The notes under the pieces: generated by a model
The model's input: only the letters and a program-made list of their open reading frames with translations
Database searches by the model: none
Told to the model about the DNA's origin: nothing
Shown: piece after piece, positions 1 to 62,205 of the stretch
Position numbering within the stretch: the first letter of the stretch is position 1
Layout: each line of letters starts with the position of its first letter
Assembly: GCF_020630935.1 (NCBI RefSeq)
Contig: NZ_JAHDIG010000007.1
Location: 1 to 62,205 of the forward strand
Origin: Bernardetia sp.
Lineage (GTDB): Bacteria; Bacteroidota; Bacteroidia; Cytophagales; Bernardetiaceae
DNA length: 62,205 nucleotides
Direction of reading: 5' to 3'
Program-made: the position numbers and the translations under genes

Positions 1-55
1 TAACTGATAACTGATAACTGATAACTGATAACTGATAACTGATAACTGATAACTG
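1..55. repeat. Tandem heptamer repeat (taactga)n
   Basis: Just under eight head-to-tail copies of the 7-mer taactga run from the window edge to three bases before the stop codon of the Nfu gene. The array may continue outside the window. There are no spacers and no dyad, so it is a simple microsatellite-like repeat. A second heptamer run (aattacg) lies at 19990-20010. Confidence 0.9.
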
Positions 56-57
56 TA

Positions 58-657
58 TTATCCATTTTCAGCTACTACTTCTTTTACTTCAGGCATCATT
101 CTTTTAAAAAGATTTTCAATACCTGATTTGAGTGTGATAGCAGAAGAAGGACATCCACTACAAGAGCCTTGAAGCAGAACGCTTAGTTTTCCAGTTTCTT
201 CATCAAACCTAGAAAAAGAAATTGCTCCTCCATCCATCTCCACAGCAGGACGAATATATTGGTCTAAAATATCTTTTATTCTTGAAATCGTAGGGTTGTC
301 GTTTAGTTCTACTTTTGAATCTGGCAAGTTATCTGAAAAAACAGGTTTTTGAGCCTCAAAATATTCTTTCAAATAGTTGCGAAGAATTGGATTGATTTCT
401 ACCCATTCTTTACTCTCATTTTTAGTAATAGTAATGAAGTTTTTACTTAGAAAAACACGCTCTACAAAATCAAATTCTTTGAAGAGAGATGCTGCCAAAG
501 GAGAATCTGTAGTATCTTCTGCTGTTGCATAATCTTTTACTACACCATCTGCCATAAGCATAAAGCTCATTACAAACTTCATTGAGTTTGGATTTGGATT
601 TTCTTCTATATATATGTGTACGTGGGGCGTACGATTGTTGTCTGTAATTACTGCCAT
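58..657 (-). CDS. NifU/Nfu family Fe-S cluster scaffold/carrier protein
   Basis: A 199-residue Nfu-type protein that carries assembled Fe-S clusters from the SUF machinery to client enzymes in the cytoplasm. The N-terminal half contains the Nfu_N signature (ENPNPNSMKF, about residues 19-28). The C-terminal half is a NifU_C domain whose cluster-binding CxxC is visible as GSCSGC (C166 and C169). Length and two-domain order match bacterial and mitochondrial Nfu proteins. It is not adjacent to other suf genes; sufB is at the far end of this window. The start codon ATG is the first in frame, and upstream DNA is non-coding for about 300 bases. A minus-strand TAnnTTTG box about 120 bases upstream could be its promoter. 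Confidence 0.93.
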   Translation of the reverse strand: MAVITDNNRTPHVHIYIEENPNPNSMKFVMSFMLMADGVVKDYATAEDTTDSPLAASLFKEFDFVERVFLSKNFITITKNESKEWVEINPILRNYLKEYFEAQKPVFSDNLPDSKVELNDNPTISRIKDILDQYIRPAVEMDGGAISFSRFDEETGKLSVLLQGSCSGCPSSAITLKSGIENLFKRMMPEVKEVVAENG

Positions 658-776
658 AAGATATAAATTATAAAGCCTTTTTATTTTTTAAAGACTGGTT
701 GTTGTTTTATGTTTTCTATCAAACAAAAAAAATGCTTTGAAGTTATATAATTATTCTCAACATTTCTTGTTGCTTG

Positions 777-784
777 CAAAGATA
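777..784 (-). promoter_or_regulatory. Possible -7 promoter box for nfu
   Basis: Read on the minus strand this is TATCTTTG, a full match to the Bacteroidota -7 element TAnnTTTG, about 120 bases upstream of the nfu start. No TTG is found at the usual 19-21 base spacing, so support is partial. The rest of 658-953 shows no gene. Confidence 0.3.
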
Positions 785-953
785 CCATAAAATAGAGCCA
801 AAATTAAATGCGTAATATATAATCTATTTTAAAATGAGAGATTCTGGATAAGGGAAAAACAAAACTCATAAAACAATATAAGTATTTGTATGTTATATAA
901 TTAGGTTACAATAAATGTAACAATCTATTTTTTTAACTACAATAATAATTTTT

Positions 954-1337
954 ATGGAAACTTATCAAGAATCAATTATAGAGGCTCAAGCAAAATTAAA
1001 AAATGTTCCCCAAGAGGAAATTAAACCTAGATATGGAGTAGCTCCTGCATTTATCATGCGTATCATGCTCATGAGTTCTGTTGCATTTTTATTAGCTATT
1101 GGCTTGGAGGTTGTTGTTATTCACTCTATTATAGGTAATCCTGAAGTAGATTTAGTGCGTAAAGTAGCATTTTTAGGTTTTGGTAGTGGGCTTTTAGGTG
1201 CTGCTATCGGAATGATTACAGCATTTGCCTTTATTTTGAAAAAGAAATTTGATTATAAAAATGCTATGTCAGTAATGGCAGTAGTGTTAGTACTTCTGAT
1301 GATTGGAGTAGCACTCTTAGGAGATTATGCTGTTTAA
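954..1337 (+). CDS. Small hypothetical inner-membrane protein
   Basis: A 127-residue protein of no family I recognise. A hydrophilic N-terminus of about 28 residues is followed by three hydrophobic segments (about 29-55, 69-95 and 103-123). The second is glycine-rich (GFGSGLLGAAIGM) and the second and third are separated by a basic loop (KKKFDYK). This predicts a three-pass inner-membrane protein with a cytoplasmic tail. It is a single-gene unit, divergent from nfu, closed by a strong terminator at 1359-1414. Function unknown. Confidence 0.75.
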   Translation: METYQESIIEAQAKLKNVPQEEIKPRYGVAPAFIMRIMLMSSVAFLLAIGLEVVVIHSIIGNPEVDLVRKVAFLGFGSGLLGAAIGMITAFAFILKKKFDYKNAMSVMAVVLVLLMIGVALLGDYAV

Positions 1338-1358
1338 TCCACCTCAATAGGAAAAATT

Positions 1359-1414
1359 TTATAGAAAAAAATAAGCCTTTCTTCATGTAGAGAAAGGCTT
1401 ATTTTTTTCTATAA
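1359..1414. terminator. Bidirectional terminator, 24-bp perfect stem
   Basis: Bases 1359-1382 and 1391-1414 form a perfect 24-bp inverted repeat around the 8-base loop tcatgtag. A-runs on the left and T-runs on the right make it a Rho-independent terminator in both directions. It lies between the converging gene ending at 1337 and the HlyD gene ending at 1427. Confidence 0.92.
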
Positions 1415-1426
1415 GCTATAAACATT

Positions 1427-2758
1427 TTATTCGAAAGCTTCAATAGAATAAATAGTTTGCTCCAAAAATTTATCTAATAGGCTTCTTTCCTCCAGTACTA
1501 TTTCTACTACTCCATAGATTTCACTCTTTGCATCCAAATCTATTTCTTTATTTCGATTGGTGGTCAGACCGTTTTCTAGTTTGAGTTGTACAGAATATTG
1601 ATTTTCCTGTGGCGCAAGACTAATTTGAGCCACTTCTGCTTCTAGCCAGCCATAACGAGCAAAAGGGTATGCTTCTAACTTTATTTTTGCCTTATTAGCA
1701 TTTTGCCCTGTCGTAAGTTTTGAAATATGTTTGGCTTCTACTTTGGTGTAAGCATACGTTGCATTTTCTTGAGGAATGATAGAAACAATTTCTTTATCTA
1801 TTCCTACTGACTGATACAGATTGATAGGATTAAAAAAGTTTACTTTTCCTTCTATTGGACTGATAATTAAATAGTTACTCTTCCAATCTTCTAACATCTT
1901 TTTAAGTGAAGCAAAACTTGTTCTTAGTTCTTGTTTGTATTTAAAGGCTTGTTCTCTAAAGGCAATAGATACCTCTACAAGCTGCTGATTGAGCTGGCTT
2001 ACTCTCATTTTGGCATTTAGGTTGGCTTCTTTGTTTTGTAAGAAGCTACTTTCTTTGTTCAGAAATGCACTTTTTGTCTGTAAAAACTCTTGCTTTGCAA
2101 TCGCCTCACTTTTGTAGAGCAAAGAATCTGTAATGTATTTTTGTTTGCTTAATTCATAGTCCCTTTTTTGAAGTTCATATTTTTCATCTACTATTTTACT
2201 TAGTGAATTTTGAATTTCTATTTCAGAACGAATAGCAGCCTGTTTTTGTGCGTGCGAGTTGGTTTGTGAAAAAAGCTGATAATCTAAAATGCTATTCTTA
2301 AATCTCTCATAGTCTAATTGTAGATTTCCCAAACTTGTAAAAATAGGAATTTCATTTTCTGTAAAGAAGGCTATATTTTCAAAGGCAGCATTCTGAGAGG
2401 AAATCGTATCCAAATAGCTTTCCAAACGTTGGGCTTCTTTCCAGTCTGTTGTGCTTTCCAAAACTATTAAAAGCTCATTTTCCTTTACATCTTGACCGTG
2501 TTTTGTATTGATAGAAACAATACGACTATTAATTTTAGGAAATAGATTTGCCTTTGCTTGATTAGCATAAATAGTAACACTTGAAGTAGAGAGTTCTGGA
2601 TAGCGAATAAAATATGAAACTACAAACATCAATAGCAATACACCAAAGACGATTGTGATTCCTGAGCGCATTAAAAATCCTTGGGGAGCTGTGAGTAATT
2701 CTTGTGTTTCTTCTGAATAGGAGCGAAAAATAGCTTCTTTATCGTTGTTTTCTGGCAT
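1427..2758 (-). CDS. HlyD-family periplasmic adaptor of a peptide exporter
   Basis: Membrane-fusion (HlyD-like) subunit of a type I-style peptide secretion system. One N-terminal transmembrane helix (about residues 33-57, ending FIRYPEL) is followed by a lipoyl/barrel half (VKENELLIVLES), a long alpha-helical coiled-coil stretch rich in Q, K, S and E, and a returning barrel region (SPIEGKVNFF) with a C-terminal beta domain. It would link the inner-membrane C39 ABC exporter (6750-8963) to an outer-membrane channel; no TolC-type gene lies in the window. I chose ATG at 2758 (443 aa, starting MPENN). A GTG at 2791 overlapping the upstream stop (TAGTG) would add 11 residues. A TATCTTTG box on the minus strand at 2794-2801 would fire downstream of that GTG, weakly favouring the ATG. 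Last gene of the peptide operon. Confidence 0.88.
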   Translation of the reverse strand: MPENNDKEAIFRSYSEETQELLTAPQGFLMRSGITIVFGVLLLMFVVSYFIRYPELSTSSVTIYANQAKANLFPKINSRIVSINTKHGQDVKENELLIVLESTTDWKEAQRLESYLDTISSQNAAFENIAFFTENEIPIFTSLGNLQLDYERFKNSILDYQLFSQTNSHAQKQAAIRSEIEIQNSLSKIVDEKYELQKRDYELSKQKYITDSLLYKSEAIAKQEFLQTKSAFLNKESSFLQNKEANLNAKMRVSQLNQQLVEVSIAFREQAFKYKQELRTSFASLKKMLEDWKSNYLIISPIEGKVNFFNPINLYQSVGIDKEIVSIIPQENATYAYTKVEAKHISKLTTGQNANKAKIKLEAYPFARYGWLEAEVAQISLAPQENQYSVQLKLENGLTTNRNKEIDLDAKSEIYGVVEIVLEERSLLDKFLEQTIYSIEAFE

Positions 2759-2790
2759 TAAAATATGGTATATCTTGAATTGAAAAATCA

Positions 2791-4419
2791 CTACAAAGAT
2801 AATTGTTCTTCTTTGTTTTCTTCCACTTCGTCCATCTCATTAGCCAAATGAACTAAGAAATATTCCAAATCTGAAACTCTATAATTTTCTGGTAGAAGCC
2901 TTCCATTTACAATAAAAGCTGGAGTAAAGGTAATTCCCTGCTGATTTATCCAAGCATAATGTTCTGAAATAATGCTCTCTTTTTCACTTTCTGAGTAAGG
3001 TGTTGGAAGGTCAGAAAGCATTTCTGAGATTTGTTTGTAGTCTTCATTTTTCTGACTCATCGTCAGATGACAAGTTGTAGTGGTAAAATAATTACCGAAG
3101 CTTTCTCTTAATTTTTGTAAATCTTTCTTTGCCGTTTTGCACGGTGGACACGTAGGGCGACTAATTACTACCAATGAGACTTTATTATATTCCTCTTCGT
3201 CATCAACAGAAACGTCATTTCCTTCAACAAAATGTGTTGGTATATGCGTAGTATCTATTTTTCTAGATTGTGAGAGCAGAGTTTGAAAAAGCTCAAAGTC
3301 ATATTTGAAAGAATGTAGTTTCTGATTTTTATTTTTATAGGAATTGTATTTTGTGAAAATAGGTTTTAAAACATTCCATACAAGGGTAGGCAATAGAAAG
3401 GCAAACAGAAATATAGAAAGAGCAGAAATGAAAGTAAATGTTGTAATATTAGGGGCATCAGAAACAGATAAAAAAATTCCTCCTAATATAGCTTGTACAG
3501 ACAATACTGCCATCACAGAAACGCACAAAGAACACCACGTTTTGAGTACAAATTTTTGATAGTAGAGCGAAGTAATTACTGCAACTATTCCCAACACAGC
3601 TATCAAACTTTGAATGAATAGCCCAAAAGCATTACTAATGAGTAAGAAGAGAAATCCTCCAAAGAAATAATAAACACCCAGTTCTGAAAAAGTAAACCAG
3701 TTTTTTAGAGTATCAATTTTAGTTGTTTTGTCTGTATTTGTTGTATCAGCACAAGAGGATGAGTTACCAAAGGCAGTACAGGCTTTTTTGAAAACCACAT
3801 TGTCTTTAAAAATTTCTCCAGAAAGTAAGATTGCACTAAGTACGAACCCAATACCATGAAGAAGGTAAAATGAGATTTCAAAAAGGGAAGAAATAGAAAA
3901 ATTACCACTTGAAAATAGAGAATTTCCAATTATGAATAAAAGTGAAGCAACAACTAGCACTTGGACAATCGTTTTGCTAGTGTTCAATACTTTTTGTTTT
4001 TGTTCTGCTTTCTTGTGAGCAAGATAATTAGGTTCTTTAGAATTTTTATTCTTGTCTAATAGAAGTGTGTAGCCTGTCCAAGATTTCTCAAAATCTTCTA
4101 TTATAACAGATTTTTTTTCTCCTTTAGGGCTTATCAGACTTACTTTCTCGTCTTCTAAACTTTCTAAAACGAAATAGTCATTATGAACTTTACCATTTTC
4201 ATCTTCTTCAGCAGACAAAACGAGTGCAGGTAATGGTATTTCTGAAAGCTCCTCTCTTCCAATCTGCACAGCCAAAGAATCTACTTTATAATAAGCCAAG
4301 AGCAATTTTATATCACTCAATGTTTGTGCATTATTACACTTTTCTGTAAGTGTTTGTAAATAAAAAGGTGTGTATTCTACGCCTAATTTATCTAATAAGA
4401 TGGTAATTGTATTTTTCAT
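2791..4419 (-). CDS. Degenerate C39-like domain + VKOR + thioredoxin fusion (disulfide-forming membrane protein)
   Basis: A 542-residue fusion from ATG at 4419; an upstream ORF extension of 33 residues looks unreal. Residues 1-140 resemble a C39 peptidase (LLAYYKVDSL, PLPALVL, YFVLES, SWTGYTLLL) but lack the catalytic Cys and the His before FV, so the domain is probably a non-catalytic binding module. The middle is a multi-pass VKOR domain: loop cysteines around FGNSSSC and the membrane CxxC in WCSLC. The C-terminal part is a thioredoxin domain with CPPC (C424, C427) and cis-Pro loop TFTPAF. VKOR-Trx fusions make disulfide bonds in the periplasm using quinone. Its place directly downstream of cysteine-rich GG-leader peptides suggests it oxidises them. 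The partners are inferred; the domains are well supported. Confidence 0.9.
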   Translation of the reverse strand: MKNTITILLDKLGVEYTPFYLQTLTEKCNNAQTLSDIKLLLAYYKVDSLAVQIGREELSEIPLPALVLSAEEDENGKVHNDYFVLESLEDEKVSLISPKGEKKSVIIEDFEKSWTGYTLLLDKNKNSKEPNYLAHKKAEQKQKVLNTSKTIVQVLVVASLLFIIGNSLFSSGNFSISSLFEISFYLLHGIGFVLSAILLSGEIFKDNVVFKKACTAFGNSSSCADTTNTDKTTKIDTLKNWFTFSELGVYYFFGGFLFLLISNAFGLFIQSLIAVLGIVAVITSLYYQKFVLKTWCSLCVSVMAVLSVQAILGGIFLSVSDAPNITTFTFISALSIFLFAFLLPTLVWNVLKPIFTKYNSYKNKNQKLHSFKYDFELFQTLLSQSRKIDTTHIPTHFVEGNDVSVDDEEEYNKVSLVVISRPTCPPCKTAKKDLQKLRESFGNYFTTTTCHLTMSQKNEDYKQISEMLSDLPTPYSESEKESIISEHYAWINQQGITFTPAFIVNGRLLPENYRVSDLEYFLVHLANEMDEVEENKEEQLSL

Positions 4420-4508
4420 TTTGAGATTTTTTATCAAAAAATAGTGACAGAAACTTATAGTAAGCTCTATCACTATTTTTAGTATCAATATAAAGATTGA
4501 TGGTTTAC

Positions 4509-4664
4509 TTACACCCAATCACAATTTGGATTTGGTTTACATAGTTTAGTTGGAGGACAACAACAAGGGTCATTAGGGTCGCAGTTTCTCCATCCCCCAT
4601 TTACATTTTTAGCTTTCGTTTGAGAGATAGCAAATTTTCCGAATTTCTTTTTTAATGATTTCAT
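4509..4664 (-). CDS. Double-glycine-leader Cys-rich peptide precursor (peptide C)
   Basis: A 51-residue precursor. Its 24-residue leader starts MKSLKKKFGKFAIS and ends VNGG, nearly identical to the leaders at 4847-5020 and 5492-5713. The predicted core after GG is 27 residues with six cysteines, including a CCC run (PNDPCCCPP) and many Pro and Asn. The GG leader is the known cleavage signal for C39 peptidase ABC exporters, one of which lies at 6750-8963. Last peptide gene before the VKOR fusion, 90 bases upstream of it and on the same strand. I infer an exported, disulfide-bonded peptide (bacteriocin-like or signalling); the activity is unknown. Confidence 0.85.
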   Translation of the reverse strand: MKSLKKKFGKFAISQTKAKNVNGGWRNCDPNDPCCCPPTKLCKPNPNCDWV

Positions 4665-4691
4665 ATATTATGTTTTTTATTTGTGTTAAAA

Positions 4692-4830
4692 TTAAAGTTC
4701 CCAGCACTCAAGTGGGTCATTTGGGTTAGGCAAATATTTATTTAAACAAGGATAAGGAGGAGTTCCTCCATTTACTTTTTTAGCTTTTTTCAGAAATAGC
4801 AAATTTTCGAATTTCTTTTAAAGATTTAAA
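4692..4830 (-). pseudogene. Broken GG-leader peptide gene (peptide B)
   Basis: A decayed copy of the neighbouring peptide genes. At 4828-4830, where the paralogues have ATG, there is TTT. The leader then reads KSLKEIRKFAISEK, with small indels against KSLKEKFGKFA. A one-base gain in an A-run throws the frame into a stop, while the other frame continues AKKVNGG and a 23-residue core ending LECWEL, with two cysteines. An ATG at 4860 is in frame with the leader part but lies inside the previous gene and still hits the stop. Either a real pseudogene or an assembly error in homopolymers; resequencing would tell. Confidence 0.75.
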
Positions 4831-4846
4831 TAAATATGAGTTAACG

Positions 4847-5020
4847 TTAGGCACGCTCATCACAACATATCATTTCACAAATAGTAGGTACTTGCAGATA
4901 AGTGATTGTTGCACAATCAAGTGGCAACTCACCACAATTGCAATCACGCCCACCTGTTATTCTGTTAATTTGTTTTTCAGAAACAGCAAATTTTCCGAAT
5001 TTCTTTTTTAATGATTTCAT
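4847..5020 (-). CDS. Double-glycine-leader Cys-rich peptide precursor (peptide A)
   Basis: A 57-residue precursor from ATG at 5020; a longer frame upstream is AT-rich and not conserved with the paralogues. The leader is 24 residues (MKSLKKKFGKFAVS to ITGG). The core is 33 residues with six cysteines (CNC near its start, ICCDERA-like end after EM), weakly hydrophobic in the middle. Same leader family as 4509-4664 and 5492-5713. First of a run of peptide genes leading into the VKOR and HlyD genes, so probably the head of that operon; a palindrome at 5076-5092 lies about 55 bases upstream. Predicted to be cut after GG and exported by the C39 ABC protein. Confidence 0.87.
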   Translation of the reverse strand: MKSLKKKFGKFAVSEKQINRITGGRDCNCGELPLDCATITYLQVPTICEMICCDERA

Positions 5021-5075
5021 CTTAAAATATGACTTTAAAAATTTGAATAAAAAAATAAATATCAAATTACTTTTT

Positions 5076-5092
5076 ACTTTTAGTAAAAGTAC
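5076..5092. promoter_or_regulatory. Near-palindrome shared with 6634-6650 (candidate operator)
   Basis: acttttagtaaaagtac: 7-bp arms (actttta / taaaagt) around one central base. It matches 6634-6650 at 15 of 17 positions. It sits about 55 bases upstream of the peptide A start, while its twin lies upstream of the divergent ABC exporter. Candidate binding site for a shared regulator; no regulator gene is visible in the locus. Confidence 0.45.
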
Positions 5093-5418
5093 TTGAGTAA
5101 TGTTGATGATTCAAATATTATAAAAATATTTTTTAAGTCAAAATACTGAATTTAGTACATAGTATGTTTTAATTGTGTAAATCGCTGTTATTTAGGTGTT
5201 TATAATTAATTGTGCGTTCTTTATTTAACATATATAAACACTTTTGCTGCATTTTTTTATGAAAACTACTTGTTTGTTACTTTTTTATTGTGAATTATAT
5301 CTTACAAAAACTCAACACAAAGTTCTAAAAATCAACATTTAGCCAAACCATTCTTAATATAGCTGCCACGTTCCACAAAATTATTATGATAGAGGTTTGT
5401 ATGTGTTTTTTTAGAAAC

Positions 5419-5460
5419 AATAAAACTGTTTATACTAGATGTAGTATAAACAGTTTTATT
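5419..5460 (-). terminator. Terminator of peptide D gene, 18-bp perfect stem
   Basis: Bases 5419-5436 and 5443-5460 pair perfectly over 18 bp around the loop agatgt, with flanking A/T runs. It is 31 bases beyond the stop of the peptide gene at 5492-5713, making that gene its own transcription unit, separate from peptides A-C. Confidence 0.88.
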
Positions 5461-5491
5461 TGCCATTGATTGACCTCAATAGATTAATTTA

Positions 5492-5713
5492 TTAATAAAC
5501 ATAGTAACAGCGTATTGATTCTGGTGTAGGTCTTACACCACAATTTGTGTATATGTTTCCATCTCTATCTCTATAATCGCAACAGTGTGTTCCTCCATGA
5601 CTGTAGTCCACATGAGCATCTATTGGAGGAGTAGTTACATCTCCACCAACAAGATTTCTAGTTTCTTTTTGAGATAAAGCAAATTTTCCGAATTTTTCTT
5701 TTAAAGACTTCAT
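5492..5713 (-). CDS. Double-glycine-leader Cys-rich peptide precursor (peptide D)
   Basis: A 73-residue precursor. The 24-residue leader (MKSLKEKFGKFALS to LVGG) is of the same family as peptides A and C, but the core is longer (49 residues) and unlike them: proline- and histidine-containing start, then THCCDYRDRDG, and two further cysteines, four in all, ending CYYVY. It ends at a strong terminator (5419-5460) and so is probably monocistronic. Shared leader means shared exporter (6750-8963); the divergent core suggests a different target or function. Bacteriocin-like activity is inference only. Confidence 0.87.
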   Translation of the reverse strand: MKSLKEKFGKFALSQKETRNLVGGDVTTPPIDAHVDYSHGGTHCCDYRDRDGNIYTNCGVRPTPESIRCYYVY

Positions 5714-6022
5714 AAATAAATTTTTGAAAAGTGTTAAAAATTAAGTTATTTATTGAAGTAGTAGTAGCTTATTTGCACATATAAAGTTATATAGATTACA
5801 ATAACTTTATATCACAATATTAGGAAAATAATATTCTTATTTCAAGAAAATCAAAGAAAATGCTTCTTGTTTTTCATAAACTGTTGTGAAAAAGACACCT
5901 TTGGTATGTTTTCTTACATAAAGCGTTTTGTGTTTGTATCAAGTAAAATAGCTTTGATTTGTTCCACTTAAAAAATACTTATTAGTTGTTCAATTCCTCT
6001 AAAATTATCTACTTCGTTTTTT
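5714..6022. other. Intergenic region with 12-bp inverted repeat
   Basis: 309 bases without a gene. Bases 5779-5790 (atataaagttat) and 5801-5812 form a perfect 12-bp inverted repeat around a 10-base loop, 66-99 bases upstream of peptide D. There is no T-run on either side, so an operator or RNA hairpin is more likely than a terminator. Confidence 0.45.
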
Positions 6023-6470
6023 TTACTCTAAAAGAGCGTCAATTTCGCTTGTATATAGTGAAAAGTAATTATAAAGATGTTGAGAATAGCCAAAAGTTGT
6101 AAAGCGTATGACTCCTGTCTTATCGATAAAGTAACTTTTTGGAGCTGAACTAGTCAGATAGTGTTCTTTCAAAAAGCCTTTCGTTACATTTTGGTAATCC
6201 TTGCTTACTACTTCACCTTTGAAATAACCGTCTCCTGCTTTATCCAAGTAGGAAGTTAGTATGACTTTTATTTCATCGTTCATTATAATACCTTTCTCTA
6301 AACCCTTTTACATTTGTTGAATCTTCTAGATAATTCTGTAATTTTAAAAAATCTTTTGGTGTATCATAATGAGATATAACTAAAAAAACTACGTCTTTAT
6401 TCTGATTTTTATAATGCTCTGGCAATTTATTTATAAATGAAACCTCACGCATATTTAGTAAAATATCCAT
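6023..6470 (-). pseudogene. Split thioredoxin-fold (TlpA-like) gene remnant
   Basis: Two minus-strand frames that overlap by 11 bases (6273-6470, then 6023-6283) together resemble a TlpA-like protein. The first gives the middle of the fold (FINKLPEHYKNQNKDVVFLVIS). The second gives the end (APKSYFIDKTGVIRF, the usual strand before the last helix). The N-terminal strand with its WCxxC is missing: the frame opens just upstream at FYSIGKEC with one cysteine only, and no ATG precedes it. I read this as an inactivated thiol-disulfide gene in the peptide locus. Two genuine short proteins translated by overlap cannot be excluded. Confidence 0.45.
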
Positions 6471-6630
6471 CTTCTCTTTACATTCTTTTCCAATAGAATA
6501 AAATTAAAAAGTAAGTTATTTTTTGTTTTTAATGTATTGTTTGTTTATGTTTGTATGTTGAAATTAGTTTTTTAAAAAAAAAGTGTTTTTTATTTTTTAT
6601 ATTATGTTTTTTAAATGAATTTTAATAAAT

Positions 6631-6651
6631 GGTACTTTTGATAAAAGTACC
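6631..6651. promoter_or_regulatory. Palindrome shared with 5076-5092 (candidate operator)
   Basis: A perfect 9-bp inverted repeat (ggtactttt / aaaagtacc) around the 3-base centre gat. The inner 17 bases differ from 5076-5092 at two central positions only. It is 36 bases upstream of the -33 element of the ABC exporter promoter, a suitable place for an activator or repressor site. Confidence 0.5.
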
Positions 6652-6686
6652 TAATTAGTGTTTTTGATATGAAAATTAAAGGTTTA

Positions 6687-6716
6687 TTGCAGTTTGAAAA
6701 TTTTGAGCTACTTTTG
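6687..6716 (+). promoter_or_regulatory. Promoter of the C39 ABC exporter
   Basis: TTG at 6687-6689, a 19-base spacer and TACTTTTG at 6709-6716 fit the Bacteroidota consensus (TTG-N19-21-TAnnTTTG). Transcription would begin near 6722, giving a leader of about 28 bases before the ATG at 6750. Confidence 0.7.
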
Positions 6717-6749
6717 TGAGGAATTTATAACAAGACAAAAAAATAAAAA

Positions 6750-8963
6750 ATGGCAAAGTTTCCTCACGTCAAGCAGCGAGACCAAATGGATTGTGGTCCG
6801 ACGTGTTTGAAGATGATAACCAAACATTACGGCAAAAATTTTTCTCTGCCTTTCCTTAGAGAAAATGCTTACATCGGAAAGCAAGGCGTTTCATTGTTGG
6901 GAATTGCTACAGCAGCCGAAAAAATAGGACTTCGAACGCTTTCTGTACAGATAGATATTCAGACGCTCATAGAGGAAAAACCTGTTCCTTTCATCGCACA
7001 TTGGAATCAGAATCATTTTGTAGTGGTGTATAAAATCACTAATAAGAAGGTTTTTGTAGCTGACCCAGCCTCACAACTTTTAGAATATAGCCACGAAGAG
7101 TTTAAAAAAGCGTGGATACAAGGACAAGCCACCGAAGGAGAAGACGGAGAAGAAAGAGGAATTGCACTTCTTTTGGAAACCTCCCCAGATTTTTATGCAC
7201 AGGAAGATGTAAAAGAAAGCAAAGCTACTTTTGGCTACTTATTAAAATATCTAAAGCCTTATAAAGCTATTATTTTTCAGTTGTTTTTAGGGCTTCTGGG
7301 AGCTACTTTGCTTTCACTTTTTTTACCACTTCTTACACAAGCCTTAGTAGATACAGGGATTCAGCAGAAAAATTTATCTTTCGTTTATGTGGTTTTGGCA
7401 GCGCAACTGGTCTTTTTTGTATCTAAAAACTTAATCAACCTTATACGAAGTTGGATTTTGTTGCAAGTTTCTGTTCGACTGAATATTCAGATTGTCTCTG
7501 ATTTTTTGGCTAAACTTATTCGCCTTCCTCTACCATTTTTTGAATCTAAAAACTTGGGAGATATTCTTCAGCGTATGCAAGACAATCAGCGCATCGAACA
7601 GTTTTTGAGTGGAACACTTTTAGATTTTATTTTTTCGTTGGCAAGTCTTTTCTCTGTCGGCATACTTGTTATTTTTTATAGTCCAATAATCTTTTTGCTT
7701 TTTCTAATAGGAAGTAGTTTGTATGTTACTTGGATATTGCTCTTTTTAAAGAAACGAAGACTTTTAGACGATAAGCGTTTTGCACTTTCTTCTTCTACAC
7801 AAAGCAACGAAGTAGAACTCGTACAAGGAATGGCAGAAATTAAGTTCAATAATTTTGAGAAGGAAAAACGTTGGGAATGGGAACGATTGCAAGTCAAGAG
7901 AGCAAAACTGGCAATGCAAAGTTTGAGATTAAGTCAATTACAACAGTATGGAGGAGGGTTTATAAACGAACTTAAAAATATTATTATTACTTTTTGGGCT
8001 GCTTACGAAGTTATTCAAGGAAGTATGACACTCGGTATGATGATGGCAGTACAGCAAGTTTTAGGTCAGATGGAAGTGCCTTTAATTCAATCAGTGAGTT
8101 TTATTCAGCAAGGTCAAGATGCTAAACTAAGTTTGGAACGCTTAGGAGAAATTCACGACCAAAAAGATGAGGATGAAGAAAGTGAAAACTCGCTGATTAA
8201 AGAATTGCCAGTAGGAGAATTTTCCAAAGATATTTATTTGAAAAATGTAACATTCAGATACGGAACACCACATAGCCAACCTGCCATAGACGACCTTACG
8301 CTTCATATTCCAGCAGGAAAAACAACAGCAATTGTAGGTGAGAGTGGAAGTGGAAAGACAACGCTTTTGAAATTATTATTGAAATACTATATTCCTCAAA
8401 GTGGACAAATTACGGTAGGTTCTTTGCCATTGCCAGTGCTTAGTAGTTCTATTTGGCGTGCTACGATTGGTTCTGTGATGCAGGAAGGATTTATTTTTTC
8501 TGAAAGTATTGCTAAAAACATTGCGTTAGGAGATGATAACCCTACACAAAGAAGACTGATAGAAGCCACCCAAACAGCCAATATTTTTGAACATATTCAA
8601 AGCCTACCACTAGGTTTTCATACAAAAGTAGGACAGTCGGGGGAAGGATTGAGTCAAGGACAAAAGCAACGTCTTCTGATTGCTCGTGCCGTTTATAAAA
8701 ATCCAGAGTATTTGTTTTTTGACGAAGCTACTTCGGCACTAGATGCCAAGAATGAAAAAATAATTTCTAAAAACCTTCAAAACTTTGGACAGTCTAAAAC
8801 ACAAATTATTATTGCCCATAGACTGAGTACAGTAAAAAATGCAGACCAAATTGTGTTTTTAGAAAAAGGAAAAATAAAAGAGTTAGGAACACACGAAGAG
8901 CTAGTGAAAAAGCGAGGTATGTATTACAATCTTGTCAAAAACCAATTGGAACTTGCAGGATAA
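6750..8963 (+). CDS. C39 peptidase-containing ABC exporter (double-glycine peptide processing and export)
   Basis: A 737-residue bifunctional exporter. Residues 1-140 are a C39 cysteine peptidase with catalytic C15 (DCGPTC), H89 (NHFVVV) and D105 (VADP), which cuts GG leaders during transport. Residues about 160-470 are the six-helix transmembrane domain. The C-terminal ATPase has Walker A GESGSGKTT (about 530), signature LSQGQKQR (about 635) and Walker B LFFDEA with its catalytic Glu. Full length, all motifs intact. It is transcribed divergently from the peptide genes and needs the HlyD protein (1427-2758) as periplasmic adaptor. The natural substrates are the four GG-leader peptides next to it; that link is inferred from context and family knowledge. 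Confidence 0.95.
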   Translation: MAKFPHVKQRDQMDCGPTCLKMITKHYGKNFSLPFLRENAYIGKQGVSLLGIATAAEKIGLRTLSVQIDIQTLIEEKPVPFIAHWNQNHFVVVYKITNKKVFVADPASQLLEYSHEEFKKAWIQGQATEGEDGEERGIALLLETSPDFYAQEDVKESKATFGYLLKYLKPYKAIIFQLFLGLLGATLLSLFLPLLTQALVDTGIQQKNLSFVYVVLAAQLVFFVSKNLINLIRSWILLQVSVRLNIQIVSDFLAKLIRLPLPFFESKNLGDILQRMQDNQRIEQFLSGTLLDFIFSLASLFSVGILVIFYSPIIFLLFLIGSSLYVTWILLFLKKRRLLDDKRFALSSSTQSNEVELVQGMAEIKFNNFEKEKRWEWERLQVKRAKLAMQSLRLSQLQQYGGGFINELKNIIITFWAAYEVIQGSMTLGMMMAVQQVLGQMEVPLIQSVSFIQQGQDAKLSLERLGEIHDQKDEDEESENSLIKELPVGEFSKDIYLKNVTFRYGTPHSQPAIDDLTLHIPAGKTTAIVGESGSGKTTLLKLLLKYYIPQSGQITVGSLPLPVLSSSIWRATIGSVMQEGFIFSESIAKNIALGDDNPTQRRLIEATQTANIFEHIQSLPLGFHTKVGQSGEGLSQGQKQRLLIARAVYKNPEYLFFDEATSALDAKNEKIISKNLQNFGQSKTQIIIAHRLSTVKNADQIVFLEKGKIKELGTHEELVKKRGMYYNLVKNQLELAG

Positions 8964-9081
8964 TGCTAATATAAAAACTAATTTACCTTTTTTTGTCGTT
9001 CTGCTTTACAAGACTGACCTTTTTCATTATCTATTAGGTCAGCCCGATAGAGCAGCACCGATATATTTTTGGTATAAGACT

Positions 9082-10083
9082 TTACTCCTGTGTTTTCGGA
9101 TGGTATTTAGACTTTTCAAAAATCTCTCTATGATTTGTCATTTTCATCAGTTGAGGAAGTGTTATGTCTGGATTTTTTTCCATATATGCCCTAACGATTT
9201 GCCAACCTAGCCATTGCCCAATACGCCCAGGGCATTCTTGTCCAATTTCAAAAGTATGAGGACGTGGTTCTAAATATTTTCGCTTTTCTACTTGTGAAGT
9301 AGCATAAAAAAGTTCTTGCTTTACAAAATGTCCCCAAACATCTGTTTGATAGGTTTCACAATCTTCAATTTCCTGTGCAGAATAACCAATTACCAAAGAG
9401 TCAGCAGCTTCTGGAACTACTTTTTCAATGAAGTAATACGTTTTGCCCCACCAAATCATTTCATTAATTACGCTGTTATCTGATGGATTACTCAAATTAT
9501 ACCTTCCCGAAATTTCTCTAGCGACATGGGTTTGGATTGCCTCTGGGTGGTAGCGTTCCCAAATGTAATTTGGAACAACCTCAATCGGTGGACGGTAATA
9601 CGACTGATTTCCTAAAAAATAATCTAGCCCAATCAAAAACAAGCTATCACTTGGCACAACATCCATCTCAAAACCTGCTACAATCGTATAAATTTTTGGA
9701 ACATAAAAATCTGGATAGTAATGTTTTGTATAGCTAAAAAGATGTTCTAATTGTTGTTTGAGTTTTGCCTCATCATACACTTCATCTACTTGTCTTTGAA
9801 CAGTATCGATATAAGGGTCGTTGGCTCGTTTTACAAGTTCTTCTAATACTCTAATATCATTGACACGAAATCCCTTTAAAAGCAAGTCTGGGTTTTCTTT
9901 CAGATAAGTCAAAATTTCTTCTTTACTCTGTCCGTCAAATATTTTTTTATCTACTCTTTCTATTTCAATATTTACCTTCATATTTGAAATATCTGGTAAG
10001 GTTTCTTTTTGGGTAGAACAAGAAGAAAATAAACAGATAAGAAAAGATACGAAACAGAAAAAAACGAAAGATAATTTTTTCAT
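9082..10083 (-). CDS. gldB: Gliding motility lipoprotein GldB
   Basis: A 333-residue lipoprotein: signal peptide and lipobox ending at C22 (CLFSSC). The body matches the GldB family, with the late conserved PGRIGQWLGWQIV block followed by a helix MEKNP, and an internal HVAREISGRYN stretch. GldB is needed for gliding in flavobacteria and is linked to the T9SS-based motor; as a lipoprotein it is attached to the envelope. Usual size about 320 residues. It stands alone here, convergent with the ABC exporter gene, no other gld genes nearby. Family call confident, exact role in this organism inferred. Confidence 0.85.
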   Translation of the reverse strand: MKKLSFVFFCFVSFLICLFSSCSTQKETLPDISNMKVNIEIERVDKKIFDGQSKEEILTYLKENPDLLLKGFRVNDIRVLEELVKRANDPYIDTVQRQVDEVYDEAKLKQQLEHLFSYTKHYYPDFYVPKIYTIVAGFEMDVVPSDSLFLIGLDYFLGNQSYYRPPIEVVPNYIWERYHPEAIQTHVAREISGRYNLSNPSDNSVINEMIWWGKTYYFIEKVVPEAADSLVIGYSAQEIEDCETYQTDVWGHFVKQELFYATSQVEKRKYLEPRPHTFEIGQECPGRIGQWLGWQIVRAYMEKNPDITLPQLMKMTNHREIFEKSKYHPKTQE

Positions 10084-10233
10084 TTGATTGACTAATAAAT
10101 TGATGTTAATTTTGAAAACAAGAGCAATACTCTATGCCTTTAACAAACGAAATTTTATGTAAAGAATTATACACTTTTCTAAAGGTCGAATCAAAATTAA
10201 TGATTTTTAGAGAAATCAATTTTTATTTTAACT

Positions 10234-10647
10234 ATGAGCCAAAAATTTGAAACCAATGACGCACCCAAACCAGTAGGTTTGTATCCTCACGCACGAAAAG
10301 TAGGTAATCTTTTATTTCTCTCTGGCGTAGGAGCAAGAGATGCCAAAACGAATGAAATACATGGAAATGTTTATGATGAAAATGGAAAACTTGTCTCTTA
10401 TGATATTGAGGCGCAATGTCATACCGTTTTTCAGAATGTAAAAGCAATTTTGGAAGCAAGTGGAAGTAGCTGGGACAAACTCGTCGACGTAACCGTTTTT
10501 CTTACCAATATGGAAGAAGATTTTAAAGCCTATAATAAAGTTTATGCAGAGTATTTTAAAGACAATCAGCCTTGTAGAACCACATTAGGAATTACGGCAC
10601 TTCCCACACCGATTGCTATCGAACTTAAATGTATTGCTACGGTTTAA
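10234..10647 (+). CDS. RidA/YjgF family deaminase
   Basis: A 137-residue RidA-fold protein: LFLSGVGARD near the N-terminus, DVTVFLTNMEEDF in the middle and CRTTLGI...AIELKCIATV at the end. RidA proteins hydrolyse reactive enamine/imine intermediates; the subgroup with this length and an N-terminal YPHARKVGNLLFLSG includes 2-aminomuconate deaminases of the kynurenine pathway. An ACMSD gene of that pathway lies at 40612-41730, so a role in tryptophan breakdown is possible but not shown. The catalytic Arg of RidA is probably the R of CRTT. Downstream is the hairpin repeat at 10688-10756, which may act as its terminator. Confidence 0.85.
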   Translation: MSQKFETNDAPKPVGLYPHARKVGNLLFLSGVGARDAKTNEIHGNVYDENGKLVSYDIEAQCHTVFQNVKAILEASGSSWDKLVDVTVFLTNMEEDFKAYNKVYAEYFKDNQPCRTTLGITALPTPIAIELKCIATV

Positions 10648-10665
10648 GAAAATTATGTAATTTTG
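10634..10665 (+). promoter_or_regulatory. Candidate promoter of the 10785 gene
   Basis: TTG at 10634-10636, a 21-base spacer and TAATTTTG at 10658-10665 match the Bacteroidota consensus. The predicted start near 10671 lies before the hairpin repeat at 10688-10756, so the hairpin would be in the transcript leader. Confidence 0.45.
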
Positions 10666-10687
10666 CAGCCTATTTAAAATTATAAGA

Positions 10688-10756
10688 AAATAACCGTCGT
10701 TGAGGCTCAAAATGCAGCCGTCAACGAGAAAAAAAATATTCTCATTGACGGTTTTT
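10688..10756. repeat. Dispersed hairpin repeat, copy 1
   Basis: The first 41 bases (10688-10728) are identical to 60369-60409. Bases 10718-10730 and 10739-10751 form a 13-bp stem with one mismatch, followed by five Ts, so this copy can act as a terminator for the RidA gene. Motif ccgtcgttgag/ccgtcaacgag recurs within it in both orientations. Confidence 0.85.
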
Positions 10757-10784
10757 ATATTATCAAAAAAATAAAACTAAAAAA

Positions 10785-11201
10785 ATGGTAGAATTTGAAG
10801 TATTGGCAGATACGCCCAACTATTTGATAAAGCTAAATCCAGAAGTGCCTTGTATAATGATAAAATGGCGTGGCGATATGGAAAGTGAAAGTTATAGAAA
10901 AGCTCTTAACGATACAATTATTTGGATGAAGGAACGCCAAGTTTCCAAAATCATCAACGACGACCGTAAAATCAAAAAAGGACTTTCCAAACAAGACCAA
11001 AAGTGGGCAATGGAAGATTGGTTGGGGCGTGCGCTAGATGCTGGCTATCAGTCTATGGCAATTATTCAAGAACGTGATTTTTTCAAGCGTTTTCCTGCTG
11101 CACAGCTTGCTGCTTCTACACGTCTTTACTTCCAAAATCTTATCAAAATTGAGTATTTCAGTACAGTAAAAGCAGCTGAAGATTGGATAAAAGTAGCTTA
11201 A
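10785..11201 (+). CDS. STAS/SpoIIAA-like domain protein (hypothetical)
   Basis: A 138-residue soluble protein with the pattern of the Bacteroidota STAS/SEC14-like (SpoIIAA-type) group: an early beta segment with MIKWRGDMESESY, a helix with WMKERQVSKIIND, a D-x-R after it, W...GRALDAGYQSMAII, and a last helix ending AEDWIK. Such proteins have no known enzymatic activity; the single domain is thought to bind partners or lipids. Monocistronic, convergent with the ABC gene at 11299. Function unknown; family placement is from the residue pattern only. Confidence 0.6.
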   Translation: MVEFEVLADTPNYLIKLNPEVPCIMIKWRGDMESESYRKALNDTIIWMKERQVSKIINDDRKIKKGLSKQDQKWAMEDWLGRALDAGYQSMAIIQERDFFKRFPAAQLAASTRLYFQNLIKIEYFSTVKAAEDWIKVA

Positions 11202-11298
11202 ATCTTTAGTGATAAATGATTAGTTATTAATGATAAATTACCATTAAATCTAATTTTTTACAGTATTTGTATTCTCATTAATAACTAAACATTAATAA

Positions 11299-13086
11299 TT
11301 AACTCACCTCCTCTTGGAGTTGTTTTTCATAAAGCTGCATATAAAGTCCGTTTTGTTTCAGAAGCTCTTCATGCCTTCCTTGTTCTACTATTTTTCCTTC
11401 ATCTAAGAAAATAATATGGTCGGCAAGTTTGGCAGACGAAACACGGTGAGAAATAACAATAGAAGTGCGATTTTTCATAATACGTTTCATATTTTGAAGA
11501 ATTGCATTTTCTGTTTTGGTATCTACGGCAGAAAGGCTATCATCTAAAATCAATATTTTTGGATTTCTAATAATTGCTCTTGCAATACTGACACGCTGTT
11601 TCTGTCCTCCAGAAAGTGTAATTCCTCGTTCGCCTAGCATCGTTTCGAATCCGTTTGGAAAACGCTCAATATTTTCCAATAAATCAGCATCTCTTGCAGC
11701 TTCTGTGATTTGTTTTTCCTCAAAATCATTTTCATTGAAGCCAAAGGCAATATTGTTTCTAATTGTGTCTGAAAACAAGAATACTTCTTGTGGAACATAT
11801 CCTACATTAGAACGCAAATGAGAAATATCATATTTTTTAATATTATCTTGGTCTATCAATATTTCTCCATCTGTAACATCATACATTCTACATATAAGGT
11901 TAGCAATAGTGCTTTTTCCAGAGCCTGTTGTTCCTAAAATGGCAAGCGTTTGTCCATCCTTAATTTCAAAACTCACCTTATCCAAAGCCTTAATACCAGA
12001 ATCTGGATAGACAAAAGTAACATCATCAAATTTTACGCTACCATTTATTTCGGTAGTTTTATTTTCTAATGAAATAATATCAGTTTCAGTGTTCAAAAAC
12101 TCGTTGATACGTTCTTGTGAAGCTGCTGCACGCTGTGTAAGACTTGTAACCCATCCTAAAGAAGCTACTGGCCAAGTCAAGAGGTTTACATAAATAACAA
12201 ACTCTGCAATATTTCCTGTCGTGATTGTACCTCTCATGACCTCAATTCCACCAATATAAACGGTCAAAATTGTACTAATTCCAATCAAACCAATAATTAA
12301 AGGTAAGAAGAGGGAATTTACACGCACCAAATCAAGAGATTTATTAAAATAATCTTGTGTTTCGCCTTCAAACTCCCTTGAAAAATCTTTTTCTCTGATG
12401 TATGCTTTCATAACACGAATCCCAGAAAAGGCTTCTTGTGCAAAAGTTGTCATTTTAGAAAGACTTTGTTGAATCAGAATGGAACGCTTATTTATCAGAT
12501 TATTGACATAATAAATACTGATAGAGAGAATTGGCAAAGGAAGCAATGAAAAAAGCGTAAGACGAACATTAATCGTAAGCATATAGGCAATTACCAAAAC
12601 AGCCGTTCCAATCATATTGATAGAATACATAATAGCAGGGCCTAAATACATTCTGACTTGTGAGACATCTTCCGAAATTCGGTTCATAAGGTCGCCTGTA
12701 TTGTTTTTTCTATAAAAAGCTAAAGGCAACTTTTGATAATGTATATAAATATCGTTTTTCAAATCATACTCTATCAAACGAGACATGACGATAATGGTCT
12801 GACGTTGAAAAAATAAGAACACACCACGAATCAGAGCCATCAGAAGAATCAAGCCTCCGTAGAGCAAGACCACTTTTCCGAAAGTAACCATTACTTGTTC
12901 CTGTGCTGCTGTTCCTTCAAAAAGGTCGTTCATTCGGATAGTGTTGGTTATCAAATCAAAGGCATGACGTACAATTTGGGCTGGAATAATAGCAAAAACA
13001 CAAGACATCAAGACGAAAAAAATGCCACCTAAAAGATGCCATTTGTATCTATAAAAGTATTTGTTTAGAGCGAAAAGTTCTTTCAT
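11299..13086 (-). CDS. ABC exporter half with Asp at the catalytic position (MsbA/BmrC-like)
   Basis: A 595-residue half-transporter: six-helix type IV transmembrane domain (residues about 1-330), then an ATPase with Walker A GTTGSGKST, signature LSGGQKQR and H-loop VISHR. The Walker B reads LILDDSLSAVD: the catalytic Glu is replaced by Asp, as in the degenerate half of heterodimeric exporters such as BmrC or TM287. The gene at 14159-15991 encodes a half with the normal Glu and is a plausible partner, though the two are divergent and separated by another gene. Substrate unknown; lipids or drugs are usual for this class. Confidence 0.9.
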   Translation of the reverse strand: MKELFALNKYFYRYKWHLLGGIFFVLMSCVFAIIPAQIVRHAFDLITNTIRMNDLFEGTAAQEQVMVTFGKVVLLYGGLILLMALIRGVFLFFQRQTIIVMSRLIEYDLKNDIYIHYQKLPLAFYRKNNTGDLMNRISEDVSQVRMYLGPAIMYSINMIGTAVLVIAYMLTINVRLTLFSLLPLPILSISIYYVNNLINKRSILIQQSLSKMTTFAQEAFSGIRVMKAYIREKDFSREFEGETQDYFNKSLDLVRVNSLFLPLIIGLIGISTILTVYIGGIEVMRGTITTGNIAEFVIYVNLLTWPVASLGWVTSLTQRAAASQERINEFLNTETDIISLENKTTEINGSVKFDDVTFVYPDSGIKALDKVSFEIKDGQTLAILGTTGSGKSTIANLICRMYDVTDGEILIDQDNIKKYDISHLRSNVGYVPQEVFLFSDTIRNNIAFGFNENDFEEKQITEAARDADLLENIERFPNGFETMLGERGITLSGGQKQRVSIARAIIRNPKILILDDSLSAVDTKTENAILQNMKRIMKNRTSIVISHRVSSAKLADHIIFLDEGKIVEQGRHEELLKQNGLYMQLYEKQLQEEVS

Positions 13087-13142
13087 TTTGAATTGTAAAG
13101 TGGTATTTTATTTCTAAATTGATTAGAAATGAAGACAGTTTA

Positions 13143-13165
13143 CTGTTCTGTGGCATACAGAACAG
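13143..13165. repeat. Short hairpin related to the MITE family
   Basis: A 9-bp stem (ctgttctgt / acagaacag) around ggcat, followed by ggga. The same hairpin with similar flanks is the left inner hairpin of the elements at 54211-54312 and 56766-56888. Only this piece is recognisable here, so it is a remnant or a chance match. Confidence 0.4.
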
Positions 13166-13335
13166 GGAATGTATTGGTAGATTTGAAAGTATCTGTATCT
13201 ACAACAACTTTTCCTTAACGATAAAGATACATCAAAAGTTAGATTTGATTTTTCTTAAATGAATCTGTTTTGAATTTTTAAGAACTAAATGTTAGTTATA
13301 AATATATTTCAGCTATTATCTTAATCTATAAAAAA

Positions 13336-14070
13336 ATGAGTTTTCTACAAGCAGAATGGCGAAAATTAGCCATTGCAAATTACCAAATAGACCCTAATAT
13401 TCTCTATCCTTATCTTCCCAACGGAACAGATTTAGATTTTTGGGAAGGAAAGTGTTATGTTAGCCTGATTGGTTTTATGTTTAAAAATGTACGACTTTTA
13501 GGCGTTCCGATTCCATTTCATATCAATTTTGAAGAGGTAAATCTACGTTTTTATGTCAAGAGATTTGAAACTGATGAAGACAAGATGAACAATGACTATA
13601 AAAGAGGCGTAGTTTTCGTTAAAGAAATTGTCCCCAAACCAGCTATTACGTTTGTAGCCAATACAGTCTATGGAGAAAATTATCAGACAATGAAAATGAG
13701 CCATCAATGGAAAGAAAATGAAAATGATAGAGAAGTAGAATATACATGGCAAAAAAATAAGACTTCTGAGCAAAACTCTATTTACCTCAAAGCAGCTAAA
13801 AATCTAAGTGAAATTGAAAAAGGGAGCAAAACTGAATTCATTACAGAACACTACTGGGGATATGCAAAGAAAAATGAAAGAGATACCAATGAATATGAAG
13901 TTACTCACCCAAGATGGCAGCAATATGAAGTGTTAGATTATAAAATACAAGCCGATTTTGCAGAAATGTATGGACAAGACTTTGCTTTTCTAAATCATCA
14001 AAAACCAGCTTCTGTGATGCTTGCCGAAGGTTCAAACATTACAGTAGAACCAAAAAGTAAAATTAGATAA
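13336..14070 (+). CDS. YqjF-like DUF2071 family protein
   Basis: A 244-residue DUF2071 (YqjF) protein. The typical start is present: an early W-x-K-L, then LYPYLPNGTDLDFWEGKCYVS and VRLLGVPIPFHINFEEVNLRFYV. The family has an acetoacetate-decarboxylase-like fold with no established reaction. The C-terminal part (EHYWGYAKKN, HPRWQQYEV) also fits. No signal peptide or membrane segment, so probably cytoplasmic. It lies between the two ABC exporter halves and is 88 bases upstream of the second one; a -7 box at 14111 suggests separate transcription. Confidence 0.85.
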   Translation: MSFLQAEWRKLAIANYQIDPNILYPYLPNGTDLDFWEGKCYVSLIGFMFKNVRLLGVPIPFHINFEEVNLRFYVKRFETDEDKMNNDYKRGVVFVKEIVPKPAITFVANTVYGENYQTMKMSHQWKENENDREVEYTWQKNKTSEQNSIYLKAAKNLSEIEKGSKTEFITEHYWGYAKKNERDTNEYEVTHPRWQQYEVLDYKIQADFAEMYGQDFAFLNHQKPASVMLAEGSNITVEPKSKIR

Positions 14071-14110
14071 GATAGAAAATTTGAAGTTAGAAGTTCTCTA
14101 ACAAAAACCG

Positions 14111-14118
14111 TATCTTTG
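14111..14118 (+). promoter_or_regulatory. -7 box upstream of the ABC exporter at 14159
   Basis: TATCTTTG matches TAnnTTTG fully and lies 40 bases upstream of the ATG. No TTG at the standard spacing (nearest at 14081-14083, 27 bases away), so the match is to the -7 element only. Confidence 0.4.
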
Positions 14119-14158
14119 CACTTCGAAAATCAAACGCATTATCGCTTCCCAACTGATT

Positions 14159-15991
14159 ATGAGAAATAACGAAGATATAAAAAACGACACAAAAAATACT
14201 ACTAACGATGAAAATGAGCATAAGAAAGTAAAGCTCAATAAGAAAAATTTTTCTTATCTGTTAGGTATCTATAAGTTTATGATGCCCTACAAAGGCTACT
14301 TTTTTACTGGAATGATTTGTCTTTTTCTTTCTAGTACTGTCTTATTGATTTTTCCAAAACTTACAGGGAATCTCATTGATGTAGCAACAGGCAATGAAGG
14401 TTTTATATTGGATAGTATCAATCAGATTACACTTGCTTTGGTTGTTGTGATTATAACTCAAGTTATTTTTTCTTTTTTGAGAGTGTACTTATTTGCACAG
14501 GTGAGTGAATATTCAATGGCTGATATTCGTAAGGCATTGTATCAAAAATATTTGTATTTACCACTTGCTTTTTATGATAAACATCGCTCTGGTGAGCTTA
14601 TGAGCCGAATTACGGCAGATGTTGCGCTTTTGCAGGAGACTTTTTCTACTACTTTAGCCGAATTTTTTCGCCAAATACTGACTTTAGTTGTTGGCATAGG
14701 GATTTTATTTTTCATGACTCCACGTCTTACTTTTTTTATGCTTGCTGTAATGCCAGCCTTGATGATTGGAGCAGTTATTTTTGGTAAGTTTATTCGAAAG
14801 CTCTCTAAAAAAACGCAAGACCAAATAGCCACTTCAAATATTATTGTAGAAGAAACAATACAAGCCGTAGCGACTGTAAAAGCCTTTACCAATGAGCTTT
14901 TTGAGTTTAATCGCTATTCCTCAACACAAAACAATGTTATCAAAACAGCCTTAAAAGCTGCTACCTATCGTGGCGCATTTGTCTCCTTTATTCTCTTTGC
15001 CATCTTTGGAAGTATTACAGCAGTTTTTTGGTATGGAGCAATTCTGTTGAAAGCAGGAGAGTTAACTCCTGGAGATTTACTTACTTTTATTCTCTACTCT
15101 ATGTTTATTGCGGGTTCTATTGGTGGATTGGGTAGTATTTATGGGCAAATACAAAAGGCTGTTGGAGCATCAGAAAGGGTATTAGAAATTTTAGGAGAGG
15201 AGTCTGAACCCAATGAAAAAGAGTTATCAAAATCATTTAATCAGAAAGCCATTGAGGGCAATATTTCTTTTAAAAATGTGAGTTTTTCCTATCCTACACG
15301 TAGCGATGTAGAGGTGTTGAAAGGACTTAGTTTGGATATTAAGGCAGGAGAAAAAATTGCTTTAGTAGGACATAGTGGGGCAGGGAAATCTACTATTATT
15401 CAGCTTTTAGAGCGTTTTTATGAACCTCAAAACGGAATAATAGAAGTAGATGGAAAAAATAATTTAGAGTATGATTTGAGCTTGTACCGTTCGGCTATTG
15501 GTATCGTTCCACAAGAAATTTTGCTTTTTGGTGGAACAATCAGAGAAAATATAGCTTACGGAAAACCAAATGCTACAGAAGAGGAAATCATTTCGGCTGC
15601 CAAACAGGCTAATGCCTTTAAGTTTATTGAAACATTCCCAGAAGGTTTAGATACCTTGGTAGGAGAGCGTGGTGTAAAACTTTCGGGAGGTCAGCGTCAG
15701 AGAATTGCCATTGCAAGGGCTATTTTACGCAATCCTAAGATTTTGGTTTTGGATGAAGCAACAAGCTCATTAGATGCAGAATCGGAACAGCTTGTACAGG
15801 AAGCCTTAGATACACTTATGAAAGACCGAACAACAATTATTATTGCTCACCGTTTGGCGACTATCCGAAAAGTAGATACAATTTATGTCATCGAAAACGG
15901 ACAGATAAGCGAACAAGGAACACACGAAAACCTTGTCAATCAAGAGGGAACTTACAATCAGTTGGTGCGTTTGCAGCTTTTAGAGGTGTAA
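14159..15991 (+). CDS. ABC exporter half, MsbA-like
   Basis: A 610-residue half-transporter with a polar N-terminal tail of about 40 residues (NDTKNTTNDENEHKK), six-helix transmembrane domain (about 40-340) and an ATPase with Walker A GHSGAGKST, Q-loop VPQEILLFG, signature LSGGQRQR, Walker B LVLDEATSSLD and H-loop IIAHR. All catalytic residues are normal. It could work as a homodimer (lipid or drug export) or pair with the Asp-variant half at 11299-13086. Own promoter likely at 14111. The charged Asn-rich tail is unusual but may be only a poorly conserved extension. Confidence 0.9.
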   Translation: MRNNEDIKNDTKNTTNDENEHKKVKLNKKNFSYLLGIYKFMMPYKGYFFTGMICLFLSSTVLLIFPKLTGNLIDVATGNEGFILDSINQITLALVVVIITQVIFSFLRVYLFAQVSEYSMADIRKALYQKYLYLPLAFYDKHRSGELMSRITADVALLQETFSTTLAEFFRQILTLVVGIGILFFMTPRLTFFMLAVMPALMIGAVIFGKFIRKLSKKTQDQIATSNIIVEETIQAVATVKAFTNELFEFNRYSSTQNNVIKTALKAATYRGAFVSFILFAIFGSITAVFWYGAILLKAGELTPGDLLTFILYSMFIAGSIGGLGSIYGQIQKAVGASERVLEILGEESEPNEKELSKSFNQKAIEGNISFKNVSFSYPTRSDVEVLKGLSLDIKAGEKIALVGHSGAGKSTIIQLLERFYEPQNGIIEVDGKNNLEYDLSLYRSAIGIVPQEILLFGGTIRENIAYGKPNATEEEIISAAKQANAFKFIETFPEGLDTLVGERGVKLSGGQRQRIAIARAILRNPKILVLDEATSSLDAESEQLVQEALDTLMKDRTTIIIAHRLATIRKVDTIYVIENGQISEQGTHENLVNQEGTYNQLVRLQLLEV

Positions 15992-16030
15992 TTATGTAGC
16001 ATACACTTTAGTGTGTGAAAAAAATCTGTG

Positions 16031-16038
16031 TATTTTTG
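16031..16038 (+). promoter_or_regulatory. -7 box of the YeiH-like gene
   Basis: TATTTTTG, 34 bases upstream of the TTG start at 16073. It overlaps the frame that would be read from an upstream GTG at 16028, which argues that GTG is not the start. No -33 TTG at the right spacing. Confidence 0.4.
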
Positions 16039-16072
16039 TATCTTAATAAAAACACACCAACTACACACTATT

Positions 16073-17059
16073 TTGAAAAGTAAAATTGTTCCTATTCTCT
16101 TCTTTGCTTGCCTTTTGGCATGTTGGCTTCCTTTTGTCAGCAGCCCAATAGCACTTGTCGCAGGACTTTTATTTGCGCATTTTCTCAAAAATCCTTTCCC
16201 AGACCAAACAGCAAAAGCCACTAAACAGCTTTTAAAAGTTGCTGTGGTAGGTTTAGGATTCGGCTTGAATCTTCAAACGGCAATTTCGGCAAGTCAAAAT
16301 GGAATTGGTTTGGTGGTAAGTAGTATTTTTCTTACACTTTTAGGAGGACTTTTGATAGGGAAACTTTTGAAGGTAGAAAATAAATTAGCTCAACTGATTT
16401 CTGTTGGAACAGCTATTTGTGGAGGAAGTGCCATTGCTGCTTTTTCTCCTGTAATTGATGCTGACAACTCTGATATTTCGGTTTCTTTAGGAGTCGTTTT
16501 TCTACTCAACTCACTTGCGCTTCTTATCTTTCCTGTGTTGGGGCATTTTTTCAGTCTTTCACCACAAGACTTCGGAATGTGGGTGGCTGTCGCCATTCAT
16601 GACACAAGTTCGGTGGTGGGTGCTGCACAAACTTTTAGTGATGAATCTTTAAAGATTGCTACAACCTTAAAACTTGTTCGTGCGCTTTGGATAATTCCTT
16701 TAGTTTTGCTCTCTGTTTTAGTCGCTAAGTTTTATACAAAAGATAAAGGAATAGCAACAAAGAATCAAAATCTTGATGAGGAGAAAGAAAAATCTAAAAA
16801 GCCAACTTCAAAAATAAACATTCCTTATTTTATTGGGTTTTTTGTAATAGCTATTCTAATAAACACATATATTCCACTCGTATCACAGTTTTCTCCTCAA
16901 ATTGTTTGGGTATCTAAAAAACTGCTTGTTACAACGCTTTTCTTAATAGGTTTGAGTCTTTCCATAGAAAAAATACGAAAAGTAGGCTGGCGACCATTAG
17001 CTTTAGGTGTTATTTTATGGGTTTTAATTTCAGTAGGTTCTTTTTTAGTTATTGTCTAG
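16073..17059 (+). CDS. YeiH/UPF0324 family putative anion exporter
   Basis: A multi-pass membrane protein of the YeiH family, which includes putative sulfate/sulfite-type exporters. Family blocks are present: VVGLGFGLNLQ, ICGGSAIAAFSPVI and HDTSSVVGAAQ, each near a predicted half-helix, followed by a polar loop rich in K and E (about residues 220-250) and C-terminal helices. I took the TTG at 16073 as start (LKSKIVPILFF, 328 aa): a GTG at 16028 would add 15 residues, but it lies in front of a promoter box and the added residues look unlike the family. The transported ion is unknown. Confidence 0.82.
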   Translation: MKSKIVPILFFACLLACWLPFVSSPIALVAGLLFAHFLKNPFPDQTAKATKQLLKVAVVGLGFGLNLQTAISASQNGIGLVVSSIFLTLLGGLLIGKLLKVENKLAQLISVGTAICGGSAIAAFSPVIDADNSDISVSLGVVFLLNSLALLIFPVLGHFFSLSPQDFGMWVAVAIHDTSSVVGAAQTFSDESLKIATTLKLVRALWIIPLVLLSVLVAKFYTKDKGIATKNQNLDEEKEKSKKPTSKINIPYFIGFFVIAILINTYIPLVSQFSPQIVWVSKKLLVTTLFLIGLSLSIEKIRKVGWRPLALGVILWVLISVGSFLVIV

Positions 17060-17095
17060 TTTATTTTTTTACGTGTATACAAATTTTTAATTATC

Positions 17096-17560
17096 ATGGG
17101 ATTTATTAAAGAGTTTAAAGATTTTGCTGTTAAAGGAAATGTTATTGATTTGGCTGTCGGTGTAATTATTGGCGCAGCATTTGGAAAAATTGTTACTTCC
17201 CTTGTCAATGATATTATTATGCCTCCCATCGGACTGGTTACAGGAGGAATTGATTTTACCAACCTAAAATTTGTATTAAAACAGGCTGTTTTGGATGAGA
17301 CAGGTAAAGTTGTTTCAGAAGCTGTCAGTATTAATTATGGAAGTTTTATCAATATTACGATTCAGTTTATAATTATTGCATTTTGTGTTTTTGTAATTGT
17401 AAAAGGTTTCAACTCGCTCAAAAAGAAAGCCGAAGACCCTAAAAATGAGGAAGCTCCTACACCAAAAGATATTTTACTTTTGACAGAAATAAGAGATTTA
17501 TTAAAAGGAGAAACATCTAGCAAAATAGACGAAGACCAAAACACTGCAAATGAAGATTAG
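17096..17560 (+). CDS. mscL: Large-conductance mechanosensitive channel MscL
   Basis: A 154-residue MscL: amphipathic N-terminal helix ([21 protein letters not shown]), first pore helix with [13 protein letters not shown] and DIIMPPIGL, a periplasmic loop, second helix ([18 protein letters not shown]) and a cytoplasmic C-terminal helix with the [12 protein letters not shown] pattern. The channel opens under membrane tension to release solutes on hypo-osmotic shock. The C-terminal tail is about 15 residues longer than in E. coli and acidic. Single gene, converging on the acetyltransferase gene ending ten bases away. Confidence 0.97.
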
Positions 17561-17569
17561 ACTTATTTC

Positions 17570-18148
17570 TTAGACGAAAAACTCATAATAAACATACTCT
17601 TTATGAATATAGTCTCCGTCACTTTTCTGAAAGCCAGCTCGTTGTAGTAGCTCTATTGTGGCAATATTTTCTTTTGTGGTATAAGAAAGAATATATGTTT
17701 TCCCTAGCTGATTAATGATTGCATCTTTAAAAGTTTCAATAGCTTCTAAGGTATAGTATTTTTCTCTGTATTTTTTGTTGGTCGCAAAACCTATAGTACA
17801 GCGTTTGTGGTTATCATTGATGGTTTCTGTACTTAGGTCATAAAGATTAAAAATACCAATATACTCGTTTGTTATTTTGTTTTTATAAAACCAGTCAGCA
17901 GCTCCTCTCTTAAAAGAAAATTGTGCAAAATTGAGTTGATAGTCTATATACTCTTCTAATTGGTCTATAGATTTATAATCATTCATTACAAAAATACTCT
18001 TATCTTCTTCAAACATAGAGAGCAGTTTTCTGTAATTGTGCCAATCTACTTGTTCGTAGTTTAATCTTTCAGAATCTTCTAAAACAGGAAGGGTAATAGG
18101 AACTGTACTTATCATTTTTCTTGTAATCTTATCATAATAAAATTTCAA
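17570..18148 (-). CDS. GNAT family N-acetyltransferase (RimJ/RimL type)
   Basis: A 192-residue GNAT protein. The central part has the family pattern: IGIFNLYDL, then CTIGFATNKKYREKYYTLEAIETFKD (the acetyl-CoA pyrophosphate loop region, though less glycine-rich than usual) and NIATIELLQRAGFQKSDGDYI at the end, the typical C-terminal motif. Such enzymes transfer acetyl groups to amines of proteins, antibiotics or small molecules. Substrate unknown. The start could also be the M at residue 12. Monocistronic and only 66 bases downstream of the symporter gene start region's opposite end, so it may be co-transcribed with it. Confidence 0.8.
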   Translation of the reverse strand: MKFYYDKITRKMISTVPITLPVLEDSERLNYEQVDWHNYRKLLSMFEEDKSIFVMNDYKSIDQLEEYIDYQLNFAQFSFKRGAADWFYKNKITNEYIGIFNLYDLSTETINDNHKRCTIGFATNKKYREKYYTLEAIETFKDAIINQLGKTYILSYTTKENIATIELLQRAGFQKSDGDYIHKEYVYYEFFV

Positions 18149-18214
18149 TAACTAGGATTAAGATAACAAATTAGTTCTAAAGTTGTCTTTATTTTTTATG
18201 ATTTTTTTGAGAGA

Positions 18215-19984
18215 CTATATTTTTTTATCTTCTGTAATCTTTTTTACAAGCCAATTTATAGCTAAAATACTTGTTAGAAAAATAGTTAGAGTAATTCCAA
18301 AAAATGTCCATTTTTGAAAAATTGCATATCCAATTCCAAACAAAAAGCTATATCCTAAAGCTATTCCGACAAACCAAGCAGCAATCATATATGGAAGCGT
18401 ATTTTGAGGTGTAGGAAGGTTTAAAGATTCTCTAATAGGTTTCCAAATACCTTGTGGACGTACTCTATCGTAGAACTTTTGTAGAGTTTTCTGCTCTGTT
18501 GGTTTTGTGAGAAGCGTAATCAATACCCAAGAAATGGTAGTAAATCCTAAGATAAAAAATAGAGAGTAAGGAGATTCTAAATGGAAAATAGCTCTGTTTA
18601 AAAGTATTCCAATGATAGGGGCAATAGTAGCTGTAAGCTCACTAAAAACATTAATTCTCCACCAATACCATCGTAAAATCAAAACTGCTCCCAGTCCTGC
18701 ACCTGCTTCAATCAAAAATTCAAAAGCACCTTTGAGTGTTGTCATTTGTGTTGTAATGAAAAGCCCTACCAACATCAAAACTAGTGTTGTAATCCTAGAA
18801 ACAGTTACTAAGTTCTTTGAAGAAGCATTAGGTTTAATGAAAGGCTGATACAAATCATTAATGATATAACTTGCTCCCCAGTTGAGTTGTGTAGAAATCG
18901 TACTCATATAGGCTGCAAAAAAAGCTACTAACAAAAGCCCTCTCCAGCCAGTAGGTAAAAATTCTTTCATTGCCATTACATAACCCAAACGCTCTTGTCC
19001 TTCTGCCAAATTTGGATATAAGATAATAGCTGAAAGCGCAACCAAAATCCAAACCCACGGACGTAATCCGTAATTTGCTAACTGAAAAAACAAAGTGGCT
19101 TTAAAAGCGTGTTCTTCATCTTTGGCAGACATCATACGCTGTGCTATATAGCCTCCCCCCCCTGGTTCTGCCCCTGGATACCAACTTGCCCACCATTGTA
19201 CGCCAACATAAGCAAAAAAAGTAGCCAAACTAATCGTAAGCATCTGCACGCCATTTTCTACTATTTCACTACTACTGGAATTTCTAATTTGAGGAAAGAA
19301 GTCAAGTGTAGAAGCAGGTAATTTTTCTACTAAACCACTCACACCTCCAATTTTTGGACTGTCCAAAACCAAATATGTAAGAACAATACAGCCTGTCATT
19401 GCTAAAACAAACTGAACTACATCAGTAATTGCTACGCCTAAAAGTCCAGAAAGGCTAGAATACACCACTACAATCAGCATTGCAAGAGCTACATAATAAA
19501 TCGTTTGAGAAGGAGGAATTTCAAAAAAAACTTCTAAAAGGGAAGCCAGAGCTAAGTTTACCCAAGCAATCACGACACCATTGAGAAAAACACCAAAATA
19601 GATAGCACGAAAGCCACGTAAAAACTTTGCTAGTTTGCCAGAATAGCGTAATTCTATGAGTTCTAAATCCGTAATTACGTTTGCCTTCCTCCAAAGGCGA
19701 GCAAAAAGAAATGTGGTAAGCATTCCACCTATAAGACCGTTCCACCAAAGCCAGTTTCCACTAATTCCATCTTTTACAACTAGTTCTGTCACGAGAAGAG
19801 GTGTATCGGCTGCAAAGGTTGTCGCTACCATAGATGTTCCTGCTACCCACCACGGCAAATTTCGTCCACCCAAGAAAAAATCTTCAGTCGAACCACTAGC
19901 TTTTTTAGTATAATAAATTCCAATGCCTAGCGTGAGCAATAAGAAAGAAACAATAATGAGCCAGTCGGCAAGTTCAAGAATCAT
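18215..19984 (-). CDS. Sodium:solute symporter (SSS family)
   Basis: A 589-residue, about 14-helix transporter of the SSS/SLC5 family. The N-terminus has the usual YYTKKASGSTEDFFLGGRN motif and STFAAD-like VATTFAADTP in the Na+-binding region; later segments RMMSAKDEEHA and STISTQLNWGASYIINDLY match the family core. It takes up a solute with sodium; within the family the fit is to sugar/proline-type transporters but the substrate cannot be told. A long cytoplasmic loop (KPTEQKTLQKFYDRVRPQG) precedes the last helices. The upstream DNA is the repeat cluster at 19989-20087. Confidence 0.9.
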   Translation of the reverse strand: MILELADWLIIVSFLLLTLGIGIYYTKKASGSTEDFFLGGRNLPWWVAGTSMVATTFAADTPLLVTELVVKDGISGNWLWWNGLIGGMLTTFLFARLWRKANVITDLELIELRYSGKLAKFLRGFRAIYFGVFLNGVVIAWVNLALASLLEVFFEIPPSQTIYYVALAMLIVVVYSSLSGLLGVAITDVVQFVLAMTGCIVLTYLVLDSPKIGGVSGLVEKLPASTLDFFPQIRNSSSSEIVENGVQMLTISLATFFAYVGVQWWASWYPGAEPGGGGYIAQRMMSAKDEEHAFKATLFFQLANYGLRPWVWILVALSAIILYPNLAEGQERLGYVMAMKEFLPTGWRGLLLVAFFAAYMSTISTQLNWGASYIINDLYQPFIKPNASSKNLVTVSRITTLVLMLVGLFITTQMTTLKGAFEFLIEAGAGLGAVLILRWYWWRINVFSELTATIAPIIGILLNRAIFHLESPYSLFFILGFTTISWVLITLLTKPTEQKTLQKFYDRVRPQGIWKPIRESLNLPTPQNTLPYMIAAWFVGIALGYSFLFGIGYAIFQKWTFFGITLTIFLTSILAINWLVKKITEDKKI

Positions 19985-19988
19985 GGTT

Positions 19989-20087
19989 CAATTACGAATT
20001 ACGAATTATGAAATAATCGGCGTAGCCAATTAAAAATTACGAACTGAAAGTCAGCATAGCTAAATGAGTATTCAGTGAAGCTAATTG
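19989..20087. repeat. Intergenic repeat cluster: aattacg heptamers and agc(g/a)tagctaa units
   Basis: Three heptamers (aattacg, aattacg, aattatg) at 19990-20010 are followed by three degenerate 15-mers: tcggcgtagccaatt at 20017, tcagcatagctaaat at 20051 and tcagtgaagctaatt at 20072. Units of the same kind occur at 42099 and 42121. Next to it, 20100-20119 is a perfect 8-bp hairpin (ggataagg / ccttatcc). Noncoding, possibly decayed mobile sequence. Confidence 0.55.
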
Positions 20088-20131
20088 ATGTAGTTGTAGG
20101 GATAAGGCAATCCTTATCCAAAAAGGTAGAG

Positions 20132-21097
20132 TTATTTTATTTTATCAACAAAATTTTTCCCTATCAAAATTTTAATTCCCAAAAGTATTGTTTTTTTGTT
20201 GTAACCCAAATAAGAAACCATTTTTTTCCAAAAATCAAAGGCTTGGTTTCTGTTTTTATCAATGTAGGCATGGACAGCACAAAACTGATACGAATAACCT
20301 TTCAAAATTTTTAGTTCTGTGTCAGAAAGCGATAACTCATTTTCTAAAAACTGGGTGGCTTCTATTCTTACTGAAATAACTTTTTGGTTATTTGCCATGG
20401 AGCGATTTGGGTGGTCATTGACGGTAATGGTCGTCTTGTCGATAACATAAATCGGAACACCATGAGCAAACATATTTCTAAACAAAAAAATCCAATCCTC
20501 ACAGATATTAAATTCTACTGGAAAAGGTTGTAGTCCTTTCTCACTTTCTATGAGTTTTCTATCAAAACAAACTAACGTTCCAAAATATGAACCTTCTAAA
20601 ATGAGTTTATAATCATAAAAACCTTCTTTGATATGTGCGATGTGTGAGGGAAATATCTTACCCTCATTCTCAAATTCAAATTTTGTTGCTAAAAGCTGTG
20701 CAGTCGGATTTCTTTTTATTGCATCATAAAGCGTTTGAAGATGATGATATTGCATAAAATCATCAGAATCAAAAAATAAAATATACTTTCCTTTTGCGTT
20801 CGAAATACCAAAGTTTCGTGCTGCCGAACGCTCTTCATTTTCTTTCTGAAAATAATTTAAACGAGGTTCAAATTTTTCAGCGTTTTCATCTAAATATGTT
20901 GTTGTGATGATTTCCTTTGTATTGTCTGTGCTACCATCATCTACTAAGATAACCTCAAAAGAAATATCAGCTTCTACTTTCTGATTAAAAATAGAATCTA
21001 GCGTAGCTACAATCAAGTTTGCACGATTGTAGGTAGGAATAACGATGGAAAAGAATAGAGGTGCGATAGTATTTTTTGATTTGACTAAAAATTTAAT
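20132..21097 (-). CDS. Family 2 glycosyltransferase, apparently with an ATT start codon
   Basis: A GT-A fold glycosyltransferase: FSIVIPTYNRANL, VDDGSTD, SAARNFG and the DxD-like FFDSDD, followed by a C-terminal helical part (KGYSYQFCAVHAYIDKN). It transfers a sugar from a nucleotide donor to a cell-surface polymer or lipid. The conserved IPTYNR motif lies upstream of the first usable start (TTG at 21016), and there is no ATG, GTG or TTG between it and the in-frame stop at 21110-21112. The reading frame does contain ATT at 21097, overlapping the stop of the preceding gene as ATTAA, and this is my chosen start (about 321 aa, MKFLVKSKN...). Otherwise an assembly error upstream. Confidence 0.85.
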   Translation of the reverse strand: MKFLVKSKNTIAPLFFSIVIPTYNRANLIVATLDSIFNQKVEADISFEVILVDDGSTDNTKEIITTTYLDENAEKFEPRLNYFQKENEERSAARNFGISNAKGKYILFFDSDDFMQYHHLQTLYDAIKRNPTAQLLATKFEFENEGKIFPSHIAHIKEGFYDYKLILEGSYFGTLVCFDRKLIESEKGLQPFPVEFNICEDWIFLFRNMFAHGVPIYVIDKTTITVNDHPNRSMANNQKVISVRIEATQFLENELSLSDTELKILKGYSYQFCAVHAYIDKNRNQAFDFWKKMVSYLGYNKKTILLGIKILIGKNFVDKIK

Positions 21098-21542
21098 GTT
21101 CCCAAGTAATTATACTAATCCATACAAAAAAAATGATGAATAAGGGAATGAGAAGAATTCCACCCAAAATTAATAAAATTCCTGTTAGAACTTGACCTAA
21201 TGTGAGGTAAATAATACCACTAAGCACACCAGCAGAAGCAAGCAAGATTAATAATAGAGCAATGAAGTCTGCGCCAAACTCATGTTTTTTAACTTTTAGT
21301 TTCTTAACTTGCTTTTTCTGATTTTTTTTAATTTTCTTTTGAATGAGTTTTAACGCAATTCGTTCTTTAAGACTTGATTTTTTCTGTTTTTTGTTGATAA
21401 AAACAGATTTTAAAGTCTTAGATTTTATATTTTGGCTACTCTGCTTTTTGACAGGTAAAATTTCTGAACTGGTTTCACTCACAAATGAAGCAAAAAACAG
21501 CAGTGGAAAAATAGAGAGTAATAATAATATTTTTTGCTTCAT
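21093..21542 (-). CDS. Lysine-rich small membrane protein, tandem paralogue 1
   Basis: A 149-residue protein with a signal peptide (MKQKILLLLSIFPLLFF, then a serine-rich stretch), a strongly basic middle (KERIALKLIQKKIKKNQKKQ) and two hydrophobic helices at the end with glycine (TLGQVLTGILLILGGILL). It is a paralogue of 21568-21996, 26 bases upstream: same layout and the same KERIALKLI-KKIKK block. The plan (signal, Lys-rich helix, short hydrophobic pair) recalls Bacteroidota YqaE/Pmp3-like proteins but the membrane part is not a clear match. Function unknown. Confidence 0.7.
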   Translation of the reverse strand: MKQKILLLLSIFPLLFFASFVSETSSEILPVKKQSSQNIKSKTLKSVFINKKQKKSSLKERIALKLIQKKIKKNQKKQVKKLKVKKHEFGADFIALLLILLASAGVLSGIIYLTLGQVLTGILLILGGILLIPLFIIFFVWISIITWEH

Positions 21543-21567
21543 AAGTAGTAGTAAGTTTGTGTAAATT

Positions 21568-21996
21568 CTAGCCTATCAATGCAATAACTAAAAGTATCGG
21601 AACAACGATAATGCCTGTAAGAAGTAATAAAATGCCTAATAAAACTTCTCCCATAGCAAGGGCAATTATTCCACCAATAATGCCAATTAAAATCAATAAT
21701 ACTGAAAATAAGACACCACCAATGATATTTGTTACTTTATTTTTCTTGATTTTTTTAGCTTTTGCTTGTTTTTTTTGAGCCTTTTTGATTTTTTTATTGA
21801 TGAGTTTGAGTGCAATTCGTTCTTTGAAGTTTAGTTTTTTCTGCTTTTTGTTGATGTTCGCAGATTTTAAATTCTTAGTTTTTACAATGTGACTACTCTG
21901 CGTTTTGGCAGGTAAAACCTCCGAAATGCTTTCGCTGGCAAAAGAACAGAACGATAAACATAGGAATAGAAAAGTAGTAAATAAAGTAGTTTTCAT
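21568..21996 (-). CDS. Lysine-rich small membrane protein, tandem paralogue 2
   Basis: A 142-residue paralogue of 21093-21542. Signal peptide (TLFTTFLFLCLSFCSFA), conserved SEVLPAK-QSS and NKKQKK blocks, basic helix KERIALKLINKKIKKAQKKQ, and a glycine-rich hydrophobic C-terminus of two helices (IIGGIIALAMGEVLLGILLLLTG). First gene of the apparent three-gene run with paralogue 1 and the glycosyltransferase. Function unknown; the pair is a likely recent duplication that has since diverged. Confidence 0.7.
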   Translation of the reverse strand: MKTTLFTTFLFLCLSFCSFASESISEVLPAKTQSSHIVKTKNLKSANINKKQKKLNFKERIALKLINKKIKKAQKKQAKAKKIKKNKVTNIIGGVLFSVLLILIGIIGGIIALAMGEVLLGILLLLTGIIVVPILLVIALIG

Positions 21997-22156
21997 AATT
22001 TTAAACAGTAGTTGAGTTGAAATAATAATTTATGGTTTGGCTTTTTAGATGCTATAATTTCTCTCAACGTTGCGCTCTATAATCTGAAAAAAAAATAATA
22101 AGAAGTAATTTTTGTTAATCTAATTTTTGTTGTCGTTTTTTGTATAGAAAAACTAA

Positions 22157-23686
22157 ATGCACGATATTATGAAGGCTGAAGAAATACAATTAGAAAATTT
22201 AAAATATATCTATTTTATAGGAATTGGTGGAATAGGAATGAGCGCACTGGCTCGTTGGTTTGTCCATAATGGAAAAATGGTAGCTGGCTACGACAAAACA
22301 CAAACACCTCTTACTCAAAACCTAGAAAAAGAAGGAATAAAGCTTAGCTATGAAGATAATGTAGATAAAATCCCAGAAGAAATACGAACTTACCCAGATG
22401 AAACACTTGTCATCTTAACTCCTGCCGTTCCAAAATCTCATTCTGAACTGCTATTTTTTCAGCGAAATGGTTATACTATTCTCAAACGTGCTGCTGTGTT
22501 GGGAATGCTTACTCGTTCGTTTAATACGATTGCTGTGGCAGGAACACACGGAAAAACCACTACTTCTACAATGATAGCACATATTTTGAAGTTTGGTGGA
22601 ATCAACTGTACTGCTTTTTTGGGAGGGATTTCAGCCAATTTTAATTCCAATTTACTTATCAATACTAAAGATAGTAGAAAAGATGTGTGGGCAGTAGTAG
22701 AAGCTGATGAGTTTGACCGTTCTTTTTTGCATCTTTCGCCTACTATTACTGTCATTACTTCCACGGATGCCGACCACTTGGATATTTATGGGGAGAAAAA
22801 GGAATTAGAAAAATCTTTTGCAGAGTTTGCTAGTCAGACAAAAGATGAAGGACTTCTTTACACACAAGAAAATATTTCAACATCTGTAAAAGAGGCAAAA
22901 CCTAAAAACGTTAAAGCGTATGATTACAGAGCTTTAAGAGGATATGGAGTGCCTAATCTTCCTGTCTATTCTGTCGCTATTAAGCCAGATGAAGAACACG
23001 AAAATGCTTGTCGTTTTGATTATATTGATAACACATTAGAAATTCCGACACGAATCAGTAGCCTACAACTTTTTATGCCTGGTTATCACAATGTAGAAAA
23101 TATGTCTGTGGCTATTGCTGTGGCTTTAAAAGTAGGTGTCAATATAGACGATATCAGAGATGCCGTTCGAACCTTTAGAGGTGTAAAGAGGCGTTTTGAA
23201 TACATTTTTAGAAGCAAACAAGTAGTTTATATAGATGATTATGCTCATCATCCAACAGAAATATCAGCACTTTTGTCTTCTGTCAAACATTTATACCCAG
23301 AAAAGAAGATAACAGCTATCTTCCAGCCTCATTTATTTTCACGAACAAGAGATTTTCAAGAAGAGTTTGCTCAAAGCCTTAGTTTAGAAAATGAAAATGA
23401 TGAGCTTATTATGCTTAACATTTATCCAGCTAGAGAGCTACCAATAGAAGGAATTACTTCGCAGGTGGTGTTGGATAAAGTAAAGGCAAAAAATAAAACC
23501 CTTTTAGAAGATAATGCTTTATTAGATTATCTTGAGCAAAGAATAGATAATGATGAAATTGAAGTGCTGATTACACTGGGAGCTGGTGATATCGATCGTT
23601 TTGTAAAGCCTATTCATACTCTTTTAGAAAATAAACATCATTATTATAAGCAAAATGGAAGAAGAAAGTCAGACCGTGGATTTTAG
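22157..23686 (+). CDS. murC: UDP-N-acetylmuramate-L-alanine ligase MurC
   Basis: A 509-residue Mur ligase that adds L-Ala to UDP-MurNAc in peptidoglycan synthesis (cytoplasm). The N-terminal domain has IGIGGIGMSALARWF, the middle ATP site GTHGKTTTSTMI, a magnesium-site region VEADEFDRSFL and TSTDADHLDIYG, and the C-terminal domain DDYAHHPTEI and FQPHLFSRT. These fit MurC rather than Mpl. About 40 residues longer than usual, mainly at the C-terminus (basic tail YYKQNGRRKSDRG). ATG at 22169 is an alternative start. It stands outside a dcw cluster here. Confidence 0.92.
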   Translation: MHDIMKAEEIQLENLKYIYFIGIGGIGMSALARWFVHNGKMVAGYDKTQTPLTQNLEKEGIKLSYEDNVDKIPEEIRTYPDETLVILTPAVPKSHSELLFFQRNGYTILKRAAVLGMLTRSFNTIAVAGTHGKTTTSTMIAHILKFGGINCTAFLGGISANFNSNLLINTKDSRKDVWAVVEADEFDRSFLHLSPTITVITSTDADHLDIYGEKKELEKSFAEFASQTKDEGLLYTQENISTSVKEAKPKNVKAYDYRALRGYGVPNLPVYSVAIKPDEEHENACRFDYIDNTLEIPTRISSLQLFMPGYHNVENMSVAIAVALKVGVNIDDIRDAVRTFRGVKRRFEYIFRSKQVVYIDDYAHHPTEISALLSSVKHLYPEKKITAIFQPHLFSRTRDFQEEFAQSLSLENENDELIMLNIYPARELPIEGITSQVVLDKVKAKNKTLLEDNALLDYLEQRIDNDEIEVLITLGAGDIDRFVKPIHTLLENKHHYYKQNGRRKSDRGF

Positions 23687-23886
23687 CATTTATTGCTTTA
23701 CTTTTCTAAACAATTTCATTTTTGTAAAACTTTTTTTGCTACTATGCGTTAATAATATGACAATAAATTAAAGCAGATACTGGTCTTTCTTCAATCACAC
23801 ATATTGATTTACCAGTGAATAACAATAGTTTATTTCTATTATAAATGCTTCATTTTTTTTAACTATAATTTTTATAAATAACTCCT

Positions 23887-24423
23887 ATGAATTTCCAAGA
23901 AAACATTAAAGAAAAAGTAAATAATATTGATTTTGATGCTGTGAAAAACGATGCAAAGCATTTGGCTCACGATGTTCAAGATTTTGCTCAACACAAAGCA
24001 GAAGCTGTAAAAGACACTTTTACTGAGAGCGTAGAAAAGATTGTTCCTTTGGCTCTAGCAGCTTACGGAGGAATCAAAACATTTTATGGCAATCAGAAAG
24101 ATAAATATTCTGAAAGTAGCTCGTCTAGTGCAGCTACCAACACACTCTTATTTGTAGCAGGAGCAGCGATTGGTGCAACTGTAGGTATTCTATTAGCTCC
24201 AGCAAAAGGCTCTGAAACTCGTGAGCGTATTTCTGGAGAAACAAAAAGAGTAGTGGCTAATGCAGAAGCAAAAGGCAAGCAACTTGCAAACGAAGCACAA
24301 GCTATCATCAATAAGAATACAGAAGTTGCGAAAGCTAAGTTTCAAGAAGGAAAAGAAAGAGCAACAGCATTTGCAAATGAAACTAGACAGAAAGTTTCGT
24401 CTAATGGCTCTAGTGTAAGCTAA
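23887..24423 (+). CDS. YtxH domain protein
   Basis: A 178-residue YtxH protein: a central hydrophobic segment with LLFVAGAAIGATVGILLAPAKG, followed by SETRERISGETKRV and a long amphipathic helix rich in Ala, Lys and Glu. The first 70 residues are also helical (NDAKHLAHDVQDFAQHKAEAV). YtxH proteins are small single-pass membrane proteins often linked to stress; no biochemical role is fixed. Single gene closed by a strong terminator. Confidence 0.85.
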   Translation: MNFQENIKEKVNNIDFDAVKNDAKHLAHDVQDFAQHKAEAVKDTFTESVEKIVPLALAAYGGIKTFYGNQKDKYSESSSSSAATNTLLFVAGAAIGATVGILLAPAKGSETRERISGETKRVVANAEAKGKQLANEAQAIINKNTEVAKAKFQEGKERATAFANETRQKVSSNGSSVS

Positions 24424-24452
24424 TATTTTTTTGTCATATAAGTAATTAAGAG

Positions 24453-24490
24453 AAATCAGTGATTTGGTAATCAAATCACTGATTTTTTTT
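24453..24490 (+). terminator. Terminator of the YtxH gene
   Basis: A perfect 13-bp stem (aaatcagtgattt at 24453-24465 with 24473-24485) around ggtaatc, running into a stretch of Ts to 24490. Confidence 0.92.
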
Positions 24491-24610
24491 GCGACAGGTT
24501 TTAGTTATGGTTTCTTTTTTATATTTTATATAAAAATGTAGAAATTATGGATTGATTTTGGTGGATTGTCATGACATATCTATATCCTATTCACACAACA
24601 GTTTAGCTTT

Positions 24611-25114
24611 ATGAAAGATAAAAAATTACTTTTTTTACTACCCTTCTTGTGTATCATTTTATCTTCTTCAAACAGTGGCTCTTCTGCGAACGAAACAACC
24701 AAAAATACTACTATTTTAGAGGCAACAACACCAGCAGATAGAGATTGTATTGTCGAAAACTATCAAAAAATAGAACTTTGTTTGATAGAGACATTTAGTA
24801 AAGAGTGGTACGACGACCTTTGTGAACAAGACAAGGCAGGCAATCATCGCTTCTACTTTCACATTATTACCAACGCACAAGGAAAAATATTAAGTATAGA
24901 AAAAGACAAACTCTTCAAAGGAATGACGCAATATGAGTTTGAACAGTTTGCTCTTAGTTTTAAAAGGAATTATGATGTTTGTATTTTTCCACCTCGTGGA
25001 AGTACCTTAGAAGAATTTAAGGCAAAACATGGCAATCGCTTACCTTTTAGTTTTTTATATTTTCCCAACAAAACACGCACATTCTTAGAAAACTGGAGAC
25101 TAAATAATGGATGA
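24611..25114 (+). CDS. Hypothetical secreted protein
   Basis: A 167-residue protein with a signal peptide (LLFLLPFLCIILSSS) and a mature region containing four cysteines (DCIVENYQ, ELCLIE, DDLCEQ, DVCIFP). No family recognised; the HFHI-ITNAQGKILSIEKD stretch hints at a small alpha/beta domain. It ends in ATGA overlapping the start of the Crp/Fnr gene, so both are translated from one message. The neighbour gives no further clue. Likely periplasmic. Confidence 0.6.
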   Translation: MKDKKLLFLLPFLCIILSSSNSGSSANETTKNTTILEATTPADRDCIVENYQKIELCLIETFSKEWYDDLCEQDKAGNHRFYFHIITNAQGKILSIEKDKLFKGMTQYEFEQFALSFKRNYDVCIFPPRGSTLEEFKAKHGNRLPFSFLYFPNKTRTFLENWRLNNG

Positions 25115-25692
25115 AAATGAAGGAAAACTTAGAGAGTTTATTTAGTTTGTTAGATTCTTTCTATGTTCTTAGTGAAGAGACAAAGGTTGCTTTAATTGAA
25201 CTTACTCAAACAAAGCAATACAAAGCTGGAGAAAGTATCTTATCTCAAGGAGATACAAATAAGCATCTTTATTTTTTAGACAAAGGACTGGTCAGAGCAT
25301 TCTACTATAAAGAAAAAAAGGAACTTACCTCGTGGATTTTTCCAGAAAATACACTTTTTATTTCTGTGTATAGTTTTCTTACTCAAACGCCAAGCAACGA
25401 AACCATTGAGGCAATAGAAGATTCGACGGTATTATGTATTTCACACGCTAAGTTGCAAAAACTCTACAACTCCTATCTTGACTTAAATGTTGTGGGACGA
25501 AAACTAACAGAAATGTATTATATTCAGATGGCAGAGCGAGCTACAAATCTAAGAATGGTCAGTTCTAAAACTCGTTACGAAAATTTTATTAGAGAGTATC
25601 CAAATCTTATCAATAGGATTCCTCTTGGATACGTAGCCTCATATCTAGGAATGAGTCAAGAAACACTCAGTAGAATTAGAAGTCAGAAATAG
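25111..25692 (+). CDS. Crp/Fnr family transcription regulator
   Basis: A 193-residue regulator with an N-terminal cyclic-nucleotide-type sensor domain (YKAGESILSQGDTNKHLYFLDKGLVR) and a C-terminal helix-turn-helix (IPLGYVASYLGMSQETLSRIR). It belongs to the Bacteroidota group that ends shortly after the HTH. No cysteine cluster for an FNR-type Fe-S centre. Its ATG overlaps the stop of the previous gene (ATGA), so the two are coupled. Target genes unknown. Confidence 0.9.
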   Translation: MKMKENLESLFSLLDSFYVLSEETKVALIELTQTKQYKAGESILSQGDTNKHLYFLDKGLVRAFYYKEKKELTSWIFPENTLFISVYSFLTQTPSNETIEAIEDSTVLCISHAKLQKLYNSYLDLNVVGRKLTEMYYIQMAERATNLRMVSSKTRYENFIREYPNLINRIPLGYVASYLGMSQETLSRIRSQK

Positions 25693-25803
25693 ACAGAATT
25701 ACAGCCTTTTGACTACGAAGAAATAGAATAATTTTTTATCCTTACAAAAAATGAATACATTTAGTGTATAAATTATTCTACATCCTTTGTATTTTCATTG
25801 TCT

Positions 25804-28308
25804 ATGAAATCGGTTTCTACTTTTATTACTTTCTGTGTTCTACTTGTTGTTATTATTCTTTCAGTAGCTCAAATTACGCCTGTTGCTCCACAAAATACAG
25901 AAGGAAATTTTTCAGCAGATAGAGCTTTTACATACGTGCAAAAAGTAGCTAAGATGCCACATCCAACAGGCTCAGCAGCACACGATAGTGTTCGTAACTA
26001 TATTGTATCACAAGCTAGAATGATGGGATATGAAACACAGGTACAATCTGCAAGGTTTACAAACTATGGACAAGTTCCCCAAATTTCATTTTTAGAAAAT
26101 ATATTAGTAAGAATAAAAGGCAAAAACTCTCCTGCAAATGCAATTATTTCTGATTCAGTTTTGGCAGATTCTACTCTAAACATAACAGATGTTGCCAATC
26201 CTAAACATACTATTTTAGTGGCTTGTCATTACGATTCAAGAAGCAATGCAGCAGGAGCTGCCGACGATGGTGCAGCTGTTGGTGCAATGTTGGAAATCTT
26301 GGATATGCTCAAAACAAAAGTAACTAATGAGCCTTTCGAAAATGATATTATTTTTCTCTTTTCAGATGGCGAAGAAATAGACCTTTTAGGAGCGCAAGCC
26401 TTTATGGAACAACACCCTTGGGCAAAAGAAATTGGTGTTGCCTTCAACTTTGAAGCAAGAGGGGCAGGAGGAATGTCTATTCTTTTTGAAACTTCTGAAA
26501 AAAATGAAAAACTTTTAAAGCAAGCTCAAACAGCTCTCAAAGTAGCACAAGAGACAGGAAAACTAAGAGCTTTTGGAACTTCATTTGCCAATCTTGTATA
26601 TCAGAATATGCCCAATGGAACAGATGCTGCCGTTTTTGGTGCAAATAATATTCCGTTTATCAATTTTGCTTTTATTGGCAATCACACTCACTATCATACA
26701 CCTTTAGATACACCAGAAAATTTAGATAAACGTTCTTTACAACAGCATGGCAATTATATGCTTGCGCTGATTCGTCATTTTGGAGACCTCAAAAACTTAA
26801 AAACTCAAATTAGCTCAGATGAAAATGCTATATTTTTAGGAGTACCAGGTAATTTAAGTAAAAGAATTTTAGACGGAAATGTTTTAATATTGGATATTGA
26901 TGACCAGTATTTGCAATGGACAATCTATGGAATGCTTATCTTTTTTGTTCTACTTTTTCTGTCTGGATTACGTTATTGGTCATGGAAGCTACTGTTTGGA
27001 AGTCTATTCGGATATTTAGTAATCGCACTGACAATTGGAGGGTTGGCAACACTTCTTTGGGAAGGAATCTTGATGACACACTCTGTTCATTCTTGGATGC
27101 CTTATAACACGACCTATTTTGCTTTTTGGTATCAGATTGCCTTTGCTCTTATTTTCTTTGGCATATCATTGCTTGTTTATTCTGCTTTCTTTAGAAGTAA
27201 AAAGTCGGCATCTGTACTGATGGGAGTTATACCATTTTGGATTGGACTTAGTGCCTTATCTGTTTTTGGACAAAACTGGATAGGAATAGACTTGCGTCCT
27301 ACTGCTTACCTATTTATTATCCCTACTCTGTCCATGTTGGTAGCTTGGTTGTATTTATTAATACGCAACAATGCAGAATATCTCAATCCGTTTGATGCTA
27401 TTATTTTATTAGTTCTTTCTATACCTACTATTTATATTTTTTATCCTGTAATGGCGATTGTACCAGAGGCTTTGGAAGCTGTAAAAGTAGGAGGATTTAT
27501 TATTTATGGATTTGCTCTAATGGCTGTTTTGATTGCTTTAGTAGGGTTGCTTTTAGTTCCTGTGATGCAACTCTTGACGCAGGGTTGGCATTGGTCTCTT
27601 TCTTTGTTCTTAATGATGGTAGGCATCGGGATTTTATTTTGGGGGGCTTTAGAATCTCCTTTTACAGACAAACAACCTAAACCAAATAGTATTTTTTATA
27701 TCTATAATTTAGATGAAAACAAACAAACTTGGGCTTCTTACGATAAAGAAACTGATGAGTTTACACGTCAGTTTTTAACAGATTCAGCTGTATTTGATTC
27801 TTTACCAAAGGGAATTTTTCCTAGAAAAACAAAAAGTGTGATAGAAAAGTGGGTGTTTTTACAAGAAAGCAAAATAATAGAATTAGACTCATCTTTAAAT
27901 TTTGATGCTCCAGTACTTTCATTGGTTTCAGATTCTATGATTAGCGAAACTGCTTATCGCTATAAAATTGCTATCAAGCCTGCTCGTAATGGTGAGTGGA
28001 TACAACTGTATAGTCCTAATTTAGAGGCTGTTTGGAATGACACAACTAGAATTCCTTTTATGGGAATAGATAAAGATTTCAAAACAATGAGTATTTGGGC
28101 ATTGCCCGATTCTGGTGCTGTAGTAGATATAGAAACTTCTACCCCTAATCCAGAATTTTGGATAAGTGAACTCAAATACGGCTTAAATGAAGTCAAACCT
28201 CTCTTGAAAACAGAACGCCAAGGAAATATGATGGCTGCGCCTTATCCTTATAGTGAAAGTATTATTATTCAGAAAAAATATACTTTAATAGAAGAAAACA
28301 TAGATTAG
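25804..28308 (+). CDS. M28 family membrane metallopeptidase
   Basis: An 834-residue protein. One N-terminal helix anchors an extracytoplasmic M28 zinc aminopeptidase domain with metal ligands in ACHYDS, AADDGA, DGEEIDLLG, FEARG and NHTHYHTPLDT. After about residue 370 come eight or nine transmembrane helices and a second soluble domain (about residues 620-834), resembling the ER aminopeptidase Fxna-type layout found in many Bacteroidota. It should remove N-terminal residues of peptides in the periplasm or at the surface. ATG at 25804 chosen; TTG at 25798 is two codons upstream. Confidence 0.9.
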   Translation: MKSVSTFITFCVLLVVIILSVAQITPVAPQNTEGNFSADRAFTYVQKVAKMPHPTGSAAHDSVRNYIVSQARMMGYETQVQSARFTNYGQVPQISFLENILVRIKGKNSPANAIISDSVLADSTLNITDVANPKHTILVACHYDSRSNAAGAADDGAAVGAMLEILDMLKTKVTNEPFENDIIFLFSDGEEIDLLGAQAFMEQHPWAKEIGVAFNFEARGAGGMSILFETSEKNEKLLKQAQTALKVAQETGKLRAFGTSFANLVYQNMPNGTDAAVFGANNIPFINFAFIGNHTHYHTPLDTPENLDKRSLQQHGNYMLALIRHFGDLKNLKTQISSDENAIFLGVPGNLSKRILDGNVLILDIDDQYLQWTIYGMLIFFVLLFLSGLRYWSWKLLFGSLFGYLVIALTIGGLATLLWEGILMTHSVHSWMPYNTTYFAFWYQIAFALIFFGISLLVYSAFFRSKKSASVLMGVIPFWIGLSALSVFGQNWIGIDLRPTAYLFIIPTLSMLVAWLYLLIRNNAEYLNPFDAIILLVLSIPTIYIFYPVMAIVPEALEAVKVGGFIIYGFALMAVLIALVGLLLVPVMQLLTQGWHWSLSLFLMMVGIGILFWGALESPFTDKQPKPNSIFYIYNLDENKQTWASYDKETDEFTRQFLTDSAVFDSLPKGIFPRKTKSVIEKWVFLQESKIIELDSSLNFDAPVLSLVSDSMISETAYRYKIAIKPARNGEWIQLYSPNLEAVWNDTTRIPFMGIDKDFKTMSIWALPDSGAVVDIETSTPNPEFWISELKYGLNEVKPLLKTERQGNMMAAPYPYSESIIIQKKYTLIEENID

Positions 28309-28609
28309 CAAAAAAAGATATAGAGATGTTTTCTAGCTTTCCTTTTTGTTTTGAATGAAAACTAACAGAATATTATCTTCAAAATCATATTTTGAAGATA
28401 TAGATAATTTGGATTTTTTAAAAAAAGGTAGGGAATTAGTAAAAAAAAAGATATTTTTGTAACATCACATACTAAAACGAATCACAACGTACAGTGAGGT
28501 TTTTTATGGATAACAAAATCTAATATGTTAAAATACCTACTTTTTAACATTTAAGAAAACTTCCGATTCAATAATCAATTAACACTCTTTTAATTACATT
28601 TACAATCCC
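28309..28609. other. Intergenic region with 12-bp hairpin
   Basis: 301 bases without a gene. Bases 28374-28385 (tatcttcaaaat) and 28389-28400 form a perfect 12-bp inverted repeat with a 3-base loop; no T-run follows directly, so it is not a clear terminator of the M28 gene. A TATTTTTG box at 28452-28459 could drive the giant T9SS gene with a leader of about 150 bases. Confidence 0.5.
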
Positions 28610-31600
28610 ATGAACAATAGAAGCTTCTACTTCAAAATGAGGTGGCTTCTGTCTTTAGTGGCACTTGGTCTAATAACAACCACCTGCTTTTGGCTATTCC
28701 AAAAACTAGATACAGAAAACCACGACACGCAAGCGATTCTCAATTTGCCAGACTATCAGTTTGATACAAACCCTGAATTTTTGAAGGGAAAGGAAAAACT
28801 GGCTTACTACAAAGCTCTAAGCAAAAAATACGCAGGATGGACAAAGAAGGATATGAAAAAACTTCCTAAAAAAGACCGTATTGATCTAGCTTGGATTCAA
28901 AATTATGAACTTACTGCTGATCCAATTACAGGAGAGGTTGCTATGGATGCTCGTATAAAAGCCAATGAACAGACAGATATTAGAGTTACTGAGGCTATTA
29001 ATCAACGACGTATTGACAATGTAAATTGGGTAGAGCGTGGACCTAATAATGTGGGAGGACGTACTCGTGCAATTATGTATGATCCAAATGATGCTACAGG
29101 CAGAAAAGTATGGGCTGGTGGTGTTGGAGGAGGTCTTTGGTATACCAATGATATTACTGAAACAAATCCTACTTGGGTAGCTGTAGATAATTTTTGGGAA
29201 AATATTGCTATTTCTACAATAGCTTATGATCCTTCCAATACACAAGTTTTTTATGTAGGAACTGGTGAAGGTTGGCTTAATGGAGGCGCACAATTTGGAG
29301 CTGGTATTTGGAAAACTACTGACGGAGGTGCTACTTGGAACCGTCTAGCATCTTCTACACTAGCTGTAACTCCTGAGTTTGCCTATATCACAAAAATTGT
29401 TGTTACACCCACAGGTAGAGTATTAGCTACTTGCCGTAATGGAGCTAATGGTGGAGTTTATTCTTCTGTTGATGGAGGTAATAACTGGTTAGAAGTTCTT
29501 GATGCAGAAGGTGGTGCTGATTTAGAGGTAGCAGCAAATGGAGATATATATGCTTCTATTAACTTTCTAAGACAATACGGCTATAGTACAGGACAAATTC
29601 ATAAATCTACTACTGATGGTGCTACATGGACTAATATTACGCCTGCTTCTATTCCAGCTACTAGTTCAAGAATAGAACTGGCATCTGCTCCTACAGATGC
29701 TCAAGTAGTTTATGCTATAGGAAGTGATGGTAGTAATATTGCCTTTTTTAAGAAGACTGTAGATGGAGGAACTCTTTGGACAGATGTTACTGTGCCAAAA
29801 TATCTTGAACAAGGAACTTGTGCACCAGGAACACAGGATTTTACTCGTGGACAATCTTGGTATGATTTGATATTGAAAGTAAATCCTACTGATGCAGATC
29901 ATGTAGTTGTTGGAGGTATTGATGTACATCGTAGTACAGATGGAGGAAATACTTGGACAGGTATTTCTTATTGGACAGGTGGATGTGGAGAGTATGTTCA
30001 CGCAGATATACACGAGTTTGCTTATAAGCCAGGTAGTGGTGATGAAATGCTTGTAGGTAGTGACGGAGGTATTTCTCGTAGTGCAAACATACAAGCAGCA
30101 ACCCCTAACTTTGCTGATAAAAATTCAGGATATAATGTTACACAGTTTTATGCTGTAGCTATGGATCCTGCAAACCTTTCAGCTAATTTCTTGGCAGGTG
30201 CTCAAGATAATGGTACACAACGTTTCACCATTTTAGGGACAAACCCTACTACTGAAGCAACAGGAGGTGATGGAGCATTTTGTTTTATTGACCAAGACAA
30301 TTCTGATATTCAAATCAGCTCTTATGTATATAATAATTATCGAATTTCTACGGATGGTGGTAATACTTTTACGCCAGTAGCAACGTCTAATGATGGTTCT
30401 TTTATCAATCCAACAGACTATGATGATGCTACAAATTTGCTATATTCTTATAGAGCTAGTAATGGTAGTTTATATAGATGGGCAATTCCTGCAGGAACAA
30501 AGACAGGTATAACAGTTTCTAATGCGACAGGAAATACTACACATTTAAAGGCATCTCCTTATTCTCCTGCTGGTACAACAACTCTTTATGTTGGTACAAG
30601 TACAGGTAGAGTTGTGAGAATAGCAAATGCTCATACAGGAACGTCATTTACAGGTACTGATATATCAAGTGCTGCAATGCAAGGATCTGTTTCAGTTTCA
30701 TCTATTGAATTTGGTGCTAGTGAAAATGAAATTATCGTTACTTATTCTAACTATGGTTCTACAGTTCAAAATGTATGGTATACAAATGATGGAGGAACTA
30801 CTTGGGTAAGCAAAGATAATGGACATGGATTACCTAATATGCCAGTACGTTGGGCAATGTTTAACCCTAATGATACTAGACAAGTTTTGATTGCTACTGA
30901 AACAGGTGTTTGGAGTACCGATGATATTACTGCAGCTCCTGCTGCTGATTTTTGGGAGCCTACTAGCACAGGACTTGCAAATACTCGCTGTGATATGTTA
31001 CAAATTCGTGAATCTGATAATTTAGTTGCTGTAGCTACTCATGGTAGAGGTTTATTTACTACAAATGCTTTTTCTCCTCCAGCAGCATTATTTGGTATTG
31101 ATAAAAATTTGGTATATGCTGGGACAAATGTTTTATTTACTGATTATTCTGCAGGAGCTACAAGTTGGAGTTGGGATTTTGGAACAGATGCAACACCTGC
31201 TACTGCAAACACAGTTGGACCTCATACAGTAACTTATTCTACACCAGGTGTTAAAACTATTACACTCACTATTAATGGAGGAGGTTCGGCAGACTTTACC
31301 ATGACAAAAACAATTACAGTTTTACCTAACCGTAATGTGCCTTATGAATTAACAGATGGTGGGAATTTTGAAGTAAATGCAACCGATTTTGCTGCACAAA
31401 ACGTAACAGGAGCTACTAACTGGGAAAGAGGAAACTCAGCCATTACTGGAAAAGATGGAGTTGTTAGTGGTGCTAATGCTTGGGTTACAGGATTAACAGA
31501 AGGTCAATATGGTAATAATTCACACTCAAACCTCTATACACCTAATTTTAATTTCTCTGCACCAGGTGCTTATACATTATCATTCCAAACAAAACATGAT

Positions 31601-34600
31601 TTCGAAGACGATTGGGATGGTATGATAGTAGAGTATTCTACAAATAAGGGTACATCTTGGACTAAGCTAGGAGCTACTGTTACTGGAGCGAACTGGTATA
31701 ATTCTACTACTGCTGGAAATACAGATTTTGGTTCGACAGGAACTACTATTATGTCAGGCGTAGTTGCTAGTTACTCTTTAAAAACTATTGATATATCTTC
31801 TTTAGCAGGTAATGCAGATGTAGCTTTCAGAGTAGTATTTAGGTCTGACGGAGCTGTACAAGATATAGGAGGGGCAATAGATGATTTTCAAATTGAATTT
31901 GTACCTTCGTTGCCTTTAATCAATCTTTCTGTAAGTGCAAACAGTGGAACAGAAGATGCTGCAACAGTTATTACAGTTACAGCAACAGCTTCTTCTGCTG
32001 TTAGTGCTGATGAAACTGTAGATTTAGCAGTTACAGGAACAGGTATTACAGTAGGAGATTATACGCTTAGTAATACGACTATTACTATTCCTAATGGAGG
32101 TACAACAGGTACTGTAACATTTACAGTAGTAGATGATACTGACGTAGAACCTACTGAAACAGCAACATTAACAATTGCTAATCCATCTGCTGGTGTTCTT
32201 ATAGGAACTACATCTTCTCAAGATGTAACCATCATAGATAATGATACGCCAACAATCACGTTGGGAACTATCACTCCAACAACATATTGTGCTGGTGAGA
32301 CTATCAGTGTGCCATTTACTACAACTAATACTGGTAACTTTGGTGCTGGCAATACATTTACAGCACAGCTTTCTGATGCAAGTGGTAACTTTACAACTCC
32401 TGTTGCAACACAAGTAGGTACAAGTCCTATTAGCTTGACTATTCCTGCTGCTGCAACAACAGGAACAGCATACAGAGTAAGAGTTATTGCTTCTGACCCT
32501 AACACGGTAGTTAGTAATGAGTCTGCTGACCTTACTATCGGAGCTTTACCTCTTAGCAGAACGATAGCAGCGAACCCTACATCCGTAGTAACAGGCTCAG
32601 CTAGTACAATTGAAGTTCCAAACTCTCAAACAGGAGTTAATTATCAACTTCAAAATGTCTCTACTGGAAATACAAATGTGGGAGCTCCACAAGCAGGTAA
32701 CGGAGGAACACTTACATTTGCTACTGGAAACCTTAATGCTGATACAGACTTTAGAATTGTAGCAACAAATCCAACTGGAAGTTGTGAAACAATACTAAAT
32801 ACAGTTACGGTTACAGTTACACCAACTCCAACAATTACGTTGGGAACAATTAATCCAACTACATACTGTGCAGGAGAAACGGTTAGTATTCCGTTTACTA
32901 CAGCTAATCCGTTCAATGCTGGCAATACATTTACAGCACAGCTTTCTGATGCAAGTGGTAATTTTACAACTCCTATTGCAACGCAAGTAGGTACAAGCCC
33001 AATTAGCTTGACTATTCCTGCTACAACAACAACAGGAACAGGCTATAAGGTAAGAGTTGTATCATCAGACCCAGTAGTAAACAGCAACGAATCTGCTAAC
33101 CTTACTATCAATGCCCTACCTGCTGCTAGAACAATAGTAGCTAATCCAGTCTCTGTAGGGAATGGAGGTATTAGTGATATTGAAGTACCAAACTCTGAAG
33201 TAGGTGTTAATTATCAATTACAAATAACACCAGCAAATACGAATGTAGGAGCTCCACAAGCAGGAAATAATGGTACGCTTAAATTTTCTACGGGAGGTCT
33301 AACTTCAACAACTAGCTTTAGAGTAGTAGCAACAAATGCCACAACTTCTTGTAGTAGTATATTCAACACAGTTACTGTTGGCGTTTCGACAGGAGGTGGA
33401 GGAGCAACTACACCACCACTTGGAGTACCAACAGCTTTCACTGCAACAGGAGTTTCTACTTCTCAGATTAACCTTTCTTGGACGGCAGTAAATGGTGCAA
33501 CAGGTTACTTGCTTTATACGGGAAGAACGCTTATAGCAACTATTTCTTCTGGCTCAACTACTACTTTTGAGCATACAGGCTTGAATCCAGATACTTACTA
33601 TACTTATAGGTTAGTAGCTACTAATGGAGGCGCACAATCACAAGCTGCACAAGCAAATGCAAGTACATTCCCTGAAGCTCCAACAGTGGTATCAAATACA
33701 CCTAGTTGTGGAACAGGTAGAGTTAGGTTAGTGCTTAGTGGTAGTGGTTCTGTATTTAGAATCTATGTAGAAGAAACAGGAGGAAATCTCATAGACCAAA
33801 CAAATACAGCAAATTATTCAACACCTGTAATTAGCCAAACAACGGTTTATTATATTAGTGTTGTTGGTTTGAGAGGTTTAGAAAGTGAGCGTACAAGAGT
33901 AGAGGCTGTTGTAAGTCCTACTATTGAAGCGAGTATTACAGAAGGTACATCTGTTCGTAGTTGTGATGCTTCTACTGTACTTACAGCAAATGATGTAGCA
34001 GATGCAACCTATACTTGGCTTGTAAGTGGTGTAGAAATAGAGAATACAAACTCTAATACATTTACTGTAAATCGTAGTGGTAATTACCAAGTACGCATAA
34101 CTAAAGGTGTTTGTACTACTACTTCTGCATTTACTAATGTAAGATTGAACTATGCTCCTCCAGCAGAAATTTTGAATGGAATAGCTACTACTTTCTGTGA
34201 AAATGGAACACTTAGAGCAGCAGAGGCAACTAATGCAACATACTCTTGGACGCTTGAGGGAACTGTTGTAGGAACTGAAAGAGAAGTTTCAGTTTCTGAA
34301 TCTGGAGAATATACACTTACAGTTACAGAAAGTGGTTGTTCAGCTACTGATGTAATACAAGTAAATGTTGTTTCTTTACCTGAAATATCTTTAACAACTT
34401 CAGCAGATAGTTTCTGTCCAGGAAACAGTGTAGTACTTACTACAGATGAAATTGCTGGTGCAACTTATACTTGGAATAGAAATGGAAGAATCATCCGTAG
34501 AGATGCTGGAAATGTTCTTGAAGTAACTACAGCAGGAGAATATACTGTTACAGCTATTCAAACGGGATGTAGCGTAACTTCAAATAGTGTAAATGTAGAG

Positions 34601-35107
34601 CGTATTGCTGTTGAGACAGCTTATTTGCGTGAAACAGAAACTACTCTTTTTGTTGAGCCTGCTTCAGCTTCTGCTCAAATTTCAAATGTTACTTGGATGA
34701 GAGATGGCGAAGAAGATGCATCACTTTCTGGAGAAACAATTACTCCAATTGTAGATGGCAATTATTCAGCTATTGTTACTTACGACACAGGTTGTTCTAC
34801 TCAAACTCGTACAGTATTCTTCACTGTTCCAGAAGACCCAGTTACAGGTGAGGACGAGGAATTAGCCAAAGCATTCCGTATCTATCCAAACCCTAGTAAT
34901 GGAACATTCAGAATAGAATTAGGAGAAGTAAAAGACGAAGTTACAATTACTGTAATGGATGCACTTGGTCGTGTAGTGAAAACAGATGTTATTCCTGCAC
35001 TTTCAGATTCTTATAGCTTGAATTTGGCAAGATTTGCATCAGGAGCTTATACTATCCAACTCAAAACTGAAAAAGGAATTATCATTAAGAAATTAATGAA
35101 AGAATAA
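28610..35107 (+). CDS. Giant secreted multidomain protein with T9SS C-terminal sorting domain
   Basis: 2165 residues, secreted and probably attached to or released from the cell surface by the type IX system. Signal/anchor helix at 12-32. Residues about 140-820: BNR/sortilin-like beta-propeller with repeated DGG-x-TW motifs (TTDGGATW, STDGGNTW, SVDGGNNW). About 823-900: PKD domain (SWSWDFG). About 930-1100: jelly-roll-like region. About 1103-1212: Calx-beta (DDTDVEPTETATL, DNDTP). About 1213-1600: two near-identical 190-residue repeats. About 1605-1690: fibronectin III (LSWTAVNGATGY). About 1767-2070: three Ig-like repeats (ATYTW...G-YTVT). About 2085-2165: type A sorting domain (IYPNPSNGTFRIE, DALGRVV, GAYTIQL). 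A role in adhesion or in binding and degrading polymers is only inference. Confidence 0.93.
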   Translation: MNNRSFYFKMRWLLSLVALGLITTTCFWLFQKLDTENHDTQAILNLPDYQFDTNPEFLKGKEKLAYYKALSKKYAGWTKKDMKKLPKKDRIDLAWIQNYELTADPITGEVAMDARIKANEQTDIRVTEAINQRRIDNVNWVERGPNNVGGRTRAIMYDPNDATGRKVWAGGVGGGLWYTNDITETNPTWVAVDNFWENIAISTIAYDPSNTQVFYVGTGEGWLNGGAQFGAGIWKTTDGGATWNRLASSTLAVTPEFAYITKIVVTPTGRVLATCRNGANGGVYSSVDGGNNWLEVLDAEGGADLEVAANGDIYASINFLRQYGYSTGQIHKSTTDGATWTNITPASIPATSSRIELASAPTDAQVVYAIGSDGSNIAFFKKTVDGGTLWTDVTVPKYLEQGTCAPGTQDFTRGQSWYDLILKVNPTDADHVVVGGIDVHRSTDGGNTWTGISYWTGGCGEYVHADIHEFAYKPGSGDEMLVGSDGGISRSANIQAATPNFADKNSGYNVTQFYAVAMDPANLSANFLAGAQDNGTQRFTILGTNPTTEATGGDGAFCFIDQDNSDIQISSYVYNNYRISTDGGNTFTPVATSNDGSFINPTDYDDATNLLYSYRASNGSLYRWAIPAGTKTGITVSNATGNTTHLKASPYSPAGTTTLYVGTSTGRVVRIANAHTGTSFTGTDISSAAMQGSVSVSSIEFGASENEIIVTYSNYGSTVQNVWYTNDGGTTWVSKDNGHGLPNMPVRWAMFNPNDTRQVLIATETGVWSTDDITAAPAADFWEPTSTGLANTRCDMLQIRESDNLVAVATHGRGLFTTNAFSPPAALFGIDKNLVYAGTNVLFTDYSAGATSWSWDFGTDATPATANTVGPHTVTYSTPGVKTITLTINGGGSADFTMTKTITVLPNRNVPYELTDGGNFEVNATDFAAQNVTGATNWERGNSAITGKDGVVSGANAWVTGLTEGQYGNNSHSNLYTPNFNFSAPGAYTLSFQTKHDFEDDWDGMIVEYSTNKGTSWTKLGATVTGANWYNSTTAGNTDFGSTGTTIMSGVVASYSLKTIDISSLAGNADVAFRVVFRSDGAVQDIGGAIDDFQIEFVPSLPLINLSVSANSGTEDAATVITVTATASSAVSADETVDLAVTGTGITVGDYTLSNTTITIPNGGTTGTVTFTVVDDTDVEPTETATLTIANPSAGVLIGTTSSQDVTIIDNDTPTITLGTITPTTYCAGETISVPFTTTNTGNFGAGNTFTAQLSDASGNFTTPVATQVGTSPISLTIPAAATTGTAYRVRVIASDPNTVVSNESADLTIGALPLSRTIAANPTSVVTGSASTIEVPNSQTGVNYQLQNVSTGNTNVGAPQAGNGGTLTFATGNLNADTDFRIVATNPTGSCETILNTVTVTVTPTPTITLGTINPTTYCAGETVSIPFTTANPFNAGNTFTAQLSDASGNFTTPIATQVGTSPISLTIPATTTTGTGYKVRVVSSDPVVNSNESANLTINALPAARTIVANPVSVGNGGISDIEVPNSEVGVNYQLQITPANTNVGAPQAGNNGTLKFSTGGLTSTTSFRVVATNATTSCSSIFNTVTVGVSTGGGGATTPPLGVPTAFTATGVSTSQINLSWTAVNGATGYLLYTGRTLIATISSGSTTTFEHTGLNPDTYYTYRLVATNGGAQSQAAQANASTFPEAPTVVSNTPSCGTGRVRLVLSGSGSVFRIYVEETGGNLIDQTNTANYSTPVISQTTVYYISVVGLRGLESERTRVEAVVSPTIEASITEGTSVRSCDASTVLTANDVADATYTWLVSGVEIENTNSNTFTVNRSGNYQVRITKGVCTTTSAFTNVRLNYAPPAEILNGIATTFCENGTLRAAEATNATYSWTLEGTVVGTEREVSVSESGEYTLTVTESGCSATDVIQVNVVSLPEISLTTSADSFCPGNSVVLTTDEIAGATYTWNRNGRIIRRDAGNVLEVTTAGEYTVTAIQTGCSVTSNSVNVERIAVETAYLRETETTLFVEPASASAQISNVTWMRDGEEDASLSGETITPIVDGNYSAIVTYDTGCSTQTRTVFFTVPEDPVTGEDEELAKAFRIYPNPSNGTFRIELGEVKDEVTITVMDALGRVVKTDVIPALSDSYSLNLARFASGAYTIQLKTEKGIIIKKLMKE
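32246..33395 (+). repeat. Tandem internal duplication in the giant T9SS gene
   Basis: Two units of about 575 bases (32246-32821 and 32825-33395) encode the same domain (ITLGTI-P-TYCAGET...NTFTAQLSDASGNFTTP). A block of about 110 bases starting at 32345 and 32918 is almost identical at the DNA level (offset 573), which suggests recent duplication or gene conversion. Confidence 0.85.
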
Positions 35108-35135
35108 ACTAGAACATATTCCTTTTGAAATAGTG

Positions 35136-35169
35136 AAAACGGAAAGTCTTAATTGGCTTTCCGTTTTTT
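35136..35169 (+). terminator. Terminator of the giant T9SS gene
   Basis: An 11-bp perfect stem (aaaacggaaag at 35136-35146 with ctttccgtttt at 35157-35167) and a run of six Ts, 29 bases after the stop codon. Confidence 0.9.
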
Positions 35170-35378
35170 ATTTGTTAAAGGTTTTTAATCTATTTTGTTA
35201 GAAGACATTTTGTTTTTATCAAAACATATCATATTTGGAATAGTTTTGAATAAGAACTTGAACAGAACATAATGTGAGTTGAATGTTTTTATATAATTTT
35301 ATATATCTGTTCCTTATCCTAAGCATATAATTTGATAAATACTATCCTTTAGAAATCCTCTTTTACAAAACGTATTCC

Positions 35379-38300
35379 TTGCAAAAATTAAAGAAAATAT
35401 ATCATCGTCTTGCGATTTACCTCCGTTGGTTTATGATACGAGTAGGTAGGGTGATTCGCTTTTCGATTAAGTTTTCTTTGGGAGTATTTATTTTTTTATT
35501 GCTCATTACGCTTGTGGCTCAATATTCGGGTACACAGACGTGGGCAGCCAAAATTGGAGCATCTTATTTGAGCGAAAGACTAGGATTTCCTATTACGATA
35601 GAAAGACTTTATTTTTCAGATATTGACAAAATTACGCTCATTGATTTAAAGGTAATTGATAATACAAATAGACTTTTTATAGACTCTGATACGCTCAATG
35701 CAGATTTGGCTTTGCGAAAAATTTTGGAAGGAAAAGTTATTCAGATAGATGATTTGGAATTGCAAGGAACACAGTTTAATATGACACTCAATCCTGCCAC
35801 AGATTCTTGGAATATTAATGAATTAGTCAAGGCGATTGCTGGGCTTTCACCAACAGATACTACTAAAAAAACAAAAGCCATTCCTTTTCTAATCAATAAG
35901 GCTACCTTACGTAACGTTCAGTTTTCACTTCACAATCCTACAAAGGATTCTTTAGAAAATGGACTTTTCGACTACAACCATTTTACCATTAGTCAGATTC
36001 ATGGAGAATTAGACTATTTCAGAGTATATAAAGATACTGTCGAACTCAATGTAAAAAATGGAAGCCTTATTGAGCCATTTGTAGATTTTCCAGTTACAAA
36101 TTTGGATGTCTTTTTCCGATATACGAATAACTCCCTAGAGTTTTTAAATCTTGATGCAAAAATAGGTAAAAGTCATTTGAAAGACACTCTCATTTTTAGA
36201 TACGACAGTACAGCATATTTATCCTACAATTTTATAGACAAAGTAGATATTTATGCTAATCTACAAAATGCCCAACTAGATTTTGAAGATTTAGCACGTT
36301 TTGCTCCCTCGCTTAGGGCTTACGATGAGCGTTTGGTAGCGACAGGCTTAGTGCGTGGTACAGTAGATGACTTGCGTTCTAAAGACCTAAGAATAGATTT
36401 TGCCAATCAAAGTTTTGTTGATGGAAAAGTAGCCATTCGTGGTTTGCCAGACCTTGAAAACTCTTTTCTTGACTTGCGTTTTAAAGATGCTCGTCTGACG
36501 GTTTCAGATATAAAGCAATATATTTCTGCTGCTGATTATCGTACCATTCAGCCGTTGGGAATGGTAAATTTTTCGGGTGAGTTTTTAGGGTTTCCCTCCG
36601 ATTTTGTGGCTAACGGACAATTTAAAACTTCTTTAGGAAATGCCGTTACAGACATTCACTTAAATACGATTGAAAAAACGTATGAAGGACAGTTGAAGTT
36701 AGTTAGATTTCAAGCTGGAAAACTAGCAAGAAGTAGCTTTCTAGGGCAAATTACAGCTAATGGAGAAATAAATGGAAAAGGATTTACAAAAAAAGAAGCT
36801 GATTTAAAAGTAAAGGCAAAAGTAGATAGCATAACGATAAGAAATAAATTTAAAGACTATGCCTATAAAGACATTGCTGTTGATGGACGTTTGAAATATC
36901 CTTCTTTTACTGGAGAACTAACTATCAATGATGCCAATTTGGTGGGAGATATGCGTGGAAAGATAGATTTACAAGATAGCGTAGTGAATGGCAGAATACG
37001 TATTATTAGCTCTGACTTACAAAATATGGGGCTTTCAGATAAAATTGCTAACCTTCAAGGTAATGGAAATTTCAATTTGAAAGGATTGACCCTAAACTCT
37101 ATCACAGGAACAGCAGAAATACGACAAGCAAAAATAGACTACAACAAAAATAAATTAGCACTAAGTGTAATTTCTCTCAATTCTACATTAGAAAATGGTT
37201 TTCGTGATATTCACTTGGAGTCAGATTATATAGATTTAGATATAAAGGGAGAGTTTCAGTTGCAAGATGCTATTGATGATGCTGTTAGTACCTTCAAAGA
37301 ATATCAGTTGGAGTTTCTCAATGATTCAGCCTCACAGGTTTCATATTATGAGAAGAAAAAAGAACAACTGAAAAAAAAACCTGCTGAAAAAACACCTTAT
37401 ACAATAGATTATGCCATTGATGTAAAAAAAATAAATCCTTTAGTTCAGCTTTTTGAACCTAAATTTTTTATTGCATCTGATTCAAAATTTGAAGGGACAT
37501 TTGAGCGTAATTTAGACAAAAATCAAGTAGAATTTACATTAGACGCCTACATTGATTCGCTTTCTTATCAAGACTTAGCTCTCTACAAAACAGATATAAA
37601 ATTAGATGCTATAAAGCCATTAGATTCAATGGGAGTAGATGTTCAGACTAATATTTTCTCTGAAAGACAGTATTATACCTCTGCTATTTCTGCCGAAAAG
37701 CTAAGGTTAGATGCACAGTGGTTTGGAAGAGAAATATTGTTCGATACCTACATAAAAAGACAAACTAAAGACGACAACATTGCTCTCAAAGGTTCGCTCA
37801 ATATTACAGATTCTATTTATTCCCTCAATCTAATCAATCCAGAATTTTTAGTCTTGGGAAATACATGGAGAAGCGATTCATCTGTTAGAATAGGCATACG
37901 TAAAGATGAAATTCGTTTTGAAGATAAGTTTGTTTTGCAAAGTGATAGTCAGCGAATAGAAATATTAGGTAAAATATCTAAAGAACCTAACTCTGTGTTG
38001 AATGTAGGTTTGTTGAATGTAGATTTAGAGCCTTTTGGAATATTTTTGGGGCAAGATTTGGAAGGAAAAGCGAGTGGAGAGGCATTTATTAGTGGGGTGT
38101 ATGACACACTCAAATTAGAAAATAATTTGAATCTGCAAAAAGTAGCGATGGCAGGCATTCCCATCGGAAATCTTCATACTGAATCAGTTTGGAACAGCGA
38201 AGAACAAAAACTCAATATTGAAGCCTATTTAGCGTATGGAAGGCGTGAAGTAGTCGATATTTCTGGATATTATTCGCCAAAAGAAGAGGAAAGTCCTCTA

Positions 38301-39980
38301 AACTTAGATGCCAAAATTATTGGAATGAAATTAAATATTATTGAGCCATTTTTGAATGTGGTGGCAGATGGCTTCAAAGGAGATGTTTATGGAGCAGTAA
38401 AGATAAAGGGAAAGCCCAATCAAATTCGTCTTATCGGAGAGGCTTTCGTAAGTGGAGGTAGTTTTAGGGTAGATTACTTAAATACAATATATCATTTTGA
38501 TGATAAAATCACGTTTACAGAAAATCAAATTGGTGTAGATAGATTGCGCCTCTATGACGATGCTGATAATATTGCCTTTTTAGACGGAGGTATTTATCAC
38601 GATGGCTTTCAAAATTTTGTAATGCAACTGCGTGGAGAAATGACAAAAATGAAAGTATTGGACACCAAACCCATTCATAACGACATTTTCTACGGAACAG
38701 CTTATGCTACTGGAGATTTTGAGCTTTTTGGAGCGTTGGAGCAATTAGGAATAACCATCAATGCCAAAAGCGAAGCAGGAACACGGATTTATTTACCTCT
38801 TTCCAATCCAGAAGCCGTTTCTACACAGTCATTTATTCGTTTTGTCAATCATACAGATTCTACACTGATGGATTCTTTGGAAAGCCGTTTGAAAAAAGAG
38901 GATTTGTCTAGCTTGAAAATGGAATTTAACCTAGATATTACTCCAGATGCTTATATGGAACTTATTTTTGATAAAAAAGTTGGGGATGTAATTCGTGGTA
39001 ATGGAAAAGGAAGGCTAAAGATGATTATCGACACAAAAGGAGATTTCAATATGTACGGAGATGTAGAAATTGTAAAGGGAGCATATAATTTTACGTTTTT
39101 GAATGTTATCAATAAAGAATTTACGGTAGATAGAGGAAGTCATATTACGTGGAGTGGAGACCCTTTTGCAGCACAAGTAGATTTAACAGCAAAATATGAA
39201 CAAATGGCTTCCCTCGCTCCTATCATTACAGCAGCAGACAGTACTGTTTTGGCGAGCCAAGAAGTGAGAAGACGTTATCCAGTGGTAGTGGATTTATTTC
39301 TAAAAGGCGATTTGCTCACACCAGATATTAGCTTTGACATTAATATAAACGAATATCCAGCTCTTATTATAGCAGGAGGAACACCAGTTTCTTTAGAATC
39401 GTATGTGGCAGCCTTCAAAACTCGTATTCAGAACGACGACCAAGAGATGAACAAACAAGTGTTTAGTCTGATTTTGCTACGGCGTTTGTCAGCCCAAAAT
39501 GCTTTTGAAGGAATCAATCAGTCGGCTGGAAGTAGTGTGAGCGAACTTTTGTCCAACCAACTAAGTAATCTCATTTCCCAAGTCGATGAAAATTTAGAAA
39601 TTGATTTGAATGTGCAAGGACTTGATGCAGAGGCTTTAAACACATTACAACTGCGTCTTTCCTATTCCTTTTTTGAGGGAAGAGTACGTGTAACTCGTGA
39701 AGGAGCATTTACCAACGTACAAAATCAAGCCAACCTTGCTAGCATAGCAGGAGACTGGACAGTAGAATATCTGATTTTGCCAGATGGAAAACTGCGTATG
39801 AAAGCCTATCATAAGAACAACATCAATACCTTCAACACAGCCTTAGAAAATAATTCTACAGCAGGAGCAAGTTTGTTAAAAATCTTTACCTTCGATAGTT
39901 TTAAGGAGCTTTTTAAGTTTAAAAAGAAGAAAAAGAAAACACCTTTTATTCAAGACAATGAAATTCGGATTGAGGAATAA
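35379..39980 (+). CDS. TamB-like (DUF490) envelope assembly/lipid transport protein
   Basis: A 1533-residue AsmA/TamB-like protein: an N-terminal transmembrane helix (residues about 28-48) followed by a very long beta-rich periplasmic region and the conserved C-terminal TamB domain, with GSHITWSGDPFAAQVDLTAKYE, the L-L-F...ELLSNQLSNLISQVDENLEIDLNV stretch and a final RVRVTREGAF. Such proteins form a hydrophobic groove carrying phospholipids or helping outer-membrane proteins across the periplasm. Start is TTG at 35379; the alternative ATG at 35433 would cut into the basic N-terminus. No BamA/TamA partner gene adjacent. Single gene or first of two with the small protein at 40017. Confidence 0.9.
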   Translation: MQKLKKIYHRLAIYLRWFMIRVGRVIRFSIKFSLGVFIFLLLITLVAQYSGTQTWAAKIGASYLSERLGFPITIERLYFSDIDKITLIDLKVIDNTNRLFIDSDTLNADLALRKILEGKVIQIDDLELQGTQFNMTLNPATDSWNINELVKAIAGLSPTDTTKKTKAIPFLINKATLRNVQFSLHNPTKDSLENGLFDYNHFTISQIHGELDYFRVYKDTVELNVKNGSLIEPFVDFPVTNLDVFFRYTNNSLEFLNLDAKIGKSHLKDTLIFRYDSTAYLSYNFIDKVDIYANLQNAQLDFEDLARFAPSLRAYDERLVATGLVRGTVDDLRSKDLRIDFANQSFVDGKVAIRGLPDLENSFLDLRFKDARLTVSDIKQYISAADYRTIQPLGMVNFSGEFLGFPSDFVANGQFKTSLGNAVTDIHLNTIEKTYEGQLKLVRFQAGKLARSSFLGQITANGEINGKGFTKKEADLKVKAKVDSITIRNKFKDYAYKDIAVDGRLKYPSFTGELTINDANLVGDMRGKIDLQDSVVNGRIRIISSDLQNMGLSDKIANLQGNGNFNLKGLTLNSITGTAEIRQAKIDYNKNKLALSVISLNSTLENGFRDIHLESDYIDLDIKGEFQLQDAIDDAVSTFKEYQLEFLNDSASQVSYYEKKKEQLKKKPAEKTPYTIDYAIDVKKINPLVQLFEPKFFIASDSKFEGTFERNLDKNQVEFTLDAYIDSLSYQDLALYKTDIKLDAIKPLDSMGVDVQTNIFSERQYYTSAISAEKLRLDAQWFGREILFDTYIKRQTKDDNIALKGSLNITDSIYSLNLINPEFLVLGNTWRSDSSVRIGIRKDEIRFEDKFVLQSDSQRIEILGKISKEPNSVLNVGLLNVDLEPFGIFLGQDLEGKASGEAFISGVYDTLKLENNLNLQKVAMAGIPIGNLHTESVWNSEEQKLNIEAYLAYGRREVVDISGYYSPKEEESPLNLDAKIIGMKLNIIEPFLNVVADGFKGDVYGAVKIKGKPNQIRLIGEAFVSGGSFRVDYLNTIYHFDDKITFTENQIGVDRLRLYDDADNIAFLDGGIYHDGFQNFVMQLRGEMTKMKVLDTKPIHNDIFYGTAYATGDFELFGALEQLGITINAKSEAGTRIYLPLSNPEAVSTQSFIRFVNHTDSTLMDSLESRLKKEDLSSLKMEFNLDITPDAYMELIFDKKVGDVIRGNGKGRLKMIIDTKGDFNMYGDVEIVKGAYNFTFLNVINKEFTVDRGSHITWSGDPFAAQVDLTAKYEQMASLAPIITAADSTVLASQEVRRRYPVVVDLFLKGDLLTPDISFDININEYPALIIAGGTPVSLESYVAAFKTRIQNDDQEMNKQVFSLILLRRLSAQNAFEGINQSAGSSVSELLSNQLSNLISQVDENLEIDLNVQGLDAEALNTLQLRLSYSFFEGRVRVTREGAFTNVQNQANLASIAGDWTVEYLILPDGKLRMKAYHKNNINTFNTALENNSTAGASLLKIFTFDSFKELFKFKKKKKKTPFIQDNEIRIEE

Positions 39981-40016
39981 ATTTTAGAAAAAAAACAAAT
40001 TACAATAACTACCAAA

Positions 40017-40565
40017 ATGAAAGCTCTATTTTTATATTTTCTACTTCTTTCTTTTTCTGTAATACAGTCTTCTAATCTATCAACTAAAGACAATAAGACT
40101 ACAACTTGTGAGAGCTTACAAAAAATTGTCTCTTACCTTAAAGAAACCATTCCAAGTAATGAAAATCTACCAAACACATTTCATTTTTCTTTAGATTGTG
40201 AAAAAGGTAAAGTATATGGATTTAATATTCACGACATGCTAGATACTACTAACTATATTCAATATCGTAAGGGTAGATTTAATATAGTACCAAATCACTT
40301 ATACCACGTTTATGCATGGGAATATGCATTGAGTACAAGTAATTTGATATACATAGAAGAAAATGGTAAAATTACTTTTTTTGAGGCAGTAAATTGTACA
40401 AACAGAGGAAATAGTTTAGAAGATGTAGAAAAATTTATCAAAAGCACGATTACTGATGAAGACAAAAAGCAAGAACTCTTGAAAGTATTACCTTCCTACA
40501 GAGAATTTGGATATTATCTGCAAGGGTGTGGACTGGCTACCATCTGGGAATGTGAACAGAATTAA
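40017..40565 (+). CDS. Hypothetical secreted protein
   Basis: A 182-residue protein with a signal peptide (LFLYFLLLSFSVIQSS). The mature part has five cysteines (TTCESL, LDCEKG, VNCTNRG, GCGLATIWECEQN) and no family I recognise. 36 bases downstream of the TamB-like gene, so it may share its message, but there is no clear functional tie. Likely periplasmic or outer-membrane associated. Confidence 0.6.
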   Translation: MKALFLYFLLLSFSVIQSSNLSTKDNKTTTCESLQKIVSYLKETIPSNENLPNTFHFSLDCEKGKVYGFNIHDMLDTTNYIQYRKGRFNIVPNHLYHVYAWEYALSTSNLIYIEENGKITFFEAVNCTNRGNSLEDVEKFIKSTITDEDKKQELLKVLPSYREFGYYLQGCGLATIWECEQN

Positions 40566-40611
40566 TATGAAATTATAGCACCAAGACTTACCTGTAAGAT
40601 AAATTACATTA

Positions 40612-41730
40612 CTACCCCACATCCCAAGATTGCATAAAAGCAAAGTCAGATTTTTTCAGTCCGAGCCACTCTAAGGCAGAACCACTAAGGAGTTGTTCTT
40701 TTTTCTTATCGTCATAATCCATCGAATGAATCAGTTTTCCGGGTTGTAGCTCGCCTAATGGAAATGGATAATCTGTTCCCAAACACACACGATTTGCTCC
40801 CATCAGATTGACAATATAATCTAGCATTTCAGGACTGTGTACCAAAGAATCTAAATAGAATTTTCCTAGATAGTCTTTTGGAGCAATCGGATTATCGACA
40901 GCACACAAATCTGGACGTACATCAAAACCGTGTTGGATGCGCCCAATTGTAGCAGGAAAAGAACCACCACCGTGAGCAAAGGCAACTTTAAGATTCGGTA
41001 GTTTTTCAAATACACCTCCAAAAATCATAGAACAGATGGCTAGGCTCGTCTCGGCAGGCATTCCAACCAGCCACGGCAGCCAATATTTAGGCATTTTACT
41101 CGTTCCCATCATATCCCACGGATGCACAAAAATAGAGGCTCCCAGTTCTGCTGCTGCCTCAAAAACAGGAAAAAGTTCTGGCGCATCCAAATTCCAATCC
41201 ATAATATGAGAACCAATCTCTACGCCTGCTAGTCCTAGTTCTTTTACACACCTTTCCATTTCTTTTATTGCTAAATCTGGTGCTTGCATAGGAATTGTTC
41301 CCAAACCCACAAAACGGTCTGGATAATCCCTCACAATCCCTGCAATATGTTCGTTTAGCATTTTTGATAAATCCCACGTATGTTCTGGCTTTGCCCAATA
41401 CCCAAACATCACAGGAACAGTAGAAAGCACCTGTACATCTACGTGCTGATGATTACACTCTTGCATTCTCTTTTCTGCCGACCAACAGTTATCCTCTACT
41501 TCACGAAAAAAACGGTCGTCCATCATCATTCTAGCACAGCAAGGTTTGTGATGTTCTAAGTGAATAAAACCTCCATAGCCATAACGTTCACGCAAGTTAG
41601 GCAGACGTTCAGGCAGAATGTGTGTATGAATATCTATGGTAAAAAGATTAGATGAAGGCGTAAATATTTCTTGTTTTTTCTGTACTGTGTCTGGCGTATT
41701 CGGATTGTGTGTGTTGGGCGTGGTTTGCAT
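40612..41730 (-). CDS. 2-amino-3-carboxymuconate-6-semialdehyde decarboxylase (ACMSD)
   Basis: A 372-residue amidohydrolase-fold decarboxylase of the kynurenine pathway, turning ACMS into 2-aminomuconate semialdehyde and so steering tryptophan breakdown away from NAD synthesis. The zinc site is visible: IDIHTH (H35, H37), FVHPWDM and LGTDYPFPLG. The ACMSD-specific blocks KPCCARMM, QVLSTVPVMFGYWAK and AFAHGGGSFPATIGRI are all present. About 35 residues longer than animal ACMSD because of an N-terminal Pro/Thr-rich tail (TTPNTHNPNTPDT). No other kynurenine genes are adjacent; a RidA-family gene that might act later in the route lies at 10234. Confidence 0.92.
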   Translation of the reverse strand: MQTTPNTHNPNTPDTVQKKQEIFTPSSNLFTIDIHTHILPERLPNLRERYGYGGFIHLEHHKPCCARMMMDDRFFREVEDNCWSAEKRMQECNHQHVDVQVLSTVPVMFGYWAKPEHTWDLSKMLNEHIAGIVRDYPDRFVGLGTIPMQAPDLAIKEMERCVKELGLAGVEIGSHIMDWNLDAPELFPVFEAAAELGASIFVHPWDMMGTSKMPKYWLPWLVGMPAETSLAICSMIFGGVFEKLPNLKVAFAHGGGSFPATIGRIQHGFDVRPDLCAVDNPIAPKDYLGKFYLDSLVHSPEMLDYIVNLMGANRVCLGTDYPFPLGELQPGKLIHSMDYDDKKKEQLLSGSALEWLGLKKSDFAFMQSWDVG

Positions 41731-42161
41731 TCCTTTTTGTAGAGTGATATTTTAAATTCTGAAAAAGTAAGCTAATTTAAAGAATTGCTAAGGGTTTTCA
41801 AAAAAATATATTAGTGTAAACTATCGTCGATGGGGACACTGACAATAGCGAATAGGGTTGATTAGTGAATAATGGATAAGACTTGTAGGATTTGAAATTC
41901 AGATAAATGAAAGACGACGAAGTCAAACATAAAATATCCTTCTTGAATAATTTGCTTTTATGTTTAAAAGTCAGTTAAATTGCAACAAAAGTCTTTTTTT
42001 AATTTGAAATTAAATAAAGTGTATAATTTAAAAAGTCAGTTTTTAGATTATTGAATCAACTCTTTCAAAAAAATATCCGTTGCATTATCAAACGTTAGTT
42101 CAGCGTAGCTAACCGATAGCTCGGCGCAGCCAATTATCCATTTTTAATCGTTCGTTTACTT
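41731..42161. other. Intergenic region with agcgtagctaa-type repeats
   Basis: 431 bases without a gene. Near the right end two units of the dispersed family seen at 20017-20087 occur: ttcagcgtagctaacc at 42099 and tcggcgcagccaatta at 42121, separated by cgatagc. The rest is AT-rich and shows nothing further. Confidence 0.55.
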
Positions 42162-43487
42162 ATGTTTTTCAATCTAAAAGGTTCAAGGCAATTCCGAGAG
42201 GAAATAGAAGGTTGGGTCAAGGAAGATATTATCTCTTCAACCCAAGCCGAACAACTTTCTCAAAAATACGAACTACCAAAACTGGGAGAAGCTCCTCCTT
42301 TTTATAAAGATTCTAGTTTTATCTTGAAGGCTGTAGCTATTCTTATTGGTGTGGCTGGTCTGATGCTCGTTATTGCTCAAAACTGGGACGATTTGCCTAT
42401 CGTTGCTAGAATGCTGACAGGACTTATTCCACTTTTTGCTGCTTACGCTTGGGGTTTTTGGAAAATACAACAAAATGATGAACAGACGGCTGAACTAGCT
42501 TTTTTACTCGCTTCGCTTCTTTTTGGCGTAAATATTATGTTGCAGGCACAGATATTTCATATCTCATCTTATTTTCCAAATGGTGTTTTGTGGTGGATAT
42601 TAGGAACTGTTCCTACAATGCTCTATTTCAGAAGTAAAATTATTGCCATTATTTTTCATGGTTTGTTTATTCTTTGGATTTCTCTGCAAATGGAATATAT
42701 GCAGTTTTCAGTGTGGCTGCCTATTTTAATGCTTGTCTTTGGTTATATGCTTTATATTCGTCCGAATGTACTTTTACTTGTTGGAATATTTGTTAGTTTA
42801 TATTTAGGCGTAATGAACAGTGTTTCAGCTATTTATCAAGAACGTTTTTTCAGAGTTGTAGATGAAGGCTATTATATGTTTGGACTTAGTTATCTGTTGT
42901 TTTTCTTAGGAGTATTTTCATTCTTGAAAGACAAGTATTCAGAAACTATTCAGAGAAATATTCAAAATCTGCTGCGTTTTGCTTTTGTGTTTGTGCTGTT
43001 TTTATTCACTTTTAGAGATGTTGTGGAAGAAATTACTGGTGAGCGTGGCATCAAAAGTTTCATCTATGGAGACTCTGAAATAAATTATTTAGTGGTTGGA
43101 ATTATGGTCTTGATTTCGATAGCCGTTTATGCCTATTCAGTATTTATCAAAGAGAAAAAAATCAATTTTAAGACAGTTTTTCCATTAGCACTTTTGGTTA
43201 TACTCTCATTCCCTTTATTATCCACAGGAACATCTGATAAGGCTTTAGCTATTTTCTATAACATTGTTTTGCTGGGTTTATCCATTTGGAAAATATATGA
43301 TGGCATTCAACATCAACAAAAAGGCGATTTTATGACAGGTATTTTTTATCTCTTGATGTTGGCACTTGCTCGTTATTTTGATTTGTTTGAAAACTACGTC
43401 ATCACAGGTATTTTATTTATTGTCTTAGGACTCGGACTATATTTTATCAACAACTTTTGGAATAAAAAATTTAGCCAAGCAAAATAA
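42162..43487 (+). CDS. DUF2157 membrane protein
   Basis: A 441-residue protein with the DUF2157 layout: a soluble N-terminal helix pair (WVKEDIISSTQAEQLSQKY), then about 12 transmembrane helices, the first containing AVAILIGVAGLMLVIAQNWDDLP, the family hallmark, and MLTGLIPLFAAYAWG after it. The family has no known function. Nine bases upstream of the GDYXXLXY gene with which DUF2157 proteins are commonly paired, so an operon and shared complex are likely. Confidence 0.88.
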   Translation: MFFNLKGSRQFREEIEGWVKEDIISSTQAEQLSQKYELPKLGEAPPFYKDSSFILKAVAILIGVAGLMLVIAQNWDDLPIVARMLTGLIPLFAAYAWGFWKIQQNDEQTAELAFLLASLLFGVNIMLQAQIFHISSYFPNGVLWWILGTVPTMLYFRSKIIAIIFHGLFILWISLQMEYMQFSVWLPILMLVFGYMLYIRPNVLLLVGIFVSLYLGVMNSVSAIYQERFFRVVDEGYYMFGLSYLLFFLGVFSFLKDKYSETIQRNIQNLLRFAFVFVLFLFTFRDVVEEITGERGIKSFIYGDSEINYLVVGIMVLISIAVYAYSVFIKEKKINFKTVFPLALLVILSFPLLSTGTSDKALAIFYNIVLLGLSIWKIYDGIQHQQKGDFMTGIFYLLMLALARYFDLFENYVITGILFIVLGLGLYFINNFWNKKFSQAK

Positions 43488-43495
43488 ACGAAACT

Positions 43496-44089
43496 ATGAA
43501 GAATAAATCATTAATATATTTTGTCATACTTTTTCAAGTATTAGTACTAGGAGGAATGTTTGCTAAAGCATTTTATCCGATGATGGTCGGAACGCCTATC
43601 AAATTAAAAGTTCTACCAATTGACCCTCGTGATTTGTTTAGAGGAAATTATGTCAATCTACAATACGACTTTAGTCAGATGAACTTAGATTCTCTACAAC
43701 ACAACTTAGATTCAGCAACACTTTCCACACTTACGTATGGCGATGAGCTTTTTATAGAACTTGCCTTAGATGACAACAAGGAATTTTATAAAACAGTTGG
43801 AGTTTGGACAAAAGCAGAGAAAAAATCAAATCCTAAAAACGTATTAATCAAGGGAACAAGAGAAAAAGACACCTTTAGTTTTTGGAGTAAAAATTATAAT
43901 TATATAAGAGTTTCGGCAGGGGTTGAATCCTTTTTTACCAAAAAAGATAATGCCTTAGACTTGGAGGACAAAATGCGTCGAAATTGGTCGTTTGATGAGA
44001 ATAAGGAAGAATATGTTGTGTGGTCTGAAATATATGTAACCGAAGAAGGAGCAGCCAGAATGAGCAACATTGATTTTAGAAAGAAGTAA
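43496..44089 (+). CDS. GDYXXLXY domain protein
   Basis: A 197-residue protein with one N-terminal membrane helix and the family motif in the form PRDLFRGNYVNLQYDFS (GNYVNLQY instead of GDYxxLxY). A later EIYVTEEGAARMSNI stretch ends the domain. The domain is periplasmic, function unknown, nearly always next to DUF2157 genes, as here. Closed by a strong bidirectional terminator. Confidence 0.85.
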   Translation: MKNKSLIYFVILFQVLVLGGMFAKAFYPMMVGTPIKLKVLPIDPRDLFRGNYVNLQYDFSQMNLDSLQHNLDSATLSTLTYGDELFIELALDDNKEFYKTVGVWTKAEKKSNPKNVLIKGTREKDTFSFWSKNYNYIRVSAGVESFFTKKDNALDLEDKMRRNWSFDENKEEYVVWSEIYVTEEGAARMSNIDFRKK

Positions 44090-44102
44090 AATTTACTTGA
44101 TT

Positions 44103-44148
44103 ACTTTTCCACAGCAATAGGCTTACAAACCTATTGCTGTGGAAAAGT
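44103..44148. terminator. Bidirectional terminator, 19-bp perfect stem
   Basis: Bases 44103-44121 and 44130-44148 pair perfectly over 19 bp around cttacaaa. It serves the converging genes ending at 44089 and 44159. Confidence 0.92.
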
Positions 44149-44158
44149 GATATGTTTT

Positions 44159-45829
44159 TTATTCAATCCTTTCAAATAAAATATCTTTTACTGTTCCTTC
44201 GGCTGCAACTTTAAAAGCGTGAATTTTGCCATTCTTATTTCTTTTAAATGAAAGACGCATTCTACGACCTGTTCCAAACTCGTCTTTTCTCCTTGAAGAA
44301 AGCAGTATATTTTCATTATTTGGGAATGAAAGAACCAAATTACCTTTTTCTTGAAAAATATGATAGGTAATATCTAATTCATCAGAATAAAACTTTCCTA
44401 CATATTCTTTTGTATTGAATTTTTCTGCTGGAAATAGCTCTACCTTTTCAAAATAAAAACGTGCACCCCCAAAATCTACTCCTAGGTCTATATCTGAATT
44501 TTGGTTGTTTTTTGAAGTGTTATAAAATGCATAGACCACATTTTTAGCATTGAGGCGATGTAATGTATTTTCAGAACTTGAAATGAGTGGAACAGCAGTA
44601 TTTCCCATATTCGTCTTGACTTTCAGTGTATCGTTTTCAATAAAGAAGTTCATCAGCAAATCACTATTTTTTTCTTGATAGCTGCCTACAAACTTTTCTA
44701 GTTCTGACTTTGAGTGTTGATAGATAGATTGTTCGTTTGTTTCTGTAACAGTTTCTGCATTATTATTAATTTCATCTAAAATATTGAATGCTATGCCTTG
44801 TGCATTGATATGTTCAGAGTTAGCATACACCATAATTGACATTTTTTCTTTAGGAATACATATAAAATGAGAACGCATGCCTATATCCCTTCCTCCATGT
44901 TCTATTACAGTCTTTCCTGCATATTCCCAAACAAAAACGCCACGAGCTTGTGTTATTTCAGAACCATCATTTAAAGCATCTTTTGTAGTTAGAAACTTTG
45001 CAATATATGCAAATGGATGAGCATTGTCTAAGAAAATTTTTGACCACTCCGATATATCCGAAATTGTTGTTTTTACTCCCCCTGCCCCAACACATAAAGT
45101 TAAAGATTTTGGATGTTTATATTCTTTGCCATCAAAATAATATCCACAGGCTTTATTAGAAACAACTTCTTCTAAGTCTTTTCTATAAAATGTGTTTTTC
45201 ATTCCCAAAGGTTCAAAAAGCTGATCTTTTGCAAAATCTGCTATTGTTTTTCCAGAAACTCGTTCTACAATCAGAGCTAAAAAGACATAATTTGTATTAG
45301 AATAAAGCATTTTTTTTCCTGCTATTCCATTGACATCACGCTGACGAAACATAAGATTTTGAATCATTTCATTCGTATAACCTCTATGTTCATAATCAAA
45401 CCCTTGTAAACTCAAAAGTACATTGTGATTTCGAATGCCACTAGTATGATTTAGAAGGTGTTTTATACGGATAGGTTTTTCATATACTTTTAGTTCTGGA
45501 ATATATTTTCTGATGTCCTCCTCCACACTTAAGAGTTTTTGTTTTTCCAAAACAGCGATACAAGCAGCCGTAAATTGCTTCGTAACTGAAGCTAAACCAA
45601 TAATTGTACTGTCGTTAAAAGGAACATTATATTCTAAATTTGCCAAGCCTGTATAGTTGTGATAGACTAATTTATTGTTTTTTGTAATGCCAACTGTAAC
45701 CCCAAGTTGTTGGTTTTCAGTATTTTTTTGAATAATAGAATCTACTTCTGCTTGCCAATCCGATTGAGCGTAAGCAGAAAACATGATAAAATGAAATATA
45801 AAGGCAGAGATGAAAATTAAATTTCTCAT
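44159..45829 (-). CDS. Serine hydrolase of the beta-lactamase/PBP class C family
   Basis: A 556-residue secreted protein. Signal peptide (IFHFIMFSAYAQ). The catalytic domain (residues about 25-345) has SVTK (S81, K84), Y176 in LYSNTNY and the third motif HGGRD. The C-terminal 200 residues are beta-rich with two repeats of a lipocalin-like type (FVGSYQEKNSDLLM, YVGKFYSDELDITY). Such proteins are esterases, D-amino-acid peptidases or lactamases acting outside the cytoplasm. No carbapenemase or AmpC-like context, so antibiotic resistance should not be inferred. Confidence 0.9.
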   Translation of the reverse strand: MRNLIFISAFIFHFIMFSAYAQSDWQAEVDSIIQKNTENQQLGVTVGITKNNKLVYHNYTGLANLEYNVPFNDSTIIGLASVTKQFTAACIAVLEKQKLLSVEEDIRKYIPELKVYEKPIRIKHLLNHTSGIRNHNVLLSLQGFDYEHRGYTNEMIQNLMFRQRDVNGIAGKKMLYSNTNYVFLALIVERVSGKTIADFAKDQLFEPLGMKNTFYRKDLEEVVSNKACGYYFDGKEYKHPKSLTLCVGAGGVKTTISDISEWSKIFLDNAHPFAYIAKFLTTKDALNDGSEITQARGVFVWEYAGKTVIEHGGRDIGMRSHFICIPKEKMSIMVYANSEHINAQGIAFNILDEINNNAETVTETNEQSIYQHSKSELEKFVGSYQEKNSDLLMNFFIENDTLKVKTNMGNTAVPLISSSENTLHRLNAKNVVYAFYNTSKNNQNSDIDLGVDFGGARFYFEKVELFPAEKFNTKEYVGKFYSDELDITYHIFQEKGNLVLSFPNNENILLSSRRKDEFGTGRRMRLSFKRNKNGKIHAFKVAAEGTVKDILFERIE

Positions 45830-46001
45830 TAAAAGTAATTTTAAAAATAAAGTATAAATAAATGATAGTAGAATACCACCTAAAGCAATTATATAATTGC
45901 TAGAAGAAAGTTAGAGAAGAAGAGATGATTTTAGAACAACTCAATTAACTGCCTTGACATTTTGCAATATCAAGACAGAGTTTTTCGAAGGTAAAAGAGT
46001 T

Positions 46002-46619
46002 CTAGACGACTTGAACAGATTTTTGATACAACTGATAGAAGAAAATAGGTAGAAATATACAGGCAAAAATTCCCCAGCCAATAGCGAACATTAGTCCCGA
46101 ACCTGGGAAATGAAGTCCTTTAAAAATCATTCCTGTACTTATAAGTGTCCCAGCCAAAAATCCAATAATTAGGCGAACTTTGTCTGAAAATGCCAAACTA
46201 GTACGATTACGATACACCAATGCTCCCAAGCTAGGCAAGACAAACAAGAGTAGTACTACATTTCCTGCCTGTAATAGCATATTTGCAAAAGGCCAATGTA
46301 AGTGTTTGAATAAAAGATAGAGAGAAAGAGTAAAAGCTGTTAGGAAGCTAGAGAAATACAAAATACGTTTCATAGTAAGATTGGTTTTGAAGTGTTTAAT
46401 AAAAAATAATTCTTCTTCTATCTCGCCTACTCCATTGGGTGCAATAGAAATAGAAGCCTGTTTAAAGCCCTCCTCAAATGAAAGACCTTCGCTCATTTTG
46501 CTTTCTATGAAGCAACAAAAATGGTCTAACAGACTGTCTTGTAAATCAGTATCTTCCAAAGGATTTTTAAAGATACGTTCACAAACCAGTTCTATTTGAT
46601 TATCATTGAGTGTTACCAT
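46002..46619 (-). CDS. Membrane protein paired with PadR regulator (HAAS-like)
   Basis: A 205-residue protein. The first 75 residues are a helical soluble domain (IFKNPLEDTDLQDSLLDHFCCFIESKM) resembling HAAS-type domains found next to PadR genes. Then four transmembrane helices with LKH-like turns (LYLLFKHLHWPFA, MIFKGLHFPGSGLM). It overlaps the PadR gene by 17 bases, so the two are translationally coupled. The pair is a common regulator-membrane sensor arrangement. Function unknown. Confidence 0.75.
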   Translation of the reverse strand: MVTLNDNQIELVCERIFKNPLEDTDLQDSLLDHFCCFIESKMSEGLSFEEGFKQASISIAPNGVGEIEEELFFIKHFKTNLTMKRILYFSSFLTAFTLSLYLLFKHLHWPFANMLLQAGNVVLLLFVLPSLGALVYRNRTSLAFSDKVRLIIGFLAGTLISTGMIFKGLHFPGSGLMFAIGWGIFACIFLPIFFYQLYQKSVQVV

Positions 46620-46959
46620 AGATAGGTTCAGTAGTTATAAGATGATGAATAGTATTTAGGAAATCTAAAAGTTCGTTGATAGCTTTTTCGGTAGCTGTTT
46701 GTCCTGCTGGCGTAAGATGATAGTATTTCCTTTTTCGTTTTCCTATCATTTTTGTTTCACATTCAATCAGACCATCGGCTTCTAGTTTGTGCAAAGCAGG
46801 GTAGAGAGAACCCTCCTTTATCAAAATTTTGCCATCAGTAGATTCCTTAACACATTGAGCCAGTTGATAACCATACATTTTGCCTTTTTCGGAAAGCAAG
46901 CGAAGTATGATGGTGGTCAGTGTTCCTTTGAGTAATTCTTTGCTCGGATTTGTTTTCAT
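46603..46959 (-). CDS. PadR family transcription regulator
   Basis: A 118-residue PadR-type winged-helix regulator: ELLKGTLTTIILRLL at the start, YGYQLAQ, SLYPALHKLEADGLIE (recognition region) and KRKYYHLTPAGQ (wing). Short PadR_s2 class. The palindrome at 46963-46996 lies just upstream and suggests autoregulation. It shares its message with the overlapping membrane protein gene (46002-46619). Ligand unknown. Confidence 0.93.
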   Translation of the reverse strand: MKTNPSKELLKGTLTTIILRLLSEKGKMYGYQLAQCVKESTDGKILIKEGSLYPALHKLEADGLIECETKMIGKRKRKYYHLTPAGQTATEKAINELLDFLNTIHHLITTEPIYGNTQ

Positions 46960-46962
46960 TTT

Positions 46963-46996
46963 TACATAGATTTTAAATACATTGTAAATCTATGTA
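46963..46996. promoter_or_regulatory. Candidate PadR operator
   Basis: A perfect 11-bp inverted repeat (tacatagattt / aaatctatgta) with a 12-base spacer, ending four bases upstream of the padR start. The arms carry ACAT/ATGT ends as in PadR-box sites. Confidence 0.6.
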
Positions 46997-47073
46997 TTAA
47001 TACTAAATCCACAAAAAAAAGTTGCGTTTTTGGCGCAACTTTTTGAGTTTTTTTTAAAATGGTCTGTAAAAGG

Positions 47074-47565
47074 TTATTTTTTGTTAGGTGAAGTCATTCT
47101 CATTTCATCACAATCGTTAGAGATTTTGTAAGCTGTCATTTTCTCTCGTACGGCAAATCCCATTTTCATTCCTTCAAAAATAAGGTATATTTTATTATTG
47201 TCTGTTTCTACATCTAGTTGTGCTACTTGCTTTTGATTTTTTGCATCTCTATACGTCAGTAAATATTTATTTTTATCTTTCTTTACACCAACTACTTGAT
47301 ACATTGTAATATCATACAAGCCAGCCATTACAAACATAGGTTCTCCATTACTTACATCAAAGTAAAAAGTACTTACGGGCTCTCCACATTTTGTATAGAT
47401 AATTTCTTTGTTGTCTTCTGTGGCTAGTCCAATGTACGTTTTGTCTTGAAAAACAGCTAAATGTTTGTTCTTATCTGCATTTTGAGCTTGACTAGAAAAA
47501 CAAATAGAAAAAAAGAAAACTAAAAAAACACTAAAAATAAATCCTAGTGATAAAGTTTTTAGCAT
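47074..47565 (-). CDS. Hypothetical secreted protein
   Basis: A 163-residue protein from ATG at 47565, beginning MLKTLSLGFIFSVFLVFFF with a clear signal peptide ending SSQAQ. An upstream ATG at 47643 would add an Asn/Thr-rich tail in front of the signal sequence and is less likely. The mature part is beta-rich (KTYIGLATEDNKEIIYTKC...). No family recognised. Single gene between the PadR pair and a gap. Confidence 0.6.
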   Translation of the reverse strand: MLKTLSLGFIFSVFLVFFFSICFSSQAQNADKNKHLAVFQDKTYIGLATEDNKEIIYTKCGEPVSTFYFDVSNGEPMFVMAGLYDITMYQVVGVKKDKNKYLLTYRDAKNQKQVAQLDVETDNNKIYLIFEGMKMGFAVREKMTAYKISNDCDEMRMTSPNKK

Positions 47566-48026
47566 ATTATTTCTATTTGTATTGAGAGCTAAGTTGCTAG
47601 TAGCCGTCTGCGATGTATTTGAATTGTTTAAAAATTGGTTCATTGAGGTATAGGATTTGAGAGTATAAATAATGAGATATACTTAGTAAAATTTCTTAAA
47701 TTGCTAAAAACAATTTAATTGTGTTATTCAATAAAATCTGAATAAGTAGCGTTGTTTGAATAAGGCTTTTTTTTAGTCAAATGGAAAGATAGGCTACAAA
47801 ATATCAGAAACTAGCGTACTTAATTTTTAAGCAAATTTTAAGCAAATTTTATTTTCCATACTAATAAAACGCAATAAAAGTGGTAATTTTATCAATTATT
47901 TTACGAAACTATAATCTATGGGTATAGTTTTATGGCTAAATGAGGTTGTTTTTCAAATAGATATTTTTTGATACAACAACTAAAGCATATTCAAAATGAA
48001 ATAAAAAAAATCCGTATTCTAATATT
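47566..48026. other. Intergenic region
   Basis: About 460 bases without a clear gene. It holds two tandem copies of an 11-mer (taagcaaattt) at 47828-47849 and otherwise AT-rich sequence. The frame from 47643 to 47565 belongs to a possible N-terminal extension of the gene downstream on the minus strand. Confidence 0.4.
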
Positions 48027-48737
48027 ATGTTTGCAACTATGATTTCAAATTCTTTATTCACTGTTTCTAAAAAAATAGGTGTTTTTCTACTCCTGTTTGT
48101 AGCAACTTTTCTTTTTTCCATACAACAAACTCAAGCTCAAACCAGTATGAGTATTGCAGGACGTTATCAAAAATTTATTGGTGGCGAAGAGCGTTTTCCC
48201 TTTGGTGCGCCCGAAGATTTTCCTGCTCTTTATGGCGCAGAGTTGCGCTTGAATATTGGATTGAGTTATAAAACAGTTCTTACCCTAGAAGGAGCATATA
48301 TGATGAGCCTCCAACCTGGAGAGTTTACGTATTCTAATAAAATAACAACAAAAAATACGGGAGCAGAACTCAATGCCAACTTACGTTATTATCTTTTTGG
48401 AGCATATAACGATAGAGGAGGATTTTATACCTATGGTGGATTAAGTGGAGGAATGTACAATATAGACTGGTCTCTAAAAAATTATGATGAAATAGGAGGA
48501 TATACTCCCTTCCCAGAGCCAGAATATTTTCAAGATATGCAGTTTTGGCTCTTGAGTGCTAATGCAGGAATTGGAGCAGAAGTTTATACAGGTTCTTTTT
48601 ATATTTTTGGAGAAGGTGGAGCATCATATCGTTTTAAAGATTATGTTTCTAATGTTACAACTTATACTCCACATTTACATCATTACTGGAGAGCTAATTT
48701 TGGAGTGCGTATTCCTTTTGGTTCAGGTCCTCAATAA
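48027..48737 (+). CDS. Hypothetical outer-membrane beta-barrel protein
   Basis: A 236-residue protein with a signal peptide (KIGVFLLLFVATFLFS, cleavage near TQAQT) and alternating beta strands: AELRLNIGLSYKTVLTLEGAY, GAELNANLRYYLF, GGFYTYGGLSGGMYNIDWSL and a last ANFGVRIPFG, which ends in an aromatic-poor strand. This pattern fits a small outer-membrane barrel of about 8 strands. No family name. Together with the downstream lipoprotein (48807-49349) it may form a two-gene unit. Confidence 0.65.
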   Translation: MFATMISNSLFTVSKKIGVFLLLFVATFLFSIQQTQAQTSMSIAGRYQKFIGGEERFPFGAPEDFPALYGAELRLNIGLSYKTVLTLEGAYMMSLQPGEFTYSNKITTKNTGAELNANLRYYLFGAYNDRGGFYTYGGLSGGMYNIDWSLKNYDEIGGYTPFPEPEYFQDMQFWLLSANAGIGAEVYTGSFYIFGEGGASYRFKDYVSNVTTYTPHLHHYWRANFGVRIPFGSGPQ

Positions 48738-48806
48738 GTTTAAATAGTCAAACATATTCTTTCTAATATTAGAAAATATCCATATAAAAAAATAATAGTC
48801 TATTCT

Positions 48807-49349
48807 ATGAAATACTCAAATTCTATATCACATAAAATTGTGTCTAAATTTGCATATCTGTTTTTATTAATGTTCGGTTTTATTGGTGTTGCTTGTGAAT
48901 CTGATAACGATGATAATCCACTTGCTAAATCTCTAATGACTGGCTATATAGCAGATACTAACTATTGGTTTAGTAACACTCCTTCAGTTCTTGTTTCAAA
49001 AAAAGATACAGCAGGAAAATATACTAAGTTAGATATTCAAGCAACATCTCAAATAGACCAAAGTACCATAGAAATATTTGTTCCTTATCCAGAAGTGGGT
49101 TCGTTTTCAGTAGAACAAGCTGATAGTACGGATAGCGTATTTATTCCACGTACTACTATAAGATATAATGGAGAGGATGTACCAGATGGTTCAATCAATA
49201 TCATACGTCTTGATACTTTCTATTATGTTCTTGAAGCAGAAATTAATTTCAGTTTTACAGGTGTTGTTGAGGGTGATAGTGGTACAATAGATACTACTGA
49301 TGTTGCATTTCAAGGAGAAATTAAAGCTGCTTACTTGAAAAGAGATTAA
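48807..49349 (+). CDS. Hypothetical lipoprotein
   Basis: A 180-residue protein with an N-terminal hydrophobic stretch ending in a lipobox-like GVACES, then an acidic linker (DNDDNPLAKS) and a beta-rich body with many Thr and Asp. Likely anchored to the inner or outer membrane. Function unknown. Followed by a strong terminator, downstream of the barrel gene at 48027. Confidence 0.65.
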   Translation: MKYSNSISHKIVSKFAYLFLLMFGFIGVACESDNDDNPLAKSLMTGYIADTNYWFSNTPSVLVSKKDTAGKYTKLDIQATSQIDQSTIEIFVPYPEVGSFSVEQADSTDSVFIPRTTIRYNGEDVPDGSINIIRLDTFYYVLEAEINFSFTGVVEGDSGTIDTTDVAFQGEIKAAYLKRD

Positions 49350-49375
49350 AGATTAAAGCAAAAAATATACACTCC

Positions 49376-49420
49376 AAAAAACCTTTTCTTACTTGATTTT
49401 TTCAAGAGAAAAGGTTTTTT
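49376..49420. terminator. Terminator after the lipoprotein gene
   Basis: Bases 49376-49389 pair with 49407-49420, extended inward by a cttga/tcaag helix (49392-49396 with 49402-49406) after a two-base bulge. Flanked by A and T runs; can serve both converging genes. Confidence 0.88.
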
Positions 49421-49452
49421 TATGTATAAGTACGCCACGTGAAATAATAATC

Positions 49453-50310
49453 CTATATAAGTACTTTCTGATTAAAAACCATTTTTGCTTTACTGAGTGA
49501 TGCTGCAAACTTTTGCATATCTAATCCTGTTTCTATTTCATTCATATTAGCAAAAGCTAAAATAGACTCTGTCGGAATATTGCCTGTTAGTTCGTCTTTA
49601 GCCATCGGACACCCTCCAAAACCTAACATAGCACCATCAAAACGCCTACAACCAGCCTTATATGCTGCCTCAATTTTTTCGTTGGCTGTTCTTAGAGGTG
49701 AGTGAAAATGTGCTCCTATTTCTATGTGTGAAAACTCTTTATTTAATGATTCGAATAGAGGTGTGATATTGCTTTCGTTGGAAGAGCCTATTGTATCAGA
49801 AAGCTGTACAATTTTAATCTCCATTTTATCCAACTTACTCATAAATTGTGTTACAATTTCTGGGTTGTATGCTTCTTTGTAAGGATTGCCAAATGCCATA
49901 GAAAGATATACCACTAATGTTTTATTGTGTTTTAAGCACAAGTTTTGAGAATCACTCACTACTTCTAAGGCTTCTTCTATTGTTTTTTTTGTATTTCTTA
50001 GTTGAAAAGTTTCTGAAATAGAGAGTGGAAAACCTAAATAGTCTATTTTATCGTATTCAATGGCTCGTTTCAGTCCTCCATAACCAGCAATGACTGCTAA
50101 TAATTTTGTGTCTGATACATCTAAACCTTCCAACACTTGAGCTGTGTCTTTCATTTGAGGAATAGCTTTTTCTGAAACGAAACTCCCAAAATCAAGCGTA
50201 TCAAAGCCTACTTTTAAGAGCGAGTTGAGATAGTTTATTTTAATATCTGTATCTATAAAATCAGATAGTCCTTGCATTGCATCACGAGGACATTCTATAA
50301 TCTTGAGCAT
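49453..50310 (-). CDS. Hydroxymethylglutaryl-CoA lyase
   Basis: A 285-residue HMG-CoA lyase: TIM barrel with PRDAMQGL (metal-site Asp, with Met where the usual motif has PRDG), FVSEKAIPQM, SDTIGSSNE, GAHFHSPLRTA and the mobile catalytic loop GGCPMAKDELTGN with its Cys. It splits HMG-CoA to acetoacetate and acetyl-CoA in leucine breakdown. Single gene here. Confidence 0.92.
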   Translation of the reverse strand: MLKIIECPRDAMQGLSDFIDTDIKINYLNSLLKVGFDTLDFGSFVSEKAIPQMKDTAQVLEGLDVSDTKLLAVIAGYGGLKRAIEYDKIDYLGFPLSISETFQLRNTKKTIEEALEVVSDSQNLCLKHNKTLVVYLSMAFGNPYKEAYNPEIVTQFMSKLDKMEIKIVQLSDTIGSSNESNITPLFESLNKEFSHIEIGAHFHSPLRTANEKIEAAYKAGCRRFDGAMLGFGGCPMAKDELTGNIPTESILAFANMNEIETGLDMQKFAASLSKAKMVFNQKVLI

Positions 50311-50717
50311 GTTGAAGTGTATTTATTGGTCGTGTTTATGTAAAATTTTGGTAGCTTCTAAAAGCTGTTATATCATTCAAAAATACAAAAAAAACGAATG
50401 ATATTATAATTTTGAAAACATAGATGATATACGTTCATTGCAGTGGTTTTGATATAATTCTAATAAATAATAGTATTTATTCTATATACGCCTTTTTTAT
50501 GTCGACAAAAATTGATAGTATGGTATCATTTTTAGAATATTTATAACAGTATTTGTTCTAAATAAATAAGATAAAGTGCTTAACTTTGTAGTTCTTATTA
50601 AAAAGTGTATGAAAATGAAGAGACATTTGAATATACAGGAGTAAAAATGCTTTTAGAAATCAATTATTTCCACCCTTGTTGGTTGTGCAAGCCAATAAAT
50701 TTCAATGATAATCAGAT
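50311..50717. other. Intergenic region upstream of PBP2
   Basis: 407 bases without a gene. A TAACTTTG box (50581-50588) fits the -7 element and would give a leader of about 120 bases to the PBP2 gene; a TTTG lies 25 bases further up, slightly too far. Nothing else seen. Confidence 0.4.
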
Positions 50718-52718
50718 TTGAACGACTTTCGTAGATATATAATTCAAATAGCTATTCTCATAGTCTTATTCATCTATGGCTTTCAACTGCTTTGGTTGCA
50801 GGTCATTTCTGATGACTTTCAACATCAAGCACAAAATACTTCTACTCGTACTAATATTTTATATCCCCCTCGTGGCTTAGTTTATGACAGAAATGGAAAA
50901 CTATTGGTAGAAAATAATCCTGTATTTGATATAGAAATAGTAGCCAAAGAATTTAAGCTCAAACCTCAAGATACCACTTATTTGTGTCAGCTTTTACGTA
51001 TTTCGTTAGAAGAGTTTAGGGAAAAATTAGAAAAAGCAAACCACGGATTACAACGCTACAAGCCTTATCTATTTATCAAACAAATGTCAGTAGAGAATTA
51101 TGCCAAAATTCAAGACGAACTCTCTGATTATGAAGGTATTTATCCGAATGCAAGAACTATCCGTACTTACCCTTATTCTTCTTTTGCTGGTGGGTTAGGT
51201 TACGTTCGTGAAATTGACCAACGTATGCTTGCCAAAGATACAGCAAATTATTACAGACGAGGTGATATGTTGGGAATTAGTGGTATAGAGAGAAGTTATG
51301 AAGAAGAGCTAAGAGGAAAAAGAGGAGTGCAGCAAGTTATGTATGACCGTTTGGGAATCGCTAGAGGTTCATTCAAAAACGGAGAATATGATACATTGCC
51401 AGAAGCAGGAATGACATTACAGACTACTATAGATGCAGAATTACAGAAATACGGAGAGTATTTGATGCAAAATAAAATTGGTAGTATTGTGGCGATTGAG
51501 CCAACAACAGGGGAAGTGTTGTCGATGGTTTCTGCTCCCACATTTGACCCTAATCTTCTGACAGGGGAAGGCACAGAAGTAGCCAAGAATTATTTGATGC
51601 TTTCTAAAGACCCTACAAAACCACTATACAACCGAGCTTTACAGGCTGCTTACCCTCCTGGTTCTACATTTAAGATTGTACAGGCTCTGATAGGTTTGCA
51701 AGATGGTGTATTGGATACTGCACATACCTCTTTTGGGTGTTCGAAAGAACTAGTAAATTGTCATAATCACCCTTCGCCTTTGAATATACATGGTTCTATT
51801 CAGCATTCTTGTAATCCATTTTATTATAAATCGTTTATTCGTATTATTAGGCAAAATCGTTCAGAAAATGATAAGGAAGATACTCGTATTGGTTTAGACC
51901 GTTGGCACGATCATGCTCTTTCTTTTGGTTTTGGAAGACAGTTAGGTATAGACTTGCCTTATGAGAGTAGAGGACTTATGCCTTCAACAGCTTACTACGA
52001 CAGAATAGCCGAAAGGCGTGGCTATGGATGGAAGTTAGGTAATATTTATTCTCTAAGTATTGGACAGGGAGAGATGAGTGCAGTACCTTTACAACTTGCT
52101 AACTTTGCAGCCATCTTGGCAAATAGAGGACACTATTATATCCCTCATGTTGTCAAGAAAATAAATGATACTACTTTGGTAGATAAAAAATACAGAACAA
52201 AACATACAACTACTGTAGATAAAAAATATTTTCCTTATGTAGTAGATGCTATGGAGGATGTAGTGAGGGCAGGTACGGCTCGCCGAGCAAGAATAGATGA
52301 TATGGTAGTCTGTGGAAAAACAGGAACAGTTCAAAACCCACACGGAGAAGACCATTCTATTTTTATAGCTTTTGCTCCAAAAGATAATCCTAAAATTGCA
52401 ATCGCTGTGGTAGTAGAAAATTCAGGTTTTGGAGGAACTTGGGCAGCTCCTATAGCGAGTCTGATGATAGAAAAATACATAAATGATACTATTTCAGAGC
52501 AGAATGTAAAATATAAAGAGAAAAGAATTATAGACATGAACTTCATAGAACAAGAAAGACTTCGTTTGGAAAAAGAAGCAGAGCGCAAAAGGCAAAAGTT
52601 ACAAAAAAAGCAAGAGGAAGAGAAAGCTACTCTTACCACTCAAAAAAAATCCTCCCCTAGCAAAACAGAGGATAAAAAGAATATTGTTTTGGCAGATGCA
52701 AAAAGAGAAGATGAATAG
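50718..52718 (+). CDS. mrdA: Penicillin-binding protein 2 (transpeptidase for cell elongation)
   Basis: A 666-residue class B PBP: single N-terminal helix (IAILIVLFIYGFQLLWLQ), dimerisation domain with ILYPPRGLVYDRNG, and transpeptidase domain with the active-site STFK (S316), SCN (S364, third residue N) and KTG (K534). A charged C-terminal tail (RQKLQKKQEEEKA...) follows. It crosslinks lateral-wall peptidoglycan in the periplasm together with RodA. TTG is the start codon used. Usually beside mreCD/rodA in Bacteroidota, but here it has a polymerase-like gene downstream instead. Confidence 0.94.
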   Translation: MNDFRRYIIQIAILIVLFIYGFQLLWLQVISDDFQHQAQNTSTRTNILYPPRGLVYDRNGKLLVENNPVFDIEIVAKEFKLKPQDTTYLCQLLRISLEEFREKLEKANHGLQRYKPYLFIKQMSVENYAKIQDELSDYEGIYPNARTIRTYPYSSFAGGLGYVREIDQRMLAKDTANYYRRGDMLGISGIERSYEEELRGKRGVQQVMYDRLGIARGSFKNGEYDTLPEAGMTLQTTIDAELQKYGEYLMQNKIGSIVAIEPTTGEVLSMVSAPTFDPNLLTGEGTEVAKNYLMLSKDPTKPLYNRALQAAYPPGSTFKIVQALIGLQDGVLDTAHTSFGCSKELVNCHNHPSPLNIHGSIQHSCNPFYYKSFIRIIRQNRSENDKEDTRIGLDRWHDHALSFGFGRQLGIDLPYESRGLMPSTAYYDRIAERRGYGWKLGNIYSLSIGQGEMSAVPLQLANFAAILANRGHYYIPHVVKKINDTTLVDKKYRTKHTTTVDKKYFPYVVDAMEDVVRAGTARRARIDDMVVCGKTGTVQNPHGEDHSIFIAFAPKDNPKIAIAVVVENSGFGGTWAAPIASLMIEKYINDTISEQNVKYKEKRIIDMNFIEQERLRLEKEAERKRQKLQKKQEEEKATLTTQKKSSPSKTEDKKNIVLADAKREDE

Positions 52719-52776
52719 TACCTAGCTTTTTTAGTTCTATCTTATTCTCCAAATGCTAGTCTGATTACCAAACCTT

Positions 52777-54186
52777 ATGAATCCACGTTATCTATTACTT
52801 TACATACCCGTTTTTCTCTCTTATTTATTACACTCAACAGATGCCTCCATGGCGTATTGGGTAGCTTGGGGAGGCTCTCTTTGGATATATTTAGTAACAT
52901 TTACAGGAACAGTAAAAAAACTGCCTAACGACCGTCCTGTTTCGGCTCAAGTATTTCGCCCCTTCTTTATAGTTCATCTTATTTTTTCAGGATATATGGC
53001 CGTAACTTCTGTATTTTCCTATATGGATGCTATGGGGTATTTATATCTTGATAAAGTGAAAACACAAGAGTCTCCTATATATATATCAAGCATTGCCTAT
53101 TGTCAGTTTTTATACTGTTTAGGACATGCTGCCTATGTACACGGATTACTATTATTTTTAGAATATAAAAAACCAAAATATGTTATTCAAGTCTCTACTC
53201 AGACTTCTATTTCACAACTGTTATTCTTTGCTGCATTATTTTTCTTTGTTGGTAGTATAGCTTTTCTTTTTATACCAGGGACAGCACAATTTTTAATACA
53301 ATTTCAACTTGCTACTGCTGTTTTTGGAGTATTTTCATTTGGATATTCCATATTAGAGAGAAAAAAGAAATATATACTGATTACAGGACTTTTGTTTGCT
53401 TATGGAGAGTATCAAGCACTTATTTCTGGTTGGAAAGAATTTACTGTACTTCCTGTACTTCTATTAGGAGCAATACTATGGACATATCATAAGAAAATTA
53501 TTTTGATAGCCTCTCCTTTTATGTTGTTCCTCTTTCTATTTATTATTCCATATTATACTGGAATTGTAAGACAACTTAGTTGGAGTGGAGAGGTAGAATC
53601 CACACAAGCTGCTGCTATTGCATTAAATAGGGTCAGTAATGAAAATTTGGATGGTTTGTTGGAAGATAACTGGATGTTTCTGACACACCGTTTATCTGAA
53701 ATCCAAATGTTTATAGTCTATGTAAATAGAGTACCCTCTGAAGTACCATACATGACCTCAGATATTCTTATGCAGTCTTTAGAGACTATTCCTCCAAGAA
53801 TCCTTTATCCTAATAAACCTATTCCTGAAAATATCATTATGGATAGAGTATATAAAATAGGAGCTGTGGGTTCGGGAACAGGCGTATCGGCAAAACCAGC
53901 ATTTATTGCTGATGCTTATATAGTAAGAGGGGAAATTGGTGTTTTTTGTGCTTTATTTCTTTTAGGAATGTTTATAACATTTATATCGAAAAAGACAGAA
54001 TCTATGTTTGGTGGATATGCTATTGGGTCTGGTTGTATATTTTTAGCATTGTATTACATCTTGATTAGAGGAAATGCTTTTGAATATGTTGCCAATACTA
54101 TTTTTTGGAGTACAGTTACTATGTATTTACTTTTTTATCTTGCTAGACAGTTCAATATAATTGTCAGAAATCCTGATTATGAATAG
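52777..54186 (+). CDS. Multi-pass membrane protein, Wzy/O-antigen-polymerase-like
   Basis: A 469-residue protein with about 12 transmembrane helices and a large loop (residues about 265-360) containing TIPPRILYPNKPIPENI. The P-R-x-L-x-P-x-K-P pattern in a late periplasmic loop is typical of Wzy-type polysaccharide polymerases. No sugar-nucleotide genes nearby. It lies 58 bases downstream of PBP2 on the same strand, possibly in one message. Role in surface polysaccharide assembly is inference; low similarity among such proteins makes the call uncertain. Confidence 0.55.
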   Translation: MNPRYLLLYIPVFLSYLLHSTDASMAYWVAWGGSLWIYLVTFTGTVKKLPNDRPVSAQVFRPFFIVHLIFSGYMAVTSVFSYMDAMGYLYLDKVKTQESPIYISSIAYCQFLYCLGHAAYVHGLLLFLEYKKPKYVIQVSTQTSISQLLFFAALFFFVGSIAFLFIPGTAQFLIQFQLATAVFGVFSFGYSILERKKKYILITGLLFAYGEYQALISGWKEFTVLPVLLLGAILWTYHKKIILIASPFMLFLFLFIIPYYTGIVRQLSWSGEVESTQAAAIALNRVSNENLDGLLEDNWMFLTHRLSEIQMFIVYVNRVPSEVPYMTSDILMQSLETIPPRILYPNKPIPENIIMDRVYKIGAVGSGTGVSAKPAFIADAYIVRGEIGVFCALFLLGMFITFISKKTESMFGGYAIGSGCIFLALYYILIRGNAFEYVANTIFWSTVTMYLLFYLARQFNIIVRNPDYE

Positions 54187-54487
54187 ATAACTATAAAAGG
54201 CAATTAATAGTATTTGCTGTTCTGTGAGCCACAGAACAGAGATAAAATACCGTTTGTTGGTGTTTTTAGTGTAGCGACACCAAAAACTTTTTATTTTATG
54301 TTCAGTACTCTAAAAAAGCATAATTTTTTGCTTAAATCAGAGCCTCAACAATAATAACTGTTGTAATGTTTGATATTTTTTATTATTTAACTTATTAATA
54401 AGTTATTGTTAATAAAAATAAATAAAACAAACTGTCTGTATTTAGTACACGTATTACTTAGATATGTTGTATTAAATTCAGACACAG
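54187..54487. other. Intergenic region with a truncated MITE-like repeat
   Basis: 301 bases without a gene. Bases 54211-54312 are a degraded relative of the element at 56766-56888. The rest is AT-rich with no clear promoter. Confidence 0.6.
54211..54312. mobile_element. Degraded MITE-like element, copy 2
   Basis: Shares two inner hairpins with 56766-56888: ctgttctgtg/cacagaacag (10 bp) and ttggtgt/acaccaa (7 bp). It keeps the right end tgttcagtactcta (54299-54312), one mismatch from the right terminal repeat of the other copy. The left terminal repeat is not recognisable. Confidence 0.65.
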
Positions 54488-55018
54488 ATGCGTTCATTTT
54501 TAAAGTGTTATTTTTCTATATGCTTCTTTTTTTTGTGTACAGCCTCATTTTCCCAACAAATAGAAAGTAGAGCTAAAAATACGTTATATATTGAGGGTGC
54601 TGGCGCAGGTGGGTATGGCTCACTAAATTACGAACGTATTTATTTCTTTTCTTCTCAAAGCAATAGAAGTAAACAAATGGCTATTGCTTGCCGTTTAGGT
54701 ATAAGTACATATTATCTCAACGATTATACAGATAATTTCAACCCAGAAATTATTCTCCCTCTTGCTCTACATTTTTTATATGGCAAAAGCCACAAATTAG
54801 AGCTTGGTATAGGGCAGACATTTACTTCTTTCATAAGAGCTGATACAAATACATTCAAACCAGTTCGTGATATACGTAATCATACTCACTTTACACTTGG
54901 TTATCGTTATCAACCACTTAAAGGTGGCATTATGTTGAGAATAGCATATACGCCAATGCTTGAATTTAATACAGACTATACACATTGGGGAGGGCTTGCC
55001 ATAGGTTATGCTTTCTAA
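54488..55018 (+). CDS. Hypothetical outer-membrane beta-barrel protein
   Basis: A 176-residue protein with a signal peptide (CYFSICFFFLCTASFSQ) and short alternating strands: NTLYIEGAGAGGYGSLNYERIYFF, MAIACRLGISTYYL, HKLELGIGQTFTSFI, HFTLGYRYQ, GIMLRIAYTPM and a final GGLAIGYAF ending in Phe, the usual outer-membrane barrel end. About eight strands. No family recognised. Confidence 0.7.
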   Translation: MRSFLKCYFSICFFFLCTASFSQQIESRAKNTLYIEGAGAGGYGSLNYERIYFFSSQSNRSKQMAIACRLGISTYYLNDYTDNFNPEIILPLALHFLYGKSHKLELGIGQTFTSFIRADTNTFKPVRDIRNHTHFTLGYRYQPLKGGIMLRIAYTPMLEFNTDYTHWGGLAIGYAF

Positions 55019-55061
55019 TTAATTATTTAGTCTCATTTTTAAAATTATTATTCAATTTGTC

Positions 55062-55925
55062 ATGAAAAAAACATTACTTTTTCAACGCATCTATTTTATT
55101 TTTTTTCTACTTCTATTTTTTTTTGTAGCTCTAACTTCTTGTATTACAGAAGAGATAGACATTGACATATCAGAGCGAGATATTAAAGTTATCGGACACG
55201 GAGGAATGGGTATTGGACAGGTTTATCCAATGAATAGTTATGAGTCTGTAATGTATGCTGTAAGTTTAGGCAGCGATGGGATAGAAATTGATGTCCAGAT
55301 GACAAAAGATGGTGTTTTAGTAGCCTTTCACGACGAAGAATTAGAAACAAAAACTGACAAACATGGAAAAATATATGAACAAAACTGGGATGATATAAAA
55401 GATGCTGAATATGTAAGCTCTGCGCCTTACACAAAATATAGAATCATTCGTTTGAAGAACATTTTTGAGCATTTACCAAATCTTTATGACTACACTTTTT
55501 TTTTAGATGTCAAATCCTTCCACTCTACCACTTCAATGGCTTATCATAACCAGTTGAATCAAGCTCTCACAAATTTGATAGACGAGTATAGAGAGAAACG
55601 AAATCTGAATATAAACAGAATATATATAGAATTGAAAGACGAAGAGGCAATAGAATTGTTACAAAACACACATCCTAATTATCAAATTTTTGCTTATGAT
55701 AATTTTGAAAGAGCATTAGAAAAAGCTAGAAAGTATAAATTGAAAGGAATAACTGTTCAGACCAGTGAACTAACAAAAGAAAACGTTGAATTGGCACAGA
55801 ATGAAGGTTTGCTAGTAGCTACTCTCAATACACACTCACAAAACAAAAATATAGAAGCTGTCAATAAAGGAGTAGATTACATACAGACAGATAGAGTAAA
55901 ACATTTGATTAAAATTTTGAAATAA
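55062..55925 (+). CDS. Glycerophosphodiester phosphodiesterase family lipoprotein
   Basis: A 287-residue lipoprotein: lipobox LTSCIT near residue 30, then a GDPD TIM barrel. The first motif is HGGMG where most members have HRG, but EIDVQMTKDGVLVAFHDEEL (metal E and D, catalytic His) is intact, and the middle metal region FFLDVKS and the end NTHSQNKNIEAVNKGVDYIQTDRVKHL fit. It releases glycerol phosphate from deacylated phospholipids outside the cytoplasm. The missing Arg of HRG could lower or change activity. Confidence 0.9.
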   Translation: MKKTLLFQRIYFIFFLLLFFFVALTSCITEEIDIDISERDIKVIGHGGMGIGQVYPMNSYESVMYAVSLGSDGIEIDVQMTKDGVLVAFHDEELETKTDKHGKIYEQNWDDIKDAEYVSSAPYTKYRIIRLKNIFEHLPNLYDYTFFLDVKSFHSTTSMAYHNQLNQALTNLIDEYREKRNLNINRIYIELKDEEAIELLQNTHPNYQIFAYDNFERALEKARKYKLKGITVQTSELTKENVELAQNEGLLVATLNTHSQNKNIEAVNKGVDYIQTDRVKHLIKILK

Positions 55926-56038
55926 TTTGCAGAGAGATAAATCAAATTTTTCGTTAAAAATGATTTCAATAAATAGAGAAAATAAAAAAAATCAGTAAAA
56001 TTGATTATCTTTTGAAAATAAGTTTTAAATCCTACTAT

Positions 56039-56746
56039 ATGCTTTCCCTAAAAAATATTCATAAATCTTATCATACTGCTGCTCAAAGTATGCACGTTTT
56101 GAAAGGCATTGACATGACAGTAAATGAAGGCGAATTGATTTCTATTATGGGTTCTTCTGGCTCTGGAAAATCGACGCTTCTCAATATTTTAGGAATGCTA
56201 GACAATTATGATAAAGGAGAGTATTGGTTAGATAAAGTTCTAATAAAAAATCTTTCTGAAAAACAAGCTGCTATCTATCGCAATAAGTTTCTTGGGTTTG
56301 TGTTTCAGTCTTTCAACCTACTTTCCTTCAAAACAGCAGCAGAAAATGTTGCTCTCCCTCTTTATTATCAAAAAGTAGGTCGTAAAGAAAGACAAATATT
56401 AGCAGAAAAATACTTAGAACGTGTGGGACTAAGACAATGGGCGCATCACTTGCCTTCTGAGCTTTCGGGAGGTCAAAAACAGCGTGTTGCAGTGGCAAGA
56501 GCCTTAATAACAGACCCTAAAGTAATCTTGGCAGATGAGCCAACAGGAGCGTTAGACACCACCACCTCGTATGAAGTAATGGAACTTTTCAAGCAAGTAC
56601 ACCAAAGTGGTAAAACGATTGTTATCGTTACTCACGAAGACGATATTGCAGAAAAAACAGAAAGAATAATCAGATTGAGGGATGGAAATATAGAAAGTCA
56701 GAATGATAAAATAAAAAAAACGGATATTGCTCTAGATAAGAAATAA
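56039..56746 (+). CDS. ABC transporter ATPase of the LolD/MacB type
   Basis: A 235-residue ATP-binding subunit: Walker A GSSGSGKST, the LolD/MacB-type FVFQSFNLL Q-loop, signature LSGGQKQR, Walker B VILADEPTGALD and H-loop VTHED. The usual partners are MacB/LolCE permeases, but none lies in the window, so this is an orphan ATPase. ATG at 56039 was chosen; the frame extends to a TTG at 56012. Its downstream DNA contains a MITE. Such ATPases drive lipoprotein release or peptide/antibiotic export. Confidence 0.88.
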   Translation: MLSLKNIHKSYHTAAQSMHVLKGIDMTVNEGELISIMGSSGSGKSTLLNILGMLDNYDKGEYWLDKVLIKNLSEKQAAIYRNKFLGFVFQSFNLLSFKTAAENVALPLYYQKVGRKERQILAEKYLERVGLRQWAHHLPSELSGGQKQRVAVARALITDPKVILADEPTGALDTTTSYEVMELFKQVHQSGKTIVIVTHEDDIAEKTERIIRLRDGNIESQNDKIKKTDIALDKK

Positions 56747-56765
56747 AATCATAGGTAATAATTTC

Positions 56766-56888
56766 TAAAGTACTGGACATCCATCGATATTTGCTGTTCT
56801 GTAACTCACAGAATAGGGAAAAGTACCGTTCGTTGGTGTTTTTGCAAAGCGACACCAACGACTTTTTATCTTCCTGTCCAGTACTCTA
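56766..56888. mobile_element. 123-bp MITE-like element with terminal inverted repeats and target duplication
   Basis: Ends taaagtactggaca (56766-56779) and tgtccagtactcta (56875-56888) are 14-bp inverted repeats with one mismatch. Both sides are flanked by aataatttct (56757-56766 and 56889-56898), a direct repeat of 9-10 bases that looks like a target-site duplication. Inside are two hairpins: ctgttctgt-type and cgttggtgt/acaccaacg. It has no coding capacity, so a non-autonomous element is likely, inserted between the ABC ATPase gene and 57181. Rest of 56747-57180 shows nothing. Confidence 0.85.
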
Positions 56889-57180
56889 AATAATTTCTTC
56901 TATCCCTTCTATTTTAGCTAAAGTTATTTTAGTTTTAAAGACTTATTAATTTTTATGCTAAATTGTAATGTGGATTATATTAGCATAAGTAGGCACACTT
57001 ATTGCAAAATTCCTAAATAAGTGCGAATACAAACAATGAATGACTATTTTTTAATCTTGTATAGGAAATGTATTTTACACCTAAAGGTTTCAATAATACC
57101 ATAGTCAGAATAGCATCACACAAATATTTTCACTATTTGCCTTAAAAAAAATCAATCTAAATAAAATATAGCTTTAGCGT

Positions 57181-58446
57181 ATGAAAATCTTAACTTTCTG
57201 TATTGCAGCAGCATTATCTCTTAGTTCTACTATTTCTTTTGCCGTTCCCTCTCTAAATCCTACATCAACAAATGATAATGCTTCTCTCAAAAATTCTATT
57301 ATAAATAGAACAAATAAAATGGCTTATAAGTCAGTAGGAGATAAAGGTTTTGATGCAGCTAACACTGTTATTAAGTGCCAAGATGGAAATTTTGTTCTAT
57401 TAGGACGTACAGATTCGTATGGCGCAGGTGATATGAATATGAGCGCAATAAAAGTAGATGCTGCTGGGAATATTATTTGGAATAAAAACTATGGTGCAGA
57501 GGAAAGCGAAGAAGGTTATTCGGGCTTAGAAACTGCTGACGGAGGATTTATTTTTGCTGGTTATTCAGATTCGTATGGTGCAGGCTCAGACATAAAAGAT
57601 GGGTGGATAGTGCGTACAGACGCAAAAGGAACTCGTATTTGGGACAAAACGTTTGGCTCTAATCAAAGTATAGATGAAATATATAGTGTTATACCTGATG
57701 GCGAGGGAAATTATATGGTACTAATGAACAGTATTCCTATCACAACAGGCAAAAGCGATATTATTCTTTTAAAAATAGATGATACAGGAGAAACAATTTG
57801 GAAGAAAAGCTTTGGTGGTAAAAGCAGCGAACAAGGACACTCATTAGCTAAAACAGAAAAAGGCTATCTTATTGCTGGACATGTAGAAGGAGAAATGATG
57901 ACAAAATGGGATATGCTCTTGATTCATGTAGATGAAGAAGGCAATAAAAAATGGGAAAAAACCTATGGAGGTGGAGACAATGAGATGGCAAATGTAGTTA
58001 AAGTAATGCCTTCTGGAAATATTCTGATTGCTGGTTATTCTTATACCTATGCAGAAGGAAGCCACGATGCTTGGATTGTCTGTGCAGACAAAAATGGAAA
58101 AAAAGTATGGGATAAAAATTTTGGTGGACTAAGTACAGATGAAGCCTTTGATGTTCTAGTTACAGAAAAATCTGAAATTATTATGATTGGCTATACAGAT
58201 GTGTATAAAGCGGATGAGTATGGAAATAATGTAAGCAAACTTTCCAATGAAATTATGATTAATAAGTTAGATGCAAAAGGCAATGAAATTTGGACAAGAA
58301 CTCTTGGAGGAGAAAAAGACCAAGTAGCTAAAGCTGGAGCTTTAACAGAAGATGGTGGTTTTGTGTTGGCTGGTTATACCAATGAGAATATGGATTCTAA
58401 AAATGTAGATATGCTTATCTTGAAAGTATCTGCTGATGGAAAATAG
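57181..58446 (+). CDS. Secreted beta-propeller-like repeat protein
   Basis: A 421-residue protein with a signal peptide (ILTFCIAAALSLSS...SFA). The body is made of about seven repeats of 50-60 residues, each with the pattern D-x-x-G-x-x-x-W-x-K-x-x-GG followed by GGFIFAGYSDSYGAG-like blocks (WIVRTDAKGTRIWDKTFGS, LLKIDDTGETIWKKSFGGK, HVDEEGNKKWEKTYGGG). This is a bacterial seven-blade-propeller-like arrangement. No T9SS sorting domain at the end. Function unknown; maybe a surface-binding protein. Confidence 0.75.
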   Translation: MKILTFCIAAALSLSSTISFAVPSLNPTSTNDNASLKNSIINRTNKMAYKSVGDKGFDAANTVIKCQDGNFVLLGRTDSYGAGDMNMSAIKVDAAGNIIWNKNYGAEESEEGYSGLETADGGFIFAGYSDSYGAGSDIKDGWIVRTDAKGTRIWDKTFGSNQSIDEIYSVIPDGEGNYMVLMNSIPITTGKSDIILLKIDDTGETIWKKSFGGKSSEQGHSLAKTEKGYLIAGHVEGEMMTKWDMLLIHVDEEGNKKWEKTYGGGDNEMANVVKVMPSGNILIAGYSYTYAEGSHDAWIVCADKNGKKVWDKNFGGLSTDEAFDVLVTEKSEIIMIGYTDVYKADEYGNNVSKLSNEIMINKLDAKGNEIWTRTLGGEKDQVAKAGALTEDGGFVLAGYTNENMDSKNVDMLILKVSADGK

Positions 58447-58489
58447 GGCATAATGCATCTTTGTTTTATCGTTGAAAAAAATAAGTTAG

Positions 58490-58529
58490 CCGAATTTCTC
58501 ATAAAATAATAATGAGAGGTTCGGTTTTT
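58490..58529 (+). terminator. Terminator after the propeller gene
   Basis: ccgaatttctcat (58490-58502) pairs with atgagaggttcgg (58512-58524) over 13 bp with two G-U pairs, then five Ts. Confidence 0.85.
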
Positions 58530-58608
58530 GTTATTCAAATAAAAAAATAAATGTACTTTTAGGGTATCAAGCATACATAATCTAGTGAGAAAACGTAGGA
58601 GAAATACG

Positions 58609-59919
58609 ATGAGAATACTACCACAACCAACTATAATTTTTTTATACGAAAGAAAGAGAAAAAACACCTCCCTTATTCTGCTTATCCTATTATTTATTTT
58701 TATAGCTAATAAACTACTATATGCTCAAGGTTTTGATAGTTTCCAACCATCCAACCTTGTAAATAAAGACAATACATTAGCCCCTACTTCTGCTATTGTC
58801 AAAGGAAAATTGTTTGCCTATCACTACAATCAAGAAAAAGGCAAAAGTGGAAAATATTATACTCAAAAAGAAAAGCTAGTTGTTAATCTAAGTGTTAGAA
58901 ATCTTCGCACACAAGAAATGCAAAAAAGAATTTTTTCTCCTGATACTGTTTCTGGAAACTATTTTATGTTTTTGTTGCCAGATGAGCGTTATGAAATTAG
59001 TATAGTAGTAAAAGGTTTTCGGCCTTATATTATTGTACTTTTTATCCCTCCCCAAACATTTATCTATGAGTTGAATCGTGATATTGTTTTTGAGCCTATT
59101 ATGTTATTGGAAGAACAAATTGGTCAGCACAACTCATTTAAAAATCGCTCTCAAAATCTAACTTACTATTACGATTCGGCTGCTTTACACAACTACGACA
59201 GAGATAAATTTGAAGTATTGAGAGAACTGATAGACTATACGATGGCAAAAGGAAATACAAATGCACTGGATAGCCTAGAAAAAATAATTGTAGATGAAAT
59301 TTCTCCAAAAGCATCTGTGTATATTCCTTCACAGTTAGAACCTAATGATAACTTCAAACCTATTTTTGATAAAATAAAGGAGAGCTTTTCACACGGTTCG
59401 TGGGAATATATTGATGAATTTTATGCTAAGAAAAGTACAGGAAATACATATTATTCAGAAGCAAAAAGTATTTCATCATCAGAAAAGCCAAACCAAAAAA
59501 CTATTGTAACACACTTTGTTCTTTTTGATGGAAAAAATGCCAAACGTCTTACAAAAGAACAGAAAGAAAAACTACAACAAATAGCCAATTTTCTAAACAA
59601 CGACTCAAGGCTAGTTATAGAAATTTTTGGAAGGACAAATTCAGAAAACAGCACAGAAAAGGAGTTAAGCTCTGAAAAACGTCTTCGTATGTCTTCTAAG
59701 CGCACTAAACAAGTCTTCAAATATTTGAAAAAAAGAGTAGAAGACAAAGACAAATTTCATTATATTGTCTATGGAATGAGTGAAAAATTAGATGATGCAA
59801 CTTTAGACGAAAATACAGAAACTCCAAATAAAGAAGTTGATAAAAAGAACGAACTACTATTTACAAAAGTAGCTCCTAAAGCTCCTAGAGTAGAACTCGT
59901 GATTAGTTTAGGCAATTAA
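58609..59919 (+). CDS. Hypothetical envelope protein with OmpA-like C-terminal domain
   Basis: A 436-residue protein. N-terminal membrane/signal helix (ILLILLFIFIANKLLYAQ). The middle (about 50-160) looks like a beta-sandwich (VVNLSVRNLRTQ, YFMFLLPDERYEISIVVKGF). The last 140 residues (HFVLFDGKNAKRLTKEQKEKLQQIANFL, EIFGRTN, SSKRTKQVFKYL) have the OmpA-like peptidoglycan-binding layout. ATG at 58609 was chosen over a GTG at 58585 because an AGGAG (58597-58601) precedes it by seven bases, a rare Shine-Dalgarno in this window. Probably ties the outer membrane to the wall; the identity of the N-terminal part is unknown. Confidence 0.7.
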   Translation: MRILPQPTIIFLYERKRKNTSLILLILLFIFIANKLLYAQGFDSFQPSNLVNKDNTLAPTSAIVKGKLFAYHYNQEKGKSGKYYTQKEKLVVNLSVRNLRTQEMQKRIFSPDTVSGNYFMFLLPDERYEISIVVKGFRPYIIVLFIPPQTFIYELNRDIVFEPIMLLEEQIGQHNSFKNRSQNLTYYYDSAALHNYDRDKFEVLRELIDYTMAKGNTNALDSLEKIIVDEISPKASVYIPSQLEPNDNFKPIFDKIKESFSHGSWEYIDEFYAKKSTGNTYYSEAKSISSSEKPNQKTIVTHFVLFDGKNAKRLTKEQKEKLQQIANFLNNDSRLVIEIFGRTNSENSTEKELSSEKRLRMSSKRTKQVFKYLKKRVEDKDKFHYIVYGMSEKLDDATLDENTETPNKEVDKKNELLFTKVAPKAPRVELVISLGN

Positions 59920-60000
59920 AAAATAGTTTTCATTTTAAAATCATTAATCTAAACTGACTATCCTTCTAAATTCAAAACTCTACAATCTAAATTGGTTCTC

Positions 60001-60324
60001 ATGTACGACAAAGATTTTAATAAACTTCCCACACGCCAAACTCCAGACCCAAAGCCGATTGGTGAGGCTTTAAAGGGATTTTTAGAGTCTCAAAAGTGGA
60101 ATACAAAGTTTGAAAGCAGTAAGCTAAAGGTAGAATGGGAAAAAATAGTAGGTAACTTTGTAGCAAAGCAAACTGAAAAAGTAGAAATAAGAAATAAAAA
60201 GATATTTATTCGTGTTTCTCAACCCACTTTAAGATATGAACTCTTAATGCAAAAAACATCTATTATCTATCGTGTCAATTCGCATTTTGGAAGAAGAATG
60301 ATAGAAGAGGTGGTGTTGCTATAA
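60001..60324 (+). CDS. DUF721 (DciA-like) protein
   Basis: A 107-residue DUF721 protein: a short N-terminal part, GEALKGFLESQKW, KLKVEWEKIVGNFVAKQTEKVEIRNKKIFIRVSQPTLRYELLMQK, and a final helix RRMIEEVVL. In bacteria lacking the DnaC loader the family includes DciA, which loads the replicative helicase; Bacteroidota members are of this type but the function is not proven. ATG at 60001 was chosen over TTG at 59992. Followed by repeat copy 2. Confidence 0.82.
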   Translation: MYDKDFNKLPTRQTPDPKPIGEALKGFLESQKWNTKFESSKLKVEWEKIVGNFVAKQTEKVEIRNKKIFIRVSQPTLRYELLMQKTSIIYRVNSHFGRRMIEEVVLL

Positions 60325-60368
60325 TTTGATGTTTATCTGTTTTTTTAAAAAGTTGTTTAAGAATAGAC

Positions 60369-60450
60369 AAATAACCGTCGTTGAGGCTCAAAATGCAGCC
60401 GTCAACGAGGATAAAATTCCCTAAACGACGGTTTAAAACCTCGTTTACGG
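60369..60450. repeat. Dispersed hairpin repeat, copy 2
   Basis: Its first 41 bases equal 10688-10728 exactly. Further on, ccgtcgtt (60375-60382) pairs with aacgacgg (60424-60431), and ccgtcaacgagg (60399-60410) with cctcgtttacgg (60439-60450), one mismatch: four related 8-12-mers in alternating orientation. Copy 1 shares only the first three quarters of this layout. Confidence 0.85.
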
Positions 60451-60555
60451 TTGATAAAATACATTCTTAATCAACTTTTTAGCATAAAAAACACCAAAAA
60501 CGAGCTTTTTTCAAAAAAATGAAGTTCATAAAACCTTTATCTCATTTTTTTGTTA

Positions 60556-60563
60556 TATTTTTG
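60556..60563 (+). promoter_or_regulatory. -7 box of sufB
   Basis: TATTTTTG, a full TAnnTTTG match, 77 bases upstream of the sufB ATG. No TTG at 19-21 bases upstream, so only the -7 element is supported. Confidence 0.4.
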
Positions 60564-60640
60564 CAGTATCAAAATTATTTAGACTAATTACAAACAAGTC
60601 TAACATCATATAAAATTATTGCTACTTACCTTACAAAATT

Positions 60641-62098
60641 ATGGCAGAAGCAAAACAGACAGAGCAAGAACTTTTAGAAGACATCACAAATTCGGAATAC
60701 AAATACGGATTTGTTTCAAATATAGAATCAGATAAAGCTGTTAAAGGTCTCACAGAAGACACCGTTCGTTTCATTTCAGAAAAGAAAAATGAACCCGAAT
60801 GGCTTTTAGAATGGCGTTTGGAAGCCTTTAGAAAATGGAAAGAAATGCCAACTCCAAAATGGGCAAATCTAAATATTCCAGAAATAGATTTTCAAGAAAT
60901 TATCTATTATGCTGCGCCTAAAAAGAAGCCAAAAGTAGATAGTTTGGATGAAATAGACCCAGAACTTTTAGCTACATTTGACAAACTTGGAATTTCTTTA
61001 GATGAGCAGAAACGCCTTACTGGTGTGGCTGTGGATGTAGTAATGGATAGCGTTTCAGTTGCCACAACATTTAAAGCAAAACTAGCAGAATTAGGAATTA
61101 TCTTTTGTTCGTTTAGTGAAGCTGTGCAAGAACATCCAGAACTCGTAAAAAAATATTTAGGCTCGGTAGTTCCAGTAACAGACAATTATTTTTCTGCGCT
61201 CAATTCGGCTGTTTTTAGCGATGGTTCATTTTGTTATATTCCTAAAGGAGTTCGTTCTCCAATGGAACTTTCTACCTATTTCAGAATAAACGAAGCGAAT
61301 ACAGGGCAGTTTGAGAGAACACTTATCGTCGCAGAAGAAGGATCTTATGTAAGTTATTTGGAAGGCTGTACTGCGCCTCAAAGAGATGAAAATCAACTTC
61401 ATGCTGCTGTAGTAGAAATTTTTGCTCACAAAAACTCAGAAGTAAAATATTCAACAGTTCAGAACTGGTATCCAGGAGATAAAGATGGAAAAGGTGGAAT
61501 TTATAACTTCGTAACCAAACGAGGAATCTGCTTTGGAGATGATTCAAAAATTTCTTGGACACAAGTAGAAACAGGTTCTGCCATTACGTGGAAATATCCA
61601 TCTTGTGTTTTGAAAGGCGATAACTCTATGGGAGAATTTTATTCTGTGGCTGTTACTAAAAATTATCAGCAAGCCGATACAGGAACAAAAATGATTCATA
61701 TTGGAAAGAATACAAAAAGTCGTATTGTTTCAAAAGGTATTTCAGCTGGTTTTAGCCAAAATTCATATCGTGGTTCGGTAGATATTATGAAACGAGCAAC
61801 GAATGCAAGAAACTTCTCTCAATGTGATTCACTCTTAATTGGAGACCAATGTGGAGCGCATACATTCCCATACATCAATGCAGAAAATAGCAGCGCACAA
61901 ATAGAACACGAGGCAACAACTTCAAAAATTGGAGAAGACCAGATTTTCTATTGTAATCAAAGAGGAATTGACTCTGAAAAAGCTGTTGCACTTATTGTAA
62001 ACGGGTATTGTAAAGAAGTTTTGAACAAGTTACCAATGGAATTTGCTGTGGAAGCACAAAAACTTCTAGCTCTTTCTTTGGAAGGAAGTGTAGGATAG
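60641..62098 (+). CDS. sufB: Fe-S cluster assembly scaffold SufB
   Basis: A 485-residue SufB, the scaffold of the SUF pathway, which receives sulfur from SufS/SufE or SufU and builds [4Fe-4S] clusters with SufC and SufD. The conserved blocks are present: [77 protein letters not shown], and near the C-terminus [11 protein letters not shown] and [22 protein letters not shown] hairpin with T-run follows 20 bases downstream, so sufC may be in a separate unit or the hairpin attenuates. Confidence 0.96.
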
Positions 62099-62118
62099 TA
62101 GAAATATACTTACGTAAA

Positions 62119-62160
62119 AAAATCCTATCAAAAAAGCGTATTTTGATAGGATTTTCTTTT
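62119..62160 (+). terminator. Hairpin with T-run after sufB
   Basis: Bases 62119-62133 (aaaatcctatcaaaa) and 62141-62155 form a perfect 15-bp stem around aagcgta, followed by ctttttt. Typical Rho-independent terminator. Nothing recognisable in the last 45 bases of the window. Confidence 0.9.
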
Positions 62161-62205
62161 TGTTCTAATTTAGATATACCTTGTATCTACTGAAAACTTC
62201 TCTGG

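Follow-up and report, generated by a model that had tools for sequence, protein, structure and literature searches.

How does a marine bacterium place disulfides in the small Cys-rich peptides that it secretes, and why should a protease-like domain be joined to a redox enzyme encoded beside them? Both questions are raised by a gene cluster in a 62,205-nucleotide stretch of Bernardetia DNA (hereafter the window), whose features are listed in Table 1. Our data indicate that the cluster probably makes secreted Cys-rich peptides, with disulfides added by a dedicated membrane enzyme. The reading that we favour, at a little better than even confidence, is that the locus builds bacteriocin-like peptides which are disulfide-bonded and secreted, and that a leader-guided, quinone-coupled, cytosol-facing oxidase would act on them before export.

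Table 1. Features of the peptide locus, in order of position in the window (GG, double-glycine)
Feature	Position	Strand	Evidence or remark
Strong hairpin with U-rich flank, likely terminator after HlyD gene	1359..1414	-	MFE -30.5, z -8.6
HlyD-type periplasmic adaptor	1427..2791	-	TIGR01843 8.9e-26, below cut-off
C39-like/VKOR/thioredoxin fusion, 542 aa	2791..4419	-	six predicted membrane helices
DsbA/ScsC-like thioredoxin domain, residues 384-530	2830..3270	-	C424-P-P-C427
VKOR membrane domain, residues 176-325	3445..3894	-	C214, C223, C296-x-x-C299; VKOR 6.7e-7
Extra membrane helix, residues 151-169, between C39-like domain and VKOR bundle	3913..3969	-	hydropathy; model helix 132-170
C39-like domain, residues 1-128, without catalytic Cys	4036..4419	-	Peptidase_C39 2.5e-13, structural match
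Hairpin between last precursor and fusion, possible attenuator	4437..4480	-	MFE -20.6, z -5.3
GG-leader precursor, 51 aa, 6 core Cys	4509..4664	-	
Precursor relic, leader and core put out of frame by a frameshift	4692..4830 (about)	-	
GG-leader precursor, 57 aa, 6 core Cys	4847..5020	-	weak TIGR04149 match 0.0021
Palindrome TACTTTT-N3-AAAAGTA upstream of 4847-5020 precursor	5075..5091	.	
Long hairpin, likely terminator after 5492-5713 precursor	5419..5460	-	MFE -23, z -8.9
GG-leader precursor, 73 aa, 4 core Cys	5492..5713	-	
Broken TlpA-like thiol oxidoreductase gene	6023..6470	-	CxxC region missing, frameshift
Second palindrome copy, upstream of exporter	6633..6649	.	
C39 peptidase-containing ABC exporter (PCAT)	6750..8963	+	Pfam Peptidase_C39 1.1e-37, ABC_membrane 4.1e-26, ABC_tran 2.7e-28

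An earlier note on this DNA had described an HlyD adaptor, a C39 ABC exporter, GG-leader Cys-rich precursors and a fusion of degenerate C39-like, VKOR and thioredoxin domains, and all of these were recovered, the exporter through three Pfam domains with a complete C39 triad (C15, H89, D105) and the adaptor through a family model that scores below its cut-off. The two together form the exporter-adaptor pair of type I secretion. The adaptor frame opens at 2791, with the ATG at 2758 as its likely start, and in five congeners a homologue 81-83% identical adjoins the fusion. The same note had pictured a fixed, compact gene set, which does not hold in the genus: the exporter lies about 2.2 Mb from the fusion in G001 and G002, about 10 kb away in G003, and on another contig in G006.

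Four different precursors had also been claimed; three are intact, and the fourth is the relic, with a core similar to an intact precursor from a congener. The intact three share a leader of 24 residues up to the double glycine (MKSLKxKFGKFAxSxxxxxxxxGG), and a regular expression for it has no further match anywhere in the 62 kb window. Their -4 and -12 positions are hydrophobic, as the accessible part of PMC6363468 describes for PCAT-type leaders. TIGR04149, a family named for radical-SAM modification, scores two of the precursors at 17.9 and 11.5 bits against a curated threshold of 25 and does not match the third, and none of the genes identified here encodes a radical-SAM enzyme; a radical-SAM RiPP assignment was rejected.

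To place the fusion in a wider context we surveyed 79 loci from named genomes, all of which contain it, 77 as an open reading frame of over 480 aa (in L050 it is split in two pieces, and in L079 it is shorter). The fusion is a family spread across the phylum Bacteroidota, next to Cys-rich GG-leader peptides, and the uniqueness first suggested for the system is not supported. A strict pattern, which itself imposes the hydrophobic -4 and -12 positions, found 246 GG-leader ORFs in 64 of the 79 loci, 243 of them on the strand of the fusion, compared with 2 matches when the same 6398 small ORFs were reversed and a mean of 2.05 when they were shuffled. Inspection by eye of 11 loci negative by this pattern revealed variant GG, GA or GS precursors in 9. 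An independent draw of 20 further fusions, obtained by profile search of a class sample, gave GG ORFs in 18 and a PCAT in 16, with 44 GG ORFs among 1653 small ORFs versus 1 on reversing, and 39 of the 44 on the fusion's strand. By the same pattern GG ORFs were found in 0 of 20 VKOR loci without a C39-like part, a control set that was hand-picked, mostly has an open frame not of fusion length, and is defined by having no match to the fusion profile. A looser rule flags 4 ORFs in 3 of these 20 loci, none leader-like by eye. This co-occurrence strongly supports the central claim of the earlier note, that the locus is a system for disulfide peptides in which a VKOR is joined to a dead C39 domain. 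Two observations we count against the favoured reading: GG ORFs with at least 4 Cys also occur in 3 of 20 PCAT loci without a reported fusion, and an exporter falls inside the fetched flanks at only 40 of the 79 loci (31 of the 61 whose flanks each reach 5 kb or more).

Among 239 distinct cores those with 4, 5, 6, 7 and 8 Cys number 91, 10, 100, 14 and 15, with peaks at 4 and 6, and the second set gives 8, 1, 20, 2 and 7; small antisense ORFs fall steadily through the same classes (26, 13, 7, 3, 1). One control class also has more 6-Cys than 5-Cys ORFs (40 versus 31), perhaps through missed precursors. Expressing Cys parity as a p-value over-stated its force, since non-precursor ORFs with at least 4 Cys are already even in 123 of 169 cases, and this weak evidential value of an even number is likewise counted against the favoured reading.

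What such peptides do is a separate matter, and it is possible, if doubtful, that they are signals, adhesives or protease-inhibitor-like peptides rather than antibacterials. A few cores weakly match disulfide-rich modules (WAP 0.0048, cystine knot 0.0055), and some loci hold many paralogues, for example the 16 GG ORFs of L097; against this, NCBIfam gives the name putative bacteriocin to a few weakly matching precursors, and the nearest characterised peptides, the bacteroidetocins, kill Bacteroidota according to the accessible text of PMC6671954. Known families capture little of this diversity. In a sample of 112 precursors at E 0.01 we obtained weak matches to TIGR04149 (10), NF047798 (6), NF047792 (2) and Bacteroid_pep (11), so that the best curated family searched covers no more than 11 of the 112, and at least 83 match none of the four.

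Turning to the enzyme, an AlphaFold2 model of the fusion (mean pLDDT 87.6) supports all three folds. The VKOR match lies above its Pfam cut-off, Thioredoxin_2 (7.3e-6) reaches 26.7 bits against a cut-off of 27, and the Peptidase_C39 match starts only at profile position 18. The catalytic Cys of C39 peptidases is present in 0 of 80 fusions (12 have a gap there) versus 26 of 26 exporters; the His is kept in 11 of the 80, the Asp in 16 and both in 4. The domain is thus not an active C39 peptidase by its residues and fits a C39-like domain (CLD), a C39 fold lacking the Cys. The redox cysteines show the opposite pattern of retention, with the loop pair kept in 80 of 80 fusions and the thioredoxin CxxC in 79 (the exception is a truncated sequence), and with a loop Cys pair plus a CxxC within a helical bundle the fusion bears the marks of the VKOR family. 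In the independent set the catalytic Cys occurs in 0 of 20, and the loop pair, the VKOR CxxC and the thioredoxin CxxC in 20 each. The pattern used to scan the 79 loci, K[KTE]WC[SLP]LC[VL][SAG], imposes conservation of K293, W295, C296 and C299 there, and these residues are tested only in the second set, where C296 and C299 are found in 20 of 20 and K293 in 15.

In structure the C39-like domain matches the C39 domains of PCAT1, LahT and HlyB (Z 11.9-13.9), including the leader-bound LahT structure 6mpz (Z 13.0). Six of its nine nearly invariant positions fall in residues 29-50, which by our reading surround the helix equivalent to the leader-groove helix of LahT, as presented in the accessible part of PMC6363468, and the domain may accordingly serve to bind the GG leader. 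Alternatively, it could dock the oxidase on the exporter, with oxidation following from proximity alone. We consider this unlikely: the domain is known by fold similarity alone, and binding of unfolded substrate is described for the HlyB C39-like domain in the accessible text of PMC6363468, both of which would suit docking, but the exporter is often encoded far off while the precursors stay by the fusion, which better fits recognition of the precursor, albeit not decisively.

Hydropathy and the AlphaFold2 model agree on six membrane helices, and this topology sets the C39-like domain, the VKOR cysteines and the thioredoxin domain on one side of the membrane. (A five-helix topology with the C39-like and thioredoxin domains on opposite sides was discarded, the hydropathy count having merged two helices.) Lys and Arg near the membrane number 8.9 on the cysteine side versus 1.0 on the other, in the same direction in 78 of 78 fusions, a count to which K293 adds and which short loops on the opposite side also favour. 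A count of loop charges favours the same side in 20 of 20 fusions of the second set. The ordinary pattern, with positive charges away from the cysteines, is seen in 17 of 20 VKORs without a C39-like part and in 1 of 78 fusions. These charges would place the C39-like domain, the VKOR cysteines and the thioredoxin domain in the cytosol, opposite to ordinary VKORs. A disulfide made there must outlast the reducing cytosol, which counts against a cytosol-facing enzyme. The fusion could instead be a dedicated peptide oxidase facing the periplasm, where core oxidation would accompany or follow export and its C39-like domain, on the same side, would hold either peptide or exporter complex. Ordinary VKOR-thioredoxin proteins are believed to act in the periplasm, HlyD and TlpA-like partners act in that compartment, and an intact TlpA-like gene lies nearby in three congeners; set against these points, the charge pattern is opposite to that of ordinary VKORs and PCAT C39 domains handle leaders in the cytosol, and we regard this arrangement as distinctly improbable.

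The distribution of the genes among relatives bears on specificity. The earlier note would have been undermined by leaders that recur without their partner genes, and this check was largely passed: of 59 relatives, 10 matched the profile of the genus leader, namely every one of the 7 genus members, 2 further members of the family and one with a weak match. Exceptions are G010, with leader and fusion and no exporter match, and G007, whose leader (4.3e-6) has no fusion or exporter match and counts against the favoured reading. G008 and G009 have the exporter and neither leader nor fusion. In 6 of the 7 genus genomes the fusion is the only VKOR, and DsbB was found in 0 of 7. This pattern could mean that the fusion is the general disulfide oxidase of the cell and that its peptide-gene neighbourhood is incidental. 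Such a role is very unlikely given the specific linkage (64 of 79 and 18 of 20, versus 0 of 20 at VKOR loci without the C39-like part) and given G004, a single genome about 93% complete, which has no VKOR or DsbB match and retains fragments of the fusion along with two weak matches to the leader. Equally remote is a reductive or isomerase role, keeping precursor thiols reduced or reshuffling wrong disulfides. In its favour, G001, G005 and G006 have TlpA-like genes close to the fusion or exporter, and Emticicia has them between fusions, but the VKOR relay is complete with both Cys pairs, and the window's TlpA-like gene is broken while its fusion is intact.

A leader-guided oxidase acting before export is therefore the explanation that best accounts for the peptide linkage, its recurrence in the independent draw, the core Cys numbers, the specificity against controls, the residue conservation, the charge orientation, the fold model, the VKOR/DsbB pattern of the genus and the invariant positions of the C39-like domain. 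Under this scheme, each precursor, a short core containing 4 or 6 Cys behind a 24-residue GG leader, would be bound in the cytosol by the dead C39 domain. The VKOR part, inverted relative to ordinary VKORs, would form a disulfide by reducing membrane quinone. The thioredoxin domain, also on the cytosolic side, would receive this disulfide and oxidise the core of a precursor still bearing its leader. The PCAT would then cleave after the GG and export the folded core, by way of HlyD and an outer-membrane channel that would be encoded elsewhere.

The nearest characterised system is that of the bacteroidetocins (proposed class IIf). As described in the accessible text of PMC6671954, these are likewise GG-leader Cys peptides of Bacteroidota with a C39 ABC exporter in the region, and they, too, have no obvious immunity protein. 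Their regions encode a five-TM membrane protein and, in most cases, a thiol oxidoreductase as separate genes, and deleting either attenuates activity; the window instead has a six-helix fusion and a broken TlpA-like gene. Bacteroidetocin leaders of 15-16 aa also differ from the 24 residues found here, and on these two features, leader length and the separate oxidoreductase gene, membership in the class was rejected. Synthetic bacteroidetocins are potent though made without disulfide-forming steps (PMC6671954, same portion), an observation that we count against the favoured reading. The words VKOR, thioredoxin and C39 are absent from the text of PMC6671954, as are C39, peptidase and Bacteroidetes from that of PMC4555120. 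Among the matches listed in open-licence PMC no paper brings VKOR and C39 together; subscription papers lie outside this set and may hold a prior mention. A fusion-profile search of 295 genomes from the order to which G347 belongs, with 20 PCAT loci inspected, recognised no bacteroidetocin cluster; two genomes in it match the profile over the C39-like and VKOR parts without thioredoxin, Pfam detecting only the VKOR, and have no GG peptides nearby.

Among redox enzymes, the Synechococcus VKOR (3kp9, 4nv2, 4nv5, 4nv6) shares with the fusion the VKOR fold, two Cys pairs and a following thioredoxin-type domain (Z 10.3-11.3, with an rmsd of about 20 where matches span both domains). It differs in that the fusion has an N-terminal C39-like domain and extra helix, reversed charges, a DsbA/ScsC-like part and linkage to GG peptides. 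Some archaea reportedly have an inverted, cytosol-facing VKOR that makes cytosolic disulfides, as Hatahet and Ruddock are said to have described; this too is a cytosolic disulfide maker, but is not known to have a C39-like domain or peptide precursors. The HlyB CLD is a C39 fold lacking the catalytic Cys as well, yet the fusion's is joined to an oxidase and not to an ABC exporter. Glycocins of the sublancin type, from Gram-positive bacteria, resemble the window locus in having peptide-specific disulfide helpers, separate thioredoxin- and DsbB-like genes, beside a C39 exporter, and a further resemblance is the homologue of the L036 glycosyltransferase in two of the 79 loci. Unlike them, the window locus has no glycosyltransferase among its identified genes.

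As far as searched, the C39-like/VKOR/thioredoxin enzyme is undescribed. Tentatively, and at somewhat less than even confidence, we propose that it founds a new enzyme class for peptide maturation, in which a VKOR turned inside out and directed by a dead leader-protease domain would supply quinone-derived disulfides, in the cytosol and before export, to the leader-bearing precursors of a phylum-wide and largely unnamed family of disulfide-rich peptides. If true, this would explain how disulfide-rich secreted peptides are made by bacteria in which no general disulfide system is recognised, as stated for Bacteroides in the accessible part of PMC6671954 and as seen for VKOR and DsbB in this genus. 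It would also mean that a redox enzyme has taken over a dead protease domain to read leaders and, should the orientation hold, provide a natural example of disulfides being formed under guidance inside the bacterial cytosol. The fusion offers a handle for genome mining, which already yields the 239 distinct cores at 64 of 79 loci.

The intergenic hairpins and the broken TlpA-like gene were absent from the account of the earlier note. The palindrome was considered as a shared operator and rejected; the genome holds exactly two copies, both in the locus, and it is missing at the other loci of the genus examined. A scan for sigma-70 promoters was at chance (33 versus 31.2), and one for terminators found 10 against 3.2 expected, the three hairpins of Table 1 not among them. 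The z-score of the hairpin at 1359..1414 was computed against dinucleotide shuffles. Finally, the TlpA-like gene is uninterrupted in G001, G005 and G006, where it carries CGPC or CNPC.

The membrane protein encoded beside the precursor genes of the window matches three Pfam domains, VKOR, thioredoxin and Peptidase_C39, the last with an alignment that begins only at position 18 of the profile, and we regard this fusion as a real and widespread enzyme architecture for disulfide-bonded exported peptides that is, to the extent of our searches, undescribed. The open-licence papers listed in literature searches do not describe it, and most of the fusions found in public plasmid annotation are named 'vitamin K epoxide reductase family protein'. 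In an alignment of 80 fusions (that of the window and 79 others) and 26 exporter C39 domains, Cys, His and Asp were all present in 26/26 of the exporter domains. The fusions have no Cys at the position of the catalytic residue, where 12 show a gap, or in the few columns close to it, which bears out the earlier note's description of a dead C39 fused to VKOR. Within the C39-like domain the oxyanion Gln was found in 3 of these fusions, His in 11, Asp in 16, and His and Asp together in 4. The VKOR loop Cys pair was present in 80/80 fusions and the thioredoxin CxxC in 79/80, the remaining one being truncated; the VKOR CxxC was found in all 80 but was imposed by the scan pattern used to collect them, and was also present in 20/20 fusions of a second set found by profile. 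A structure model derived from 65 aligned fusions (mean pLDDT 87.6) has a C39-like part that resembles the C39 domains of PCAT1, leader-bound LahT and HlyB (Z 11.9-13.9 over ~120 residues), a VKOR part that resembles VKORs (Z ~11) and a thioredoxin part that resembles DsbA/ScsC-like proteins (Z ~11-12). In a Parabacteroides distasonis record (L178) the annotation splits the C39-like part and the VKOR-thioredoxin part into two overlapping genes, and there are two ORFs (L249:7624-8697 and L250:7598-8701) that match the fusion profile over C39-like and VKOR regions, have no thioredoxin part and have no double-glycine (GG) peptides nearby.

The first set of loci came from a pattern scan of a species-genome collection, which gave 135 matches, 117 of them confirmed, with the best 80 representing 79 distinct loci, all of which contain the fusion (79/79). 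A strict leader regular expression matched 246 of 6398 small ORFs spread over 64 of the 79 loci, against 2 matches when the same ORFs were reversed and an average of 2.05 when they were shuffled, and 243 of the 246 GG ORFs share their strand with the fusion; the linkage of GG ORFs to the fusion is phylum-wide. Eleven of the 15 loci without a match were viewed by eye under a looser rule (L051, L053, L094 and L124 were left out, three of these being contigs of <5 kb); GG, GA or GS precursors were seen in nine, and none in L095 and L103. Core Cys counts of 4, 5 and 6 occurred 91, 10 and 100 times, i.e. with peaks at 4 and 6 and a dip at 5, a pattern from which antisense ORFs differ. Among the 61 loci having at least 5 kb on each flank, GG ORFs with at least two Cys occurred in 51; an exporter lay within 5 kb in 31, and 31 had an HlyD homologue. 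In a class sample, scored for no more than three candidates in each genome, the fusion profile matched at E 0.001 in 70/395 genomes, 24 of these being judged long matches to the fusion. The second set consists of 20 of the 24 (G000, G019, G037 and G038 were already covered); GG ORFs were found in 18 of its loci, a C39 peptidase-containing ABC exporter (PCAT) in 16 and an HlyD homologue in 15; some of these genomes may belong to species already in the first set. For comparison, 20 VKOR loci without a C39-like part yielded no GG ORFs, and 20 PCAT loci without a reported fusion yielded nine, three of them with at least four Cys.

Across the first-set loci (L049-L127), 227 of the 246 GG ORFs have Gln at leader position -7, with Glu at -8 in 182, whereas a hydrophobic residue at -7 has been described for LahT substrates. 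NCBIfam and Pfam precursor families gave few matches among 112 sampled precursors. In four Tenacibaculum loci (L097, L100, L105 and L106) 14 to 16 GG-leader Cys-rich ORFs surround a fusion in a single stretch.

The model contains six long hydrophobic helices (within residues 132-170, 176-203, 244-261, 264-292, 297-319 and 330-372), one more than the five-helix plan of the Synechococcus VKOR-thioredoxin protein, which places the C39-like domain, both VKOR Cys pairs and the thioredoxin domain on the same side of the membrane. Lys and Arg within 10 residues of the membrane averaged 8.9 on the Cys-bearing side and 1.0 on the other, being higher on the former in 78/78 fusions, although K293 was imposed by the first-set scan pattern and the far-side loops are short; in the second set, where K293 occurs in 15/20, loop Lys and Arg averaged 13.5 versus 0.5 and were higher on the Cys-bearing side in 20/20. 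Around the two CxxC-bracketing helices, charge favored the Cys side in 71 of the 78 fusions (far side 1, tie 6), and the far side in 17 of 20 VKORs without a C39-like part (Cys side 1, tie 2). Because of the positive-inside rule, the working side of the fusion is thus predicted to be cytosolic, an orientation inverted relative to that of ordinary VKORs. Three stand-alone short VKORs (L165, L172 and L173) have positive charges beside the CxxC that differ in degree from the other 17 controls, and are perhaps inverted too.

For the fusion system we have computed the parts, residues, linkage, helix count and charge pattern; as to how these might operate, the C39-like domain would either read leaders in the cytosol or dock to the exporter, electrons would flow from the thioredoxin domain through VKOR to quinone, and the oxidized precursor would then go to PCAT to be cut and exported. 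In LahT the C39 groove reads leaders (PMC6363468). With a cytosolic orientation the difficulty of a periplasmic model, in which the leader is lost before oxidation, disappears, and a new one arises in the reducing cytosol. The system belongs with the known PCAT/bacteriocin kind, and its predicted orientation is unusual. Bacteroidetocin loci combine a GG peptide with a C39 exporter, a five-TM protein of unassigned function and a thiol oxidoreductase, and deletion of either of the last two genes attenuated activity (PMC6671954). The fusion family works alike, with leaders of another length and a different set of genes. A glycosyltransferase adjoins the fusion in Cytophagales loci (L036, L037 with a GT28/UDPGT-like Pfam match, L076 and the plasmid locus L181), so some products may be glycosylated. 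In another P. distasonis record (L179) the fusion adjoins genes for a LanC-like protein and a PCAT as well as glycosyltransferase-type genes.

In the window itself (host genome 4.75 Mb in 153 contigs) the HlyD adaptor, fusion, precursors and C39 exporter listed in the earlier note were all found, with corrections: three of its four precursors are intact, the fourth is a frameshifted relic, and a TlpA-like gene is broken.

Features of the window in minus-strand transcription order, followed by the exporter and by fusion-gene fragments in congeners
Feature	Position	Strand	Remarks
Broken TlpA-like gene	6023-6470	-	upstream of minus-strand cluster
GG-leader precursor	5492-5713	-	first in transcription order
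Terminator-like hairpin	5419-5460	-	z -8.9; between precursors 5492-5713 and 4847-5020
GG-leader precursor	4847-5020	-	after hairpin 5419-5460
Frameshifted precursor relic	between 4847-5020 and 4509-4664	-	
GG-leader precursor	4509-4664	-	last precursor before fusion
Hairpin	4437-4480	-	z -5.3; between precursor 4509-4664 and fusion
Fusion gene	2791-4419	-	followed by HlyD adaptor
Terminator-like hairpin	1359-1414	-	z -8.6; 3' of HlyD adaptor
C39 exporter	6750-8963	+	
Fusion-gene fragments	L030:7823-7975; L033:7273-7441; L035:7815-8073; L041:11299-11364		among congener precursor genes; mostly 5' end

The hairpin preceding the fusion gene could leave precursor mRNA in excess of enzyme mRNA. A palindrome (TACTTTT-N3-AAAAGTA) at 5075-5091 and 6633-6649, upstream of a precursor and the exporter respectively, has exactly two copies genome-wide and is a possible shared operator; it was absent at the same genes in the genus loci examined. 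Uninterrupted copies of the TlpA-like gene adjoin the fusion in one congener (G005), lie near it in another (G006) and lie near the exporter in a third (G001).

Within the genus the fusion is intact in 5/7 genomes, its frame is interrupted in G005 and G004 has fragments only, and HlyD lies 3' of the fusion in the five other members that match the fusion. In 6/7 genomes the one VKOR is the fusion (G004 has none), and DsbB was found in 0/7. The compact locus of the earlier note does not extend to several congeners, the exporter lying ~2.2 Mb from the fusion in G001 and G002, ~10 kb away in G003 and on a separate contig in G006. Precursors lie at each of the two loci, that of the fusion and that of the exporter, and therefore the parts would act in trans. 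The expected co-occurrence of leader and machinery largely held among 59 relatives: the leader profile matched ten, namely all seven genus members, G010 (with a fusion and no exporter match), G007 (with a match to neither) and G014 (a weak match, 0.009, with an internal stop). In G004, a single case with a genome ~93% complete, the exporter is retained (identity 79% along its length), and besides the fusion fragments there are two weak matches to the leader profile, one of them containing an internal stop. The fragments among congener precursor genes look as if copies arise and then decay. Elsewhere in the genome of the window are two orphan precursors with four core Cys each, L256:8541-8705 (contig C21, 2.1e-12) and the weaker L257:8055-8342 (contig C8, 0.003), the latter adjoined by an ORF (L257:8478-9500) with a CxxxCxxC stretch that resembles a radical-SAM motif.
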